Source: Segatella oris
Lineage (GTDB): Bacteria > Bacteroidota > Bacteroidia > Bacteroidales > Bacteroidaceae
Reading direction: 5' to 3'
Assembly: GCF_900637655.1 (NCBI RefSeq)
Contig: NZ_LR134384.1
Coordinates: 1,302,001 to 1,366,000 of the forward strand
DNA length: 64,000 nt
Every line of letters starts with the position of its first letter. Within the stretch, counting starts at the first letter, position 1. A model generated the notes under the pieces. That model did not search any database. It was given only the letters and a program-made list of their open reading frames with translations, and had not been told where the DNA came from. Positions 1 through 64,000 of the stretch are shown here, one piece after another. Position numbers and translations under genes: made by a program.

Positions 1-711
1 GGAGGAAGTTATTTTTGGCATGACATGGAAGCCGAAGGAAGAACAGTAGGGAAATGGCTGCAGAAAAATGGCATTTCGGCTTTTGTCCTGCGTTATCGTA
101 CGGCCGGTTTCTGGGCTTATTTCACTCATTTCCGATATCTTTTCAGAGGAAACCGATATCCGGATGCATTGAATGACTTGCAGCAGGCAATGAAATATAT
201 ACGGGCTCACGCTCGGGAATATGGTATTAATCCAAACCGAATTGGTGCAATGGGGTTCTCTGCAGGAGGCCATCTCGTGATGTCAGCGGCAGAACAACTG
301 TCAGCGGCAGAGCGCCCGGCTTTCGTCGTACCTGTTTATCCTGTTGTAACAATGGTCGATAGATGTGTGCACAAGCGCTCTCGTCGGGCTTTGTTGGGCG
401 ACAGCCGAAAGAACAATCAACAGTTAAGAGAGAAGCTCTCGCTTGAACGGCATGTTCCTCAAGATTGTCCTCCCGTGTTCTTGGTTAATTGTAAGGACGA
501 TCCGATTGTGAAATATCGCAATTCCGAATTGCTCGATTCTGCTCTGACAAGCCGCAAAATACCTCATCGCTATATACAGTATAAAACGGGTGGACATGGC
601 TTTGGGGCAACAGAACACAAGGGAACGGCTGAATGCAGGCAATGGAAAACAGAGTTTCTGAAATGGCTTACAGCGCTTAATATGAATAATTCAGACCATA
701 ATGATCCGTGA
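1..711 (+). CDS. Alpha/beta hydrolase (BD-FAE/acetylesterase type), 5' truncated
   Basis: The reading frame is open from base 1 (GGSYFWHDMEAEG), so the true start lies left of the window; the ATG at 25 is probably internal. The GG near the edge fits the oxyanion-hole HGG of the family. GFSAGGH is the nucleophile elbow (Ser), DDPIV gives a likely catalytic Asp and GGHGFG the catalytic His, so the triad is complete. Family members hydrolyse small acyl or acetyl esters, often from sugars. Substrate unknown. No signal peptide can be judged because the N terminus is missing. The gene ends 52 bp before the palindrome array. Confidence 0.85.
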   Translation, partial: GGSYFWHDMEAEGRTVGKWLQKNGISAFVLRYRTAGFWAYFTHFRYLFRGNRYPDALNDLQQAMKYIRAHAREYGINPNRIGAMGFSAGGHLVMSAAEQLSAAERPAFVVPVYPVVTMVDRCVHKRSRRALLGDSRKNNQQLREKLSLERHVPQDCPPVFLVNCKDDPIVKYRNSELLDSALTSRKIPHRYIQYKTGGHGFGATEHKGTAECRQWKTEFLKWLTALNMNNSDHNDP

Positions 712-762
712 ATTCGGCTTAAGCATTAAGTTCCGATGGAGCGGCGGAGGTAAAAAAAGGTT

Positions 763-1434
763 CGTCCGAGGCCTCGGACGAGCAGAAAACAAGATAAATT
801 GGCTTTCCGAGGGCTCGGATGAGCAGGAAATAGGAAAAAACAGCTTTCCGAGGGCTCGGATGAGCAAGAAACAAGAAAAAATGGCTTTCCGAGGCCTCTG
901 ATGAGCAGAAAACAAGAAAAAATGGCATTCCGAGGGCTCGGATGAGCAGAAAACAAGAAAAATTGGCTTTCCGAGGGCTCGGATGAGCAGAAAACGGAGA
1001 AAATTGGCTTTCGGCCACGGCCGAAGAGTAAAAAACAACGAAAACAGCGTTTCGGCCATGGCCGAAAGCTTAAAAACGGAGAAAATTGACTTTCGGCCGC
1101 GGCCGAAGAGTAAAAAACAACAAAAACAGCGTTTCGGCTATGGCCGAAAGCTTAAAAATGGAGAAAACTACGTTTCGGCCACGGCCGAAACTGAAAAAAC
1201 GCCTCAAACAGGCTTTCCAACCCCTTGGATGAGCAGAAAACAGGAAAAATGGCTTTCCAACCCCTTGGATGAGCTGAAAACTGAAGAAAATGGCTTTCCA
1301 ACCCCTTGGATGAGCAAAAAACTGAAGAAATTGGCTTTCCAACCCCTTGGATGAGCTGAAAACTGAAGAAAATGGCTTTCCAACCCCTTGGATGAGCCGA
1401 AAATAGAAAAAACAGGCTTTCCAACCCCTTGGAA
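763..1434. repeat. 41-bp-period palindrome array, 17 units, three stem types
   Basis: Seventeen short inverted repeats have centres at 771.5, 812.5, 853.5, 894.5, 935.5, 976.5, 1017.5, 1058.5, 1099.5, 1140.5, 1181.5, 1222.5, 1262.5, 1303.5, 1344.5, 1385.5 and 1426.5: every step is 41 bp except one of 40. Units 1-6 have a CCGAGg/cCTCGG stem, units 7-11 a TTCGGCCnnGGCCGAA stem, units 12-17 a TCCAAccccTTGGA stem. Spacers are A-rich on the plus strand (GAGCAGAAAACAAGAAAAA type). Units 7-10 alternate two spacer types, giving an 82-bp higher-order repeat. 41 is not a multiple of 3, which argues against a coding repeat. It fills the gap between the hydrolase and the acyltransferase. Function unknown. 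Confidence 0.95.
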
Positions 1435-1472
1435 GCGGGAAGATAGACGCTTAAACAGAATTCATAATAACA

Positions 1473-2597
1473 ATGGACAAGAAACAATTTGACGACATCA
1501 GACCTTATAATGCTGAGGAAATACCTGCGGCTATGGTACGCATTGCCAATAGCTCTTCATTTCCGATTTTGGCATCTTATGTTTATCCCAACGAACCGAT
1601 TGAAGAGGTGCGGCAGCGTATTGCTGACTATAAGACCGTAAAAGAGTTCCAGACTGAAACCATGCGCATGGTCAATCAGCGTGTGATAGAACATAGTATT
1701 TCAGAGTTTACTTGTTCCGGTTTGGATAAGTTAAGTCCTGATGAGCATTATCTCTTTGTATCCAATCATCGTGATATCATGTTGGATTCCAGTTTACTTC
1801 AGTATTTCTTGGTAACGAGAGATTTTGATACTACAGAAATAACGTTCGGTGCAAACCTGATGATGAATCAGCTGGTAATTGATATCGGGAAAAGCAACAA
1901 GATGTTTAAGGTGGAACGTCCAAGCAATAACATAAAGGATTTCTACCGAAGTTCAAAGCATCTGTCAGAATATATCCGATATGTCATCACGGAGAAAGGA
2001 CAGTCTGTTTGGATAGCTCAACGCAATGGACGGACAAAAGACGGAAATGATGCCACAGACCAAGGTATCATCAAAATGTTCTGCATGTCTTGTCCCGAAG
2101 ATAAGATAAAAGCGATTGATCAGCTGCATATTGTGCCGGTGGCAGTTTCCTATGAGTGGGAACCTTGTGACATACTGAAGACACTCGAACTCTATGAGTC
2201 TCAATTCTCCAAATATACCAAAAAGCCGGGAGAAGACCTTAACAGTATTCTCACGGGAATAATACAGGATAAAGGCAGAGTGCATTTTGAACTTTGCGAC
2301 CCTGTAGCCTATGTAGAATTGGCCAAGTTTGAAACATTGACAAACAATGAATATCACAAGTCTGTGGCTAAGCTTTTAGACAGTAGGATTAACACGGCTT
2401 ATCGGCTTTATCCAAACAACTATATTGCCTATGACCTGCGCTATGGGACAACCAAGTATCAGGAATGTTACACGCAGGAACAGAAAACCGCATTTATGAA
2501 TCATCTTAAGCGTCTGGAGCAATATGACACTTGTGATATAGAAAAGCTGATGGATATATTCTTGGGAATCTATTCCAACCCGGTAAAAAATAAATAG
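1473..2597 (+). CDS. PlsC-like glycerolipid acyltransferase
   Basis: 374-residue protein without signal peptide or clear membrane span. NHRDIMLDS at residues 98-106 resembles the acyltransferase His-Asp box (His99), but the acidic partner is at position +6 (Asp105) or +2 (Asp101) instead of the canonical H-x4-D. Family members transfer an acyl chain from acyl-ACP or acyl-CoA to a glycerol phosphate or similar acceptor at the membrane. It ends with TAG one base before the ATG of the next gene, so the two are almost surely co-translated. The neighbours (exporter, ACP, ligase) suggest work on a specialised acyl product and not housekeeping phospholipid. Alternative: a general lysophospholipid acyltransferase. 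Confidence 0.75.
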   Translation: MDKKQFDDIRPYNAEEIPAAMVRIANSSSFPILASYVYPNEPIEEVRQRIADYKTVKEFQTETMRMVNQRVIEHSISEFTCSGLDKLSPDEHYLFVSNHRDIMLDSSLLQYFLVTRDFDTTEITFGANLMMNQLVIDIGKSNKMFKVERPSNNIKDFYRSSKHLSEYIRYVITEKGQSVWIAQRNGRTKDGNDATDQGIIKMFCMSCPEDKIKAIDQLHIVPVAVSYEWEPCDILKTLELYESQFSKYTKKPGEDLNSILTGIIQDKGRVHFELCDPVAYVELAKFETLTNNEYHKSVAKLLDSRINTAYRLYPNNYIAYDLRYGTTKYQECYTQEQKTAFMNHLKRLEQYDTCDIEKLMDIFLGIYSNPVKNK

Positions 2598-2598
2598 G

Positions 2599-5500
2599 AT
2601 GACAGAAACAGTACAGAGGTTATATGATTATATGAAGGCGCATAGAATGCTCTGTGTGCTTTCTTTCGTGGTTGTGACTTTACTCTTGGTTATGTCGGTA
2701 CTCCGTCTGAACTATAAGGAGGATATAGCCGACTTCCTGCCCGTTGACAGTGAACATCACAATGCATTGAAGGTTTATCAGGATATATCAGGAGCCAACA
2801 AGATATTCGCGGTTTTCCAATATCGTGACACAACTAAGGCCGACCCGGAGATGATGGTGGGGAGTATAGATGCTTTCGTTGAAGATATACAGAGAAGTGA
2901 TACGGCCCATATGATATCTAATATCGTGTCGCAGGTGGATTTAGAGAAACTGTCTGAGGTAACCGACTTCGTTTATAACAATATTCCCTACTTTCTTACA
3001 GAGAAAGATTATGCGCGGATGGACAGTGTGCTCAATGCGCCCGATTACATGTCCGGACAGTTGCAGCAGGATAAGCAGATGCTGATGTTTCCTGCAGGAG
3101 GCATGCTTTCTGATAACATACAACGTGATCCTCTTAATCTTTTTACCCCTGTCGTACAGAAACTGCAGCATACAGACACAAGTCTTAAGTATGAGTTGTA
3201 TGATGGTCATATCTTTTCTCCCGATATGCAGAAAGCCATTGTGATGATAAATTCTCCGTATGGAGCAAGTGAAACGGAGAACAACACGCAACTCATTTCA
3301 TTGCTGCAGGCATGTAGCAAGAAGGTGATTTCTCACCATAAAAATCTTGATATCCATATTATCGGTGGCCCTGTTATAGCTGTGGGCAATGCTTCCCAAA
3401 TCAAGTCCGACAGTATTTTGTCTGTCACCATAGCCGTAATACTCATCATGGCGCTGCTTCTTTTCACGCTGCGCAATCTACGTAATATCTTCTTGATAGC
3501 CCTATCCATAGCGTGGGGCTGGCTCTTTGCTATGGGAGGATTGGCTTTACTTCACGACAGTGTTTCTATCATCGTTATTGGAATAAGTTCAGTTATCTTG
3601 GGTATTGCTGTTAATTATCCATTGCATTTCATCGCTCATCTCTCTCATACGCCTGATAAGAAAAGAGCTTTGCGCGAGATTGTGATGCCTCTCCTTGTGG
3701 GCAATATCACGACCGTAGGTGCGTTCTTAGCATTGGTTCCATTGCAGTCAGTAGCTTTGAAAGACTTAGGTTTGTTCAGTTCTTTCCTATTAATAGGAAC
3801 GATAGTCTTTGTTTTGATTTATCTCCCGCATGTTTCTAAGGAAACCAAGGAAGTGAAACATACGTTTTTAGATAGGATAAGTGATGTTTCTTTAGAAAAC
3901 AAACCGGTTGTTGTTACGATAGTCGTTGTTTTGACTTTGGTTTTTGGGTATTTCAGTTTTCAGACAAAGTTTGATGCCAACATGTCTAATATCAACTATA
4001 TGACAGAGGAGCAGAAGGCTGATATGGCTTATTTCCAACGCACTATGGCCACTAATGGTGAGTATCAAAAGGTTTATGCTGTGACTTCCGACTCAACGAT
4101 GAATGGCGCATTGGATAAGAATCTCCGTTTACAGCCGACCCTTGACAAGTTGGTGAAGTTGAAGATGATTCATGATTACAGTTCTTGCAGTCAGTTTATT
4201 GTTTCTACAGCTGAACAAAAGCGTAGGCTGGCGCTATGGCAGGACTTCTTGCATCGCCATAAAGAGAAACTTACGTCTTCTTTGCGCTCTTCAATGCAAG
4301 CGGAAGGTTTTGCTGCAGAGAGTTTTGAAGACTTTTACGCGTTGTTAGACAAGACTTATCAGTTACAGCCCATTTCTTATTTCTCTCCGCTGACGAAATC
4401 TCTCTTTGCCGGTAATCTCAGCACAGACAGTATCGGTAAACGGTATAGCGTTGTAAATGTGCTTTCTGTAAAAGACAATGATGTCAAGAGAGTGAAAGAC
4501 GCATTGTCTGATACCGATAGTTTCAGCTTTGATATTGTAAGCATGAACAGTGCCATAGCCAATCATTTGTCAAATGACTTCAACTATATTGGCTTGGCTT
4601 GTGGTTGCATTGTGTTCTTCTTCTTGTGGTTATCCTTTGGCAGTCTTGAGCTGGCGCTGCTGTCTTTTATCCCGATGGCAGTGAGCTGGTTGTGGATATT
4701 GGGCATTATGTCATTGTTTGGAATGCAGTTCAATATTGTCAATATCATTCTTGCCACGTTTATTTTTGGTCAGGGTGACGACTATACCATATTTATGACA
4801 GAAGGCTCGATGTATGAATATGCTTATCGGCGCAAGATGCTTGCATCTTACAAGCATTCAATTATCATTTCTGCCTTAATCATGTTTATCGGTATTGGCA
4901 CTCTGATTGTGGCTCGCCACCCGGCACTACATTCTTTGGCAGAGGTGACAATTGCGGGAATGCTCTCGGTTGTTTTAATGGCTTATATTTTCCCTCCACT
5001 TATCTTTAAGTTTCTTGTGAAGTCATCAGGGAAATACAGACAACGTCCAATCTCCATTATCAACCTCGCTGTAATGGGACTCAGTGCATTGGTATTCTTT
5101 ATCCAATTGTTTACGGTCTATCTGTTGGGAATTGTTCTTTTGGAGCTTTTGCCCCATTCCGAGAGACGTCGTTTGTGGCTCAGGCGTTATCAGCAGCGTC
5201 TGTTCTTGTTTGACTTAAAGCATATTCCGCGTGTGAAGTTTTCAGTGGAAGGCATTACAGATGAGACTTTCTCAACGTCTTCAATCATCATCAGTAATCA
5301 TCAATCGATGCTCGATGCAGCCATATTCATGGCATTAAGTCCAAAGACAATTCTTGTTTCAAATGAGAAAGTAAGCTGTAATCCCATTATCAGGAGGATA
5401 TTCAAATGGAATGGTTTTATAACGTTGTGCGATATGAATTCCATAGACGATAACCTCATCAAGAGCTATGTGGCTAATGGTTATAGTCTTGTTATCTTCC

Positions 5501-6123
5501 CCGAAGGCATACGCAATGCACATTCTTCGATACGCCGTTTCCATAAAGGTGCGTTCTTATTGGCTGAACGATATCAGCTTGATATTCAGCCGTTCATCAT
5601 TCATGGATTGAATATGGTACTTCCAAGGAATAGCATCCAGGTGTTCCCTGGTCAGATGACGATAAGGGCTTATGGGCGGATGAATCACAAAGGGAAAACA
5701 CCTTATGCAGAACTTACGTCTCAGTTACATGACTTCTACAAGAAGGAGTATGCCCAGATAGCCCGTCAGACAGAGACGGCATCTTACTTTTCGCCTCTTG
5801 TTTTGGATCGCTATCGCTATAAGGGTGAGGAGATTTTCCGCGCAGTGTGTAGGAAACTGAAGAACAATAATAATTATACACAATACGTTGACTCTATGGA
5901 TGAACCTCCTGTTGTCCTTGTTAAGAACGGTGGATACGGTGAGTTTGCCTTGCTTTATGCATTGGTACATAAACAAACAAAGGTGCTGGTTTATGAAACG
6001 GATGAAAACAGAAAGGCTTTACTGACTTATTGTGCCAAGGATTTGGTTGATAATCTGGAGGTAATAGAATGTTTGGATGTTGAAAAGGAAGGGCATAACG
6101 ACCTAAAAGTCTTTTCTTTATAA
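2599..6123 (+). CDS. MMPL/RND-type exporter fused to PlsC acyltransferase and Rossmann-like tail
   Basis: 1174 residues. Residues 1-about 810 form an MMPL/RND exporter: an N-terminal span (LCVLSFVVVTLLLVMSVL), a large periplasmic loop, a bundle of hydrophobic helices, then a second loop and bundle (with FGQGDDYTIFMTEG). The second part, about 880-1060, is a PlsC domain with NHQSMLD (His901, Asp906: canonical H-x4-D) and FPEG (967-970). The last ~75 residues contain NGGYGEFALLYALV then VLVYETDE, which looks like the start of a Rossmann or methyltransferase fold. MMPL-acyltransferase proteins are known from aryl-polyene and related lipid clusters of Bacteroidota. Likely role: inner-membrane export and acylation of a lipid product. 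The substrate is inference. Confidence 0.85.
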   Translation: MTETVQRLYDYMKAHRMLCVLSFVVVTLLLVMSVLRLNYKEDIADFLPVDSEHHNALKVYQDISGANKIFAVFQYRDTTKADPEMMVGSIDAFVEDIQRSDTAHMISNIVSQVDLEKLSEVTDFVYNNIPYFLTEKDYARMDSVLNAPDYMSGQLQQDKQMLMFPAGGMLSDNIQRDPLNLFTPVVQKLQHTDTSLKYELYDGHIFSPDMQKAIVMINSPYGASETENNTQLISLLQACSKKVISHHKNLDIHIIGGPVIAVGNASQIKSDSILSVTIAVILIMALLLFTLRNLRNIFLIALSIAWGWLFAMGGLALLHDSVSIIVIGISSVILGIAVNYPLHFIAHLSHTPDKKRALREIVMPLLVGNITTVGAFLALVPLQSVALKDLGLFSSFLLIGTIVFVLIYLPHVSKETKEVKHTFLDRISDVSLENKPVVVTIVVVLTLVFGYFSFQTKFDANMSNINYMTEEQKADMAYFQRTMATNGEYQKVYAVTSDSTMNGALDKNLRLQPTLDKLVKLKMIHDYSSCSQFIVSTAEQKRRLALWQDFLHRHKEKLTSSLRSSMQAEGFAAESFEDFYALLDKTYQLQPISYFSPLTKSLFAGNLSTDSIGKRYSVVNVLSVKDNDVKRVKDALSDTDSFSFDIVSMNSAIANHLSNDFNYIGLACGCIVFFFLWLSFGSLELALLSFIPMAVSWLWILGIMSLFGMQFNIVNIILATFIFGQGDDYTIFMTEGSMYEYAYRRKMLASYKHSIIISALIMFIGIGTLIVARHPALHSLAEVTIAGMLSVVLMAYIFPPLIFKFLVKSSGKYRQRPISIINLAVMGLSALVFFIQLFTVYLLGIVLLELLPHSERRRLWLRRYQQRLFLFDLKHIPRVKFSVEGITDETFSTSSIIISNHQSMLDAAIFMALSPKTILVSNEKVSCNPIIRRIFKWNGFITLCDMNSIDDNLIKSYVANGYSLVIFPEGIRNAHSSIRRFHKGAFLLAERYQLDIQPFIIHGLNMVLPRNSIQVFPGQMTIRAYGRMNHKGKTPYAELTSQLHDFYKKEYAQIARQTETASYFSPLVLDRYRYKGEEIFRAVCRKLKNNNNYTQYVDSMDEPPVVLVKNGGYGEFALLYALVHKQTKVLVYETDENRKALLTYCAKDLVDNLEVIECLDVEKEGHNDLKVFSL

Positions 6124-6162
6124 CTCCATTTTACATATAATTAAACGAAAATAAACATAGAT

Positions 6163-6393
6163 ATGAAAGAAGATATTCGCAGAAAGTTAGAAGAAATCTT
6201 ACCAATAGTTGATTTCGATTCAGAATTCCTTTTCCAGGAACTTGACTCGTTGGGAATAACGACAATCTTGATGGTTCTCTCTGAAATGTATGGTATAGAG
6301 TTGAGCCATTCAGATGTAACGCCAAGAAACTTCAAGACACTTGATAGTCTGGTTGAATTGGTGAAACGAAAGCTGAACAAAGATGATGATTGA
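6163..6393 (+). CDS. Acyl carrier protein
   Basis: 76-residue acidic helical protein. LDSLGI (Ser29) is the phosphopantetheine attachment motif. The sequence MKEDIRRKLEEILP and the terminal helix LDSLVELVKRKLNK fit the ACP fold, although it is shorter in front of the Ser than housekeeping AcpP. It overlaps the following AMP ligase by 11 bp, which strongly suggests the ligase loads this ACP. Together with the two flanking acyltransferase domains it points to a dedicated acyl pathway. Confidence 0.88.
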   Translation: MKEDIRRKLEEILPIVDFDSEFLFQELDSLGITTILMVLSEMYGIELSHSDVTPRNFKTLDSLVELVKRKLNKDDD

Positions 6394-7732
6394 AGATAAG
6401 CTGCGTGAGAATGCCGAACTTCATCCTGATAAGCTTGCGCTTCTGTGCAATGGCGAGTCTTACACCTATGGCCACTTGTATCAATTGGTTTTAGATAAGG
6501 CTGCTTCAATGAAGGGAATGAGGGGGCAACTCATTCCGATGATCGCCACTTCAACGGCTGATTTTCTCATCTCTTACTTTGCAATCCATCTTTCGGGAGC
6601 TGTTGCCGTTCCTTTACATAAGGATATTCCTGCACAGAAGTATAATGAATATTCCCGCTTGTTGTCGCAGCAGACGGCTCCACATGATGTAGCAGATATT
6701 CTTTATACCACGGGAACTACTGGCAATGCAAAGGCTGTGATGATCAGTCATCAAGCGATTTGGGCGAATGCAGAGAACCTTGTGCATGCTCAAGGGTTTA
6801 GTTCTGATCTGACGTTTATCATCAATGGGCCGCTAAATCATATAGGCAGCTTGTCGAAGGTTTATCCAACGATTTACGTGGGGGGCACTATTTGCATTAT
6901 TGAAGGAATGAAAGATATCCATAAATTCTTTAATGCTATTGAGGATGCACCCACAAAAGTGGCGACATTCTTGGTTCCATCGGCAATCCGAATGCTTATA
7001 ACATTGTGGAAGAAAGAGCTGAAAGCCAGTGCGGATAAAATTGATTTTATAGAAACAGGAGCTGCACCAATGGCTGCCTCTGATATGAAGTTGTTCTGTG
7101 AGTTGCTGCCCCATAGCCGATTATACAATACTTATGCTTCTACCGAAACGGGTATTATCTCTACATACGACTATAATGATGACGAGTGTCTTGCCGGCTG
7201 TTTAGGCCTTCCGATGAAGCATTCCTCGTTCTTTATCACCGAAGATGGGCATGTTGCCTGCAAGGGAAAGACCCTCATGTCGGGCTATTGGAATGATGAT
7301 GAGGCAACGGCGATGGTGCTGCGTGACGGAGTTATCAAGACTGCCGACTTGGGGTATGTTGATGAAAAAGGTCGCCTGCGATTGCAGGGGAGGGGTGATG
7401 ATACGATAAATATTGGTGGATATAAGGTCGCTCCGACAGAAGTTGAAGATGCTGTGCTGGCTTTTCCTGCAGTGAAAGATTGTGTTTGCGTTTGTGCTAT
7501 GCATCCTGTCATAGGCAATGTCTTAAAGCTTTTCGTTGTTCCTCGTCATGATTATGATAGGAAAGAACTCATCGCTTTTCTCAAAACAAGACTCGAAACC
7601 TATAAAATTCCGGTTCTTTATGAGGAAACTGACAGCATTCATCGAACCTTCAATGGTAAGATTGACAGAAAGACTTACCAAAAGAAACCGCAGGAAAATA
7701 TATCTATTCAAGTGTTGGAAAAGAAGAAATAA
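6383..7732 (+). CDS. AMP-dependent acyl/aryl ligase (ANL superfamily)
   Basis: 449 residues; start ATG at 6383 (an adjacent ATG at 6386 is equally possible). ANL motifs are in order: YTTGTTGNAKA (residues 108-118, P-loop-like A3), YASTETG (A5), LQGRGDDTINIGGYKVAP (A8), and NGKID with the catalytic Lys near 426 (A10). Such enzymes activate a carboxylic acid as acyl-AMP and transfer it to CoA or an ACP thiol; the 11-bp overlap with the ACP gene makes that ACP the probable acceptor. It is on the short side for the family. The acid is unknown. This is the last gene of the operon. Confidence 0.88.
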   Translation: MMIEDKLRENAELHPDKLALLCNGESYTYGHLYQLVLDKAASMKGMRGQLIPMIATSTADFLISYFAIHLSGAVAVPLHKDIPAQKYNEYSRLLSQQTAPHDVADILYTTGTTGNAKAVMISHQAIWANAENLVHAQGFSSDLTFIINGPLNHIGSLSKVYPTIYVGGTICIIEGMKDIHKFFNAIEDAPTKVATFLVPSAIRMLITLWKKELKASADKIDFIETGAAPMAASDMKLFCELLPHSRLYNTYASTETGIISTYDYNDDECLAGCLGLPMKHSSFFITEDGHVACKGKTLMSGYWNDDEATAMVLRDGVIKTADLGYVDEKGRLRLQGRGDDTINIGGYKVAPTEVEDAVLAFPAVKDCVCVCAMHPVIGNVLKLFVVPRHDYDRKELIAFLKTRLETYKIPVLYEETDSIHRTFNGKIDRKTYQKKPQENISIQVLEKKK

Positions 7733-7848
7733 AAAGGAAAGGAAAAAGAGAAGGGGGAGAGGAGTATTATATATTTCTAAAGATAGTCTTTTAGATTGCA
7801 ATATATTGATTGTCAGTTTATTATGATGTTTGATGCAAAGAGGAGAGG

Positions 7849-7961
7849 AAGTCCACATGAGAATGCGGTGTAATCTCTATTGAATCACCATGCAATCTGC
7901 GTCAAGTTATCACGTGTTTTGACTCAAACTGCGGTGTGTTTTGCATCAAATTACAACGCAT
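7849..7961 (+). repeat. Dispersed intergenic repeat, copy 1 (113 bp)
   Basis: Nearly identical to 20354-20466: same length and, by eye, one substitution (AACTGCGG against AACGGCGG). Contains the motifs TTGACTCAAA and TTGCATCAAATTACA, which also appear in the more diverged copies near 33.2 and 39.9 kb. Same orientation as copy 2. Confidence 0.92.
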
Positions 7962-8097
7962 CCCAAAAGGATATGAATAATAAAGTCTTCAAAATCGAAT
8001 TATGACTTCTTTTTGTTTAGTGCATTTTGCGTATGAATTGGCGAAAGACATAATGCTGACTTTCTCTTTTAGTTCCTTGTCTTTCTTGATATTCATA

Positions 8098-8128
8098 GTT
8101 GTTTTCTCGTGCTGATATTATATTTTTG
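8098..8128 (+). promoter_or_regulatory. Bacteroidota promoter for the hybrid regulator
   Basis: GTTG at 8098-8101, a 19-nt spacer and TATTTTTG at 8121-8128 match the primary sigma consensus of Bacteroidota (TTTG/TTG, 19-21 nt, TAnnTTTG). It predicts a 5' leader of about 65 nt for the regulator gene. Confidence 0.6.
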
Positions 8129-8199
8129 TATTAACCATTGTGATAAGTCGAAAAATTTATGTAAGTTTGTAGACGTTTCAACCAATGTTTTCATAAACC

Positions 8200-11100
8200 T
8201 TGATTTTTAAATTACGATCACTTTATACCATTATCTTTGGTTGGCTTTGTTGGCTATCAGTAGTGCAGGCTGAGGCTGCTGACTATTATTTCAAGCGCTT
8301 TTCGATTGAACATGGTCTGTCGCATGCCACGGTCAATACTATACTTCGGGACCACCGTGGAACTTTATGGGTGGGCACTCCTTTAGGATTGAATCAGATT
8401 AATCGTGGCAGTATCAAGAAATATTTCTATCCTTCGGTGGAACATCCGTTGTCGCAAACTGGCGCTGTTGTTCGTCTGTTCGAAGGTCGCGACCATCAAC
8501 TTTGGGCCATTACCAATCATGGACTCTACTGTTACGAGCCTGCCAAAGATGATTTTTCTGTTAGAATAGAACGGCCTATTCAGTCTGTTTGCGAGGTGGG
8601 TGGCGGTGTTCTTTTCGGTGGCTATTCAGCTCTCTATCGATGGAATTATAAATCTCGCGAGCTTACTCGGTTACCTTTTCTTAAAAAGGACTTACCTACA
8701 GGCGATTATTTGATTACTTTTCTAAGGCAGATTAACCGTAATACTATCTTGGTGGGTACAGAGAGCAATGGCATCTACACTTATTCGTTGGCTGATTTTC
8801 GGCTCCGTCCACTTATTGTCAAAGGCGAAATGGTGCTCAATGCAATATATTGGGATAGCAGTAGGCATGAATTGTGGCTCTCGCTTTATGATCAAGGGTT
8901 GTTTTGTTATAGTCAATCTGGTAGGCTGCTTCACCACTATGATACCGGCAATAGTGCGTTGACCAATAATATAGTATTGACCATCTTGAAACATCAAGGA
9001 CGGCTATGGGTGGGCACAGATGGTGGTGGCATCTCTGTCATAGATCAACGGACGGGTGCATTTACAAATATCCGTCATATTCCCGGTGATGGTAATTCAC
9101 TGCCGGTTAATTCCATTAAGACACTCTATGAAGACACTTATGGTAATCTGTGGGCGGGTACGGTGCGTGATGGTTTGTTTGAATTTAAGGAAACATATAT
9201 CCGAACCTACACCGATTGTGCTTTAGGTAAAGGGAACGGATTGAGTGATCGTGTGGTGAATTGCATATTTAGAGGTGCTGACGGCAAGCTATGGATTGGT
9301 ACCGATGGTGGCGGAATCAATGAATTGAATCCTGTTACAGGTGTTTTCACTCATCATTTGAATACCTATAATGATAAAATAGTTTCCATTACAGATTTGT
9401 CTGCTGTAGATTTATTAGTCTCTCGTTATGGGCATGGATTGTCCGTTTATCACACGCAGAGCCGTACGTATAGTCCTTTCCCAATAGTCAATGCATCTGT
9501 GAATATCGAGGAATGCCGCTCGGGTTTTGTACCCACAGCTTATCGTATCTCTAAAAATATGCTTTTGATATTGGCGCGCAATGTTTATATTTATGAAACC
9601 GATAGCCATCGTTTCTCAAGGTTGCGGTTCGCCCATGGCACAAAGCCCCGACTGTCACTCCAAATGATGCTTGCTGATGGCCTTACGCTGCTTTCAAAGG
9701 ATAACTGTTTGTATCGTATTGATACTTTAGGCAATATTCGCTTGTTATCTGCATTGAAAGACGATTTACAAATTACAGCTGTGTGTCGCAAACAAGCAAC
9801 GGACCGCTTGTGGATTGCAACTTCAGATGGGCTTTATACGGGACTGATGTCGCATCCGCAGGGTATACGTAAAGTGGCAGGCAATCTTTTTGGACGTATA
9901 TCTGCGATGCAATTAGATAATCGAAACCACCTTTGGATTAACTCTTCTAATATGCTTTTCTCCTATGATATCCTTAATGGGCGGTGTATGATGTGGGATG
10001 ACACTGATGGCTTTCTGCCTAATGATATCCTTACTCATTCCATCACGTTTCGTGATTCCCCCTATATCTATATGGGAGGTATTAACGGACTGGTGAAAAT
10101 TGATAAGTCTATTTCGGGGGGAAAAAACGATGCAATGATGATTTATTTGCAAGCAGTGGACTGCAATGGCAAACGTTATACGGCAAAAACTTTTCCACAT
10201 GAGATTTCGCAGAACTTTAACTCATTGCACATTCACATTGCAGTTAATGAGAATGATGTTTTTCGGCATGTGCTCTTTCGCTATCGTATACGGGGTGAAC
10301 AGCAAAATTCTGTCACCGAGTCCTATCGCTCAGAATTCAGTATTCCCTCGTTGACTCCAGGTGATTACACCGTTTCTGTAGCTTGCATGACAAAGAATGG
10401 GAGCTGGACTCCAGAGAAATCACTTGTTGTCTTTCGCGTATTGCCGCCTTGGTATCGTCGTCCATGGTTTTTAATCTTGGCATTTTTAGTGTTGGTAGGC
10501 ATGGGCGCATTAGCAATAGGGTGGACCATTCGGCGTAATCAACAGCGCATGAAATGGAAGATGGCACTTCATCAACAGGCACTCCATGAAGACAAGATAG
10601 AGTTTCTTACCAATGTCAGTCATGAGTTGCGTACACCACTGACATTGATTTATGCCCCACTCAAGCGCTTATTGACAGGTAGCGATACTTTGTTTTCCGA
10701 ACCTCAACGTCAGCAGCTTGAGCAGGTGTTGAGGCAGGCGGGATATATGAAAAATATTATCAACTGGGTGTTGGAATACGACAAGACAACCTCGCAGTCG
10801 AGTTCTCTTACACTTACTTTTACTGACATTAACCATTTGTTGGAAGAAGTTGTGGAAGATTTTGCGCAGGAGTTTGCAGAGAAACATATTCTTATGGAGT
10901 TTGATTTGGATGATACGTTGCGGCCGCTTGAAATGGATCGAGCGAAAATTCGGGTCGTAGTATCAAACTTATTGATGAATGCGCTTAAATTCAGTCGTGA
11001 AGAAACTAATGTGATACTTCGAACATCACTGCATGAAGGTTGGCTTCGTGTACAGGTTGAAGACCATGGTGTGGGCTTTGGACATCTTGATAGGGAACAG

Positions 11101-12147
11101 CTCTTTACACGATTCTATCGGGGACGAATCTTGAAGCCGGGCAGTGGCATTGGGCTTGCTTATTGTCGTGAGATTATTGAGCAACATGGTGGACAGATAG
11201 GCGCTGAGGATAATCCTGGTGGCGGTGCTATCATGTTTTTTAGTCTGCCTTATAGACAGGCTGTTTCTGCGGAAGTAACCAATAGCCAAGCAGAAAATAA
11301 AGGTGAGGTTGTCTGCAAGACAATATCCCACATGCTCGATCTTTCGGCTTTCTCGGTATTAGTGGTCGATGATAATACTGATTTTTTAAGCTTTCTGCAC
11401 ACCTCTCTGCAAGCATATTTCAGGCGAGTTTTTCGTGCTCATGACGGAAAAGAGGCGTTGTGCTTGTTACGACAGCAACAACCTGACCTTGTAGTGAGCG
11501 ATGTCATGATGCCTATCATGGATGGTTATCAACTTTGTCAGACAATCAAGGAAGATATTGAAATCAGCCATATTCCTGTGGTGTTGCTTACAGCAAAGAG
11601 TGATGCTGAGAGTCAGAAAATTGGTTATAAATTAGGTGCAGATGCCTATATAGCTAAGCCTTTCGATATAGAACTACTTTTATCGGTCATAGAGATGCAG
11701 CTACGTCGCAGAGAATTATTCAGACAGAAATATCAGTATAACCTACTGACACTTTCTCCCCAACAGACAACGATTAGCAATGCTGACGAACAGTTCATGT
11801 GCAAACTTCAAGCAGCTGTCAAAGAGGGGTATGCCGATGCAGCATTCGATACAGCTCAAGTTGTGGATATCCTCGCCATGAGTCGTGCATCGCTCTATAA
11901 TAAAATGAAACAATTGACAGGCTTAGGTGTAAACGAGTTTATAAACAACTATCGTATCACTATTGCATCATCTATGCTCAAGGAAACAGATAAACCTATT
12001 GGAGATATTGCTTTTGAAACAGGTTTTGCATCATCTCGCTATTTTAGTACAGCTTTCAAAGCGGCTACGGGATATACGCCTACAGCTTATCGGAAACAGC
12101 ATTATAAGGGTGATGATAGCTCTTCAACTTCTGAGCGGGAGGATTAA
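8200..12147 (+). CDS. Hybrid two-component system regulator (sensor kinase/receiver/AraC)
   Basis: 1315 residues. The start chosen is TTG at 8200, directly before a signal peptide (LYTIIFGWLCWLSVVQAEA). Order: periplasmic two-bladed-propeller repeats (LWVGTPLGLNQI, LWVGTDGGGISVI, LWAGTVRDGLFEF, LWIGTDGGGINEL), Y_Y_Y domain about 647-745, membrane span about 755-778, histidine kinase with VSHELRTPL (His808), ATPase N box (about Asn923) and GSGIGLAY (981), receiver with Asp1101 (VVSDVMMPIMDGY), and a C-terminal AraC helix-turn-helix. Such proteins sense oligosaccharides in the periplasm and switch on the adjacent glycan locus. The repeated TTTAGAC sites before the SusC gene are candidate binding sites. 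Confidence 0.95.
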   Translation: MIFKLRSLYTIIFGWLCWLSVVQAEAADYYFKRFSIEHGLSHATVNTILRDHRGTLWVGTPLGLNQINRGSIKKYFYPSVEHPLSQTGAVVRLFEGRDHQLWAITNHGLYCYEPAKDDFSVRIERPIQSVCEVGGGVLFGGYSALYRWNYKSRELTRLPFLKKDLPTGDYLITFLRQINRNTILVGTESNGIYTYSLADFRLRPLIVKGEMVLNAIYWDSSRHELWLSLYDQGLFCYSQSGRLLHHYDTGNSALTNNIVLTILKHQGRLWVGTDGGGISVIDQRTGAFTNIRHIPGDGNSLPVNSIKTLYEDTYGNLWAGTVRDGLFEFKETYIRTYTDCALGKGNGLSDRVVNCIFRGADGKLWIGTDGGGINELNPVTGVFTHHLNTYNDKIVSITDLSAVDLLVSRYGHGLSVYHTQSRTYSPFPIVNASVNIEECRSGFVPTAYRISKNMLLILARNVYIYETDSHRFSRLRFAHGTKPRLSLQMMLADGLTLLSKDNCLYRIDTLGNIRLLSALKDDLQITAVCRKQATDRLWIATSDGLYTGLMSHPQGIRKVAGNLFGRISAMQLDNRNHLWINSSNMLFSYDILNGRCMMWDDTDGFLPNDILTHSITFRDSPYIYMGGINGLVKIDKSISGGKNDAMMIYLQAVDCNGKRYTAKTFPHEISQNFNSLHIHIAVNENDVFRHVLFRYRIRGEQQNSVTESYRSEFSIPSLTPGDYTVSVACMTKNGSWTPEKSLVVFRVLPPWYRRPWFLILAFLVLVGMGALAIGWTIRRNQQRMKWKMALHQQALHEDKIEFLTNVSHELRTPLTLIYAPLKRLLTGSDTLFSEPQRQQLEQVLRQAGYMKNIINWVLEYDKTTSQSSSLTLTFTDINHLLEEVVEDFAQEFAEKHILMEFDLDDTLRPLEMDRAKIRVVVSNLLMNALKFSREETNVILRTSLHEGWLRVQVEDHGVGFGHLDREQLFTRFYRGRILKPGSGIGLAYCREIIEQHGGQIGAEDNPGGGAIMFFSLPYRQAVSAEVTNSQAENKGEVVCKTISHMLDLSAFSVLVVDDNTDFLSFLHTSLQAYFRRVFRAHDGKEALCLLRQQQPDLVVSDVMMPIMDGYQLCQTIKEDIEISHIPVVLLTAKSDAESQKIGYKLGADAYIAKPFDIELLLSVIEMQLRRRELFRQKYQYNLLTLSPQQTTISNADEQFMCKLQAAVKEGYADAAFDTAQVVDILAMSRASLYNKMKQLTGLGVNEFINNYRITIASSMLKETDKPIGDIAFETGFASSRYFSTAFKAATGYTPTAYRKQHYKGDDSSSTSERED

Positions 12148-12198
12148 TGGAAGAACTTCTTTCTGTTGTTATTCTATATAAAACCTTGAAATAAGTTG

Positions 12199-12237
12199 TT
12201 TTAGACAGAAACGGAATAACTTTAGACGTTTTTAGAC
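12199..12237 (+). promoter_or_regulatory. Three TTTAGAC direct repeats, candidate regulator operator
   Basis: TTTTAGAC at 12199-12206, CTTTAGAC at 12220-12227 and TTTTAGAC at 12230-12237: same orientation, offsets of 21 and 10 bp, i.e. about two and one helical turns. They lie directly upstream of the SusC promoter. AraC-family proteins bind direct half-sites on one helix face, so the upstream hybrid regulator is the obvious candidate ligand (inference). Confidence 0.55.
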
Positions 12238-12266
12238 TTTGGTTGAAAGACTTTTTTCTAACTTTG
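12238..12266 (+). promoter_or_regulatory. SusC-operon promoter
   Basis: TAACTTTG at 12259-12266 is a good -7 element. The best -33 element, TTTG at 12238-12241, is only 17 nt away instead of 19-21, which fits a promoter needing an activator. Transcription would start near 12271, leaving a leader of about 65 nt. Confidence 0.5.
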
Positions 12267-12337
12267 TGACGGAAAACCAAAAGCCATTTTCTATAAACCT
12301 AAAAAACATTTATTCAATCTATTTTATTTATTATGAC

Positions 12338-15300
12338 ATGAGAAAAGTTCTTCTGTTATTCATTTCCATCTTTTTTTGTTGTTCACTTTATGCGCAGCAG
12401 AAAAATCTTAGCGGAATCGTGAGTGAGGCGGAAAGCGGTGAACCTCTCACGGGTGTTTCTGTAAAAATCAAGGGAACAGGCAAAGGTACTGTTACTGATG
12501 GCAAGGGACAATATAAGATTGCCGTGGATGTAAATCAAGTATTAGAGTTTTCGTTTCTCGGTATGACAACACAACAGATCGTAGTGAAATCCTCTACGGC
12601 TGAGCGATTAAATATCGTGATGCGCCCCGACCAATTAGCGCTTGAAGATGTGGTTGTTGTCGGCTATGGCGTGACAAAGAAACGCGACTTGGCTGGTGCA
12701 ATAATGTCGTTGAAACCTGATAATATTCAGGCCGGTGTGGTGAGTGATATGTCACAGTTTCTTAAAGGTAGGGCCTCTGGTGTACAGGTGAGACAAAACT
12801 CCCTCGAACCAGGTGGTAGTGTATCGGTGCGTGTACGTGGTGCTTCTTCGGTTAGTGCAGAGAACGAGCCTTTGTATGTTATTGATGGTTTTCAAACAGA
12901 CAATATGACGCAACTTAATGTTGATGATATTGAATCAATTGAAATTCTCAAGGATGCCTCTACGACAGCAATCTATGGTGCACGAGGAGCTAATGGCGTT
13001 ATTCTTATTACAACAAAGAAAGGAAAAGCCGGACAAATCCATGTGGAGTATTCTAATAGTTCTGCAGCCAAACTGATGTATGATCCATGGGATTTATTGG
13101 ATGCAGGTGAAACAATAGCGTTAGAGCGTCGCTTGTATGAGCAGGATCCTACGATGACCAGTAGCCGTTGGACGGCAGAGCAAGCTAAGTTTCGTGGTAA
13201 AGGTACCGATTGGGTGAAAGAAACGACGCGTAACACAATCACCAATTTGCAGCAGTTGTCTGTCTCTGGAGGTAGTGATCGGATTACAGGTTATGCTTCG
13301 GCTAACTATCTTACAGAGCCGGGCATTCTTTATAATACGGATTATAAACGGTTCGGTGGCCGTACCAATCTGTCTTTTAAGCTCAGCGACCGCATACGAA
13401 TAGGAGCGAATCTCAATTTTGCGCAGTCAAAAAAGAAGTTCCTTGATATGGGAACTATCTCGTCTGATAAGAATATAATGTATCGCATATTCAATCTTGA
13501 ACCCTGGAAAAATACGGAGGGGTATGATGTGTTTGGCGTGAAAGCTCGTCGTCCAGGTGTATTCGATGAAATGAATGGAGCCTCTCTCAATCGTACTTTT
13601 ACCACTGTTTATGCTATCATATTTGCAGAAGCAGATATTCTGCCAACGCTGACAGTTAGTGGTCGCTACACATATGCCTATGATCATTTGAAAACGCAAA
13701 AATATTACGATCGTTCTACAACCATAGGACAATCGTATGGTGGTCAGGCATTTGTTGGGCATGAAGAAAATGCAAAACACCAAATTGAAGAAGTTCTCAC
13801 TTGGACACCAAACTTAGGTGCACAGCATTCATTGAAACTTATTGGTGGTACATCCTATATTCATCAAAAGGGGTGGGGCGATGAAGTGCAAGCCTATGGA
13901 TTCGCCTCTGACGTGTTCCGTTATCGCAACATTGGTGCTGCAGAACATTTGGATTGGATAGGTTCTGGTGAGTCTGTATTGAAGAAAGCCTCATTCTTTG
14001 GACGTGCTGAATATATCTTTGCTGACAAGTATATAGTTAATGCATCTTTGCGTTCTGATGGTTCTTCGGTTTTTGGTGCTGATTATCGTTGGGGTGTTTT
14101 CCCTGCAGGTTCTTTTGCTTGGCATATCGGTGACGAACCTTTTATGGCATTTACGAAACCACTATTCTCGAAAATTAAATTGCGTACAAGTTACGGACTC
14201 AGTGGTAATGATGGTATTCGATTTGGACTTTCACAGTATCAGTACTCTGTTCGTGATGTACACATTAGTGGCAATGAAGCACAAAAGGGTATGTACCCAT
14301 CTAATCCTTACAACCATAAACTGCGTTGGGAAACAACTCGACAGTGGAATATTGGCGCAGACTTGTTAATGTTTGACGGACGAATTGAAGCAAGTTTTGA
14401 TTATTATATCAAGCGTACAAAAGACCTCTTAAGTCCTGATGCTATTCATCCTTCAGGTGGTTTCCCCAACTATACTAATCCAGATGGACGTCGTTTCGAA
14501 TATACGGCAATGATGTTGAATGATGGTGAAATTGATAATCGCGGTTTCGAATTCTCAGTTAAGTCTACCAACATCAGTACAAAGGACTTCGTATGGACTT
14601 CTATGTTTAATCTTTCGACCAATCGTAGTAAAGTGTTGAGACTCAACAATGGACAAGCTCGTTTCCAGTATATTCGCCCTCATGGTTCATATGAAGAAAA
14701 AGAATATATCATATTAAAGGAAAACGAACCGTTGAGTGCTATCTATGGGTATGTTTTCGATGGTATTATCCAGCAGGGAGAACACTATAAGCCGCAACCC
14801 AATTCTGTAGCTGGTGATCCAAAGTTCAAAGATCTCAATAATGACGGAGTCATTGATGCACGTGACCGTAAGGTGTTGGGTACAGGCATTCCTAAAACAA
14901 TCTTAGGTTTACAGAACACTTTAACTTATAGGGATTTTGATTTCTCTATGTTCTGGGAGGCTTCTTTGGGAGCAAAGATGCTTAACTTAACGCGTATTTA
15001 TCTTGAAGATAATAATCGTATCAAGGAATCAATGGACCGTTGGACTCAAGGTGGACGTATTATGACCGATGCAAATGGAAAGACTTATACAACAGAGGGA
15101 AATCATTCTATCTCAGTTCCACGTAAAGGTTATACTCGAAAGGCCGAGGTACAATACGGATCGTATATCAATTCACGCTTCGTAGAGAATGCCAACTATT
15201 TGAAGTTACGTAATATCGAGTTGGGCTATACCCTAAAAGGAAGTTTGCTGAAGCTTAACTTTATCAAGACCGTACGATTATTTGTCGGTGCCCAAAATTT

Positions 15301-15436
15301 AGTAACAATAACCAAGTACAAAGGTTTTGATCCCGACATCAGTACTAATGGCAGTAGTGCAGTTTCACAAGGATTAGATCTTAATTCATATCCTGCATAC
15401 CGAACATTTAATTTTGGTGGTAAAGTAACATTCTAA
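12338..15436 (+). CDS. SusC-like TonB-dependent outer-membrane transporter
   Basis: Start chosen at ATG 12338 because it begins a proper signal peptide (MRKVLLLFISIFFCCSLYAQ); the longer frame from 12239 overlaps the promoter. 1032 residues. Order: carboxypeptidase-regulatory-like domain (NLSGIVSEAESGEPLTGVSV), plug beginning EDVVVVGYG, the SusC hallmark LYVIDGF followed by DIESIEILKDASTTAIYGARGAN (split here), then the 22-strand barrel ending YRTFNFGGKVTF. It imports oligosaccharides across the outer membrane with the SusD partner encoded 10 bp downstream. Substrate not determinable from sequence; the linked arylsulfotransferase-like gene is unusual for such loci. Confidence 0.96.
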   Translation: MRKVLLLFISIFFCCSLYAQQKNLSGIVSEAESGEPLTGVSVKIKGTGKGTVTDGKGQYKIAVDVNQVLEFSFLGMTTQQIVVKSSTAERLNIVMRPDQLALEDVVVVGYGVTKKRDLAGAIMSLKPDNIQAGVVSDMSQFLKGRASGVQVRQNSLEPGGSVSVRVRGASSVSAENEPLYVIDGFQTDNMTQLNVDDIESIEILKDASTTAIYGARGANGVILITTKKGKAGQIHVEYSNSSAAKLMYDPWDLLDAGETIALERRLYEQDPTMTSSRWTAEQAKFRGKGTDWVKETTRNTITNLQQLSVSGGSDRITGYASANYLTEPGILYNTDYKRFGGRTNLSFKLSDRIRIGANLNFAQSKKKFLDMGTISSDKNIMYRIFNLEPWKNTEGYDVFGVKARRPGVFDEMNGASLNRTFTTVYAIIFAEADILPTLTVSGRYTYAYDHLKTQKYYDRSTTIGQSYGGQAFVGHEENAKHQIEEVLTWTPNLGAQHSLKLIGGTSYIHQKGWGDEVQAYGFASDVFRYRNIGAAEHLDWIGSGESVLKKASFFGRAEYIFADKYIVNASLRSDGSSVFGADYRWGVFPAGSFAWHIGDEPFMAFTKPLFSKIKLRTSYGLSGNDGIRFGLSQYQYSVRDVHISGNEAQKGMYPSNPYNHKLRWETTRQWNIGADLLMFDGRIEASFDYYIKRTKDLLSPDAIHPSGGFPNYTNPDGRRFEYTAMMLNDGEIDNRGFEFSVKSTNISTKDFVWTSMFNLSTNRSKVLRLNNGQARFQYIRPHGSYEEKEYIILKENEPLSAIYGYVFDGIIQQGEHYKPQPNSVAGDPKFKDLNNDGVIDARDRKVLGTGIPKTILGLQNTLTYRDFDFSMFWEASLGAKMLNLTRIYLEDNNRIKESMDRWTQGGRIMTDANGKTYTTEGNHSISVPRKGYTRKAEVQYGSYINSRFVENANYLKLRNIELGYTLKGSLLKLNFIKTVRLFVGAQNLVTITKYKGFDPDISTNGSSAVSQGLDLNSYPAYRTFNFGGKVTF

Positions 15437-15446
15437 CAATAAGATT

Positions 15447-17114
15447 ATGAAGATTATTTGTCAAAATAAGATTGCGTGGATTATTTTATCTATTGTAATG
15501 ATGGGCAGCTTGTGTGCCTGCAATTTAGATGAGGATCTGGCATCAGTGTACAATGCAGATAATGCCTATGTGACTGAGCAGAATGCCCAAGAAGGTGTAA
15601 ATGGAATTTATCGCTATCTCAAGGAAGGTACGCATCCTGCAACGTTTTATCTCAATGATGTATCGACTGATGCGGCTTATAAGGCAGGATTGGACTATGA
15701 AATCATGAATGACAACAATCTTTCAGGGAACGTCGATGTTGCCCGTGCTTACAACGGCAACTGGCAGATGATAGGGTGTGCCAACTCTGCAATCGACAAT
15801 ATCACGCCAATGGCAGAGGATAAGTTTAAGATTGCCGCACATAAAAAGGAGCTTCTAGCCGAGGCTCATTTTATGCGGGCATTTGCTTATTATCAACTTA
15901 CCAACGCTTTCTATCGAGTTCCATTGATTACGAATGGCTTTTATGATGCCGTTTCATCGCCAGTGCTGGCTTCTGTAGAGGAGCTTGATACACAGATAGA
16001 GCAAGATTTGTTGATTGCAGCATCTGGTTTACCCGACATATGGGATAAGAAAAATGTAGGTGGTGAAGGTGGAAGACCTACTTCGGGGGCTGCTTATGGC
16101 TATCTGATGCGATTATATATGCGTAAGGCAGGCTATCTGCGCGAACTGGGGAAAGATGCAACTGCAAGCTGGCAATTAGCACTAAATTATGCTAATCGTG
16201 TCATTGCAACTGGTCGGTATGCACTTCAACCCAAAATCTGGGATGTTTTTGATCCTACTTCTGAAAAGAGTTTGTACAACAATGAGATAATTTTTGCGGT
16301 GCGTTCCAGTGAGCGAGTTCCTTCGGGAAGCTCGGACATTGCTTTGTATTTCACACCATGGAGCTATAACTATGGGTGGGATATTTTTAGCATTCCTTTA
16401 GAATTGTATTGGAAATACGACATGTCCGATGAGCGCTTTTCCAAGCTCTTGGTAGGTGAATATACAGATGTGTATAATGCTAACAAAAAGTATAAAGTGC
16501 CAACTCGTACACAAGTGGGAACCCTCAACAATGAGAATAGTAGTCCTATTGTCGTGGAATTGGGACAGGCTTATACCAATAAATATTTTTATGAGAAAGC
16601 TGGAACCTATAATTATAATACGCCCAATAACTTGATTCTTTTACGTTATGCTGATGTTTTGTTATGCAAAGCCGAAATTTTGAACGAATTAAATGGGCTT
16701 AATCAGGCTTCTGTCGATTTGTTGAATCGTATTCGTGAACGTGCCTTCGGTAATACTGCCCATAATTATAGTTTGGCTGACTTTGCTACTCAGGCTGATT
16801 TTCGGTCGGTACTTTGCGACGAACGCTTGTTAGAATTCAATAATGAAGGATGTCGGCGTATTGATTTAATTCGAATGGGGCTATGGAAAGATAGAATGGA
16901 TACTTATATGGATGCAATCAAAGCCAAGATTGAAACCAAAGAACATAATATGGGATTGGCTTCAGGAGCATTGAGTGCAGAGTGGTCTATCTATCCCAAG
17001 TTCTCAACAACGCCACTTAAACGTTTCGATAAACGGCGCTATTATCCTATTCCTAAGGTATACAGCAGCAAGTATCCTGATTTGCAGAACAATCGCAATT
17101 TTAAAGAAGAATAA
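15447..17114 (+). CDS. SusD-like glycan-binding lipoprotein (RagB/SusD)
   Basis: 555 residues with a lipoprotein signal (IVMMGSLCAC, Cys acylated). TPR-like helices include AEAHFMRAFAYYQLTNAFYRVPL, and the C-terminal part has LLRYADVLLCKAEILNELNG, FGNTAH, RLLEFNNEGCRRIDLIRMG and the ending RYYPIPK, all typical for RagB/SusD. It is anchored on the cell surface, caps the SusC barrel and delivers glycan. Follows the SusC gene by 10 bp, same operon. Confidence 0.95.
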   Translation: MKIICQNKIAWIILSIVMMGSLCACNLDEDLASVYNADNAYVTEQNAQEGVNGIYRYLKEGTHPATFYLNDVSTDAAYKAGLDYEIMNDNNLSGNVDVARAYNGNWQMIGCANSAIDNITPMAEDKFKIAAHKKELLAEAHFMRAFAYYQLTNAFYRVPLITNGFYDAVSSPVLASVEELDTQIEQDLLIAASGLPDIWDKKNVGGEGGRPTSGAAYGYLMRLYMRKAGYLRELGKDATASWQLALNYANRVIATGRYALQPKIWDVFDPTSEKSLYNNEIIFAVRSSERVPSGSSDIALYFTPWSYNYGWDIFSIPLELYWKYDMSDERFSKLLVGEYTDVYNANKKYKVPTRTQVGTLNNENSSPIVVELGQAYTNKYFYEKAGTYNYNTPNNLILLRYADVLLCKAEILNELNGLNQASVDLLNRIRERAFGNTAHNYSLADFATQADFRSVLCDERLLEFNNEGCRRIDLIRMGLWKDRMDTYMDAIKAKIETKEHNMGLASGALSAEWSIYPKFSTTPLKRFDKRRYYPIPKVYSSKYPDLQNNRNFKEE

Positions 17115-17141
17115 GTGTTAATGTTGTAAAGATTAAAGCAT

Positions 17142-18623
17142 ATGATGAATTATAAAACTAACATCTTTTTGATGTCTGTGATGTTATTGCTTGCCGCATG
17201 TAGCAGTGAAGGCAAAGATAGTCGTTTCACAGAGAATCCTGTCAGCCATGTAACGGCTCCCGAAGTTGGCGAGTTGGTGAAGGAAAAGCAGACACTTTGG
17301 AATTTCGATACCATGAAAGATTGGGTGGTTGCCAATCAAGGTAGCGACCAGGTTAATCATGCATCGATTGAGAATAACGCAGGATGTAAAGACGGAAAGG
17401 CGCTCAAGATATACACTGCTGCCAATACGCAGCAGCGAAAGAAAGTACGTACCGTGCAGCAATATGGTTCTGGACTTTATACTTGGCGCACTTATATATC
17501 CGACTTGGGCGAAGTAGAGCGCACAAGTATCGGCTCATGGTTATGGCATGACGACAAGCACGAGCTTGATTTCGAAGTGGGATCAGGCACGGCTGCCGAG
17601 CGAACGGCACTCGGACTTGCCTCTGATGAGGTGGTTGCTTATATCACAAGTCAGGATAATCCATGGTTGCAACAAAAGGTTGGTATAAAGAAAAATGCTT
17701 GGCATGAATTTCAGATTGATTTGAAATTGGTAGGCAATAAGTATTTTGCGACTTGGCTTATCGATGGACATTCTTATGCAATTCAGCAATTATCGTATGG
17801 TGAAGAGGTTCCTTTCTACATCTTTTGTAGTACAGAAAACTTGAAGTTTATAGGCGATACATGGCCCTATCAAACTAATTATGGATTGTGGGACTATGTT
17901 TCCTATGTTCCTTACAGTTATTCTGCTGCTGCAGTTACTCCCGAAAAGCCTGTTGAACCTATAGATCCGGCACCCGAACCCGATGAAGGAGAGGTGAAGA
18001 GGTGGACTTTTGACAGTATGCCTGTAGGTTGGAATGTGTGGACAAATGTAGGTGCTGACGGTGTGGGCTATTATGGTGTAAGCGACGGTCACTTGGTACT
18101 TTCGAACGATAGTTACTGCATTACATCGAAGATAGAATACTCTGCGCCCGTAGGTTTCGGTAAGTATGTGTGGCGATTGCGCTTCCCCAAATTGGCTGGA
18201 GCCGAGAAGTTCATGGCTGGTGGAACGCTATATACTGCTAATGAAGCTAAAGGTCCACACACACTGACTATTGTTGGCTGGTATGGCCCAGATACAGAAC
18301 GAACCCGTTTGGGTGCCCAAGCTGGTGATTTATTACTGCGTATCTATTCTGAAATCCCTGCTTTGGATCGTTGTATAAAGGTATTGAAGCCTGATACCGA
18401 CTACAAATTGAGTATAGAATTGAAGAAAGTGGGTGGAAAATATGTAATCGTATATGCTATTGACGATGAAGTAATTCAAACACTTCCTGCTAATTATGGT
18501 GCGGACTTAGTGAAGTTCCTGTTGATAGCATCTGCAGAATCCAATCGTGGATGGATGCCTGGAAATCCACTGACAGCAAAGTATGCCGCTAAGTTTGACT
18601 ATATTGAATACACGGCTTATTAA
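17142..18623 (+). CDS. Surface lipoprotein with two ConA-like modules, GH16-like motif
   Basis: 493 residues; lipoprotein signal VMLLLAACSS. Two beta-sandwich modules of similar design (starting TLWNFDTMKDWV and RWTFDSMPVGWN) are joined by a Pro/Glu linker (PEKPVEPIDPAPEPDEGE). The first contains HELDFEVG with E141-L-D143-F-E145, which matches the short E-x-D-x-E catalytic pattern of clan GH-B/GH16; the second module lacks it. The position after SusD is where surface glycan-binding proteins (SusE/SusF role) are encoded. It may be an endo-acting hydrolase, or a binding protein that retains the fold. Catalytic activity is inference. Confidence 0.75.
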   Translation: MMNYKTNIFLMSVMLLLAACSSEGKDSRFTENPVSHVTAPEVGELVKEKQTLWNFDTMKDWVVANQGSDQVNHASIENNAGCKDGKALKIYTAANTQQRKKVRTVQQYGSGLYTWRTYISDLGEVERTSIGSWLWHDDKHELDFEVGSGTAAERTALGLASDEVVAYITSQDNPWLQQKVGIKKNAWHEFQIDLKLVGNKYFATWLIDGHSYAIQQLSYGEEVPFYIFCSTENLKFIGDTWPYQTNYGLWDYVSYVPYSYSAAAVTPEKPVEPIDPAPEPDEGEVKRWTFDSMPVGWNVWTNVGADGVGYYGVSDGHLVLSNDSYCITSKIEYSAPVGFGKYVWRLRFPKLAGAEKFMAGGTLYTANEAKGPHTLTIVGWYGPDTERTRLGAQAGDLLLRIYSEIPALDRCIKVLKPDTDYKLSIELKKVGGKYVIVYAIDDEVIQTLPANYGADLVKFLLIASAESNRGWMPGNPLTAKYAAKFDYIEYTAY

Positions 18624-18631
18624 GTTACATT

Positions 18632-20029
18632 ATGAAAAAAATCCTATTATGGATGCTAACTGCTATATGTCTTCTCTCTGCTTGCCAGGGAGAAGACCGA
18701 AATAGCGGCGATAATACTTCCTTAGAAACATTTAGTGTGCAATTGAATCCCCAAAATACTTTGCGCGCTGATGTCGAAGTTAACATGAAGACTGCGACGA
18801 CTTATCATATCGAGTATTGGGAAAAAGACGTCCCAAAGACCATACAAAAGACACTGCCTGTAGTTGGAAATGGATTTGTGAAACGTACGCTTGTTTTGCT
18901 GAAACCTCACACGCAGTATGCTTGTCGATTGGTTTGTGCCGACGGGAAACAGTCTGCTGTGCGTACATTTACAACGCAGGCTGCACCGGATGATATTGCT
19001 CATGCAACGTTATTAACCGACGACATGCCTCGCGAGTTGCCCGGCTATCTGTTAGTTTACATGCGTAAATCGCCTGGCTATATTTATTTGCTCAATGCCA
19101 AGGGAGTTCCTGTGTGGTACGAATCTATTAAGGAAGGTGTATTGGTGGCAAATTTCGAACCGCGTACTCATAGGCTTTATATGATTACTAAACCCGTACA
19201 GAACGATTTCAACGAGGCCTATACCGGGCGTGTTTTCAAAGTGATTGATCTGTGGGGAAATACTATCGTTGAGAAGGAGCTTGCAACATTACCCGAGATG
19301 GAAGGACGGAAAGCACATCATGAATGTCGCCCTCTACCTGATGGAAGCGCAGTCTTAGTGACAACTGTCGACCGCAAATTCGACTTACGGGCGCAGGGTG
19401 GTTCCGACTGTGAGACTGTAACAGGCGATGGTTACGTCGTCATTGATTTGAAAGGGCAGGTTGTAAAGCAGTGGGACTGTTTCGGGACACTTGATCCAAA
19501 GACAGATTTGCAAATCATGCAAACCAGAGAAGATTGGCTGCATGCTAACTCTATCAACTACGATAAAGAGGGGAATTATTACATGACCTTTAACCGTCGG
19601 AGTGAATTGTGGAAGATAAACCCCACAACGGGGCAGGTAATCTATCGAGTTGGTAAGGTGGGTACTATTGCACTCCCTGCCGAAGGATGGGCTGACGGCA
19701 TGCACTGTGCTAATCCTGCTGCACCAGATGATGTGTTGGTTTTAGACAATGGACGCAATAATGTACATGGTTCGCGGGCATTACGTTATCAGGTAGATAT
19801 GGCAACACGGCAGACTCGACTGTTGTTGAACTGTGAACTTCCTCGTCAATACAGCACTCCCAACCGTGGAAATGTGCAGCAAATCAGCTCCGATATGCTT
19901 TTATTTGGAATGAGTGTGAAGAATTTAATCGTCTTCACAGATTGTAGCCGACAGGCACATATCTATCGTATTCTGTCGCTTTCGCATCTGCCTTATCGTG
20001 TGGAGTATATTCCTGAACTTCAATATTAG
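18632..20029 (+). CDS. Arylsulfotransferase-like (ASST family) lipoprotein
   Basis: 465 residues; lipoprotein signal LTAICLLSACQG. An N-terminal beta-sandwich (about 35-120) precedes a propeller with HHECRPLPDG (His229/230), WLHANSINYD (His304), DGMHCANP and VHGSRALRY. This arrangement resembles bacterial aryl-sulfate sulfotransferases (ASST/PF05935-PF14269), periplasmic or surface enzymes that move sulfate between phenolic compounds through a sulfohistidine. Which His is catalytic cannot be settled by eye. Last gene of the glycan locus, 8 bp after the preceding gene. Alternative: a non-enzymatic propeller lipoprotein. Confidence 0.7.
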   Translation: MKKILLWMLTAICLLSACQGEDRNSGDNTSLETFSVQLNPQNTLRADVEVNMKTATTYHIEYWEKDVPKTIQKTLPVVGNGFVKRTLVLLKPHTQYACRLVCADGKQSAVRTFTTQAAPDDIAHATLLTDDMPRELPGYLLVYMRKSPGYIYLLNAKGVPVWYESIKEGVLVANFEPRTHRLYMITKPVQNDFNEAYTGRVFKVIDLWGNTIVEKELATLPEMEGRKAHHECRPLPDGSAVLVTTVDRKFDLRAQGGSDCETVTGDGYVVIDLKGQVVKQWDCFGTLDPKTDLQIMQTREDWLHANSINYDKEGNYYMTFNRRSELWKINPTTGQVIYRVGKVGTIALPAEGWADGMHCANPAAPDDVLVLDNGRNNVHGSRALRYQVDMATRQTRLLLNCELPRQYSTPNRGNVQQISSDMLLFGMSVKNLIVFTDCSRQAHIYRILSLSHLPYRVEYIPELQY

Positions 20030-20122
20030 TTCCCAATTGTCGGTGATAGCATAATATTATGAGTCTCTATAAAAACAGAATAAGGGAAGCCTCAGCTCAA
20101 TAGTTGTATAAAAGAGAATAAC

Positions 20123-20162
20123 AATAATAGCCATTCCATAAACGTGGGATGGCTATTATTAT
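20123..20162 (+). terminator. Hairpin terminator of the glycan operon
   Basis: AATAATAGCCATTCC (20123-20137) pairs with GGGATGGCTATTATT (20146-20160) over 15 positions with one G-T wobble, 94 bases after the last stop codon. The following tract is T-rich but not a pure T run. Confidence 0.7.
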
Positions 20163-20353
20163 TCATCATGAATAATAATGTCGTTCAGAACAATCTGAAT
20201 TTTGCTGCTTATAAAAAATGATTATATTCTCTTTCACTATACGTGAGTATTTCAAATGAGAAACAATCTCACTTCAAATAAGCACTGTGTTTTGATATTT
20301 TGCAAATTGTTGATTATCAGGAAGTTATTATATATTAAGTCAAAATGTGGAAT

Positions 20354-20466
20354 AAGTCCACATGAGAATGCGGTGTAATCTCTATTGAATCACCATGCAA
20401 TCTGCGTCAAGTTATCACGTGTTTTGACTCAAACGGCGGTGTGTTTTGCATCAAATTACAACGCAT
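20354..20466 (+). repeat. Dispersed intergenic repeat, copy 2 (113 bp)
   Basis: Same orientation and nearly identical to 7849-7961. The two copies bracket the complete regulator-SusC-SusD-lipoprotein locus at a distance of 12.5 kb. Confidence 0.92.
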
Positions 20467-20724
20467 TCTGAATTGAATTGCGTGATGAAGTTGTTAGAGT
20501 TGAAGAATACACCTTATATTTTCGCTTCTTTTCTTCTATTTGGTAGTGTCTTGAAAAGTTGAGTTTCAACCAACAATTTTTACAAAAAGGGTCATGATGT
20601 ACGTGCTGAACAGCAGATATTTATATAGAAAAGGGAACTTTGCATGTTGTAGGTATCGCTTTTCATTGTTTGCAAATGACGATTGATAAATGTAGTTTAA
20701 TAGAGAGTTTCAAGTTTCCTTTGT

Positions 20725-21483
20725 TTATCGTATATCTATAGTTTCCCCTTCATGTGCTATGGACCAAAAGACTATTCCTTTCTCATCGGTAAATTCTTTC
20801 ATGCGCCAAGCACTCTCAAATCCGCTGGCGACAAAGTGCATGGGGACGAAGATGCCAACATTGAAACGGTCAATGAACTGTCTGGCACCACGTGTATATC
20901 CATTGCCAATGCGTGCATCAACGGGAAACATTACAATATCAAAAGCGTCTGTAATCTTTCGAATATCTTTTAACTCACCGAGGAAACGTTTCTCATCTTG
21001 GCATGGATTAATCAGTCCGAATTCCTCAGAGACAATGGTTCCACTCTCATAATTGTCATTAAGGAAACGGGCATACCAGTTATTAAGGTCGCCCGCATGG
21101 AAGATTTTCCTGTCAGAAACCTCTACAACCCATGAGACTCCACTGTCGTTACTGCCGGTGGCATACACTTTAATATGCTCGTCGTTCCATATTCCTCCCT
21201 TTGCCAACCATACGTCAGCACTTGTCTTTTCGGTCCTTCTGTGCCTCAGAATATCCTTGGAGAGAATATAGGTAAAGGTGATTGAAGGATATTCATGCCG
21301 CCATTCCAAGATTTCTTTGGTGAAGTGATCTTCGTGGAAATGGCTTGCAAACACGTAGACAGGCTTTTGGGTAGAAAGGGTCTTGGGAATTACACCTGTA
21401 GGATCTAACCAGTAATCGAAGATGAGAATGCAGCTTTGGGTCTCAATGACAAAACCGCTGTGGAAGATATAGGTGAGTCTCAT
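20725..21483 (-). CDS. Metallo-beta-lactamase-fold hydrolase
   Basis: 252 residues, cytoplasmic. FASHFHEDHF is the MBL metal motif (HxHxDH form), IFHAGDLNNWY supplies a further metal ligand, and VPMHFVASGF the late His. The N terminus MRLTYIFHSGFVIETQSCILIFDYW is typical of UlaG/RNase Z-like hydrolases. Its start overlaps the upstream gene by 4 bp (ATGA), indicating translational coupling. Substrate unknown. Confidence 0.85.
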   Translation of the reverse strand: MRLTYIFHSGFVIETQSCILIFDYWLDPTGVIPKTLSTQKPVYVFASHFHEDHFTKEILEWRHEYPSITFTYILSKDILRHRRTEKTSADVWLAKGGIWNDEHIKVYATGSNDSGVSWVVEVSDRKIFHAGDLNNWYARFLNDNYESGTIVSEEFGLINPCQDEKRFLGELKDIRKITDAFDIVMFPVDARIGNGYTRGARQFIDRFNVGIFVPMHFVASGFESAWRMKEFTDEKGIVFWSIAHEGETIDIR

Positions 21484-21797
21484 TTCTGTAATTCTTTGGG
21501 AACAAGTCTGCAGAGATGGTCTTCTCTGATGATTTTAGGAGCCGCCTTTCCTGCAAGTACTAATATTTTCTTACCGTTGCGGTAGATGTGCAATTGGCGC
21601 GAACGCACCACGGCCGTCAATCCTGTATCATTCTGCATGGCAATCCAAATGGCATGGTAAGTGCCATTTTCTTCGAATAGTTTCTCCCGGAGATGTGAGC
21701 AGAGATCAGCTGTATTTAGATTTATTGACATGCCTGTTTGTCTTTCTGAAAGGAGTATATTCATGAAATGGGCGTAGCTTCGTATTTCCCCTTTCAT
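21480..21797 (-). CDS. Small hypothetical protein coupled to MBL hydrolase
   Basis: 105 residues, no signal peptide, no membrane span, no family recognised. It overlaps the MBL gene by 4 bp and must be co-translated with it. The sequence has an alpha/beta character with a basic middle (TAVVRSRQLHIYRNGKK) and a Lys-rich end. A role as partner or regulator of the MBL protein is only inference from coupling. Confidence 0.65.
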   Translation of the reverse strand: MKGEIRSYAHFMNILLSERQTGMSINLNTADLCSHLREKLFEENGTYHAIWIAMQNDTGLTAVVRSRQLHIYRNGKKILVLAGKAAPKIIREDHLCRLVPKELQK

Positions 21798-21901
21798 GCT
21801 TAGTTTCTTGTTTTAAAGCATTTCATCATTTGCAGAAATCAGAGTCTATAGGGCAAAAGGTCTTGATAACTTAGCATGATTTTAGCTGTTGATAAAGGAA
21901 A

Positions 21902-21940
21902 AGGCGCTAAGGGAAAAAGTATTACCTTAGCGCCTCTTTT
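21902..21940 (-). terminator. Terminator downstream of rho
   Basis: AGGCGCTAAGG (21902-21912) pairs perfectly with CCTTAGCGCCT (21925-21935), 23 bases after the rho stop. The clean T run (TTTT at 21937-21940) is on the plus strand; on the minus strand the hairpin is followed by TTCCTTTATC, so it may work in both directions. Confidence 0.7.
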
Positions 21941-21962
21941 CTCTCAATCTGCAATAAGTATC

Positions 21963-23912
21963 TTATGAATTCATTGATAGCAGGAACTCTTCATTATCGC
22001 GTGTGTGCGCCATTCGGTCGTGAATAGAGTTCATTGCCTCTATTGGATTCATGTCGCTGATATATTTGCGGAGAATCCACATGCGGTCGAGTGTTGTCTT
22101 ATCCTGGAGCAAATCATCACGGCGTGTGCTTGAAGCCACAAGGTTAACAGCAGGGAATATACGCTTGTTGCTGAGCGAACGGTCGAGTTGAAGCTCCATA
22201 TTACCAGTGCCTTTGAACTCTTCGAAAATCACTTCATCCATTTTGCTGCCTGTATCAATAAGTGCAGTTGCAATGATCGTCAATGAACCACCGCCCTCAA
22301 TATTGCGGGCCGCACCGAAGAAACGCTTGGGTTTTTGCAGTGCGTTGGCATCGACACCACCCGTCAGAACCTTGCCACTGGCAGGACTTACGGTATTGTA
22401 AGCGCGGGCCAAGCGTGTGATAGAATCAAGGAAGATGACAACATCATGTCCACATTCAACCATGCGTTTTGCCTTCTCAAGTACGATGCCGGCTATCTTT
22501 ACATGGCGTTCGGCCGGTTCATCAAAAGTTGACGCTATGACTTCTGCATTGACAGTACGAGCCATATCGGTAACTTCTTCCGGACGTTCATCAATGAGTA
22601 GCATCATCAGATAGGCCTCGGGATGATTAGCGGCAATGGCATTTGCTATGTCTTTCATCAAGATTGTCTTACCTGTTTTAGGCTGTGCTACGATGAGGGC
22701 ACGCTGTCCTTTACCGATAGGAGAGAAGAGGTCGACGATGCGAGTCGATAGGTTTGTGGTGGCATGATCACCACAAAGCGTGAACTTCTCTTCAGGAAAG
22801 AGTGGTGTCAGATGTTCAAATGGAATGCGATCGCGCACTTCTGTTGGCTGACGGCCATTGATTTTGTCTATTGTTGTCAGTGGAAAATACTTCTCACCAT
22901 CGTGAGGAGGACGCACATGACATTGAATGACATCACCCGTTTTGAGTCCATATTTCTTGATGATATTCGTGGCAACATAGATATCGTCGGGCGAAGAAAG
23001 ATAGTTATAATCACTCGAACGAAGGAAACCATAGCCATCTGGCATTGCTTCGAGAACTCCGTTGGCTGTGATGAGGTCTGAAAAATCGAAACGTTCTACA
23101 TTCTGCTGTGCAGGAACAGAGTGCTGATAGCCTCCTTGTTGAGGCATTACTCCTGTTGTCGGATTATCAAACATGTCGAAATTTGGAACGACTCCTTGAT
23201 CTTCGATAGGTAGATCAACGACCGTGATGAAGTCTGTGCCGTCAGCGGGATCGCCTTCCCATACACCATTGATAGGAACCTTAGCTTCTTCAGTGTCCTT
23301 GTTATGGTCATTCATCTTGGCCTGAAGCTGTTCGAGGAGATTGTTCTTTTCTGTATCTTCCACAGCTGGAGAATTTGTAGAAAAGGCAGCTTCGGGAACG
23401 ATTTCTTCCTGTTGATTGGTTGTTTCTGCCTCTTCTGTGGGCTGTTTGGGTGTTTCTGCCGTAGCTTCCGTACTTTCTGTAGCGGCTTCTTTTGCACGTG
23501 CAGCCTCGGCTGCTGCAATTAATTCAAGTTCTTTCTTCGACTTTCTGCCACGATGTTTCGGCATAGCAGCCAGAAGTTCTTCAGGGTTGGGAACTTCTTC
23601 CGAGGTAGGCTCTTCGTCCTTAAAAAGCGATTTCTGTTCAGCAGTTGCTGACTTGCTTTTCTTTGTATCGAGGTTCTCGCCCTCTTTACCTTTTACAGTA
23701 TAGACACGATCGGTATCCTTTTTCACAATTCTTGTGCGTTTTCTTTTGGCGCTTAATGGATTTCTGTTACCTTCTTCTATGGCCTGTTTATCCAGAATAG
23801 CGTAAATGATATCTTCTTGACTATCTTTTTGGTTAAAGGTGACACCTAACTCGGAGGCAATCTTAGCCAGCTCGGTGACGTCCTTAGATAATAATTCGTC
23901 CTTGCTATACAT
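21963..23912 (-). CDS. rho: Transcription termination factor Rho
   Basis: 649 residues, longer than the ~420 of E. coli Rho because of an acidic/Lys-rich insertion (about residues 50-270) between the N-terminal helical domain ([21 protein letters not shown]) and the RNA-binding domain ([26 protein letters not shown] split here), as usual in Bacteroidota. Walker A is VAQPKTGKT, Walker [17 protein letters not shown], with the Q/R loops ending [14 protein letters not shown]. Hexameric RNA helicase/ATPase that ends transcription. Single-gene unit with its own promoter (23988-24018) and terminator. Confidence 0.97.
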
Positions 23913-23987
23913 ACTAAGTATATGAAAAATATTGATTGAATAGAAGTGTGTTTCTCGAACGGAAACACAACTGTATTGATTTCACTG

Positions 23988-24018
23988 CAAAGGTAAGAAA
24001 AATATTTGTAAGTGCAAA
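23988..24018 (-). promoter_or_regulatory. rho promoter
   Basis: Reading the minus strand: TTTG (24018-24015), a 19-nt spacer, TACCTTTG (23995-23988). Perfect consensus and spacing. The -33 element lies inside the T tract of the rpsA terminator (24014-24050), so the end of one unit and the start of the next physically overlap. Confidence 0.8.
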
Positions 24019-24050
24019 AAAAGAGCCCGCTTTTTTCAAAGCAGGCTCTT
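24014..24050 (-). terminator. rpsA Rho-independent terminator
   Basis: On the minus strand AAGAGCC-T-GC and GC-G-GGCTCTT form a stem with one mismatch around a short A-rich loop, followed by a run of seven T (24020-24014). It starts 23 bases after the rpsA stop codon. Confidence 0.9.
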
Positions 24051-24073
24051 GTTATTATTGGTTAAGGCATGAA

Positions 24074-25855
24074 TTATTCGCCTTTTTCCATCTTAGCTTT
24101 CAGATCAGCAAGTACGTTGAGGTCGCCAAGAGAGGTACCTGCAGCTACATTGTTAATCTGGGCAGCAGCGTCAGACTTGTGAGCTGTGTGCTTACGAGCC
24201 GGCTTAGCTGCGACAACATCGTCCTTACCCTCTTCAAATGTACGGCTGTGAGAGAGGATGATGCGCTTGGTTTCTTTCACGAACTCAATCACCTTGAATG
24301 GGAGTTCCTCACCAAGCTGAGCCTGTGAACCATCTTCTTTTACAAGGTGCTTAGGTGTAGCAAAGCCTTCACCACCTTCGTTCAAGGTGATAACAGCACC
24401 CTTATCCATCATCTGAGTAATCTTACCTTCATGAACAGAACCTGGAGTGTAGAGTGTTTCATAGGTGTCCCAAGGATTATCTTCAAGCTGCTTGTGGCCG
24501 AGACTCAGACGGCGGTTCTCTTTGTCAATGTCAAGAACTACAACGTCGATTTCAGCACCAACAGTCGTGAATTCAGATGGATGCTTTACTTTCTTGGTCC
24601 AAGAGAGATCGCTGATGTGGATTAAACCATCAACACCTTCTTCAAGTTCAACGAAGATACCGAAGTTAGTGAAGTTGCGAACCTTTGCCGTATGCTTGCT
24701 ACCAACAGGATATTTGCTTTCGATAGCCTCCCATGGATCTTCCTTGAGCTGCTTGATGCCGAGGCTCATCTTGCGTTCGTCGCGGTCGAGAGTCAGAATG
24801 ACTGCTTCCACTTCGTCGCCTACATGCATGAACTCCTGTGCTGAACGCAAGTGCTGACTCCATGACATTTCGCTTACATGGATAAGACCTTCAACACCTG
24901 GCTGGATTTCAACGAAAGCACCATAATCTGCAATAACGACAACTTTACCCTTTACATGGTCACCTACCTTCAGGTCTGGGCTGAGTGCATCCCATGGGTG
25001 AGGAGTGAGCTGCTTCAAGCCGAGAGCAATGCGCTTCTTATCTTCATCGAAGTCAAGAATAACGACATTAATCTTCTGATCGAGTGCAACAACCTCGTGT
25101 GGATCGCTTACGCGGCCCCAAGAGAGGTCTGTAATATGAATGAGTCCGTCAACACCACCGAGGTCAACGAATACACCATAAGAAGTGATGTTCTTGACTG
25201 TACCCTCGAGTACCTGTCCTTTCTCAAGGTGAGAGATAATCTCTTTCTTCTGTGCTTCCAACTCAGCTTCAATCAAAGCCTTATGAGAAACGACAACATT
25301 GCGGAATTCCTGATTGATTTTTACAACCTTGAACTCCATGGTTTTGCCTACGAATACATCGTAGTCGCGTATAGGATGAACGTCAATCTGGCTGCCTGGG
25401 AGGAATGCCTCAATACCGAATACATCAACAATCATACCACCTTTAGTGCGACACTTGATGTAACCCTGAATGATTTCCTCATTCTCGAGCGCTTCGTTAA
25501 CCTTGTCCCAGCTCTTGTTCAGACGGGCCTTGCGGTGAGAAAGAACCAACTGGCCTTTCTTGTCTTCCTGGTTTTCTACGTAAACCTCAACCTTGTCACC
25601 GACCTTCAAATCTGGATTGTAACGGAATTCAGAAGCAGGAATGATACCATCGCTCTTGTAACCGATGTTAACAACCACTTCTTTCTTGTCGAGAGAGATA
25701 ACAGTACCCTCTACAACCTGATGCTCCTGAATCTTGTTCAGGGTTTCGTCATAAGCCTTTTCAAGGTCTTGCTTGCTGACGTTTGCGCTTGAACCATTCT
25801 CAAACTCGTCCCAATTGAAGTCTGCCAATGGCTGTACGTTCTTTAATTCTGACAT
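24074..25855 (-). CDS. rpsA: 30S ribosomal protein S1
   Basis: 593 residues with consecutive S1/OB domains: VVEGTVISLDKKEVVVNIGYKS, IIQGYIKCRTKGGMIVDVFG, VLEGTVKNITSYGVFVDLGG, HVKGKVVVIADYGAFVEIQPG, HTAKVRNFTNFGIFVELEEG and VHEGKITQMMDKGAVITLNEGG, i.e. six domains. The pattern G-hydrophobic-hydrophobic-H-hydrophobic-S (GLIHVSEMSW, GLIHISDLSW) repeats as expected. It binds mRNA leaders on the small ribosomal subunit; in Bacteroidota, where Shine-Dalgarno sequences are rare, its role is thought especially important. Own promoter at 25935-25966. Confidence 0.97.
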   Translation of the reverse strand: MSELKNVQPLADFNWDEFENGSSANVSKQDLEKAYDETLNKIQEHQVVEGTVISLDKKEVVVNIGYKSDGIIPASEFRYNPDLKVGDKVEVYVENQEDKKGQLVLSHRKARLNKSWDKVNEALENEEIIQGYIKCRTKGGMIVDVFGIEAFLPGSQIDVHPIRDYDVFVGKTMEFKVVKINQEFRNVVVSHKALIEAELEAQKKEIISHLEKGQVLEGTVKNITSYGVFVDLGGVDGLIHITDLSWGRVSDPHEVVALDQKINVVILDFDEDKKRIALGLKQLTPHPWDALSPDLKVGDHVKGKVVVIADYGAFVEIQPGVEGLIHVSEMSWSQHLRSAQEFMHVGDEVEAVILTLDRDERKMSLGIKQLKEDPWEAIESKYPVGSKHTAKVRNFTNFGIFVELEEGVDGLIHISDLSWTKKVKHPSEFTTVGAEIDVVVLDIDKENRRLSLGHKQLEDNPWDTYETLYTPGSVHEGKITQMMDKGAVITLNEGGEGFATPKHLVKEDGSQAQLGEELPFKVIEFVKETKRIILSHSRTFEEGKDDVVAAKPARKHTAHKSDAAAQINNVAAGTSLGDLNVLADLKAKMEKGE

Positions 25856-25934
25856 AAAAAATTTAATTTAATAAAGTTAGACTTTATGTGAATGTAGCGT
25901 ATCTCTAATAAAGAGCATACGCTCGAAACGGGTG

Positions 25935-25966
25935 CAAAGGTACGGCTTTTCATAGGAATGAGCAAT
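25935..25966 (-). promoter_or_regulatory. rpsA promoter
   Basis: Minus strand: TTG (25965-25963), 20-nt spacer, TACCTTTG (25942-25935), giving a leader of about 75 nt before the rpsA ATG. Matches the Bacteroidota consensus. Confidence 0.75.
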
Positions 25967-26376
25967 TCCTGGAAAGGATATTTGTAAATTGGTTAAAGTT
26001 ATTTAACATTATAGTGTGGTATGTTTGGTCTAACGGATTTATGCATTCAAGCAGAACCTTCAACGAATATCATGGTTACATTTAAATCAGATGACGCTAT
26101 GCCACAATGTCTGCTACTGTGTGTTTTTATGCTGTATCGTTTTCATTATCAATTGTGTTGGGCTTTCGATTCAAGGCAAATTACATGGTCATTTGATACG
26201 AATTATGCGGTTATTTCATAAAGATTGTAGCATGATTTAATAGTGTTTAGTGGGTTCTTTACAAAGAATTTATGTGCAGAAACGACACTTTGCCTTGGTG
26301 AGTGAATTGAATGTTTCGTGGCAAAACGCCTTTTTTATATTATTTTAAGTATCATTAAATATCACTATTATTGAGT

Positions 26377-26408
26377 ATTGCCAGATCAATTGGTTCTTTA
26401 TAATTTTG
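26377..26408 (+). promoter_or_regulatory. Promoter with long leader upstream of lipoprotein gene
   Basis: ATTG (26377-26380), 20-nt spacer, TAATTTTG (26401-26408). The next gene starts at 26715, so the untranslated leader would be about 300 nt. The leader includes the palindrome AAAGATCT-C-AGATCTTT near 26585-26601. Confidence 0.5.
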
Positions 26409-26714
26409 CATCCATAAACGAATCTTACAGTTTGTTTCTGATCAAACAACCACGATCTTTTGGACTTTGAGTGTTGCCAATATCATCTTTGAGATGGAAA
26501 AATGCATTGAGATGATTTATACTTATGAGTAAAGAGGAGAAGAGAAGTTGTTGTAAAGAGAATCTTATCTTTCGTTTTGGATAAAGATCTCAGATCTTTT
26601 AATCATCAATCTCTTGTAGTGTATGTTGCGAGGGTTATGGGAAAACATAGCTGAAGCTTTAAAGACATCATCAGAATGCATAAAAAATAAAGTATAATTT
26701 AACAGATAATAGAA

Positions 26715-27938
26715 ATGAAATTCATGAGAACAATCTTCCCGTTGATTGTTATTTTCTTCTTGGTAGTGGCCTGTAGAAACAATAACGAGAATGATGTGCA
26801 GATGTCAAATGGCATAGCCCTTTCTGTGGTTGGCAATGCCTTTATGTCTGAAGATGATGCAGAGGGCGTTACACTCAATGTGTTGATAGCCTTTGCTCCC
26901 ACAAAAGACGAGACCATAGAGTTGACTTTGGAGGGCAATGAAGACGACATCGTGCACTTAGACCATAATGTTTTGCATTTTAAGGCAAAGCAAAAGGAGG
27001 CTACTGTGAAAGTGATATCCAATGCTAAGCATGCGCTTTCAGTACCAAAGACGCTGAGTATAACCATCGGAAATACATCAGACCCACGAATGAAAGCTGC
27101 AGATGAAGGGGTGAAAATCGTGGTTACACCTGATGCCGACATCCCCGTTTTGACGCCTGAACAGCTGCAACTCATTGCAGGATATAAAGAAAAGTTTGGT
27201 TTTGACCTCACTTCTCTATTAGGCAAGGTGCCTGTTGAGGTCACAGTTTTATTTAACACCAAAGATAAAGAGGAATTTTTCAAGGGGCAATCCAAGGCTT
27301 CTTTTAAGGGGTTCAGCATCATCACGCTCAGTGAGAAGGCAACAGCCGATGCGCCGATACTAAAGATTGTGGACAATCCTATGGGGCTAACGTCATTCTT
27401 TTACGATGTGTTGAAAGCTAAAACCGTGGAAGATCATGAGTTCTTTTTGCAGCAACCTTATGGCAGTGCGATAGTGCAGGCTATTAATTACGATGCAACA
27501 AAGGAACAATTCAGCATGAGCCTCGACGATATTAAGCTCATTCCGTCCTCAGGTGAGGTGGAGTTTGTGGTTCAACGTTCTAACCACTACGACGAGATGA
27601 TATCCGCTTTACCCTTTGTTTATTACTTTTCAGCATGGGAAAGGGTTAAGGAACTACGTGACAAAGGAACTTTGGTATATGTGAAAGAGAATGGAAAGAT
27701 TGTGGGTTATCAAATTACCGACGAGTTTCTTTTAGCCGGTGGCTCGATTGATCCCCAACGTTGGCTTGGTATAAGTGATATAAGTCGCGACACATATAAT
27801 AACACTCCTTCTGATTGGGTGACGCCAAAAGGTCATGTAGATTTTACGAAAGGGACGATGACATTTGTGTTTCCATGGGACTTTGAGGCGGCAAATGGCT
27901 ATCAACAAGTGAGTGTCACCTATACGATGCACAAGTAA
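26715..27938 (+). CDS. Hypothetical lipoprotein with N-terminal beta-sandwich domain
   Basis: 407 residues; lipoprotein signal FPLIVIFFLVVACRN. Residues about 35-140 look like an Ig/Calx-beta-type sandwich (VTLNVLIAFAPTKDETIELTLEGN, ATVKVISNAKHALSVPKTLSITIG). The remainder, from LTPEQLQLIAGYKEKFGFDL, mixes helices and strands and was not assigned to a family. Surface or periplasmic location expected. Followed by two further secreted-protein genes in the same direction, perhaps one transcription unit. Function unknown. Confidence 0.8.
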   Translation: MKFMRTIFPLIVIFFLVVACRNNNENDVQMSNGIALSVVGNAFMSEDDAEGVTLNVLIAFAPTKDETIELTLEGNEDDIVHLDHNVLHFKAKQKEATVKVISNAKHALSVPKTLSITIGNTSDPRMKAADEGVKIVVTPDADIPVLTPEQLQLIAGYKEKFGFDLTSLLGKVPVEVTVLFNTKDKEEFFKGQSKASFKGFSIITLSEKATADAPILKIVDNPMGLTSFFYDVLKAKTVEDHEFFLQQPYGSAIVQAINYDATKEQFSMSLDDIKLIPSSGEVEFVVQRSNHYDEMISALPFVYYFSAWERVKELRDKGTLVYVKENGKIVGYQITDEFLLAGGSIDPQRWLGISDISRDTYNNTPSDWVTPKGHVDFTKGTMTFVFPWDFEAANGYQQVSVTYTMHK

Positions 27939-28084
27939 ATCGCGAATATCTAATCATCATTGACAACGGCAACATCATTTAGTTTGCAATCCAACTTACT
28001 CTTGTAATGATAAGTTATCAGGTGATTTACAATGCAGCTATCAAGCATATAAACAATGAAAAGAAACATAAAATTCAATCAACA

Positions 28085-28582
28085 ATGAAAAGTAATCTAA
28101 TCAAATTATTTCTGTTCGGATGCTTAGTCATGCCCTTGGGAGCGAAAGCAGCAGGGCCTGTGAAGTTCTTTTGCATAGAACTCCGGAACGGAACGAAGAC
28201 AGAGTTTGCACTTTCTGACACACCCAAAATCACTTTTGCTAGCGGAAGCATGACCGCTTCGACAGAAAAACGAAACATTACCGTGGCTTTATCGGACATC
28301 GTTCATTACAGTTTTAGTGAGAAAAGTCTTACCGATGGTATTTCTACACCGTCCCAACGCCGTGTGGATAAACTGCAGGCAGATTACGATGAGGGGCATA
28401 TTCGCTTGCGAGGACTCCTTGCTGGAGCACCAGTTAGTGTGGTAACAATCGGTGGGCGATTGGTTTTTAAGACACAGGCTTTATCAGATGGTTTGCTCGA
28501 CATCAGCCTTTCGTCCTATCCAGCAGGCGTATACATGGTATGCACACCAAATGGTAATCTCAAGATAGCCGTTAATAAATGA
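28085..28582 (+). CDS. Small secreted protein with type IX-like C-terminal tail
   Basis: The frame is open from 28007, but ATG 28085 starts a good signal peptide (MKSNLIKLFLFGCLVMPLGAKA), so 165 residues are proposed. The N-terminal half carries the pattern FCIELRNGTKTEFALSDTPKIT (split) followed by a beta-strand region common in Bacteroidota surface proteins. The end (VSVVTIGGRLVFKTQALSDG, then YPAGVYMVCTPNGNLKIAVNK) resembles a type A sorting domain of the type IX (Por) secretion system. The cargo part is very short, so it may be mostly a carrier or anchoring module. Start choice and sorting role are inference. Confidence 0.7.
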   Translation: MKSNLIKLFLFGCLVMPLGAKAAGPVKFFCIELRNGTKTEFALSDTPKITFASGSMTASTEKRNITVALSDIVHYSFSEKSLTDGISTPSQRRVDKLQADYDEGHIRLRGLLAGAPVSVVTIGGRLVFKTQALSDGLLDISLSSYPAGVYMVCTPNGNLKIAVNK

Positions 28583-28632
28583 TGTAAGTATCAATATATT
28601 ACACAGAATTACAACTTAAAACAATAATAAAA

Positions 28633-29547
28633 ATGAAGAAGTATCTACTCTCAATTGTTTTCGCTTTCACCTTTGTAACCTTGTCTGCACAAACTTATCA
28701 GATGAAAATTGTAAAAAAGGGAGGTGAACTCGTGAAACTATCTGCTGATGATATCCAAGAGATTTCTTTTGAAGCAGATGAAAGTTCGCAACAAATTCCA
28801 AAGCATGTAACGCTATTTGGAGTGAAATGGGCAACGGGAAACCTACAATATGACAAAGGAACATGGAAGTTAGCCGACCATCAGTGGGATTATTTTAATC
28901 CTCGTTATGGATTTCATAGAAGCTCATCAGAGGCTTATAAGTTTGAGAAGATACAGGCTGATGACCAGATAGACCACTTCAACTTTGGTGTTTGCGGTAA
29001 GAATGCACTCACCTATTCGAAAGATGTGTATGGAAACACAACAAAAACAAATATTGCTGGGAAGATGTATACAGATGATAAGTTCCTGCACGAAACCACT
29101 GATTTCAGCCAAGCAGCCTTTGGTGACATTGCTTATTGGGCTACAAAAGGAAAGTATCGCTTACCATCTTATGACGAGATTTACAACTTAGCACAGCGCG
29201 GGAAGTGGCAGCTTGGCTATGTAGTTGTGGAAAACAATGACAGGATATATGGTTATTTAGTAACCGAACCAGGTGAAGGTGACTTTGCAAGAACCATTAC
29301 TCGCCCTATACAACTGACGCAAGATGATCTCTCAAAAGGCCTATTTCTGCCTTTCGCGGGCTCTCGATATGATGACACAAAGGGAGTGAAATATGCAGGT
29401 TATGGTGGATATTACTCGGCATCTATTCTCTTTGAAGACAGTAAAGACTATGCACGCATGTTGGGTATAGATTGTGATGGCGTTAATGCTGATAATGGAG
29501 ATAACTGCCGATATGGTCAGTCAATTCGACCTGTAGTAATAGAATAA
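28633..29547 (+). CDS. Secreted FISUMP-like (major paralogous domain) protein
   Basis: 304 residues with signal peptide MKKYLLSIVFAFTFVTLSAQ. Residues about 20-45 (MKIVKKGGELVKLSADDIQEISFE) are the same short module as in the preceding protein. From about 55 it has FGVKWATGNLQYDKG, YRLPSYDEIYNLAQRGKW, FLPFAGSRYDD, GYYSAS and the final QSIRPVVIE, the pattern of Fibrobacter-type major paralogous (FISUMP) domains and related C-type-lectin-like folds. Surface role presumed, ligand unknown. Terminator follows at 29563-29613. Confidence 0.75.
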   Translation: MKKYLLSIVFAFTFVTLSAQTYQMKIVKKGGELVKLSADDIQEISFEADESSQQIPKHVTLFGVKWATGNLQYDKGTWKLADHQWDYFNPRYGFHRSSSEAYKFEKIQADDQIDHFNFGVCGKNALTYSKDVYGNTTKTNIAGKMYTDDKFLHETTDFSQAAFGDIAYWATKGKYRLPSYDEIYNLAQRGKWQLGYVVVENNDRIYGYLVTEPGEGDFARTITRPIQLTQDDLSKGLFLPFAGSRYDDTKGVKYAGYGGYYSASILFEDSKDYARMLGIDCDGVNADNGDNCRYGQSIRPVVIE

Positions 29548-29562
29548 TTGCATGATAATAGG

Positions 29563-29613
29563 AAAAGACCACTCAAGAAAGTCTAATTGGCTCTTTTTGA
29601 GTGGTCTTTTTTT
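29563..29613 (+). terminator. Rho-independent terminator
   Basis: AAAAGACCACTCAA (29563-29576) pairs perfectly with TTGAGTGGTCTTTT (29597-29610), followed by more T. It ends the 26715-29547 gene group. Confidence 0.9.
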
Positions 29614-29871
29614 ACCTAAGACTTATATAAAAATAATGAAAATGCTTATAGGGTGGTAGCAGAACTTGCTAGTATAGAGATGTTCATACGTTGCTGTTTT
29701 TGAAGCCCTTTTCCAAAACATTCCGATAAGCTATTTGCCTATATGTTGCCATGTAACGGTTGTGTAATTTCAACTGTATCAAGGCTCTAATCCTTCATAT
29801 TTCACCTCATTTTGGATAATACGATTTTTAATCGTGTTGGCCAGATGAGAAACCTTTCTTCCGAGGCAAAG
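29614..29871. other. Intergenic region beside IS256 remnant
   Basis: About 260 bp without a coding frame. I see no recognisable transposase 3' end here, although this is where the missing part of the IS256 remnant should be. A short hairpin ACGAT-TTTT-AATCGT lies near 29821-29836. Confidence 0.6.
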
Positions 29872-30248
29872 TTACATGATTTCAAAACGTTCTCCAAATT
29901 TTATTGCTAATTGTTGTGATAACATGTCTATAATTTGATCCGCCATACCTTCTGCAAGGATCGTTTCACGCTTTTTGACGGTCTGAGGTTCAAAGGAACC
30001 GTCACGGTCACGAGGAGTTTCTACTGTGACCTCACCATAACGTGTCTGCACTTGCTTAGGTATCTTACCATTACGGCGATTGCCTTTTGAGCGTTCTTCA
30101 AGAGAGAAATGGACATTCATCTCACCTTCAAGGGCAGCATTCAAAATGCGTTCCAACATTGGTGCAAAGCACCATCCTTACCAAATAATAGCTCTCCGTT
30201 ACGAAGCTGTTCCACAGCTCTCTTGTAATTAATTTCGTTGTTGTCCAT
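29872..30248 (-). pseudogene. IS256-family transposase remnant (frameshifted, truncated)
   Basis: From ATG 30248 the frame reads MDNNEINYKRAVEQLRNGELLFGKDGAL and then shifts by one base near 30165; in the new frame it continues MLERILNAALEGEMNVHF, NRRNGK, ETPRDRDGSFEPQTVKKRET, the standard N-terminal part of IS256/MULE transposases (normally about 400 residues). It ends after about 125 codons, before any DDE residue. It differs clearly from the intact IS256 copy at 52.3-53.5 kb, so it comes from another element. Non-functional. Confidence 0.88.
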
Positions 30249-30395
30249 AAAAAATAAACTGTATAAAACTGTTTCTTATTGTAGCCTGCCACTGTTTACT
30301 TTACACTCTCAAATTTAAAGGGGGCGACAAGTGTTTGATACCTGTCGCCGTCTTTCGTGGGGTAATACTTGAAGTAAGCATCCATGTTGATTACC

Positions 30396-30767
30396 TTATT
30401 CTGTTTTTAACTGCCTATTGATGTAATCTCGCAATACAACAGCTTGGTTGTGGACTTCATCTTTGGCGCCGAACAGAATAGTTACATTGCTCTCTTTGAG
30501 TTGTTTTCGGCAAAGCTCAATGAATACATTTGTCTCTGGGTTCGCCTCAAGTTCTGTGATGTAGCGTTCTGTGAAAGTAGGGAAATTCTCAGGGATATGG
30601 CCGAACCATTTCCTTAATTCTGCTGAAGGAGCAATATTTTTCTCCCAAAGATCAATGTCAGCTTTTACTTTTGCAATTCCTCTTGGCCACAATCTGTCAG
30701 CCAAAATGCGATAGCCGTCGTGTTCATCGGCAGCATCATAAACCCTTTTAATCTTTATTTCGTTCAT
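30396..30767 (-). CDS. DUF488 family protein (YeaO-like)
   Basis: 123 residues. IKIKRVYDAADEHDGYRILADRLWPRGI, WEKNIAPSAELRKWFGH and VTILFGAKDEVHNQAVVLRDYI are the conserved stretches of DUF488 proteins of about 115-125 residues. Cytoplasmic, function not established. Single gene on the minus strand, divergent from the following membrane protein gene. Confidence 0.9.
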   Translation of the reverse strand: MNEIKIKRVYDAADEHDGYRILADRLWPRGIAKVKADIDLWEKNIAPSAELRKWFGHIPENFPTFTERYITELEANPETNVFIELCRKQLKESNVTILFGAKDEVHNQAVVLRDYINRQLKTE

Positions 30768-30833
30768 GAAAGCAAAGATACTAATATATATTAAAAGCGG
30801 GTAAGAATGAGGCAGAAAAATCTATTTAATTTG

Positions 30834-30841
30834 TAATTTTG
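30834..30841 (+). promoter_or_regulatory. -7 element before the FMN/4Fe-4S gene
   Basis: TAATTTTG at 30834-30841 matches the -7 consensus; no good -33 is visible. It covers the TTG that opens the longest reading frame (30839), which argues for the later GTG at 30866 as the start. Confidence 0.5.
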
Positions 30842-30865
30842 CGGCTCATTAATATATTAGTTGTC

Positions 30866-31963
30866 GTGGAAATAAAGAATAAGAAGATAAAACAATTAGT
30901 CTCTTTTGTTATCTGTTTCGTAGTAATGGCCGTTATAGCTGTTGTGCGTGATGGGCAGATTTTGGGGCATAAAATGCGTGTAATGCCAGGTGATTCAATA
31001 GCAAAGAATATAGCTGTTGATACAATGTATCACACAAAGGATAATGTGACAGTTATCAATACGGCTTCTCTTGCAAAAGATGTGACGGGATTTGGAGGAA
31101 CCGTTCCATTAGAGATTTACTTAAAGGATGGTAAGATTTTGAAAATCAAGGCACTGAAGAATCATGAAACACCAGAGTTCTTTGAACAGGCAAGTAAATT
31201 GCTGACAGCGTGGAATAGAAAATCCGTTGACGAGGCACAGCAACTGAAAGTCGATGCCATTAGTGGTGCAACATTCTCATCGCGTGGGATTATCGGTAAT
31301 GTGGAACGTGGCCTTCAATATGCTGCAAAGAATGTGCATGAGAAGAGTTTCTTTGAAAAAATGGATCTTAATACCAAGACTGTTGCGGGTTTGATAGTCG
31401 TACTTTTAGCGGCTGTTGTTCCTTTGTTCTATCGTAAAAAGACCTATCGAACGATACAGCAGATACTGAATGTGGCCGTATTGGGCTTTTGGTGTGGCAC
31501 GTTTATATCTTATTCCCTCATGGTTGGCTATATGTCAAGTGGTGTAAATCTATGGACTTCGCTTATCCCTGTCATTATGTTGATAACGGCATTTGTTTAT
31601 CCTTTGTTTGGTAAAAAGTACTATTATTGTACGAATGTGTGTCCTTGTGGAGCACTTCAGGAGTTGGCAGGAAAGGTCAATAAGCATAAAAAGTTGAGAA
31701 TGAGCCAGGAAACAGCCAAGCAGTTGGGACGCTTTCGCGAAATATTATGGGCCACACTTACGATGTTAATGCTGTTAGGCGTTGGCTTCCAATGGATGGA
31801 TTATGAGGTGTTTGCAGCCTTTATCCTGCAAAGTGCATCGGTCGTTGTGTTGGTTTTGGCAGTCGTAGTGCTTGCATTGTCAATCTTTATACCACGCCCT
31901 TACTGTCGCTTTATTTGCCCAACAGGTGTTTTGTTCAAGATAGCTCAAAACTCGAAGTCATGA
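30866..31963 (+). CDS. Membrane FMN-binding / 4Fe-4S protein (NosR/NapH-like)
   Basis: GTG at 30866 is preferred as start (the TTG at 30839 is inside the promoter); about 365 residues. One N-terminal span (LVSFVICFVVMAVIAVV), a periplasmic FMN-binding domain with DAISGATFSS (the SGAT motif used for covalent FMN in RnfG/NqrC), then four or more spans and two cysteine clusters, CTNVCPCGA and CRFICPTG, for iron-sulfur binding. It probably transfers electrons across the inner membrane. Overlaps the HAD gene by 4 bp (ATGA). Confidence 0.85.
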   Translation: MEIKNKKIKQLVSFVICFVVMAVIAVVRDGQILGHKMRVMPGDSIAKNIAVDTMYHTKDNVTVINTASLAKDVTGFGGTVPLEIYLKDGKILKIKALKNHETPEFFEQASKLLTAWNRKSVDEAQQLKVDAISGATFSSRGIIGNVERGLQYAAKNVHEKSFFEKMDLNTKTVAGLIVVLLAAVVPLFYRKKTYRTIQQILNVAVLGFWCGTFISYSLMVGYMSSGVNLWTSLIPVIMLITAFVYPLFGKKYYYCTNVCPCGALQELAGKVNKHKKLRMSQETAKQLGRFREILWATLTMLMLLGVGFQWMDYEVFAAFILQSASVVVLVLAVVVLALSIFIPRPYCRFICPTGVLFKIAQNSKS

Positions 31964-32595
31964 AAATACGTTTGATTTTATTTGATTTAGGTGGCGTCAT
32001 CTATACCAGTGACCGCCATGAAGCGGTGAGACGCTTTGGAAGTTTAGGTCTGAAAGATGCTGAACATCAACTGAGTATGTACACCCAGACGGGCCTTTTT
32101 GGTGCACTTGAAGAAGGAAAGATTAGTGATAAAGAATTTGTTGCACAGCTTTCTGACAAAGTCGGGAAATCGCTTTCATGGGATGACTGCAGGCTGGCGT
32201 GGTTGGGTTATGCCACCTTTTTGCCGCAACGTAATCTCAATGTGCTACTTCGCTTACGTCACATGGGTTTTCGTTTGGCCTTGGCCAGCAATACCAATCC
32301 ATTCATGATGTCGTGGATTGACAGCTGTGATTTTGATGGGAAAGGCAATAGTATTCGGTCTTATTTAGATGAACTTTACGTCAGTTATAAGATAAAAGCG
32401 TTGAAGCCTTCACCTGTTTTCTTCGAATATATCCTTCAGAAGGAGAAGATACAAGCCGAAGATGTGCTGTTCATTGATGATGGACCACGCAATGTTGAGG
32501 CTGCCCATAGCTTAGGCATCCATACTGTTCTGGCTGTGAACGGGGAGGATTGGACAGAAGATGTGTTGCGTTTGTGCACGCAAACAGATTTTTGA
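31960..32595 (+). CDS. HAD-superfamily hydrolase (YihX-like)
   Basis: Start at ATG 31960, which overlaps the previous stop codon and directly precedes MKIRLILFDLGGVIYTSD; the longer frame from 31915 runs inside the upstream gene. 211 residues. Motif I FDLGGV (Asp nucleophile), motif II LALASNTN, Lys in KALKPSPVFFEYIL, motif IV VLFIDDGPRNVEAA. Probably a small-molecule phosphatase. Co-translated with the redox protein; a functional link is not known. Confidence 0.9.
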   Translation: MKIRLILFDLGGVIYTSDRHEAVRRFGSLGLKDAEHQLSMYTQTGLFGALEEGKISDKEFVAQLSDKVGKSLSWDDCRLAWLGYATFLPQRNLNVLLRLRHMGFRLALASNTNPFMMSWIDSCDFDGKGNSIRSYLDELYVSYKIKALKPSPVFFEYILQKEKIQAEDVLFIDDGPRNVEAAHSLGIHTVLAVNGEDWTEDVLRLCTQTDF

Positions 32596-32641
32596 TATAA
32601 ATCAAGAAAGTAGCTTTTAATCAATGAAATGCGTCATGATA

Positions 32642-32673
32642 TTTGGAGCATTCATGAAACTTGCCTAACTTTG
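32642..32673 (+). promoter_or_regulatory. Orphan promoter
   Basis: TTTG (32642-32645), 20-nt spacer, TAACTTTG (32666-32673): full match to the Bacteroidota consensus, with no gene within 1 kb downstream but a terminator 180 nt away. Confidence 0.75.
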
Positions 32674-32679
32674 CACATA

Positions 32680-32861
32680 CAAAAGGTTAATAGATTGTTT
32701 AGGTTTTTAGTTATTAGGTTTAAAGATTGTGATTCTGAAAGGTATTAGTTTAAGGTAAAAGTCATAGATTGTGGATAACACCGAGTGAGCAATCACTCAA
32801 CAATGAAATTTCAAATCACAAAATATAGCAGTCTTGGAAGTGATTCCGGGACTGCTTTTTT
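32680..32861 (+). ncRNA. Candidate small RNA (~180 nt)
   Basis: Predicted from the promoter at 32642-32673 to a terminator hairpin AGCAGTCTTGGAA / TTCCGGGACTGCT (32827-32856) followed by TTTTT. In between is GAGTGA-GCAA-TCACTC (about 32785-32800), a perfect 6-bp stem with a GNRA-type tetraloop, enclosed by ATTGT...ACAAT. The only ATG frame (from 32802) runs through the terminator and looks accidental. Could be a free small RNA. Not matched to a known RNA family by eye. Confidence 0.55.
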
Positions 32862-33168
32862 ATGTCTGCTAACCAATGAATTCATTCTTAACTCTATTGA
32901 TGACAGATGATGATGACTTATTGTTATAGTGGGAGATAAGGTTTCTGTATGCTGTAAACTCAAACGATAAGCTGAGTCTTTTGATGCATATGAACTCTAA
33001 GATGTTTACAAGTCCCGTCATCATTTACGCTTTCCCAAAAGCCTTCCTGTATCAAGAATAGTTCTCGTTTTGTAAGGATTATTGGCCAAAATCTATGACT
33101 AAAAAATTGCACCAAATAGAAATAGAAAAGCAGGAAAATAGGTTAAATCTTCCAATTTCAAAGTCTGC

Positions 33169-33284
33169 AGTGTGTAATTTGAGGCATACTACAGTGTAAT
33201 TTGATGCAAAACGCGTGGCTATTTGAGTCAAAGTACACGATGAAATGGCGCATATTGCACTGTGATTTGATGCAAATTATGGCT
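33169..33284 (+). repeat. Dispersed intergenic repeat, diverged copy 3
   Basis: Built from the same motifs as the 113-bp repeat: GTGTAATTTGATGCAAA, TTTGAGTCAAAGTACA and GTGATTTGATGCAAAT, in a rearranged and diverged order. Lies in the gap before rsmG. Confidence 0.65.
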
Positions 33285-33675
33285 GTTTTTTACATGATTT
33301 CACTTCACTTTTTCTCTTGAATTCAGTAACATGTTGATTGTTAGGAGCTTATAAACTATTGGAAAACAGCGGTTATTTGGAGCAGGGAAGACTCTCGTTT
33401 CAAATACGCAAATCTGACAAGGGTATTTGTAAAATCATTTGATAGCCTTGATTTTAATAGAATGGAGTTCGAAAGTTAGATTTTGTTCCCTTTGTCCGGA
33501 CATGTTTTTCTCCGTGCATATGCACTTCAATGTGCCGATGATGTTAGGTTATAGTATTGCAGATGAAGATGTTGATTGGGCTTAAACTTTCTCTGCCTCT
33601 TGAATATTTATTAGCGATATCAACATACTTCCAGAGAAAATTCGTATTTTTGCAGGGTATTATTAAATAAAAACA

Positions 33676-34305
33676 ATGACAGACATCATTACGAAATATT
33701 TCCCTCATCTTACGGAAGTGCAGTCCCGACAGTTTGCAATGCTTGATGCACTCTATCGTGACTGGAACAGTAAAATCAATGTGATTTCGCGTAAAGATAT
33801 CAACAACTTGTATGAGCATCATGTGCTCCATTCCTTGGCAATTGCCAAGGCTATCCGCTTCAAGGAGGGTACGGAGATACTCGATTTTGGCACGGGTGGC
33901 GGTTTCCCCGGCATCCCTTTGGCCATCATGTTCCCACAATGTAGGTTTCGGTTGATTGACGGAACGGGTAAGAAAATACGTGTAGCCACCGAGATTGCAC
34001 AGGCAATTGGACTGACGAATGTCGAGGCCTTGCATCGTCGTGGAGAGGAGGAGAAAGGAAAATATGATTTCATCGTGAGTCGTGCTGTAATGCAGTTGCC
34101 CGATTTGATGAAGATTATCCGCAAGAACATCCGTAAGGAACAGCGGAATGCTTTGCCTAATGGTCTGCTGTGTCTGAAAGGTGGAGACTTGCAAGAAGAA
34201 CTCAAACCGTTCAAGAACATTGTAGAAGTGACTCCGTTAGCAGATTTTTTCGACGAGGAATGGTTTCGTGAAGACAAGAAACTTATTTATGTCCCAATAG
34301 GCTGA
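33676..34305 (+). CDS. rsmG: 16S rRNA (guanine-527-N7)-methyltransferase RsmG
   Basis: 209 residues (usual 200-240). NVISRKDINNLYEHHVLHSLAIAK, ILDFGTGGGFPGIPLAI (SAM-binding glycine loop), FRLIDGTGKKI (acidic end of beta 2) and FIVSRAVMQLPDL are the standard GidB/RsmG motifs. It methylates N7 of G527 in 16S rRNA. First of three closely packed genes (gaps of 2 and 3 bp) with an MBL hydrolase and ruvC. Confidence 0.96.
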   Translation: MTDIITKYFPHLTEVQSRQFAMLDALYRDWNSKINVISRKDINNLYEHHVLHSLAIAKAIRFKEGTEILDFGTGGGFPGIPLAIMFPQCRFRLIDGTGKKIRVATEIAQAIGLTNVEALHRRGEEEKGKYDFIVSRAVMQLPDLMKIIRKNIRKEQRNALPNGLLCLKGGDLQEELKPFKNIVEVTPLADFFDEEWFREDKKLIYVPIG

Positions 34306-34307
34306 TT

Positions 34308-34952
34308 ATGTTAAAGATAAAACGCTTTTTGTGCAACATGTTGCAGGAAAACTGCTATGTTGTGAGTGATGAAACTGATGAATGTGTCATCATTGATTGC
34401 GGTGCTTTCTATGAAGAAGACTTAGCTGCAATCAAAGATTATATTCATTTTGAAGGGTTGAAACCGGTGCATCTTCTTGCCACGCATGGTCATATAGATC
34501 ACAATTTCGGCAACGGAATGGTTTATAAGGAGTATGGCTTGAAGGTTGAAGTGCATGAAGGGGATAAGCCTTTGATGCTGAAACTCAAGGAACAGGCGCT
34601 TCAGATAGCGGGTGTGAAACTTGAGGAAGATCTGCCGTCGGTAGGAAAATATCTCACGGGTAAGGACACAATTGCCTTTGGCTCACATGTGTTTACGATT
34701 ATAGAAACACCGGGACATTCTCACGGTAGTGTGTTCTTCTACGATGAAGAGGAGCATGTTGCTTTCACGGGCGATACTCTTTTTCAGCGTTCCATTGGGA
34801 GAACAGACTTTGAAGGAGGCTCAATGTTCCAGATGATACAGAGTCTTCGCATTGTATGTCAGCTTCCTGATGACACCAGAGTGTATCCCGGACATGGCCC
34901 GGAAACAACAATTGGCGCAGAACTTGCCACTAATCCCTATTTAGACCGTTAG
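34308..34952 (+). CDS. MBL-fold hydrolase, glyoxalase II-like
   Basis: 214 residues. Metal motif THGHIDHNFG, then ETPGHSHGSVFFY, FTGDTLFQRSIGRTDF (bridging Asp) and YPGHGPETTIGAE, all in glyoxalase II/YcbL order. Such proteins hydrolyse thioesters such as S-lactoylglutathione analogues; the exact substrate in a glutathione-poor bacterium is open. Lies between rsmG and ruvC, 2 and 3 bp away. Confidence 0.93.
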   Translation: MLKIKRFLCNMLQENCYVVSDETDECVIIDCGAFYEEDLAAIKDYIHFEGLKPVHLLATHGHIDHNFGNGMVYKEYGLKVEVHEGDKPLMLKLKEQALQIAGVKLEEDLPSVGKYLTGKDTIAFGSHVFTIIETPGHSHGSVFFYDEEEHVAFTGDTLFQRSIGRTDFEGGSMFQMIQSLRIVCQLPDDTRVYPGHGPETTIGAELATNPYLDR

Positions 34953-34955
34953 TTT

Positions 34956-35573
34956 ATGGCGGTGAACAAAGCAGAAAAAATCATCTTAGGTATTGACCCT
35001 GGAACGAATGTTATGGGCTATGGTGTACTTCGTGTGAATGGAAACAAGGCGAAGATGGAGGCTATGGGTGTTATAGATTTACGAAAGGTGCATGATCCTT
35101 ATTTGCGTTTGGGACATATTTTCGAACGTGTAACAGGCATTATTGAGTCTTATCTTCCGGATGAGTTGGCTATTGAGGCACCGTTCTTTGGTAAAAATGT
35201 ACAGTCGATGCTGAAGCTCGGACGTGCACAGGGGGTAGCTATTGCTGCTGCAATACGGCGTGATGTGCCCATTCACGAATATGCTCCGTTGAAGATTAAA
35301 ATGGCAATCACAGGGCAGGGGCAGGCTTCTAAGGAACAGGTGGCGGGCATGTTGCAGCGTGTGTTGCATCTTGAAGAAGAAGACATGCCAAGATTTATGG
35401 ATGCAACGGATGCTCTTGCTGCAGCCTATTGCCATTTTCTGCAAATGGGAAGACCCGAAACTGATGCCCGACATTACAGCAGCTGGAAAGACTTTGTCGT
35501 GAAAAACAAGCAGGTTGTTTCTAAGACTTCAAAGACTGTGGCAAGTGTTGTGAGACCGCATAAGATACCTTGA
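34956..35573 (+). CDS. ruvC: Holliday junction resolvase RuvC
   Basis: 205 residues; [15 protein letters not shown] (first catalytic Asp), [23 protein letters not shown] (Glu), and a C-terminal ...[15 protein letters not shown] (Asp pair). Dimeric endonuclease that cuts four-way junctions with RuvAB. The ~30-residue C-terminal extension after the last helix ([15 protein letters not shown]) is basic. Third gene of the rsmG group. Confidence 0.96.
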
Positions 35574-35615
35574 AACAAGGTCTCATGATGTTTTAGTAAG
35601 ATATATAAAATAGCA

Positions 35616-36263
35616 ATGAAAAGAGAGGTAAAGGCAGCTTTGTTTGATTTGGACGGTGTTATATTCAACACCGAACCGCAGTATACGGAATTCTGGAGGT
35701 CGCAATGCAGGTTGTATCATCCCGAAAAGCCCGGATTGGAAAATCAAATTAAGGGACAAACGCTCGTTGAAATCTATGAGAAATATTTTGCTGACGTGAA
35801 GGAAGAACAGGTAAAGATAACCGAAAGATTGAACGAGTTTGAAGCCAATATGCATTTTGATTATGTTGATGGCTTTCTGGATTTTGTTGCCGATCTGCGT
35901 CATCATGGTGTGAAGACGGCTGTTGTCACGAGCAGTAATGTTGCTAAGATGAACACGGTTTATGCGAAAAGGCCTTCTTTCAAGAGTTTGTTTGACCGCA
36001 TTTTAACCAGTGAAGACTTCACCGCGAGTAAGCCTGATCCTGCTCCTTATTTGAAAGGTGCTGAATGTTTTGGCTTATCTCCGTTGCAATGTGTAGGATT
36101 TGAAGATAGTTTCAATGGCTTGAAAGCTGTCCGTGGGGCTGGAGTGTTCACGGTTGGTCTGTCAACTACCAATCCGAAAGAGGCGATTAAACCTTATGCA
36201 GATATTGTTATTCCCAACTATGTCGGCAAAAGCTATGACTGGTTGGCAGGCGAATTAGATTGA
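35616..36263 (+). CDS. HAD hydrolase, beta-phosphoglucomutase-like
   Basis: 215 residues; ALFDLDGVIFNTEP (motif I, two Asp), TAVVTSSN (motif II), SKPDPAPYLKGAECFGL (motif III Lys) and CVGFEDSFNGLKAVRGAG (motif IV). The helical cap between residues 15 and 85 fits subfamily I. Either a phosphatase for a sugar phosphate or a phosphomutase; sequence alone does not decide. 42 bp after ruvC. Confidence 0.92.
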   Translation: MKREVKAALFDLDGVIFNTEPQYTEFWRSQCRLYHPEKPGLENQIKGQTLVEIYEKYFADVKEEQVKITERLNEFEANMHFDYVDGFLDFVADLRHHGVKTAVVTSSNVAKMNTVYAKRPSFKSLFDRILTSEDFTASKPDPAPYLKGAECFGLSPLQCVGFEDSFNGLKAVRGAGVFTVGLSTTNPKEAIKPYADIVIPNYVGKSYDWLAGELD

Positions 36264-36270
36264 TATATAT

Positions 36271-36301
36271 TTTGACATGTCGTGTTTTTGATGTACTTTT
36301 G
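36271..36301 (+). promoter_or_regulatory. panB promoter
   Basis: TTTG (36271-36274), 19-nt spacer, TACTTTTG (36294-36301); predicted start about 36306, giving a leader of only about 17 nt before the panB ATG. Confidence 0.75.
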
Positions 36302-36322
36302 CATGCTGAAAAATAAAATGAC

Positions 36323-37141
36323 ATGGGATATTTATCAATTGACAAGAAAAAGATTACATCGAAAACCTTCGTGGAATTAAAGCAGGTTGGTGAGAAAATC
36401 ACAATGCTTACCGCCTATGATTATACTACTGCAGGCATTATTGACGCTGCAGGCATTGACGGAATTTTGGTGGGTGACTCGGCTTCTAACGTCATGGCTG
36501 GCAATGAGACCACTCTTCCTATTAGCATAGATCAAATGATTTATCATGCAAGAGCTGTGGCTCGTGCTTGCAAGCATTGTTTGGTTGTCTGTGATATGCC
36601 TTTCGGAAGCTATCAGGTGAGCCGTGAAGAAGGTGTCCGTAATGCTGTCAGGATGATGAAAGAGACAGGCGTTGACGCCTTGAAAATGGAGGGTGGCATT
36701 GAAATTGCAGATACCATAAGAGGCATTATCGATGCAGGTATTCCTGTAATGGGACATTTGGGATTGACGCCACAGAGCGTACATAAGTTTGGTGGTTATG
36801 GTCTTCGCGCCAAAGAAGAAGCTGAAGCAGAGAAACTTCTGAATGATGCGCGGACGCTTGATGCTGTCGGTTGTTTTGCGATTACCCTTGAGAAAGTGCC
36901 TGCAAAGCTTGCGGAAGAAGTCACAAAGTCTGTTAGTTGTGCAACTATTGGTATTGGTGCGGGTAGCGGTACAGATGGACAGATATTGGTTTATGCAGAC
37001 GCTTTGGGAATGACACAAGGTTTCAAACCAAAGTTCCTGCGTCATTTTGCGGATGTGAGTAAGTGTATGACTGATGGTGTTCAGGAGTATATTCACACCG
37101 TGAAGGCTTGTTCTTTCCCGAATATTGACGAAAGCTATTGA
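36323..37141 (+). CDS. panB: 3-methyl-2-oxobutanoate hydroxymethyltransferase
   Basis: 272 residues. ITMLTAYDYTTAGIIDAAGIDGILVGDS (metal Asp), GNETTLPISIDQMIYHARAV, DALKMEGG, GHLGLTPQSVHKFGGY and FAITLEKVPA follow PanB exactly. It adds a hydroxymethyl group from methylenetetrahydrofolate to 2-oxoisovalerate, the first step of pantothenate synthesis. Possibly co-transcribed with the MFS gene, whose ATG is 5 bp behind. Confidence 0.97.
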   Translation: MGYLSIDKKKITSKTFVELKQVGEKITMLTAYDYTTAGIIDAAGIDGILVGDSASNVMAGNETTLPISIDQMIYHARAVARACKHCLVVCDMPFGSYQVSREEGVRNAVRMMKETGVDALKMEGGIEIADTIRGIIDAGIPVMGHLGLTPQSVHKFGGYGLRAKEEAEAEKLLNDARTLDAVGCFAITLEKVPAKLAEEVTKSVSCATIGIGAGSGTDGQILVYADALGMTQGFKPKFLRHFADVSKCMTDGVQEYIHTVKACSFPNIDESY

Positions 37142-37145
37142 ACTT

Positions 37146-38321
37146 ATGGATACTCAAAACACCCCAATACATATTAATCTGTGGCATCGGGAGTTCTGGA
37201 TGCTGTCGTTAGCTAATCTCTTTCTGTGCATGGCAATTTATATGTTGCTTCCCATTGTACCGAAATGGTTGATGAAAGTGCATCATACTGTGCATTGGCA
37301 AGTGTCATACGCTTTTGCTTTCTATGCCGTCGGATTGTTTTTCTTGGGTGGGTTCTGTAGTTATTTTGTTCAGAAATACCGACGCAACAGAGTTTGCAGA
37401 GTCGGTATTTTCATAATGATAGTGTGTCTGTATGCCATGACATTCTTCCATAGATTGGAGAGTTCTTATGTTTTCTGGGCAGTCAATATGCTGAGTTTTT
37501 TGCTTGGTGCTGTGTTTGGGTTAGTGCAAATGGTACTTTCAAGTACGCTGATTATAGATGTGTGTGAGTCATTTCGGCGCACAGAAGCAAACTATGCATC
37601 TTCTTGGTTCGGTCGTCTTGCACTCTCACTTGGCCCCATTGCAGGAATAATCATCAGCAGATTTTTGGGTTTCAATAGTTTTATTGTGGCTTCAGTATTG
37701 CTTTGTTTGGCGGCAGTTTTATTGATTTACGGTGTGAAATTCCCTTTTAAGGCACCTGATGACAATATTCCTCTTTATAGTCTTGACCGATTTTTCCTCC
37801 CACAAGGCAAGTGGCTGTTTGTCAATTTGATGTTGGTGTCGATGCTGTTAGGTGTTCTTCTTTCCATTTTTCATACGCTGACATTCTATGGAATGATGTT
37901 AGTCGGTTTTGCCTTTGCTATCTTAGCTCAGAAGTTTGTCTTTGTAAATGCCGATCTGAAGAGCGAAGCTATTACCGGACTTCTTGCTACTTCAATGGCT
38001 TTGTTGCTGTTATTGACACGTCGGCAATTGTCTGTTGATATTCTGGCACCGGCACTTATCGGGTTTGGGGTGAGCCTGATAGCTTCCCGTTTTCAGTTGT
38101 TTTTCATTAAATTAAGCAAGCACTGTCAGCGTGGAACCTCTCAAAGCAGCTATTTCTTAGCTTGGGAATCGGGGCTTGCATTGGGCCTGTCAGTGGGTTG
38201 GGGCTATCTTTATAGCCAGGAACAATTGGCTTTGTTTGTAGCATTGGGACTTGCAATCCTTGCTTTTCTCTATTATCAATTCTTCACTCATCGCTGGTAT
38301 ATGAAAAATAAAAACCGATAA
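37146..38321 (+). CDS. MFS transporter
   Basis: Start at ATG 37146 (MDTQNTPIHINLWHREFWML); a longer frame starts with TTG inside panB. 391 residues, about 12 hydrophobic helices, with YFVQKYRRNRVCRVG matching the cytoplasmic loop 2-3 signature of the major facilitator superfamily. Substrate unknown; being next to panB is not enough to call it a pantothenate transporter. Confidence 0.85.
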   Translation: MDTQNTPIHINLWHREFWMLSLANLFLCMAIYMLLPIVPKWLMKVHHTVHWQVSYAFAFYAVGLFFLGGFCSYFVQKYRRNRVCRVGIFIMIVCLYAMTFFHRLESSYVFWAVNMLSFLLGAVFGLVQMVLSSTLIIDVCESFRRTEANYASSWFGRLALSLGPIAGIIISRFLGFNSFIVASVLLCLAAVLLIYGVKFPFKAPDDNIPLYSLDRFFLPQGKWLFVNLMLVSMLLGVLLSIFHTLTFYGMMLVGFAFAILAQKFVFVNADLKSEAITGLLATSMALLLLLTRRQLSVDILAPALIGFGVSLIASRFQLFFIKLSKHCQRGTSQSSYFLAWESGLALGLSVGWGYLYSQEQLALFVALGLAILAFLYYQFFTHRWYMKNKNR

Positions 38322-38338
38322 ATTGCGTTATAGCAATA

Positions 38339-39766
38339 ATGAAACGGTTTTTATCAAGCATCTTTATTCTTGGTGCTTTGTTTGCAATAGCGTCCTGCAA
38401 TGATGAAGAGACATTCTCTTTGTCGAGGGCAGATAAGCTGACTTTCTCAACAGATACGGTCAGTCTTGATACGCTCTTTTCTACTACATCATCTTCAACG
38501 TATCAGTTTTGGGTTTATAATTTGAATCGCTCCGGATTGCGGTTGGCTAACATACGGTTGGCACATGGTAATCAAACAGGCTTTCGGGTTAATGTGAATG
38601 GAACTCCCTTGAATGGCAATAATGGCTTTCAGGCGAGTGATATGCCCATTTATCATGGTGATAGTCTGCGTGTATATGTTGAAGCTACCGCTCCTAATAC
38701 TGGAGTAACTGCACCGCAGGCATTCACAGAAGACCTTGTTTTCACTTTGGAAAGTGGGGTGGAGCAGCGGGTGAAATTACGTGCCTGGGCATGGGATGCC
38801 ACGCACTTTGATTTCTTGGATGTACGCCATGACACTGTTATTGACAGCCCCTCGCGTCCAATTATAATTTCCAAGGGGATTAAGGTGAACGAAGGAGCTA
38901 CATTAACTGTAAAGGCAGGTACAACGATTTACTTTAATCATTCGGCAGGTGTGGATGTTTTCGGTCGGTTGGTGCTTGTTGGAGAGGCGGGGAAAGAAGT
39001 GCTAATGCGTGGTAGTCGATTGGATAAGATGTTTGACTATCTACCTTATGACCGTGTTAGTGGGCAGTGGCAGGGATTGCATTTTCATAGTCCTTCCTAT
39101 CAAAATCAGTTGAGTCATGCTGAAATCCATGGTTGTTTTGACGGGATAGTTTGTGACAGCAGTGATGTTAATCGTGAGAAATTGAGACTTGAACAGGTCA
39201 CAGTGCATAATTGTCAAGGTGACGGTGTGCGATTGACCAATAGTAAAGCAACACTGGTTAATACGCAACTGACAAATACATTGGGCAACTGTTTGGTTGT
39301 TGATGGGGGAGATGTGGCTTTGAATGCTTGCACATTGGCGCAGTTTTATCCTTTCGACAGTAATCGAGGTGTAGCCCTACACATTGCCGCCAAACATGCT
39401 TTGGTGAATTTTATGGTAAGAAACAGCATTGTTACGGGCTATGCAAGTGAGCAGGTTGAAGTATCCTTGAGCAGGCTTTCTACGTCAGCTTATCGTTTTG
39501 CACATTGTTTGTTGCGTGCCTCTAAAACTCAGTCGGCTGATAGTGTGAACTATACTAATGTCATATACGAAGTTCCTACAGACACGGTTTCTATGGGAGC
39601 GAAACTCTTTCTGAAAGTTAATGGCAATCGTCAAGACTATGATTTTCATCTCAGTAAGCAGGCTTTTGCTATCGGTAAGGCCGATAAAACAACGGTTCCC
39701 TCTATTGATAGGGATGGAAAAAGACGCAATACTGTGCCCGATTTAGGTGCTTATGCACATCATTGA
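38339..39766 (+). CDS. Lipoprotein with right-handed beta-helix
   Basis: 475 residues; lipoprotein signal FILGALFAIASCND. A beta-sandwich (about 30-150; LTFSTDTVSLDTLFSTTSSST and following) precedes parallel beta-helix coils (INEGATLTVKAGTTIYFNHS-like, GQWQGLHFHSPSYQNQLSHAEIHGCFDG split, VHNCQGDGVRLTNSKATLVN). It ends RDGKRRNTVPDLGAYAHH, a common ending of Bacteroidota surface beta-helix proteins. Role unknown; perhaps cell-surface polysaccharide or adhesion. Confidence 0.8.
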   Translation: MKRFLSSIFILGALFAIASCNDEETFSLSRADKLTFSTDTVSLDTLFSTTSSSTYQFWVYNLNRSGLRLANIRLAHGNQTGFRVNVNGTPLNGNNGFQASDMPIYHGDSLRVYVEATAPNTGVTAPQAFTEDLVFTLESGVEQRVKLRAWAWDATHFDFLDVRHDTVIDSPSRPIIISKGIKVNEGATLTVKAGTTIYFNHSAGVDVFGRLVLVGEAGKEVLMRGSRLDKMFDYLPYDRVSGQWQGLHFHSPSYQNQLSHAEIHGCFDGIVCDSSDVNREKLRLEQVTVHNCQGDGVRLTNSKATLVNTQLTNTLGNCLVVDGGDVALNACTLAQFYPFDSNRGVALHIAAKHALVNFMVRNSIVTGYASEQVEVSLSRLSTSAYRFAHCLLRASKTQSADSVNYTNVIYEVPTDTVSMGAKLFLKVNGNRQDYDFHLSKQAFAIGKADKTTVPSIDRDGKRRNTVPDLGAYAHH

Positions 39767-39812
39767 AATAAGAAGATAATACTCATGTTCGGGATATGAT
39801 AAAATAAGGTCC

Positions 39813-39934
39813 ATTACATGGTGTTGTAATTTGTATCGAATTACAACGCAATTTGAGTCATTTTACCGTGTAATTTGAGTCAAAATTGATTGTAACTTGC
39901 ATCAAGTTGCATGGCAATCTGAATTAGGTTACAC
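39813..39934 (+). repeat. Dispersed intergenic repeat, diverged copy 4
   Basis: Carries GTTGTAATTTGTATCGAATTA, CAATTTGAGTCATTTTACCG, GTGTAATTTGAGTCAAA and TTGCATCAAGTTGCATGGCA in tandem, the motif set of the 113-bp repeats. Lies between convergent genes. Confidence 0.65.
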
Positions 39935-40025
39935 CTCAGGGCATTTGACATTGTCAAATCACGTCTGTTTTCTCATCTTCTGTTTCTGTAGATAGTTGTT
40001 CTTCATCACTAAGCGTCTGTCTTGT

Positions 40026-41807
40026 TTACGCAAGTTCGGAAAGTTCCAACCACCGCATGCTTTTCTCATCTAACAGCTCTCTCAATGCAGGGAGTTGTTT
40101 GCTTTTCTCTGTCAGTTCGTCTACGGATAAAGCGCCGGAGCATAAATCTTCTTCTATTTTCTTGCATTCGTTTTCCAACTGTTCGATTTCTTTTTCCAAC
40201 TGTTCAAACTCTCGCTTTTCCTTGAAAGTCATCTTTTTGCGGTCGTCATGATGATAGTTGACTTTGGCTTTCACCTCTTTTGTCTTGCTGTTTTTCTCTG
40301 CTTCTTCCTTTGATTTCAGCTGTGACCACTCGCGATACTGCGTATAGTTGCCTGGGAAATCGGCTATCTGACCATTTCCCTTGAACACCAACAGGTGGTC
40401 GATGACTTTGTCCATGAAGTAGCGGTCATGGCTGACAATGATTACACAGCCAGGAAAATCCTGCAGATATTCCTCTAATACCTGTAAGGTTTGAATGTCA
40501 AGGTCGTTGGTCGGCTCGTCTAATACAAGGAAATTAGGGTTTTTCATCAGAACCGTACAAAGGTAGAGCTTGCGTCGTTCGCCGCCGCTGAGCTTGTAAA
40601 CATAGTTGTGTTGTTGCTCAGGAGTGAACATAAAATATTGCAGGAACTGGCTTGCCGTCATGTGTCGGCCACCCCCTAAGTCTATATAGTCAGCAATTTC
40701 CGTGATAACATCAATGACTTTCTGTTGTTCGTCAAACTTTAATCCTTCCTGTGAGAAATAACCAAATCGAACGGTTTCACCAATATCAAACTTGCCACTG
40801 TCGGGCTTTACCAAACCCAACAGCATTTTAATGAAGGTTGATTTTCCTGTTCCGTTATTGCCTACGATGCCCATTTTCTCGAAGCGGGCAAAGTTATAGT
40901 AGAAGTCCTTCAGAATGACATTTTCCGGGCTCCAGGCTTTGCTGACATACTGACATTCAAAGATTTTAGAGCCAATATAGACATTGTTGGCTTTCAAACG
41001 CAGTTGCCGTTCTTCGATACGTTGCTTGGCTTTGGCCTCCAAGTCATAGAAAGCCTCTTCTCTGTAGCGTGCCTTATGACCACGTGCCTGCGGCATGCGC
41101 CTCATCCAGTCAAGCTCTTTACGATAAAGGTTGTTTGCACGGGCAATCTCTGCTCTTGTGTTGTCAATTCGTTCCTGCCTTTTTTCAAGATAGTAACTGT
41201 AGTTGCCTCGATAGGTATATATGGTTTGATTGTCGAGTTCAAGAATGATATTGCATACTCGATCAAGGAAGAAACGGTCGTGGGTCACCATCAACAAAGT
41301 TTTATTTCCACGGTTCAGATAGCCTTCAAGCCATTCTATCATCTCTAAGTCAAGGTGGTTGGTAGGCTCATCCAAAATGATGAAGTCGGGTTCTGTAATG
41401 AGAACATTGGCCAAGGCCACGCGTTTTTGTTGCCCACCGCTAAGCTGTCCCATGGGCTTTTGCAGGTCTGTAATCTTCAACTGCGTAAGAACCTGCTTGG
41501 CTTTCAATATCTTTTCAGGACTTCCTTCATGATTGAAGCAGGCATCAAGCACGCTCTCTCCCATATCAAACTTAGGACATTGCTCGAGATAACCGATGCG
41601 CAGGTCATTGCGGTAGATGCAGGCGCCACCGTCCTTGCTTTCTTTCCCCGTGAGAATAGAGAGCAGTGTGGACTTCCCGGTACCGTTTTGTGCAACGAGT
41701 CCGACCTTTTGTCCCTCGGCAATTGAAAAGGAAATACGGTCAAAGAGAACCTGGGCGCCAAAATGTTTCGTCAGTTCCTGAACGTCAAGATAGGGTATCT
41801 GTGCCAT
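40026..41807 (-). CDS. ABC-F ATPase (Uup-like)
   Basis: 593 residues, two ABC domains and no membrane span. First: VAQNGTGKSTL, LSGGQQKRVALANVL, DEPTNHLDLEM. Second: VGNNGTGKSTF, LSGGERRKLYLCTVL, DEPTNDLDIQT. Linker rich in Arg/Lys (YLEKRQERIDNTRAEIARANNLY split) and a C-terminal coiled coil (EKREFEQLEKEIEQLENECKKIEEDL split) point to the Uup type, which acts on ribosomes or DNA junctions. Its ATG overlaps the engB stop by one base (TAATG). Confidence 0.94.
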   Translation of the reverse strand: MAQIPYLDVQELTKHFGAQVLFDRISFSIAEGQKVGLVAQNGTGKSTLLSILTGKESKDGGACIYRNDLRIGYLEQCPKFDMGESVLDACFNHEGSPEKILKAKQVLTQLKITDLQKPMGQLSGGQQKRVALANVLITEPDFIILDEPTNHLDLEMIEWLEGYLNRGNKTLLMVTHDRFFLDRVCNIILELDNQTIYTYRGNYSYYLEKRQERIDNTRAEIARANNLYRKELDWMRRMPQARGHKARYREEAFYDLEAKAKQRIEERQLRLKANNVYIGSKIFECQYVSKAWSPENVILKDFYYNFARFEKMGIVGNNGTGKSTFIKMLLGLVKPDSGKFDIGETVRFGYFSQEGLKFDEQQKVIDVITEIADYIDLGGGRHMTASQFLQYFMFTPEQQHNYVYKLSGGERRKLYLCTVLMKNPNFLVLDEPTNDLDIQTLQVLEEYLQDFPGCVIIVSHDRYFMDKVIDHLLVFKGNGQIADFPGNYTQYREWSQLKSKEEAEKNSKTKEVKAKVNYHHDDRKKMTFKEKREFEQLEKEIEQLENECKKIEEDLCSGALSVDELTEKSKQLPALRELLDEKSMRWLELSELA

Positions 41808-42403
41808 TATAGCGATTTGTTTATTTCGTCAATATAGGCAAGGAGTTCTTCGCGCCCCAGCTTTTTCTCTGAAGAAGTAATATAGTAAGGTGGGAGCGTT
41901 TCCCATCTGTCCTTCAGTTGTTCCAACCATTTCTGTGCATTCTGTTTAGCTTTTCCCGGGCCTAATTTGTCTGCTTTTGTAAACACAATGGTGAAAGGAA
42001 CATTGCTTTCTCCGAGCCAATCAATAAACTCACGGTCTATTTTCTGCTGTTCATGCCTTATATCTATCAATACAAATACGTTGATAAGCTGCTTGCGTTG
42101 CAGGATATAGGATGCAATCATCTGTTCCAATTTCTGCTGTACAGTCTTTGAACGTTTGGCAAAGCCATAACCTGGAAGATCAACAAGATACCATTCATTG
42201 TTGATGATGAAATGATTAATCAGAAGTGTTTTCCCTGGAGTTGCGGAGGTCTTGGCCAATCCTTTATGGTTGCAGAGCATATTGATAAGGCTCGATTTTC
42301 CAACGTTTGAACGCCCGATAAAAGCATATTCGGGTTTGTCATCCTTTGGACATTTGCTCACTGTTGGGGCTGAAATGACGAATTCAGACTTCTTGATTTC
42401 CAT
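41807..42403 (-). CDS. engB: Ribosome biogenesis GTP-binding protein EngB/YsxC
   Basis: 198 residues. G1 [10 protein letters not shown]2 [10 protein letters not shown]3 [10 protein letters not shown]4 TKADKL, G5 TSSEK: complete GTPase set of the EngB family. Involved in late large-subunit assembly. First gene of the minus-strand pair with the ABC-F gene (1-base stop/start overlap). Its promoter shares 10-bp inverted sequence with that of the divergent oxidoreductase gene. Confidence 0.96.
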
Positions 42404-42421
42404 ATTATTATCAGTTTTTTA

Positions 42422-42452
42422 TTTGCAAAGATAGTAAAAAATATTATCTTTG
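42422..42452. promoter_or_regulatory. Overlapping divergent promoters of engB and oxidoreductase
   Basis: Plus strand: TTTG (42422-42425), 19 nt, TATCTTTG (42445-42452), full consensus. Minus strand: TATCTTTG (42433-42426) without a clear -33. TGCAAAGATA and TATCTTTGCA form a perfect 10-bp inverted repeat, so each -7 element also lies where the other polymerase must bind. Confidence 0.75.
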
Positions 42453-42471
42453 CAGGTAAAACAAGGATAAT

Positions 42472-43455
42472 ATGAAGCTGATCAGTTGGGGATTTATCGG
42501 TTGTGGAGAAGTGACGGAAAAGAAATCCGGTCCGGCCTTTGATGAGGTCGAAGGTTCACATGTCGAGGCCGTGATGAGTCGCAGTGAGGCTAAGGCCCGT
42601 TCCTATGCTGAACGTCATCATATTCGTAAATGGTATACTGATGCACAGGAACTTATTGATGACCCTGATGTCAATGCCATTTATATTGCGACACCTCCGT
42701 CAAGCCATGCCACGTTTGCTATCATGGCAATGAAGGCTGGCAAGCCTGTTTATGTGGAGAAACCCTTGGCAGCAAGCTATGAGGACTGTGCCCGGATTAA
42801 CCGTATCAGTGAGCAGACAGGCGTGCCATGTTTCGTTGCTTATTATCGTCGTTACCTTCCTTATTTTCAGGAAGTGAGGAATATTCTCTCTCAAAATGTT
42901 ATAGGCAACGTGACCAATGTACAGATACGTTTCTCCGTTCCACCGCGTGATTTAGACTATCAAAGCACAGAGAAGCTTCCTTGGCGACTGCAGCCGGATA
43001 TTGCCGGAGGCGGTTATTTCTACGATCTTGCCCCACATCAGTTGGATATCCTGCAGGAACTGTTTGGTGTAATCACCCGTGCACATGGTTATTGTGCCAA
43101 TCGTGCCCATCTGTATAAGGCCGAAGATACAATCAGTGCGTGTTTTCTTTTTGAAAGTGGACTGCCGGGAAGCGCTTCCTGGTGCTTTGTCGGACATCAG
43201 AGTGCAAGGGAGGATTGTATTGAAATCATTGGTGAGAAAGGGTCACTTTCATTCTCCGTGTACAACTATGACCCTATCAGACTTGTTACAAGTGAGGGAA
43301 CAAGCAATATCGTTGTGCCTAATCCTCCTTATGTTCAGTTGCCGATTATCAAGTCGGTGATAGAGGATTTGCAGGGATTTGGTGCCTGCACATGTACTTC
43401 GGTCAGTGCGACTCCCGTGAATTGGGTAATGGATAGGATATTAGGTAAATTCTAA
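42472..43455 (+). CDS. Gfo/Idh/MocA family oxidoreductase
   Basis: 327 residues. WGFIGCGEVTE is the NAD(P)-binding glycine motif, VNAIYIATPPSSHATFA and GKPVYVEKPLAASYED contain the catalytic EKP lysine, and YDLAPHQLDIL the catalytic His. Oxidises or isomerises a sugar or inositol derivative with NAD(P). Promoter just upstream; next gene 7 bp downstream. Substrate unknown. Confidence 0.93.
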   Translation: MKLISWGFIGCGEVTEKKSGPAFDEVEGSHVEAVMSRSEAKARSYAERHHIRKWYTDAQELIDDPDVNAIYIATPPSSHATFAIMAMKAGKPVYVEKPLAASYEDCARINRISEQTGVPCFVAYYRRYLPYFQEVRNILSQNVIGNVTNVQIRFSVPPRDLDYQSTEKLPWRLQPDIAGGGYFYDLAPHQLDILQELFGVITRAHGYCANRAHLYKAEDTISACFLFESGLPGSASWCFVGHQSAREDCIEIIGEKGSLSFSVYNYDPIRLVTSEGTSNIVVPNPPYVQLPIIKSVIEDLQGFGACTCTSVSATPVNWVMDRILGKF

Positions 43456-43462
43456 TGATGTA

Positions 43463-44539
43463 ATGGACATAAGGAAATTATCTGCTATTACCATTTTTCT
43501 ATGTTTTTCGATACTGTCCTTTGCAGGTGGATATCATCTTAAGAACCGTTTCCTCGATAAGCTTTACAGCATAGCAAAGGACTTCTCTCGGATTGATACA
43601 GCCTATATTGAACCTCAGAAATATAATTATGCAGTCATGCTTCAGAATACCAATACCTACGAAATGTATCGTATTGCGAACAGTCTGCATCAAAGTGTGG
43701 ATTTAGCTCCAGACCCAAGTTACAAGATTGGGCCGTATTTCGGTTGGCGTTGGATATTCTTGGGTTACACGTTGGACGTAACCCATCTGTCAAGCAGGAA
43801 TAAACGAAAGGGAATTGATCTCAGCCTTTACAGTAATCAGTTAGGGATTGATCTTTTCTATAGAACAACGGGTGATGACTATCATATCAGGAAGATAGAC
43901 CTTAATGATAACCAGAAAATTGATGTCAGTTCGTTAAAGGGAGTGAACTTTGCCGGCTTACATGCTGATATACGTGGGTTCAACTTGTACTACATTACTA
44001 ATCATAAGAAATTCTCATATCCGGCAGCTTTCAGTCAGAGTACTTGTCAGATAAAGAGTGCTGGTTCGCCTATTCTGGGCATAGGTTATACGCATCAGAA
44101 GCTTTCTATGGATTGGGAGGCTCTCTATGATGTGGTGACCAAGCATTTGGGACCGGTTGAAGGGCTTGACAAAGCGAGGTTAGACAGTGCCGGCATATCT
44201 GTCAGTCGTGTCAAATATGATAACTATTCTGTCATGGGGGGCTATGGATACAACTGGGTTTTTGCCCGCCATTGGCTCTTTGATGTGTCTCTTTCGGCTT
44301 CTCTTGCCTATTTACACACGATCAGTGAGGCCGAGAAACAGCAGAATTTCTTTCGCTTCAATAAGTTTACTATTGATGGTATTGCCCGCTTTGGTGTTGT
44401 TTATAACAATTCAAAATGGTTTGCCGGGATGAGTTCAATCTTCCATACTTATAATTATCATGAGCGTGAATTCTCTACCAACAGTGTATTTGGAAGTGTG
44501 AACTTCTATATCGGTTTCAACTTTGGAAAGAAGAAGTAG
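43463..44539 (+). CDS. DUF4421-type outer-membrane-like protein
   Basis: 358 residues with signal peptide (LSAITIFLCFSILSFAGG). Repeated amphipathic strands and aromatic ends (FGWRWIFLGYTLDVTHLSS, NSVFGSVNFYIGFNFGKKK) suggest a beta-barrel. The layout matches the Bacteroidota family DUF4421 as I remember it. Function unknown. Probably co-transcribed with the oxidoreductase gene; tail-to-tail with the DUF1460 gene with only 5 bp between. Confidence 0.75.
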   Translation: MDIRKLSAITIFLCFSILSFAGGYHLKNRFLDKLYSIAKDFSRIDTAYIEPQKYNYAVMLQNTNTYEMYRIANSLHQSVDLAPDPSYKIGPYFGWRWIFLGYTLDVTHLSSRNKRKGIDLSLYSNQLGIDLFYRTTGDDYHIRKIDLNDNQKIDVSSLKGVNFAGLHADIRGFNLYYITNHKKFSYPAAFSQSTCQIKSAGSPILGIGYTHQKLSMDWEALYDVVTKHLGPVEGLDKARLDSAGISVSRVKYDNYSVMGGYGYNWVFARHWLFDVSLSASLAYLHTISEAEKQQNFFRFNKFTIDGIARFGVVYNNSKWFAGMSSIFHTYNYHEREFSTNSVFGSVNFYIGFNFGKKK

Positions 44540-44544
44540 TTCAC

Positions 44545-45402
44545 TTATTTGTTCTTTCCAATCCTAACGATGCGTATGCCAATCTGCATAGGATGCTTTG
44601 ACATATAGGTGCGTAAGGGCATCGGTTCTTCGACAACCTTATGCCTGATTTGGCTTGCATTGAGCATATGCAGACCGTCTTTGTGCCATACCGCAATCCC
44701 AATATGGCTGGTATCAAGCCCTTTCTTAGACGTGATAATGGCAATGATGTCTCCATCTTTTATGGTCTTACGATAGAGACTGGTATTGGCTATCTGCGCT
44801 TTGGGTATATAGTGAAACTTCTTCCCGGTCAGCTGTTGTTCCATTTTAGAAATTGCCTGTATCCATTCCGGGTGTGCTTTCAGCATAGGATAATTGTCAA
44901 TATGCTGGCTCATATAGTCCACATCCAACGTCTGTACTTTTGTGAATGGTGCACTGTTCGCTTGAATTTCATGAACGAAGCCAAGTTTTGTGTTGTCAGA
45001 AATCCACGCTGTAAAGTAGTGCAGACGGGTAGGGTAATCCACTTTTCCTCCTTCGTATCTAAGCATTCGGAGATAATAACAGAAGTCTGCAAATGTCGGT
45101 AGCTTCTTGTTTTCTGTGCATAGTGTGAGTGCGAGTACGTTTTCTACGTAAGTAGTACAGTCCAATTGCCGTAGATTAACAATCAGCTGCTCCTGTTTGT
45201 TCACTTCTAATGTCTGTGCAACATATGGAACACCAATCAATTGCCGGGCATAGAAAAGTATAATATTTTTGTCTTTCGAAAGTTTTTTCCCCTGTTCCAA
45301 CAGCTTCATGACTTTGATGCTGTCTGCTTTCGTATAGCAAACAGCAGCATTCAAATGCACTGATACTATGAAGAACAATGCCAAGAAGATTTTCCTTATC
45401 AC
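44545..45402 (-). CDS. DUF1460 NlpC/P60-like peptidase or amidase
   Basis: 285 residues; signal peptide MIRKIFLALFFIVSVHLNAA. Catalytic-type Cys in RQLDCTTYVENVLAL and His in LDTSHIGIAVWHKDG fit the DUF1460 family of periplasmic cysteine amidases/peptidases related to NlpC/P60, which cut peptidoglycan-derived peptides. Begins 12 bp after the relA gene, so it is probably the end of a DUF4301-relA-DUF1460 unit. Confidence 0.85.
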   Translation of the reverse strand: MIRKIFLALFFIVSVHLNAAVCYTKADSIKVMKLLEQGKKLSKDKNIILFYARQLIGVPYVAQTLEVNKQEQLIVNLRQLDCTTYVENVLALTLCTENKKLPTFADFCYYLRMLRYEGGKVDYPTRLHYFTAWISDNTKLGFVHEIQANSAPFTKVQTLDVDYMSQHIDNYPMLKAHPEWIQAISKMEQQLTGKKFHYIPKAQIANTSLYRKTIKDGDIIAIITSKKGLDTSHIGIAVWHKDGLHMLNASQIRHKVVEEPMPLRTYMSKHPMQIGIRIVRIGKNK

Positions 45403-45414
45403 TTTGTTTATAAT

Positions 45415-47613
45415 CTAAATTCTTATAATCTGTTTGACTCCTTTTACCGTTTTCAGTTTTTTGATAAGTTGATTGAGTTTGCTGTTGTCTTCAATCATCA
45501 ATACTACGTTACCACTGAACAACCCATCGTGTGAGTCAATATTGATAGATCGCATGGTAAGTTTATCCTCTTTAGAGATGATATTGGTGATATTGCTGAC
45601 AATTCCGATGTCATCATTGCCAATGATGCGTAATGTAATGGCATACTGACAGCTTCCTTTTCCACTCCATTTAGCTTTCACAATGCGGTAGCCGAAGCGC
45701 TTGCGGAGTTCTGGGGCATTAGGGCAAGTGTTGCGATGGATAGTAATCCCCCCGCTGACTGTTACGAAACCGAAAACATCGTCGCCATAGATAGGATGAC
45801 AGCATTGTGCCAGTTTATAGTCAATACCTTTCAGGTTACGGTCAATCACCAGTACATCATCTTCCTTATAGGCAAATTTCTCGTTTGGATTCTTGTATTC
45901 AAAGTTCTCTGCACTCTCTGCTTGTCGGGTGCCACTGTCATGGTCGCGAACTTCTATATAGCGTTCAATAACCGTGTTGGCATCCAGTTTTTCATCAGCA
46001 ATATCTTTATAGAAGTCTGACGTTTCCTTATATCCTAATTTCTTGATGATATGCGACATCAGGCTTTCTTCTATCTCAATCTTCTTATTCTTGAATCTTC
46101 TTTCAAGAAGTTCTTTGGCATAAAGTCCATCCTTAGCCTGCGTTTCTTTCAGTGCAAGACGGATTTTTGCTTTTGCTTTTGAACTTTTCACAATGTTGAG
46201 CCAGTCGCGTTTAGGCTTTTGGTTGCTCTGTGTCAGAATTTCAACCGTGTCACCAGAATGCAGCTTTTCCCTGAAACTGACAGCCTTTCCATTGATTTTC
46301 CCACCGGTACATGTGTTGCCAATATTGGAATGGATATAGTAAGCAAAGTCTAAAATGGTTGCACCCTTGGGGAATTTCAATAAATCTCCCTTTGGTGTAA
46401 ACACATAGACTTCGTCTTCATAGAGGTCCATTTTGAACTGATCCATCAGTTGAAGGTCATCATTATTTTCCAAGGCAGACCGTATATTGGCCAACCATTC
46501 GTCAATGCTGCCTTCACTTTTGATGCCTTTATACCGCCAATGAGCTGCCAGTCCGTGTTCGGCAATTTCGTCCATGCGCTCAGTACGGATTTGCACTTCA
46601 ACCCATTTGTTCTCTGGCCCAAGTACAGTGATATGCAGACTCTCGTAGCCATTGCTCTTCGGTACGCTGAGCCAATCGCGCAAGCGCTTGGGGTTGGGTT
46701 GGTACATGTCTGTGATGATAGAGTAGACCTGCCAACATTGCATCTTCTCTTTCTCTAAGGGAGAGTCCAAGATGATGCGAATGGCAAAGAGGTCGTAGAT
46801 GCCTTCAAACTTGCATTTCTGTTTCTTCATCTTCTGCCAGATAGAGTGAATGCTCTTCGTTCGTCCCTTCATGTGGAACTTCAGGCCTGCATTTCTTAGC
46901 TGTTCCTCTATTGGCCCGATAAACCGTTTGATATAAGCATCGCGGGAAGTCTTGGTCGCATTCAGCGAATCCTTAATCATATAGTAGGCATCATGCTCAA
47001 GGTATTTGAGGCTTAAATCTTCTAATTCACTCTTCAGTTTATACAAACCAAGTTTGTGAGCGAGTGGAGCATAGAGATAACTTGCCTCTTCGCTCACTTC
47101 CTTTTGGGCCTCTTTCGCTTCCGTATCACGGATTTGACGCATGAGATTCACTCTGTCTGCAATCATAATCAGAATGACACGCATGTCTTCAGAGAATGAT
47201 ATCAGCAGGTTTCTGAAGTTCTCACTCTCTATGATGGGGTTCTTCTTGTAGAGGTTATGGATTTTAACCAGACCATGAATAATGTGAGCTACGCTGGTTC
47301 CGAATTTTGTTTCTGTGTCCTCAAGGGTCAGATGACCATTGAGGACAAGTGTAAAGAGCATGGTGGCAAGCACGCCATCGCGTTTCAGGCCAATCTCGTC
47401 TACGGCAATCTGTGCCGTGCGTAAAGCCTGGAGTATGGGGTTAAGTCCGAAAATGTCACGCTGTATGTGTCCCTCAACGATAGCTGTTGTCAACTGTTCA
47501 CGCAGTTGCTGTTCGTCATCGCTCTTCAAAGTCTCACCTATAATATCACGAAGATGATTGAGAATCTCCGTTGTTTCTTCGAGTTCTGATTTTGTAAATT
47601 CGAATTTCTCCAT
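45415..47613 (-). CDS. relA: RelA-type (p)ppGpp synthetase, HD motif lost
   Basis: 732 residues with the RSH order: HD-like region (50-190), synthetase (about 230-340), TGS (DEVYVFTPKGDLLKFPKGATILDFAY split), and a C-terminal ACT (IGIVSNITNIISKEDKLTMRSINI split). The synthetase is intact: CKFEGIYDLFAIRII, RLRDWLSVPKSNGYESLH, VEVQIRTERMDEIAEHGLAAHW. In the HD region the usual ALLHDVVEDT is ATMLFTLVLNG (residues 83-93), so the metal-binding His-Asp is missing and hydrolase activity should be absent. Makes the stringent-response alarmone; a separate hydrolase should exist elsewhere. Confidence 0.93.
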   Translation of the reverse strand: MEKFEFTKSELEETTEILNHLRDIIGETLKSDDEQQLREQLTTAIVEGHIQRDIFGLNPILQALRTAQIAVDEIGLKRDGVLATMLFTLVLNGHLTLEDTETKFGTSVAHIIHGLVKIHNLYKKNPIIESENFRNLLISFSEDMRVILIMIADRVNLMRQIRDTEAKEAQKEVSEEASYLYAPLAHKLGLYKLKSELEDLSLKYLEHDAYYMIKDSLNATKTSRDAYIKRFIGPIEEQLRNAGLKFHMKGRTKSIHSIWQKMKKQKCKFEGIYDLFAIRIILDSPLEKEKMQCWQVYSIITDMYQPNPKRLRDWLSVPKSNGYESLHITVLGPENKWVEVQIRTERMDEIAEHGLAAHWRYKGIKSEGSIDEWLANIRSALENNDDLQLMDQFKMDLYEDEVYVFTPKGDLLKFPKGATILDFAYYIHSNIGNTCTGGKINGKAVSFREKLHSGDTVEILTQSNQKPKRDWLNIVKSSKAKAKIRLALKETQAKDGLYAKELLERRFKNKKIEIEESLMSHIIKKLGYKETSDFYKDIADEKLDANTVIERYIEVRDHDSGTRQAESAENFEYKNPNEKFAYKEDDVLVIDRNLKGIDYKLAQCCHPIYGDDVFGFVTVSGGITIHRNTCPNAPELRKRFGYRIVKAKWSGKGSCQYAITLRIIGNDDIGIVSNITNIISKEDKLTMRSINIDSHDGLFSGNVVLMIEDNSKLNQLIKKLKTVKGVKQIIRI

Positions 47614-47615
47614 GT

Positions 47616-49136
47616 TTATTGATGTTGTTCCCTCAGAAGATCGTTCACGGTCTTGACGGGATTGAACGTTTCAAGAGGTACTTCTACGAATATTGTGTTC
47701 CAGTCGCTCATAGCACCATTCCACAGACCTGGCAGTTCAAGCGCTTTCAGTTCGCGTCCGTCCTTGCTCTTGTTGCTGATGAAACCTGTTGAATGATCTA
47801 TGTAATCTGGTAAATGGAAAGCATGTCCCTGATAGTCTTTGATAGCACAAACCAAGTCGACGGGATTGAAGTGTGTGCCATTTCTGAACATCTTCATATA
47901 TTCTTCGTTGGCGGTATCAATCTGACTGCTCTCTAAAATCTGTAGGCTCACAGTGCCGTCCTGATTATAAGTAAGGAAAGGTCCACCGCCAGGTTCGCCT
48001 ACATTCTTCACGACACCACACACGCGGATAGGGCGATTAAGTTTTGTTCTAAGGTATTTTGCTAATTCTGCATCAGTCAGTTTGTCAATGTCGGGCTTTC
48101 TGCAGCATAAGTCATTCTGCACGAAACGTTTGATTTCTTCAAGCTCTTCATGACTGCATTTCCCTGCGTCGAGCAATGCAAGATAGTTGAAAATCTTCTG
48201 CTGTATGTCCACGAGTATGCCGGCAAGCAGTTGCTTATAAGTCACGGTCGACGGTTTGAGCCTGTCAGGTACGACGTTGTCGATATTCTTGATAAACACG
48301 ATGTCAGCGTTAATCTCATTGAGATTTTCTATCAATGCACCATGTCCGCCGGGGCGGAAAAGCATACTTTGGTCTGCATTTCTGAAAGGAGTATTGTCCG
48401 TATTGGCTGCAATCGTATCCGTACTTGGCTTTTGTTCGGAAAAACTGATATTGTATGACACTCCGAACTTCTTTGCAAGATGGTCTGCCTTCTCTTTAAC
48501 CTTAGCCTTGAACAAAGCCAAATGGTCATGACTTACAGTGAAATGAACATTGGCCTCACCGTTACAGCTGGCATAGAGTGCCGCTTCCACAAGGTGCTCT
48601 TCCATTGGAGTGCGTGGGCCATCCTCATAGTTGTGGAATAACAGCAGGCCCTTTGGAAGGCTGCCATAATTTAATCCGGCCGGTTGCAATAGATTGGCAA
48701 CGATATCCTTATAGCGTCCTTCTGCAATCAAGTCAACAATATCTTTGCCTTGGTTGGCTTTACATGCCTCGTTCAAAGCATCTTTGAAAGCGAAATGTTC
48801 TATCTCGGCAAAGAATGTCTTCTCAAAATCTGTGGTCGGAACTTCATAAGGTGAGGAGAGAAAAGCAAATATATTCTTGAACATTCTGCTGGCTGCACCG
48901 CTGGCAGGAACGAATTTTACAATCTTATGCGGACGCTCTTTATATTGCTTCCATTGTTGAATGAAAGCGTCACGTTCCTCATTTGAGGGCGCAACTATGC
49001 CATTCCCGACAGACGCTGCAGCTTCAAGGCGCAGAAAGGGAAAGCCTTCTGCTATCTGTTTCAACTGTTTTTCCACTTGCTTCTCACTGATACCACGTGA
49101 AGCTAACTGTTTTAGGTCTTGCTTTGATAGTGTCAT
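47616..49136 (-). CDS. DUF4301 protein
   Basis: Start chosen at ATG 49136 (MTLSKQDLKQLASRGISEKQVEKQL split here); the longer frame begins in AT-rich DNA. 506 residues, no signal peptide. Contains VKFVPASGAASRMFKNIFAF, MLFRPGGHGALIENLNEINADIVFIKNID (split), CGVVKNVGEPGGGPF; the last resembles nucleotide-sugar or sugar-phosphate binding loops. I recognise the Bacteroidota family DUF4301; function not established. Two bases before relA, same strand, so co-expressed. Confidence 0.8.
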   Translation of the reverse strand: MTLSKQDLKQLASRGISEKQVEKQLKQIAEGFPFLRLEAAASVGNGIVAPSNEERDAFIQQWKQYKERPHKIVKFVPASGAASRMFKNIFAFLSSPYEVPTTDFEKTFFAEIEHFAFKDALNEACKANQGKDIVDLIAEGRYKDIVANLLQPAGLNYGSLPKGLLLFHNYEDGPRTPMEEHLVEAALYASCNGEANVHFTVSHDHLALFKAKVKEKADHLAKKFGVSYNISFSEQKPSTDTIAANTDNTPFRNADQSMLFRPGGHGALIENLNEINADIVFIKNIDNVVPDRLKPSTVTYKQLLAGILVDIQQKIFNYLALLDAGKCSHEELEEIKRFVQNDLCCRKPDIDKLTDAELAKYLRTKLNRPIRVCGVVKNVGEPGGGPFLTYNQDGTVSLQILESSQIDTANEEYMKMFRNGTHFNPVDLVCAIKDYQGHAFHLPDYIDHSTGFISNKSKDGRELKALELPGLWNGAMSDWNTIFVEVPLETFNPVKTVNDLLREQHQ

Positions 49137-49376
49137 ATTTCTTTCGATTAGATTAAAAAAATCAATTATCATCTACAAATTTACAATATTTTTTATTATT
49201 CCTCACAAAAGAAGATGAAATGAATATTAAAATCATCATATTTTCTTTATTCGTCAATTTGCATCATCTTTTATGGCAACATTCTACGTTTAGCATGTTG
49301 GAAAGGGATGATTTGCAGAGCAATGATTTTACCTATAGCTGTCAATGGCAGCGATGAGAGTTGAAAACTTTATTTT

Positions 49377-50560
49377 TTAACGCAGGGTAGTTTCAACTAC
49401 CAAATGCGAATTTACTTAAGTTTTTTGTAAAAAACAAATTTCGGTGTCCTAAAGTTAAGTTTCTTCCTGGGTCTGTCATTTAATTTTGCTTCTATTGCGG
49501 CAATATACTGCGTTGAGAGTTTGTTTATATTACATTTTTTATCGATATACTGCCTGATTAACATATTCAGATTTTCTACAGCTCCCTTCTGCCAGGGGCA
49601 GTGTGGATGTGCATAATATACGCTGCATCCTAAAGATTTTTCAATGTCCTCATACTGCATAACCTCCGGTCCGTTGTCTGTAGTTATGGTATGTACAGCA
49701 TCCTTTATGGGTCTCAAAGCCTCTGTTACGGCCTTGGAAACCTCCCGGGCCGTCTTGTATTTAGCCAACTTTCTGATAATCCCAAGGTTGGTACTTCTCT
49801 CCACCATGGTTAATGCCGATGAGTTTCCCGGGCCGATGATCAGATCCATCTCCCAGTCTCCGAACCGCTTTCCGTCAGCACAGGCAGGACGTTCGTCTAT
49901 GCTTTTCCGATTCCCAGAGAGTGACTTTTGGTCTCTTTTAAGCCAGTGGTTCCTGTATTTGAACTGGAAACGACAGAACCTATAGATGTCTCCACCATCA
50001 TTAAGGTCCCGCCAGATGTACTTGTATATGGTCGTGTGAGACACACACTTCCTTCCAAGTGTCTTCATACGCCCGCATATCTGCTGTGCAGACCAGCCCA
50101 TCCTTAGATATTTACTGATATTCCGCCACATCTCAGGAGTCATCTTGCGAGGTCTCTGATAGCATCGCTTGCTCCTTCTTGCTCTCCTGACGGCAACCGT
50201 ATAGGTGTATTTACCCGTATATTCAGAAGAGTTACGCTCTATCTCACGGTATACTGTACTTCTGTGGACGCCTATTGCTTCTGCAATTGCTTTCTTGGAC
50301 ATTTCTTTTTGGAGTAAGACAGAAATTGTGTATCTTTGCTCCGAGGTTAATTGATGGAACTTCATAATACAAAATTAATTAATCTTGGGGAGGCCGTGGT
50401 CTCCCCTTTGTTTAATATATGTTTAATCGTAATCTTCTGTTTCGCTCTCGGGGGCTGCGAGCCCCCGCCGCTGGGCACCCCTCGGTGTTTTTCATAGTTC
50501 TTTGTAAACTATTTGTCACCGAAGACTATCCATTTACTAATTTAAACTACACACCGTTAA
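49377..50560. mobile_element. IS30-family insertion sequence
   Basis: Left end TTAACGCAGGGTAGTTTCAA (49377-49396) and the reverse complement of the right end, TTAACGGTGTGTAGTTTAAA (50541-50560), agree at most positions, and the match continues to AAATG a few bases further in. Length about 1184 bp, one transposase gene on the minus strand. I could not see a target-site duplication. The stretch between transposase start and right end holds GC-rich hairpins (GGGGGCT-GCG-AGCCCCC near 50450-50466). Confidence 0.7.
49412..50365 (-). CDS. IS30-family transposase
   Basis: 317 residues (IS30 family 300-380). N-terminal helix-turn-helix LTSEQRYTISVLLQKEMSKKAIAEAIGVHRSTVYREIERN (split), second DNA-binding region, then DDE catalytic core: WEMDLIIG (Asp), HTITTDNGPEV (Asp), QKGAVENLNMLIRQY (Glu), RPRKKLNFRTP. 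Appears intact and could be active. Confidence 0.95.
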   Translation of the reverse strand: MKFHQLTSEQRYTISVLLQKEMSKKAIAEAIGVHRSTVYREIERNSSEYTGKYTYTVAVRRARRSKRCYQRPRKMTPEMWRNISKYLRMGWSAQQICGRMKTLGRKCVSHTTIYKYIWRDLNDGGDIYRFCRFQFKYRNHWLKRDQKSLSGNRKSIDERPACADGKRFGDWEMDLIIGPGNSSALTMVERSTNLGIIRKLAKYKTAREVSKAVTEALRPIKDAVHTITTDNGPEVMQYEDIEKSLGCSVYYAHPHCPWQKGAVENLNMLIRQYIDKKCNINKLSTQYIAAIEAKLNDRPRKKLNFRTPKFVFYKKLK

Positions 50561-50722
50561 CAAATGTATTCTTAGAATATTGTGTTAAAGAGTGTCGCTT
50601 TTTTCCTGTTCTTTCTTTTGCACGTTTTTGATATCCTCTTTATTTAAATAGGGGATTGGAATAAACAACCTGTCCTGCTTCTCGCATAGAGAGAATTTAT
50701 ATAGCTTTAGAAAATTAAAGAT
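50366..50722. other. IS30 right end plus short intergenic stretch
   Basis: Bases 50366-50560 belong to the IS30 copy; 50373-50398 can form GGGGAG/CTCCCC. The remaining ~160 bp before the lipoprotein stop codon are AT-rich with no feature seen. Confidence 0.6.
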
Positions 50723-51718
50723 CTATAGTTTTGTGAATTTTCCTTTATCATTAATAGTATATCTATCAACCACATCTTTTTTTATAATTTTTCCTTTACG
50801 TAATCTATTCCTATACACAGTTATATTAAGATTCTTAGATATTGTAAAGGAATTAGCATTCCAATCTTTGCTATTTTCTCCGACTTGTGAGAAGACTGTT
50901 ACTTCATCTATTATGCTCTTATTAACTGATGTTATTAGTCTGTAGATTAGTGAAGGAGTATTCTCAAGATAATAACAAATCATATCAAGTTGATACTTTT
51001 TTCCTGTATGGAAGCGATAGAATAGGCTTGGCAAAGAATTGTCCCATCGACTTTTATAGATTTGCTCCAATTCTTTATTTCCCCTCACACTGATAGGATG
51101 GTATGGCATTTCATCTTGTTCTCCCATGTCATAGCGTTCTTGTTCTTTCTGGAATTGGCTAAAATCAAAGGGTAATAGGATTTCTTCCATATCTATTTCA
51201 GATTGTCCTTCAGCAGCTATCTTCCTTTCTTTTAGAGAGTCAATAGCTTTAATTTCTGCTTTATATTTATCTGCATTATAGCGTGTTAACAGGACCTTCT
51301 CTGGTAGGTAAAATACCCCCTTACATTCCATTAACTTCCAAACAACATCACTATTTTTTTGTTTATATATTTTTGCTTTTCCCCTTGCATGATCGTCATA
51401 GAAACCATAAAAAGAGAGATAAAGTGTATCATTTTTGAATATCCCTCTTATATTATTTACATTTTCCGTGGAGCAATCTATCCTACTTCCACTTTCCAAT
51501 GCACTACAGTAGTAACCGATAACAGAATTTTGTTTTGTTTTTTTCAATATAAGATGAAAAGTTTGATTAGTGTGAGATTGCCTCCCATCATATCGGTAAT
51601 ATATCCAGTTTCCTACTAAACTATCTATTGAAGTTTCCAATGTAGCCTTCAATTCAGTTTTGGCTGTACAACCACTGATAAAGAGACTTACTACCATTGA
51701 TAATATAATCTTTTTCAT
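50723..51718 (-). CDS. Hypothetical lipoprotein
   Basis: 331 residues with a lipoprotein signal (LSMVVSLFISGCTA). From residue 35, VGNWIYYRYDGRQSHTNQTFHLILKKTKQNSVIGYY (split) suggests a lipocalin-like or copper-resistance-like small barrel of about 100 residues; the second half from about 200 has YRFHTGKKYQLDMICYYLEN and a mixed fold. No family recognised. AT-rich codon use compared with the housekeeping genes to its left, consistent with the accessory region. Confidence 0.75.
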   Translation of the reverse strand: MKKIILSMVVSLFISGCTAKTELKATLETSIDSLVGNWIYYRYDGRQSHTNQTFHLILKKTKQNSVIGYYCSALESGSRIDCSTENVNNIRGIFKNDTLYLSFYGFYDDHARGKAKIYKQKNSDVVWKLMECKGVFYLPEKVLLTRYNADKYKAEIKAIDSLKERKIAAEGQSEIDMEEILLPFDFSQFQKEQERYDMGEQDEMPYHPISVRGNKELEQIYKSRWDNSLPSLFYRFHTGKKYQLDMICYYLENTPSLIYRLITSVNKSIIDEVTVFSQVGENSKDWNANSFTISKNLNITVYRNRLRKGKIIKKDVVDRYTINDKGKFTKL

Positions 51719-51734
51719 TGTTGTTATAATTCAT

Positions 51735-52103
51735 CGAACTCACGTTATAATAGCCAATTCAAGCATCATTTTCTCCAACTTAGCGAGCATCGCAAAGGCT
51801 TTTTTCTAGGTAAAGTTGCTCTTCAAAGTGACAACTGTTTGGTTATAATTCACTCCGACACTGCGGAATTGCCCGTACAAAGTCGTCAGTTTCTGGTAAT
51901 AATCAAGCAAGGGAACGATCCACTTTTATCACCCGAAAAATCTCATTAAAGATTCTTACCTTGATGAATAGTGACAGACTTGGTACACCGCTTTCCTCTT
52001 TCATCGTGAGAAAATGAGCGTATTCCGTCGGTGTGAAATTGACCGAAATACACTTTTCTGTCTTCTCTTTGGAGCGTGTGCTCCGAATTTTCTTCATTTT
52101 CAT
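51735..52103 (-). pseudogene. Decayed mobilisation gene (MobA/MobC-like, CTn type)
   Basis: The frame from ATG 52103 reads a ribbon-helix-helix-like start (KCISVNFTPTEYAHFLTMKEESG split) and stops at 51903. One base later in phase the similarity continues: DYYQKLTTLYGQFRSVGVNYNQTVVTLKSNFT, a TAG stop, then KKAFAMLAKLEKMMLELAII. VGVNYNQ and the terminal helix are hallmarks of small relaxosome proteins of Bacteroides conjugative and mobilisable elements. One frameshift plus one stop make it non-functional; the relaxase gene that normally follows is absent. Confidence 0.8.
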
Positions 52104-52235
52104 TTCTTTCTTTGGATTTTAGTGTTTCACGACATCACTGGCATTTGAGACATTGATTCTCCCTTTCAAAAAATGACTTCGGAGTTTTTTCAGCTCTCTG
52201 CAAGAGCAAGGGTTTTATGCTGCAAAAACGAAGTT

Positions 52236-53531
52236 TCGGCACTGTCTTTCAAAGTGTGTAAATATTCCTTCTATTCTATTCTATTCTCTCTTTCCATTCG
52301 TTTTCTATTTTCTGTTTCCAGTTTTTAAATTGATATATTCTTCTGGCATATGTCTTCTTTGTTTCCTCCACAGCCACAGCAGCCAATAGGAATATCACTG
52401 ACTTGTCTGACGGCATAGAGGTCCTCATGCTTACGGTTCTCTTGTATTTTCTGTTTAACCTTTCAATCCAGTTGGTCGTGTATATGCACCTTTGTACTTC
52501 TATGGGGAAGTCCATGTACGTGAAGTAAGCTGCGTTACGCTCCGCCTTATACCTTCTCAAGGTTGGGTACTTCTTTTCCCATTTGGTTACAAAAGTAATG
52601 AAATGTCCGTATCCCTGCAAGGATTTCATCTCTTTGTTCTCCAAGGAAAACACTTCGCCAAGTTCCCGGGCCACTTCCGGCTTATCCTTATGGGATACGC
52701 TACCAAGTATCTGTCGCTTGACATGTGCCACACAGAACTGGTGGGCTGCCTGCGGAAAGGCAGCACAGACGGCATTCTCTATGCCTTGCAGCGCATCGGA
52801 AACGACAAGGTCAATTCCCTCGACGCCCCTTTCTTTCAACGCCTCAAGCTCCTCTTTCCAGCATACGGCCCCTTCTGTGGGATGGTTGACTACGGTGAGC
52901 ACTTCCCTGCTTCCGTCCTCCAACACCCCCAGCATGGTATAGTAGGCCTCCTTGGATACCTGCCCGTCCCTGCGGGTGGAGATAAAGGTGGCGTCAATGT
53001 AGACGGCTAAGTAATGCGGGGACAAGGCACGGCCGAGCCACTGTTCAACGTCTTCACGGCAACACCTGGACAGATAGGAAACCTGCTGCCTGCTGTAAGC
53101 GCGGCCATAGATGCTGTCGGAGAACTCGCCTATCTGTTGCGTAGTAAGTCCCTTGGTGTAGAGAAGGTTGAACAGCCTCGCACGTTCCTCGCTTTCATTG
53201 CGTATCAGGCCCAGGAGAACGGGATAGAAGTTGCCGCTGCGGCTGCGGGGGACGCGCAGGGAAAACTCAAAGCCGTGACTGTACCAACGTCGAGAACGGA
53301 AACCGTTGCATTGCTCATTGCCGTTTGCACTGACGAAAAGCTCCCGTTCATGAAACATCAAGGAGTTCATAATTAAAGACTGAAGGGTGACAAAACCCTC
53401 GCTGCTGCTTGTGTAATTCGAAAGAATTTCCGAAATTTGTGAATGTGTAAGTTTCATTTGTTCGTTTCTTTATTGTTTTCAAGTACAAAGATAAGAATTA
53501 AATGGGCTTACACACTTTTATAGGATACTAC
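52236..53531. mobile_element. IS256-family insertion sequence
   Basis: Ends share AAAGTGTGTAA with weaker similarity outward (GGCACTGTC-TTTC against GGTAGTATCCTATA). CGAAGTT occurs directly outside on both sides (52229-52235 and 53532-53538), a probable remnant of the 8-9 bp target duplication typical for IS256. About 1.3 kb with one transposase gene. It sits between the mob remnant and the DUF3408 remnant, so it probably inserted into the transposon backbone. Confidence 0.7.
52276..53457 (-). CDS. IS256-family (MULE-like) transposase
   Basis: 393 residues (family about 400). DDE core: LAVYIDATFI (first Asp), DLVVSDALQGIENAV (second Asp), CVAHVKRQI, and TTNWIERLNRKYKRT (Glu). N-terminal RVPRSRSGNFYPVLL corresponds to the family's ETPRDR-type segment. 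Intact reading frame, likely functional. Base composition is richer in G+C than the flanking decayed DNA. Confidence 0.95.
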   Translation of the reverse strand: MKLTHSQISEILSNYTSSSEGFVTLQSLIMNSLMFHERELFVSANGNEQCNGFRSRRWYSHGFEFSLRVPRSRSGNFYPVLLGLIRNESEERARLFNLLYTKGLTTQQIGEFSDSIYGRAYSRQQVSYLSRCCREDVEQWLGRALSPHYLAVYIDATFISTRRDGQVSKEAYYTMLGVLEDGSREVLTVVNHPTEGAVCWKEELEALKERGVEGIDLVVSDALQGIENAVCAAFPQAAHQFCVAHVKRQILGSVSHKDKPEVARELGEVFSLENKEMKSLQGYGHFITFVTKWEKKYPTLRRYKAERNAAYFTYMDFPIEVQRCIYTTNWIERLNRKYKRTVSMRTSMPSDKSVIFLLAAVAVEETKKTYARRIYQFKNWKQKIENEWKERIE

Positions 53532-53538
53532 CGAAGTT

Positions 53539-54110
53539 GTGCTGCATAAGACATACTTTGCTATTTGCTCCGACGCAAATAAAATCGCCTCGAAAGGCGG
53601 TGCTTTATCTTATCGAAATGTATATTTTCAAAGCCATGAAATACCGACTTATCGCTGCTGCAAAGTTACTATCTCTTGTCCCCCAATCCATTAAGAGGGA
53701 CGAAGCCACAACTATCCAAATCGAAGGCACAAGTACGCACTAAAAAAATCACGCTGATTACAGCATCACCGAGCCATATATTTGCACTGTCGAATATGTC
53801 GGTGGGGGTATGCGTCTTCGATAACATCACGTTTCGATGGGCGATATGAGCGATGGGCTATATCAAAGGACATGCCCTTATTTCTCTCATCCGAACGTGG
53901 GAATGTGCGAAAGCAGATACAATCGAACGATTGTATTGATGAGCACTAATCAATATCTCCACAGAAAGGATATGAACGAAAGGATGTAGCCCTACCGGTA
54001 CAAGCCTATTATTAGCCATATCTTCAATAGCGGATGTATTTATCTTCGTCGGTAAAGATATCGGCAATGAAATGAACAGTGAATTGTATAACAATAAAAA
54101 ATAAGGAAGT
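53539..54110. other. Decayed non-coding DNA of the conjugative-element remnant
   Basis: No frame is long or well composed on either strand; short frames such as 53858-54181 (minus) look accidental. The stretch separates the IS256 copy from the DUF3408-like remnant, where CTnDOT-type elements carry a ParA-like traA gene, but I could not recognise a ParA motif. Confidence 0.5.
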
Positions 54111-54539
54111 ATGACAGAGAACCAGAACGGCAAGATAGATCTCGTTGCCATCCGAGAACTTATTTCATAGGGTATTCTCATGAAAAGAAAAGAGAGTGAG
54201 ATGAAACGCTCTCAATCAGAAGAACTGTGTGTCGAACCAGAACGTCCAAATGACGAACCAATATCAAAGGATTTTTCAAGAGTCTCAAGAAGAGAGAGGT
54301 GAAAGTCTAATAAGGGCGATTATGAGTCGCTTTTCATCTGTCGCAACACTTTGAAAAATCGAAAGACCATCTAGATTGCCAAAGAGTTGCAGGACACATT
54401 GGCGGAGATAGTCATGTCAATGAGAAACAGGGATATGACCATCGGTATCTATGTGGGAAATATCATCCTTCATCATCTTGAAACCTACAAAGATGAAATC
54501 AACAGATTAGCGGAGATTGAGTTCAAGAAATTATTGTGA
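54111..54539 (+). pseudogene. TraB/DUF3408-like conjugation gene with three in-frame stops
   Basis: A single frame of 143 codons from ATG 54111 (MTENQNGKIDLVAIREL) to TGA 54537 is interrupted by TAG (54168), TGA (54300) and TAG (54372), with no frameshift. The C-terminal part IAKELQDTLAEIVMSMRNRD, GIYVGNIILHHLETYKDEIN resembles the conserved end of DUF3408 proteins encoded next to traA in CTnDOT-type elements. Decayed by point mutation. Together with the divergent mob remnant it reproduces the mob/tra divergence of such elements. Confidence 0.75.
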
Positions 54540-55321
54540 GGCATTTAGCAATGGCTTTTTGTTACTTTTGAGCCGTATCAACTCACTGTCAAAAGTAATG
54601 AGGTGCTTTTTCATTGTGGGGCTTTGTCCGTCCAAAGCTCACGAAAGAAAAGGAGCGGTTGGCAAATCTGCCGACCACTTTACTCCATCTATTCTCTTGA
54701 ATGATTATTTCTGATTTTATGCGGATTCCAGAGGTGAGGGAGTTGAGTTTCAACCTTTTCTCTTTCCCTGCTTCTTGCATATCCGACATTTTTTATGCGT
54801 TTTTCCGTCGGTCGTTTTCGTTTCAGTGGTATAAAAGGTAGGGCTTAGGACAAACAAGGTTTTATGGCGAGAATACTACCTGCAATGAAATGGAAGTGTG
54901 GAGATTGTCGTCTAAACGGCTTACCACCTTGATCTTTTTTGTTCGTAGAAGCCTGGAACTACCTTTGCCGCTGACATTGAACAACCGATCCTGACATGAT
55001 ACACGAACATAAGTGGAGGATGTGCAGGGAGAGAAGCTGGGAGAAAACAAAAAACGCTGTCTTCGGAGACTGCATTTCATCATAAGAATAGAATACACAA
55101 AAAACCAAAAGCCGTCCGTTGAGACGGCTTTACGAAAAATTTAAGAGAGAAAATTCTTTTTTCTCACGACATACCTTTATCTTTGCAATAGGTTCTTTGA
55201 GCCATGCGAAATGCTGTATATCATTGTTATAGTTTTATCGACTAATTGTTTCTACAGCATTCTATAACTCAAGAATTTGTTGACATTCAATTAGTAATTT
55301 AAAATAAAAGAGAAACATCTT
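54540..55321. other. Non-coding stretch before the abortive-infection cassette
   Basis: About 780 bp without a supported gene. A 9-bp perfect hairpin AAAGCCGTC/GACGGCTTT lies at 55108-55131; on the minus strand it is followed by a T-rich tract, so it may be a leftover terminator. TATCTTTG at 55178-55185 is a good -7 element for the cassette, without a clear -33. Confidence 0.6.
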
Positions 55322-56304
55322 ATGGCAAGAAAAATTAGTTTAGCCCTCTATCAATTATCGATAAACAGAAAGGGAAACAGGGATGACCGAATAGTGCTTT
55401 CGGACTTTATGAATGGATTTGATATTATTGATATTGCTAATGAATTATTTAATACCTTAAGGTATAACTCAGTAAATGAAGATGTTGCTCAAAATCGAGA
55501 TGAAGAAAAATTCTTTCGAATTATGAAAAGAGATGGGAGGGATTTGCTATTTACTGACGGAAGGTATATCTCTGGAATTATTGAAACAGGTGATTGCGGA
55601 ACAGAAGAAAATATGGTTAATGTTTTAACAGGAGAAGCAACACATACCAAAAGTGTAAATGAAGCTCTTCTTATTCCTTTCTATTTCCTTTTTATGTTCC
55701 TGAAGATTCTAAAGTTGCTTTTTTGCTTTTAGAAAGAATTGGGAATCTAGGTATCTATAGCTTATTGGAAAGTAAACTGAGAGGATATTTAGCCCCCCGA
55801 ATTATTGAAGATGATGAAAACAATTTTGTTTTAAAAATCAATCCATTAGTTTTACAAAGACTCATAAATCAACATCTTGGTTTTATAGGAGGAGGGGCAA
55901 AGAAGATAACTTTCGAACAGGTGCACAAGGAAGATCTCAAAGTTTCGCGCATGACAAACGATGAAATATCTAATGATGAGGTGGGAAATACAGAAATTGT
56001 TTATACTGCTAAAAGAAATAATTCCTTTAATATCAGAAGTCTTCTTAATAGAATACAGTATGTTGATTCATCTAATGTTTTTAGCATTGAAGGTGTGCAA
56101 TATGGAGATGTTAAATTTGAAGTAATAATTGAAGGGCAAGCAAGGCAGTTATCAGTAAAAGACATAGAAAAACTTGGAACTTTTATGGATATAACAGACA
56201 ATATTGAGCTTGCTCCAAACAATTATCCTACTTATGAGTCGCTTAATAGGCAAGCACATCTGTTGACAACATTTATTATAAGGGAAATACAGGAGGATAA
56301 TTAG
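55322..56304 (+). pseudogene. Unknown cassette protein with putAbiC, one frameshift
   Basis: Two frames (55322-55732 and an open frame through 55723-56304) read as one protein of about 327 residues if one T is added to the five-T run at 55689-55693: ...IPFYFLF then YVPEDSKVAFLLLERIGNLG. The un-shifted end (MFLKILKLLFCF) is not protein-like. No family recognised; N terminus ARKISLALYQLSINRKGN, middle INPLVLQRLINQHLGFIGGG, no signal or membrane span. It ends with TAG one base before the next ATG. Mutation, sequencing error or recoding cannot be told apart here. Confidence 0.7.
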
Positions 56305-56305
56305 A

Positions 56306-57205
56306 ATGAAGAAAAATTTGATGTTTTGGATGGCTATTATTTTTTTAGTTGCAGGCATACTCCTATGTGTATACTTTTTGTATATGGGTATTTCACAAAA
56401 GGTTTTTAGTAATAGTTATGTTGTTGAACAACTAAAGAATAACCTTGGAAGTTTTATTTCAGGTACGATTGGTATACTCTTTACAATAACAGCAACTATC
56501 TTCTTATTCATAACATTCAGAGAACAACGGAAACAGTTTGAATTATCTAAACAGTCTCAAGAGCAATCTCGCTTTGAAACGACATATTTTAATCTCCTAT
56601 TAATGTTAGATGATGTTAGGGATAATGTGAATAAAAACATTGCTCAACACTTTAATACCCCCGACATTACAACGATATGGGACTATTATGGATTAATGAA
56701 AGAATATTACACAATCTATCCGAAAGAAGAGAACAAGGATAATTTTGAAACTATTATGGATAGGCTGTCAAGCAATTCATTGAATACCGAGAAAGATATG
56801 GCTCAAGGTTGTATATTAGATTTTTTTGATTCATTCGTTGGAAAGCATAATTTTAGTATAGGCTATTTTTTTAGATATATTTACAATACGATCAACTTTG
56901 TCGTAACAGAAAGGAATGCAGTTCAAGATAAAACCGAGAATACTGACATTCAACGTTATTTAAATATTTTACAAGCACAATTGTCAGACGAAGAATTAGC
57001 CTTGATTTTTTACGATGCTCTTTCATCCTTTGGAAAAAATAAGCATGGGTATAAGCAATTTCATACTTTATTAAATACATACCAATTTTTGGAAAATATT
57101 AACGAGCACTTTTTGCTACATAGAAATCACCATGTATTTTATCAAAAAACATTTTTCAAATTTTTAAATAGAGATGAGAGGCGTTTAAAAAAGAAATGCC
57201 TCTAA
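56306..57205 (+). CDS. Putative phage abortive infection membrane protein (putAbiC-like)
   Basis: 299 residues. Two membrane spans (LMFWMAIIFLVAGILLCVYFLYMG split, about 5-29; ISGTIGILFTITATIFLFITF, about 50-70 split), then a soluble part beginning REQRKQFELSKQSQEQSRFE, TYFNLLLMLDDVRDNV, with FFRYIYNTINFV and LALIFYDALSSFGKNK. This architecture and the FETTYFNLL motif match the putative abortive infection family (PF16872). It is tightly coupled to the preceding gene (1-bp gap), so both should act together, presumably in phage defence. Low G+C. Confidence 0.8.
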   Translation: MKKNLMFWMAIIFLVAGILLCVYFLYMGISQKVFSNSYVVEQLKNNLGSFISGTIGILFTITATIFLFITFREQRKQFELSKQSQEQSRFETTYFNLLLMLDDVRDNVNKNIAQHFNTPDITTIWDYYGLMKEYYTIYPKEENKDNFETIMDRLSSNSLNTEKDMAQGCILDFFDSFVGKHNFSIGYFFRYIYNTINFVVTERNAVQDKTENTDIQRYLNILQAQLSDEELALIFYDALSSFGKNKHGYKQFHTLLNTYQFLENINEHFLLHRNHHVFYQKTFFKFLNRDERRLKKKCL

Positions 57206-57317
57206 AGAGAGATTTCTTTCATAGATAACTAGTAAAAAAGTAGAGAAATATTTGTCTTTCTGACTTATACTGCTATAAGTAGACACATTTAGAACTAATA
57301 ATAAATGTGTAAAAATT

Positions 57318-57704
57318 ATGAGTAAAAGTATGAAACATTACAGTGAGGAACTCAAATTATCTCTGATTCGTTCCTACTACGAGTCGGGCCAATCGAAAGG
57401 TAAGTTTTGCAGAGAGCATGGTCTGTGTGACACTTCATGGCTAAATTATTGGCTAAAGACCTATGAGAACAGCAAAGAAATGTTACCTTTGCGTTCAGAA
57501 GCAAAATCAGACGGTGATATGACAAATCGAAGCAAAGACAGCTACCGGGAAGAGATTCATGAGTTGAAGAAGCGTGTCAGAGAATTGGAGAAGGCCTTGG
57601 ACTACTCCAAATCGGAGACGTCAGCCCGTGACTTAATGATTGATAAGGCTGAAGAATATTTTGAGATTCCTATAAGAAAAAAATCCGGGGCCAAGCAGCG
57701 TTAG
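57318..57704 (+). CDS. IS3-family transposase OrfA
   Basis: 128 residues. Helix-turn-helix (HYSEELKLSLIRSYYESGQSK split, CREHGLCDTSWLNYWLK) and a leucine-zipper-like coiled coil (EEIHELKKRVRELEKALDYSK split), as in IS3/IS150-group OrfA. At 57677-57683 the message reads A-AAA-AAA in the proper register, the classical -1 slippery site, 21 bases before its stop. Confidence 0.93.
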   Translation: MSKSMKHYSEELKLSLIRSYYESGQSKGKFCREHGLCDTSWLNYWLKTYENSKEMLPLRSEAKSDGDMTNRSKDSYREEIHELKKRVRELEKALDYSKSETSARDLMIDKAEEYFEIPIRKKSGAKQR

Positions 57705-58651
57705 AACCGGTCAACGGGCGAGAGCAGAAAATCTCGGTCGTCTGCAGGCTGTTTGGCCATTGTCGTCAGGCTTTCTACCAGTTACGGACTGACATTATTC
57801 AGAAGGCAGAGCATGAACGCAGGGTCATAGAATCCGTCAGGGAGATCCGTGCAGAAGATGCCGGTATCGGCGGTTATAAGCTATGGCTGATGCTCATAGC
57901 CATGTATGGTCGAGACTATGTTCCCGGCCGTGACAGCTTCTTTGCACTCTTGCGATGCAAGGGGTTGATGCTTCCCAAGCCCAATCCCCGCCATACGACA
58001 AACTCAAATCATCGTTATCACAAATGGAAAAATCTCATCAAGGGCTTTGTGCCCACAGCAGCCAACCGGCTTTGGGTGGCAGATATCACTTACATTCCCA
58101 TAGCAACAGGCGATGTATGCTATCTGTATCTCATCACCGATGCCTATTCTCACAAGGTAGTCGGATGGGCCTTGGCCGACACCCTTCGTACAGCCATAAC
58201 AATTGAAGCGCTGAATATGGCTGTTGAAGAAGCCAAGGCAATGATGAATACGGATACCTTGACAGGACTGATCCATCACTCTGACCGTGGTGTGCAATAC
58301 TGTTGTGATGCATATGTGAAGATACTCCGGGACAATGGCATATCCGTTTCAATGACCGAGGATTATAATCCGACAGACAATGCTGTGGCAGAAAGCATCA
58401 ATGGTAAAATAAAGGTGGAATGCGTTTATCGGACCCGCTTCAACACCTTCGGGCAGGCCCGCGAGGTTATCGCACGATACATCCACTTCTACAACTGTCA
58501 CCGGCCGCACATGAGCATCGGATATAAGGTTCCCCAGGTAGTCCACTTCGAGCAGGGGGCACAGGAAAGAATGTGGAAGAACAAAGTTTATCCTCAAAAG
58601 AACAGGAGGATTGAAAACAATCCACTATCTTTGCGGACAACAGTTCCATAG
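57683..58651 (+). CDS. IS3-family transposase OrfB (via -1 frameshift)
   Basis: The frame is open from the slippery site (57683): IRGQAALEPVNGREQKISVVCRLFGHCRQ and on, although the first standard start is the TTG/ATG region near 57890. DDE core: RLWVADITYIPIA (Asp), GLIHHSDRGVQY (Asp), NAVAESINGKIK (Glu), with YNCHRPHMSIGYK near the end. Together with OrfA it gives an OrfAB transposase of about 440 residues. Intact. Confidence 0.93.
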   Translation: MRGQAALEPVNGREQKISVVCRLFGHCRQAFYQLRTDIIQKAEHERRVIESVREIRAEDAGIGGYKLWLMLIAMYGRDYVPGRDSFFALLRCKGLMLPKPNPRHTTNSNHRYHKWKNLIKGFVPTAANRLWVADITYIPIATGDVCYLYLITDAYSHKVVGWALADTLRTAITIEALNMAVEEAKAMMNTDTLTGLIHHSDRGVQYCCDAYVKILRDNGISVSMTEDYNPTDNAVAESINGKIKVECVYRTRFNTFGQAREVIARYIHFYNCHRPHMSIGYKVPQVVHFEQGAQERMWKNKVYPQKNRRIENNPLSLRTTVP

Positions 58652-59068
58652 CCGAGGGGTGAGCGAACAGGCATAAAACCGAATACCTGTCGAAGGGTAT
58701 AGAAACGCTTACGCCTATGTATTACCATAAAACCGACTACCCGTCAAAGGGTATCCGGTCTGCCTGCTGAGCAAAGCCACAAGCTTTACGGACTCAATGA
58801 AGACCGAGTGTCTGTCATTTCAGCATGATGCTCTGCTTGTGTCTATCATCATAGTATGGATTCGGAACTTGTGTCTAATTATTTAGTAGACCTGAAAAAG
58901 GGTGTCTATTGATTCAGTTAATGTAACAAAAAGGTGTCTAGTGAAATCAGGAAAAGTCATTCGTTTAGAAAATAATATTTTTGCAAAACTAAAAAGCGGT
59001 TCTTTGAAATGGCAAAATAAGGTGGAGTATAGAAGTTCGCTGGTTTCCTTATCGTTACCTCCCTTCAT
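58652..59068. other. Non-coding stretch with hairpin duplication and IS end repeats
   Basis: Two related 29-bp direct repeats (58672-58700 and 58726-58754), each able to fold into a short hairpin (ATACC...GGTAT and TACCC...GGGTA), lie behind OrfB. Three GTGTCTA copies follow (about 58871-58940). No gene supported. Confidence 0.6.
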
Positions 59069-60160
59069 TCATAAGCAATTTAATCTATTGATTATTTGGT
59101 GTTTACAAAATTCTCTATGCCTTGCAAGATGAAAGATTAGGTTCTTCTTGATACCGCAAAGGTCGGCAATTTCCTTGAGATAAGCGTTAATCTTCTGGTT
59201 TGTAAGTACCGGAAGGAGTTTACCGTCCCGATAGGTCTTATGCCCATATTTGGTGATGATACGCTTAGGAATGTCAAGAAGCAGCACATTGGTTTCCACG
59301 CTTGTCTTCTGTCGTTTGGTCATAATCCATTGCTTGTCGTCAAGCGTAACGATGTTGTCCGGCGTAAGGTTGGACACGTCTATATATGCCAGACCTGTAA
59401 AGCAAGAGAAGATGAAAACATCCCTTACCAGTTCCAGGCGGTTGATACCGAAATCCTTGTTGGCAATCTTCATGATTTCCTCGTCAGTGAGGAAGCCACG
59501 GTTTACCGGTTCCAAGTGGAAATGATGATTTATGAACGGGTCGTGGTTCAACGCGCCCATCTTCCTTCCCAGTATGGTGATGGTCTTGAAAGTCTTCATC
59601 GTTTTCGTGGCCGTATTGGGATTCTGCCCAGCGGTTGTACGCAGATAAATGTCAAAGTCATGAATGACGGTGAATGTCAGTTCAGACAGGCGAATGTCAC
59701 AACGCTTGTACTTTTCGTTCAAGAAGGCCGCAAAGTGTTTCTTACACACGTTGTATTTCTGCAACGTTGCCACACTCACCGAGACACCAACCTGTTCCTG
59801 TATGTCCGTATTATGCTTCTCGAAAAGCTGCATGAGTGTGCAGACATTGTCCTGCCTGCCGAGATACTCAGACTTGATGCGTTCCAAGCACAGGTCGTCC
59901 GTCATTTCCAACTTGCGATAGATGGTTTGCAGGTCGTTTTGGATGCTGTCCAACTGCAAGTTCATGCTTAGGGCTTCGGTATTGCGTCCTTTCACCCGTT
60001 CTCGCGTACTGTCCCATTAGTTCTGTTCAACGGCGACCCCGGCTGAGCCTATGCACAACCGTTCGTTGTTAAGGTAAATCCTCAACATCACAGGGGTCTT
60101 GCCCTCCTTGTTTACATAGTTGCTTCTGAGATAGAAGACTGTTCTGAAAATTGATTTCAT
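59069..60160 (-). pseudogene. Broken tyrosine recombinase (conjugative-transposon type)
   Basis: ATG 60160 starts MKSIFRTVFYLRSNYVNKEGKTPVMLRIYLNNERL (split), the arm-binding domain; after VAVEQN there is an in-frame TAA (60017-60019), then WDSTRERVKGRN and the core-binding domain. The catalytic domain reads FSCFTGLAYIDVSNLT, IMTKRQKT, VLTNQKINAYL and HLARH, after which the sequence departs (REFCKHQIINRLNCL) and stops. The second His box and the nucleophile Tyr are therefore missing. FTGLAYID without the usual first Arg is normal for IntDOT-like enzymes. Non-functional in two ways; a relic integrase of the neighbouring element. Confidence 0.88.
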
Positions 60161-60334
60161 ACATTGACTGTTTTTAATTGTAGCTGGATTCATGGGAAAT
60201 TGTTCCACATCGAAAGGAATTTTATCGCCTAAATGGATGGAATGAACTTCCATATATCCCACTGCAAAGTTCTACATAATCATTTGAATAACAGCAACAT
60301 ATAAGTACTCTAAACAATCTCTGTACGTACTCTT

Positions 60335-60763
60335 GGTTACAATTTTTATTCGGCTCATCTTTTTGTAACCAGATTGTAACCGTAGGAGAGTATTTTGGGC
60401 GTTTCGGCACCCTCCTTACGTACTCTGAAAAAACATGTAAGTATAAAACAAAAGTATCGTAACTTATTGAAGCTACGATACTTACTGATTTTGTGAAGTG
60501 TTTTCTGAAGTCTTCTCCAGAGTACTTCCTGCGGAGAGAGAGGAAAATGAATATTCCTCGTATCTCCTTGTATCATAGTTATTTATAAACTTTCTTCTTT
60601 TCTGTGTAGCCAGATTGTAGCCACAACAGAGTATTTTGAGAGTACACGTGGATACTGCTGCTTGAAACACGCTCTTGTGTTTCTTGGGTTCAAAAGTACT
60701 AAAAATATGAACATGCTCCAAATATTTGATAGAAAATGTTTTATAGATTCTTTGGCTACAATT
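60335..60763. repeat. ATTGTARCC site modules and AGAGTAY sites
   Basis: Module 1: GGTTACAAT (60335-60343), TTGTAACC (60363-60370), ATTGTAACC (60373-60381). Module 2: GTGTAGCC (60604-60611), ATTGTAGCC (60614-60622), GGCTACAAT (60755-60763). Within each module all sites have the same A or G at the R position, and the order is mirrored. Each is followed closely by GAGTATTTTG (60388 and 60629). AGAGTAY/its complement occurs at 60305, 60327, 60387, 60420, 60519, 60628 and 60639. Such clustered 8-9 bp sites are typical of integrase arms or initiator iterons (inference). Confidence 0.75.
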
Positions 60764-60765
60764 TT

Positions 60766-60818
60766 CAGTGCAAGGTGCAAGCCTATATATATAGATAGGT
60801 CTTGCACCTTGCACTGAT
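60766..60818. repeat. 17-bp perfect inverted repeat
   Basis: TCAGTGCAAGGTGCAAG (60766-60782) and CTTGCACCTTGCACTGA (60802-60818) are exact complements; the 19 bases between them (CCTAT...ATAGG) can extend the stem. Upstream of the plus-strand gene at 60961. Could be an operator, an origin hairpin or a terminator; no T run follows. Confidence 0.85.
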
Positions 60819-60960
60819 GGTCCCTACCTTATATTTATACCGTTGATTATCAATATGTAAAATGGTATTATACCACCAGAAAATGGTATTTTAATATTCT
60901 ATCTAAAGCCTGTTTCATTAGGAACTTTGCAGCCATAATAATTACAATTATATATATATT

Positions 60961-61458
60961 ATGGCTAATAAAAACAAATTAAAACCCAAAGGGCATCTTT
61001 ATATTAGTAGCCCTACACTTGAGGGTTTAGCTCTTTTATGTGAAAATGCAAAAGAAGCAGCTCATATAAGTGGCATCGAGTATTCAAATTTCCTTAAAGC
61101 TTGCAAGATGGAAAAGGATATAAGATTTAGCACATATCGAAAGTGTGCTGCAGGCTTGGGGAAGGAAGTTCTGGTTATCCATCTTCCTTTGGGAACCATA
61201 GAGTCAATGATTGAGCCCAAGACTCATATGAACGGTTTTTATGAAACTATAGAGCAAGATAAATTGATTAAGGTGCTGATGGCGGTTATGCCGAGTGACG
61301 GAATAAAAATTTTTAACTTCATGGAGGATTTCAAGAAACACCTAACAAGTCACGATAAAGAACATCTAATGAAACCATTTTTGTCTGCTATCATTAATCT
61401 TTGCCAAACCCTACTTAAAGAAGATGGAACACCACGAAACACTCTCCCTAATAAATGA
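60961..61458 (+). CDS. Hypothetical protein of the mobile element
   Basis: 165 residues, no signal or membrane span. SGIEYSNFLKACKMEKDIRFSTYRK may be a helical DNA-binding part; the rest is helical. Not recognised as a family. First gene after the repeat-dense region and overlapping the next gene by 35 bp, which suggests a role in regulation or replication of the element (inference). Confidence 0.7.
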   Translation: MANKNKLKPKGHLYISSPTLEGLALLCENAKEAAHISGIEYSNFLKACKMEKDIRFSTYRKCAAGLGKEVLVIHLPLGTIESMIEPKTHMNGFYETIEQDKLIKVLMAVMPSDGIKIFNFMEDFKKHLTSHDKEHLMKPFLSAIINLCQTLLKEDGTPRNTLPNK

Positions 61459-61816
61459 ACTTCAAACACTTCATGAAGAATTCAGACAGATAGCCTGCTT
61501 TATCAGGGAGCTAAAGCGTGATTATTCCGTTTTGGAGGAAAAGATAGAGTTGAGTTCGGCAGATGTTCTGCACCTGCTTGGAATATCAAAGGCATCACTT
61601 GCAAGATGGAGGGAATCTAATTCTATTCCGTACAGATATGTATCTAGTAATCATGTAGTTTATCCATTTAAAGGACTCTATCTCTCTGTCAAGACGGGTA
61701 GAGCCACTTTCAAGGGCTTTCGTCGTTTAGAGGCTTTGCAGCGTCTAAACGCTTACAAGGAAGGTGTGCTAAAAGGCTATATGGGAGAATCTCAAACCTT
61801 ATTCGAAGAGCTATGA
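61424..61816 (+). CDS. Helix-turn-helix protein (excisionase/MerR-like)
   Basis: 130 residues. N-terminal coiled coil (LINELQTLHEEFRQIACFIREL split), then LSSADVLHLLGISKASLARWRESNSIPYRYVSSNHVVYP (split), the winged-helix pattern of HTH_17 excisionase-like proteins common on Bacteroides mobile elements. Overlaps the preceding gene by 35 bp and the following one by 4 bp (ATGA). Likely controls excision or replication. Confidence 0.8.
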   Translation: MEHHETLSLINELQTLHEEFRQIACFIRELKRDYSVLEEKIELSSADVLHLLGISKASLARWRESNSIPYRYVSSNHVVYPFKGLYLSVKTGRATFKGFRRLEALQRLNAYKEGVLKGYMGESQTLFEEL

Positions 61817-62727
61817 ACATCAAAGAAGAAATATTATTGCGTACCAACAAAGGACTTGAAATATTCTGTTTCTATATGCCTATTGATTTCGTGATTAAGC
61901 GTAATTTCCGTAATCCTTTGTACGACGATAAACGTGCTTCATGCAATATATATCTTGATAGAAAGTCAGACTGCTATCGCATGAAAGACTTTGGAAATGA
62001 TGCTTATTCTGGAGATTGTTTTTGGTTTGCTGCCACAATGATCGGATTGGATGTTAAGAAAGATTTTATTAAGGTACTTGAAACTATTATACGAGACTTG
62101 CAACTAAACATCTACATAGGAAAGCAAGAACGCTTTGAACAACGATCTACGATAATGAAACCTCCTAAACCTCCTATTTCACAACCAGCAGACCAACCAA
62201 AGTTAATGGAAGAGAAGAAGTGGTTTAAACTAATAGAACAATCTTTTGGTATCGAGGAAATGAAATATTGGCAACAATATGGTATTGATTCCAATACCTT
62301 ACAACGTTTTCATGTAAAGTCGCTTGCTCGTTATGAGTCTATCTCTAATCAAGGTAAGCCGTTTACATTAGGGTCGACAAATGAAGAGCCGATGTTTGCT
62401 TACAATATGGGGGAGTTTGTAAAGATTTATCGTCCTAAAAGCAAGCTACGCTTTCTTTATGGTGGCAAGAAAGTGACCGATTATGTCTTTGGCTTCCAAC
62501 AGTTGCCCAGTAAAGGAGATATCATATTCATCACTGGTGGAGAGAAAGATGTACTATCTTTATCTGCCCATGGTTTTAATGCTATTTGTTTCAATAGTGA
62601 GACGGCAGAGATTCCTGAGAATATTATCGAAGGGTTACAGCTTCGTTTTCGACATATTATCATCTTATATGACACTGATGAGACGGGAATAAGAGAAGCC
62701 AAACAACAAACAGATCACTCAATATAA
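61813..62727 (+). CDS. Toprim-domain primase-like protein
   Basis: 304 residues. N-terminal part resembles a primase zinc-ribbon region that has lost most ligands (ASCNIYLDRKSDCYRMKDFG, SGDCFWFA), followed by a Pro-rich linker (KPPKPPISQPADQPK) and a toprim domain: IIFITGGEKDVLSLSAHGFNA (Glu) and IIILYDTDETGIREA (DxD). It probably primes replication of the element. The frame stops at 62727; in the +1 frame the sequence continues without a gap into the helicase gene, so one primase-helicase may have been split. Confidence 0.85.
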   Translation: MNIKEEILLRTNKGLEIFCFYMPIDFVIKRNFRNPLYDDKRASCNIYLDRKSDCYRMKDFGNDAYSGDCFWFAATMIGLDVKKDFIKVLETIIRDLQLNIYIGKQERFEQRSTIMKPPKPPISQPADQPKLMEEKKWFKLIEQSFGIEEMKYWQQYGIDSNTLQRFHVKSLARYESISNQGKPFTLGSTNEEPMFAYNMGEFVKIYRPKSKLRFLYGGKKVTDYVFGFQQLPSKGDIIFITGGEKDVLSLSAHGFNAICFNSETAEIPENIIEGLQLRFRHIIILYDTDETGIREAKQQTDHSI

Positions 62728-62731
62728 GGTT

Positions 62732-63871
62732 TTGAGTCTGACCTTGCCGTTGCAAGGAATTAAGTCGGAGAAAGATATATCTGACTTCTTCGCCTTGGGA
62801 AATAACTCGAAAGACTTGAAAGTCCTCCTTTCTGATATGTTTACCAATATGTATTCGCAGACAATGATGATATTAAAATCTTGTGAAATCGACTACGATA
62901 ATCCACCTGATGCTTCAAAATCAGTTGTGGCAGTCAATGGTGTTCCACTTGGAACACAGGATAATTTGTTTTGCATCACAGGTGGAGAAGGAACAGGTAA
63001 GAGCAACTATATTTCTGGAATCCTTTCAGGCACACTTGGTTCGGAACGATTACAAGCTGAACAGACATTGGGATTAGAGATAACTGCTAACCCAAAAGGA
63101 TTAGCGGTACTCCACTATGATACGGAGCAGTCTGAAGCACAGCTGCACAAGAACTTGGGAAAGACACTTCGTCGGGCAGGAGTAAAGGCAGTGCCAGAGT
63201 TCTACCATTCACTCTACTTGGCATCGCTATCCCGCAAAGACAGGCTAAAAATCATTCGTGAGAGTATGGACTTATTCCATCACAAGCATGGTGGTATCCA
63301 TATTGTGGTAATTGACGGTATTGCTGACTTGATACGCTCTGCCAACGATGAAACGGAAAGTATAGCCATTGTAGATGAACTGTACCGATTGGCAGGCATA
63401 TACAATACCTGTATTGTTTGTGTGCTTCACTTTGTGCCTAATGGCATAAAGTTGCGTGGGCATATTGGTTCGGAACTTCAACGTAAGGCGGCGGGTATTC
63501 TCTCCATAGAAAAGGACGACAATCCTGAATATTCGGTCGTAAAGGCATTGAAAGTCCGTGACGGAAGCCCATTAGATGTTCCAATGATGCTCTTCGGTTG
63601 GGATAAAACTGAAGACATGCACGTCTATCGTGGCGAGAAATCGAAGGAAGATAAGGAAAAGCGCAAGACCGATGAACTCTTGCTTGTCATCAAATCTGCA
63701 TTTCGGACCAAACTAAGGCTTTCATACCAGGAACTTTGTGAGGTGCTGATGTGTGAAATGGAGATCAAAGACCGAACTGCAAAAAAGTACATTGCATATA
63801 TGAAAGAGCAGCGCATATTGACGCAAGATACAAGTGGAAACTATCAAAAAGGAGAACTATGCCATACTTAA
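62732..63871 (+). CDS. RecA-fold helicase/AAA ATPase (RepA-like)
   Basis: About 379 residues from a TTG at 62732. Walker A ITGGEGTGKSNY, Walker B IHIVVIDGIADLI, HYDTEQSEAQ and a Gln/His sensor region (IVCVLHFVPNG) fit hexameric helicases of the RepA/KaiC-like group on mobile elements; the C-terminal ~90 residues (LSYQELCEVLMCEMEIKDRTAKKYIAYM split) look like a winged helix. The N-terminal SLTLPLQGIKSEKDISDFF reads like the end of a toprim domain, pointing to a former fusion with the upstream primase. Overlaps the next gene by 13 bp. Confidence 0.85.
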   Translation: MSLTLPLQGIKSEKDISDFFALGNNSKDLKVLLSDMFTNMYSQTMMILKSCEIDYDNPPDASKSVVAVNGVPLGTQDNLFCITGGEGTGKSNYISGILSGTLGSERLQAEQTLGLEITANPKGLAVLHYDTEQSEAQLHKNLGKTLRRAGVKAVPEFYHSLYLASLSRKDRLKIIRESMDLFHHKHGGIHIVVIDGIADLIRSANDETESIAIVDELYRLAGIYNTCIVCVLHFVPNGIKLRGHIGSELQRKAAGILSIEKDDNPEYSVVKALKVRDGSPLDVPMMLFGWDKTEDMHVYRGEKSKEDKEKRKTDELLLVIKSAFRTKLRLSYQELCEVLMCEMEIKDRTAKKYIAYMKEQRILTQDTSGNYQKGELCHT

Positions 63872-64000
63872 ACGATACTTCAGAAACAGATTGGTGCAAA
63901 CAATTGTTTGATAAACTAAGAACTGTCGAGAATAAACTCGACCAGTTACTTGTCCTGCAAGAGCAATCCGTCGATACAACTGTCCGTCCACCTTTGAAAC
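63859..64000 (+). CDS. Partial small protein running off the window
   Basis: ATG 63859 (MPYLNDTSETDWCKQLFDKLRTVENKLDQL split) remains open to the last base, 47 codons. GGAGAA stands shortly upstream. The start resembles helix-turn-helix/excisionase-type proteins with an N-terminal coiled coil on Bacteroides elements, but too little is visible for a call. Overlaps the helicase gene end by 13 bp. Confidence 0.65.
   Translation, partial: MPYLNDTSETDWCKQLFDKLRTVENKLDQLLVLQEQSVDTTVRPPLK

What the first reader, a model, noticed from the sequence alone, without database searches (positions are those of the whole stretch)
763..1434. Seventeen palindromes locked to a 41-bp period with three different stem sequences
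Palindrome centres advance by 41 bp sixteen times with a single 40-bp exception, although the stem changes from CCGAG/CTCGG to TTCGGCC/GGCCGAA to TCCAA/TTGGA. Geometry is kept while sequence changes, and 41 bp is close to four DNA turns, so sites would lie on one helix face. This is unlike CRISPR (spacers are related, not unique) and unlike a coding repeat (not a multiple of 3). It could be a protein-binding scaffold, a DNA-architecture element or a multi-hairpin RNA between two genes.
Basis: seen in the sequence. Interest (0 to 1): 0.85.

Follow-up and report, generated by a model that had tools for sequence, protein, structure and literature searches.

The report
Mobile element carrying phased palindrome array
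A small jumping DNA element sits inside an operon of a Prevotella-type bacterium and carries a row of mirror-symmetric DNA motifs spaced 41 letters apart; related rows with many other motif sequences occur elsewhere in this genome and in related species, so the geometry is kept while the letters change.

Summary
In detail: 17 palindromes at window 763-1434, 15 steps of 41 bp and one of 40, three stems. It is one of many. A two-unit covariance model gave 142 matches in this closed genome, 14 array loci by my grouping, and matches in 13 genomes of its genus but in no other genus sampled (capped searches).

The window copy is a 762-bp modular element: IS982-type inverted ends, two end modules, 17 units between. 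It lies between a hydrolase and an acyltransferase gene that are adjacent in 17 of 17 relatives where both could be placed side by side; 12 of 29 relative loci could not be used.

Across 42 loci of 11 genomes (325 units) there are 12 perfect arm sequences. Core arm positions are 94% Watson-Crick against 34-43% expected. G.U does not exceed A.C, and centres occur in both orientations. I read this as symmetry kept at DNA level, most likely by replication template switching. That step is inferred; recent duplicates differ mostly by one-sided changes.

It works like pneumococcal BOX and P. gingivalis BrickBuilt elements: a new variant of a known kind.

The parts
1..711 (+). Upstream gene, alpha/beta hydrolase (BD-FAE type), cut by the window start; its stop codon (709-711) lies inside the left inverted end
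706..723 (+). Left terminal inverted repeat, CCGTGAATTCGGCTTAAG
   Evidence: pattern search, 1 mismatch to GTGAATTCNGTTTAAG; boundary set by eye
724..762 (+). End module A (GGCGGAGG followed by an A-run), similar in several sister elements
   Evidence: ends listed, compared by eye
763..985 (.). Array block 1: six units, stem CCGAG/CTCGG; centres 771.5, 812.5, 853.5, 894.5, 935.5, 976.5
1008..1191 (.). Array block 2: five units, stem TTCGGCC/GGCCGAA; centres 1017.5, 1058.5, 1099.5, 1140.5, 1181.5; two alternating linkers (82-bp super-repeat)
1215..1434 (.). Array block 3: six units, stem TCCAA/TTGGA with CCCC centre; centres 1222.5, 1262.5, 1303.5, 1344.5, 1385.5, 1426.5
1435..1449 (+). End module C (GCGGGAAGATAGACG), similar in sister elements
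   Evidence: compared by eye
1450..1467 (-). Right terminal inverted repeat (reverse complement TTATGAATTCTGTTTAAG)
1473..2597 (+). Downstream gene, acyltransferase (PF01553), 374 aa
2599..6123 (+). Next gene, MMPL plus acyltransferase domains, 1174 aa; starts 1 base after the previous stop

Best explanation
A non-autonomous IS982-type miniature inverted-repeat element with the layout end module A - (41-bp palindromic unit) x n - end module C, n = 17 here. SHOWN: inverted ends; sister copies; neighbouring genes that are directly adjacent in relatives; the 41-bp phase; many stems; few mismatched arms. INFERRED: (1) an IS982 transposase moved it in trans. (2) The array grows and shrinks by in-register duplication of 41, 82 or 123 bp, which inherits the phase. 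(3) Symmetry is kept at DNA level: a mutation in one arm is copied to, or erased from, the other arm by replication template switching on a transient hairpin, so stems drift while symmetry stays and centres flip. (4) The T-rich strand reads as hairpins followed by T-tracts, so copies inside operons survive mainly with the A-rich strand as coding strand.
For: Ends: 20 pattern matches in the genome against 4 for the reversed control; 10 of 20 lie at array ends, 2 start decayed IS982 copies. An intact IS982 gene is in the genome, its ends match 13 of 18 bases. Seven elements of 152-813 bp, 7-9-bp TSD-like flanks in four. Hydrolase-acyltransferase gap -23 to 136 bp in 17 relatives, 761 here. Core arm cells 887 of 945 Watson-Crick, 34-43% expected; departures G.T 11, A.C 18, other 29. 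A1: 107 two-sided cells against 37 in shuffles. Centres in both orientations: CGTA arms GGGG 11, CCCC 12; arm homogenisation and spacer inversion are named as template-switch signatures (PMC8604942, abstract). In 13 of 17 tandem-gene sites, and 7 of 7 complete elements, the A-rich strand is coding (my count). Terminator-like sites in 600-1600: 10, all on the T-rich strand, nine in the array; 1.9 expected.
Against: In 65 recent same-array unit pairs differences are mostly one-sided: 20 one-sided, 5 symmetric, 1 inverted centre of 28 changed centres, so symmetric change in one step is not the rule. In A1 the number of pairs with two-sided change (8 against 7.7) and of further pair types (19 against 20.2) does not exceed shuffles. 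The window copy has no clear TSD (5 of 6), and the TSD scan had no chance control. In 12 of 29 relative loci adjacency could not be confirmed: no hydrolase hit in seven, a fragment at the far locus edge in five. At least six loci of the own genome have arrays without recognised ends on both sides. Orientation bias is weak (13 of 17).
Confidence: 0.6

Rival explanations
1. The palindromes are RNA hairpins (terminator-like or stabilising) kept by selection on base pairing in a transcript.
For: Both strands fold better than 20 shuffles each (z -8.0 and -7.2). Terminator-like sites are enriched on the T-rich strand in three arrays (10 vs 1.9, 8 vs 1.9, 5 vs 1.3). T-tracts follow the palindrome at conserved positions. 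Most recent changes are one-sided, as expected if later loss is by selection.
Against: G.T is not commoner than A.C (11 vs 18; 11 vs 12 when counted once per array, column and pair). The T-tract starts about 5 bases after the GAAA edge, late for a terminator (inference). The coding strand is more often the A-rich one. No Rfam match.
Confidence: 0.17
2. A DNA-binding or nucleoid protein uses the evenly spaced dyads and T-tracts as a scaffold on one helix face; spacing is selected, stems are not.
For: 232 of 276 same-strand steps are exactly 41.0; T-tracts near +15.5 and +25 from the centre recur, with four or more T at both places in the linker consensus of 9 of 11 genomes.
Against: Search and chain finder favour 39-43 bp; tandem duplication alone inherits the phase; one genome has 8 of 14 steps at 42. 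A sequence-reading protein would not tolerate 12 arm types. Phase concentration of A/T tracts (R 0.56-0.60) was computed without a null. 41 bp is 3.9 turns at 10.5 bp, not exactly four.
Confidence: 0.12
3. Purely neutral tandem repeat whose stems stay symmetric because the copies are young.
For: Blocks of near-identical units and higher-order 82- and 123-bp periods.
Against: Twelve arm types over 11 genomes with linkers only 41-61% identical to those of the window genome, against 31-35% for shuffles, yet arms 94% paired: symmetry has outlived sequence.
Confidence: 0.08
4. CRISPR-like array or degraded coding repeat.
For: Regular spacing; stop-poor frames of up to 123 aa overlap the array.
Against: Linkers are related and the palindromes vary, the reverse of CRISPR. 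41 is not a multiple of 3, so the frame changes at every unit. No cas search was made.
Confidence: 0.02

Closest known systems
BOX elements of Streptococcus pneumoniae (PMC3049150, passages)
   Same: [quoted passage not shown] ends resemble an IS; boxB effect on expression depends on orientation
   Different: Different host phylum and IS family; no report in the passages seen of palindromic units with many unrelated stems at one fixed phase
BrickBuilt and MITE464/PgRS of Porphyromonas gingivalis (PMC4596501, abstract and parts of Results)
   Same: Same order of bacteria; tandem repeats inside inverted-repeat elements, intergenic, many copies; MITE464/PgRS has 41-nt tandem repeats
   Different: Their ends are GAGACC type; BrickBuilt repeats are 23 nt; the paper reports no relatives of the repeats outside P. 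gingivalis by default BLAST (P. gulae has BrickBuilt homologues). I did not obtain the 41-nt PgRS sequence, so kinship to it is untested
MITE239/MITE700/ISPg3 ends of P. gingivalis (table in PMC4596501)
   Same: Ends ACGTGAGTTCGA and ACGCCAGTTCGA-like resemble the ends of the IS982 copies here (compared by eye)
   Different: No palindromic array reported there; the paper files ISPg3 under IS5
REP/BIME and GTAG/CGTC-tagged palindromes (PMC3733652, passages)
   Same: Extragenic palindromes in many stem families; CGTC type reported in Bacteroidetes
   Different: No invariant unpaired tag at one end here; long in-register arrays with a related linker; IS982-type ends
Template-switch (quasipalindrome) mutation (PMC8604942 and PMC8794818, abstracts)
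   Same: Arm homogenisation, spacer inversion and compensatory double changes
   Different: Known as a mutation mechanism at single sites; here it would shape a whole repeat family

Membership tests
MITE (non-autonomous IS-derived element) | Terminal inverted repeats shared with an IS of the same genome | tested here: met
   Array ends match decayed IS982 copies at 16 of 18 bases and an intact copy at 13 of 18
MITE (non-autonomous IS-derived element) | Target-site duplication | tested here: inconclusive
   7-9-bp near-matches in 4 of 7 elements; weak in the window copy; no chance control
MITE (non-autonomous IS-derived element) | No transposase inside; dispersed copies; empty site in relatives | tested here: met
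   Only spurious array ORFs inside; seven two-ended elements; gap of at most 136 bp in 17 relatives. Orthologous intervals, not strains
IS982 family | IS982 transposase carried by IS with these ends | tested here: met
   Intact 306-aa copy NF033520 226.9 bits, cut-off 130; decayed piece 101.3 bits, below cut-off
IS982 family | The transposase mobilises the array element | not testable with these tools
   Needs an experiment
BOX element | boxA, boxB, boxC sequences of streptococci | not tested
   No sequence comparison made; likeness is in layout only
BrickBuilt / MITE464 | GAGACC-type inverted ends | tested here: not met
   Ends here are ACGTGAATTC-type against the table in PMC4596501
BrickBuilt / MITE464 | 23-nt or 41-nt repeat of the named sequence | tested here: inconclusive
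   Unit here is 41 bp, not 23; the PgRS 41-nt sequence was not obtained.
GTAG/CGTC-tagged REP | Invariant unpaired GTAG or CGTC tag at one end | tested here: not met
   In A1 only TC/GA edges and one linker T are invariant; the bases before TC vary
CRISPR array | Near-identical repeats with unrelated spacers | tested here: not met
   Palindromes vary, linkers are related
Known structured RNA (Rfam 15) | Match at gathering score | tested here: not met
   0 in 64 kb; five sub-threshold hits at E<=1

The most novel reading that the evidence does not exclude
A genus-wide, sequence-agnostic DNA element: what is read, by a protein, the replication fork or supercoiling, is the spacing of symmetric sites plus phased T-tracts and not their letters, so stems drift freely while dyad symmetry, 41-bp phase and T-tract positions are kept.
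Probability: 0.14. Interest if true: 0.85.

Novelty: new variant of a known kind. Interest (0 to 1): 0.6.

Why it matters
Covariation is usually taken as the mark of a functional RNA. Here hundreds of units covary with hardly any G.U, on a mobile satellite, with centres in both orientations. That makes a natural data set for the open question of how much palindrome covariation replication template switching produces without selection on RNA. Such arrays could also be mistaken for RNA genes, terminator clusters or CRISPRs in Prevotella genomes, and they offer variable-number typing loci. If the phase proves to be selected, it would be an element recognised by shape and spacing.

Tried and rejected
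Chance: rejected. Coding repeat: 41-bp period, no stable frame. Known RNA or tRNA: none at gathering score, none found. Viral spread: one exact CGGCC-unit pattern found 0 viral contigs and 1 genome contig, Hoylesella enoeca; this sees only that stem, and the tool may leave out the own genome. Literature: searches (open-licence PubMed Central; listings only, 20 of 168 shown) listed no title describing such arrays in Prevotella; other journals were not searched. Likeness to chromosomal parS half-sites (recalled) was considered and dropped because the half-site spacing differs. A/T-tract phasing near helical pitch was computed without a null and is not used as evidence. A first linker comparison used a minority length class and was redone. 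The ORF layout was spoiled by spurious array ORFs and redone. The symmetric-change test came out mainly one-sided and is told against my reading. Of the 20 end-pattern hits, 8 lie at neither arrays nor IS982 copies; two of those were looked at by eye and showed neither, six were not examined. Not resolved: species name; strain-level copy number; arrays missed by caps (150 of 1536 candidates scored, 13 or 15 per genome).

Full report
OBSERVATION. The array at window 763-1434 is as described, with 15 steps of 41 bp and one of 40. In 1,000 dinucleotide-preserving shuffles the longest in-register chain was 4 (once), against 13 at the same threshold in the real sequence; elsewhere in the window no chain exceeds 2.

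EXTENT. The window is 1,302,001-1,366,000 of a closed 3,168,212-bp genome; a DNA search found 15 matching places there, with differing stems. By DNA, 2 of 60 genomes match, the own one included. I aligned 42 two-unit segments of the own genome without gaps; invariant columns are TC/GA edge bases and one linker T. A covariance model from it (R1) gave 142 matches at E<=1e-3 in the own genome, 14 loci by my grouping (150 of 1536 candidates scored). In the genus, 3 of 60 genomes match at E<=1e-3 and 10 of 398 at E<=1e-5; in the family sample 10 of 348, all in this genus (1 of 22 genera), three of them new; in the order sample only the own genome of 344. These counts include the own genome. Together 13 genomes match, plus a Hoylesella enoeca contig that may belong to one of them. 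Searches scored 13 or 15 candidates per genome, so the counts are lower bounds.

STEMS AND PHASE. I traced chains in 42 loci of 11 genomes and kept 325 units, 168 from the own genome. Within that range 232 of 276 same-strand neighbour steps are 41.0, 29 are 42, 8 are 40 and 7 lie at half-steps; G099 has 8 of 14 at 42. Twelve perfect 4-bp arm sequences occur, 10 in the own genome, up to five in one array. The H. enoeca array has GTCGGG/CCCGAC-type stems at the same step, with less perfect centres.

PAIR STATISTICS. In A1, 88.7% of cells pair (shuffles 66.2%), 107 cells have two-sided changes (37.2), covariation score 0.524 (0.123); pairs with two-sided change (8 vs 7.7) and further pair types (19 vs 20.2) do not exceed shuffles; sliding by one column gives 42-61% paired. 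Over 315 even-centred units 887 of 945 core cells are Watson-Crick; independence predicts 34-43% per column. Departures: G.T 11, A.C 18, other 29; once per array, column and pair: 11, 12, 21. The chain finder penalises G.T and A.C alike, so comparing them is fair, though their numbers are held down. No strand shows the G.U excess expected of selected RNA. Centres occur both ways round: CGTA arms GGGG 11 / CCCC 12, CCAA arms GGGG 21 / CCCC 2, CGGC arms CACG 10 / CGTG 11.

UPKEEP. Arm homogenisation and spacer inversion are named as template-switch signatures (PMC8604942, abstract), and template switching is proposed to create and maintain stems (PMC8794818, abstract and opening text). Against a simple form: in 65 same-array pairs with flanks at least 84% identical there are 20 one-sided (12 distinct) and 5 symmetric (3 distinct) arm differences; of 28 changed centres 1 is an exact inversion. 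So mutations arise one-sided and later correction or selection removes the asymmetry. I hold correction the likelier; it is not shown.

MOBILE ELEMENT. Inverted ends lie at 706-723 and 1450-1467. The end pattern has 20 matches in the genome with up to 2 mismatches (reversed control 4): 10 at array ends, 2 at decayed IS982 copies, 8 elsewhere. Seven array elements of 152-813 bp have both ends, some decayed, boundaries set by eye. A decayed transposase piece hits PF13612 at 1.5e-33 and NF033520 below its cut-off. An intact 306-aa IS982 transposase (226.9 bits, cut-off 130) with 18-bp ends is present. TSD-like flanks are 8/9, 8/9, 7/7 and 7/8 in four elements, weaker in three including the window copy. 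The acyltransferase protein was searched in 119 genomes and 30 loci were returned. In 17 of the 29 relative loci the hydrolase lies next to it with a gap of -23 to 136 bp, 16 at most 49, against 761 here. In seven of the other 12 no hydrolase was found, G012 among them; in five only a fragment at the far locus edge. In G069 an array abuts an IS982-like transposase fragment.

SURROUNDINGS. Arrays were treated as intergenic: ORFs overlapping one by more than 60 bp were discarded before layout was read. Of 40 loci with both neighbours 16 are convergent, 17 tandem, 7 divergent. In the tandem sites the A-rich strand is coding in 13 of 17; the seven complete elements are all tandem and all A-rich coding (my count). 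The T-rich strand holds all terminator-like sites in three regions: 10 (nine in the array) against 1.9 expected, 8 against 1.9, 5 against 1.3. Both strands fold better than 20 shuffles each. Linkers keep T-tracts near +15.5 and +25 from the centre; four or more T at both places show in 9 of 11 genome consensuses, the other two rest on 2 and 4 linkers.

COMPARISON. In layout it works like pneumococcal BOX (PMC3049150, passages); in habitat and type it resembles P. gingivalis BrickBuilt and MITE464/PgRS (PMC4596501, abstract and parts of Results), but its ends differ. It fails the tag test of GTAG/CGTC REPs (PMC3733652, passages). Searches listed no title describing such arrays in Prevotella.

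VERDICT. Real: an IS982-type modular MITE whose palindromic satellite keeps dyad symmetry and a 41-bp phase while stems turn over. New variant of a known kind.

Noticed in passing
L077 2560-2800, L076 2500-2830, L017, L019, L075 (own genome near 2573.6, 1818.0, 1871.7, 1900.5 and 1505.9 kb): A second repeat of about 41-42 bp (GTATCTGAACAAATTTTCCCGAAAATTGATAATCTACCCCC type) continues from or interrupts the palindrome arrays; its symmetric part is only TTTTC..GAAAA.
   Followed up: no
L014 2097-2350 (own genome about 1846.1-1846.35 kb): Another unit type (CGTAGGGCGAGAAAG with GTTTTGAGG linkers, 41-42 bp) at the inverted end of an array.
   Followed up: no
L078, L080, L082 (genome G012): Three arrays share a leader of roughly 100 bp or more that is unlike the IS982-type ends, so arrays of another species seem to ride on a different element.
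   Followed up: no
window 709-711: The hydrolase stop codon lies in the left inverted end; relatives align only to about residue 223-228 of the 236 shown, so the insertion may have changed the protein's C-terminus.
   Followed up: partly
L076, L077, L079 (starts of arrays): The hairpin just before the array looks like a canonical terminator of the upstream gene, with the T-rich array following it (read by eye).
   Followed up: no
L084 2760-3023 (genome G069): An array directly follows an IS982-like transposase fragment.
   Followed up: partly
window 39841-39882: A 22-bp tandem repeat of 1.9 copies reported by TRF, outside the array.
   Followed up: no
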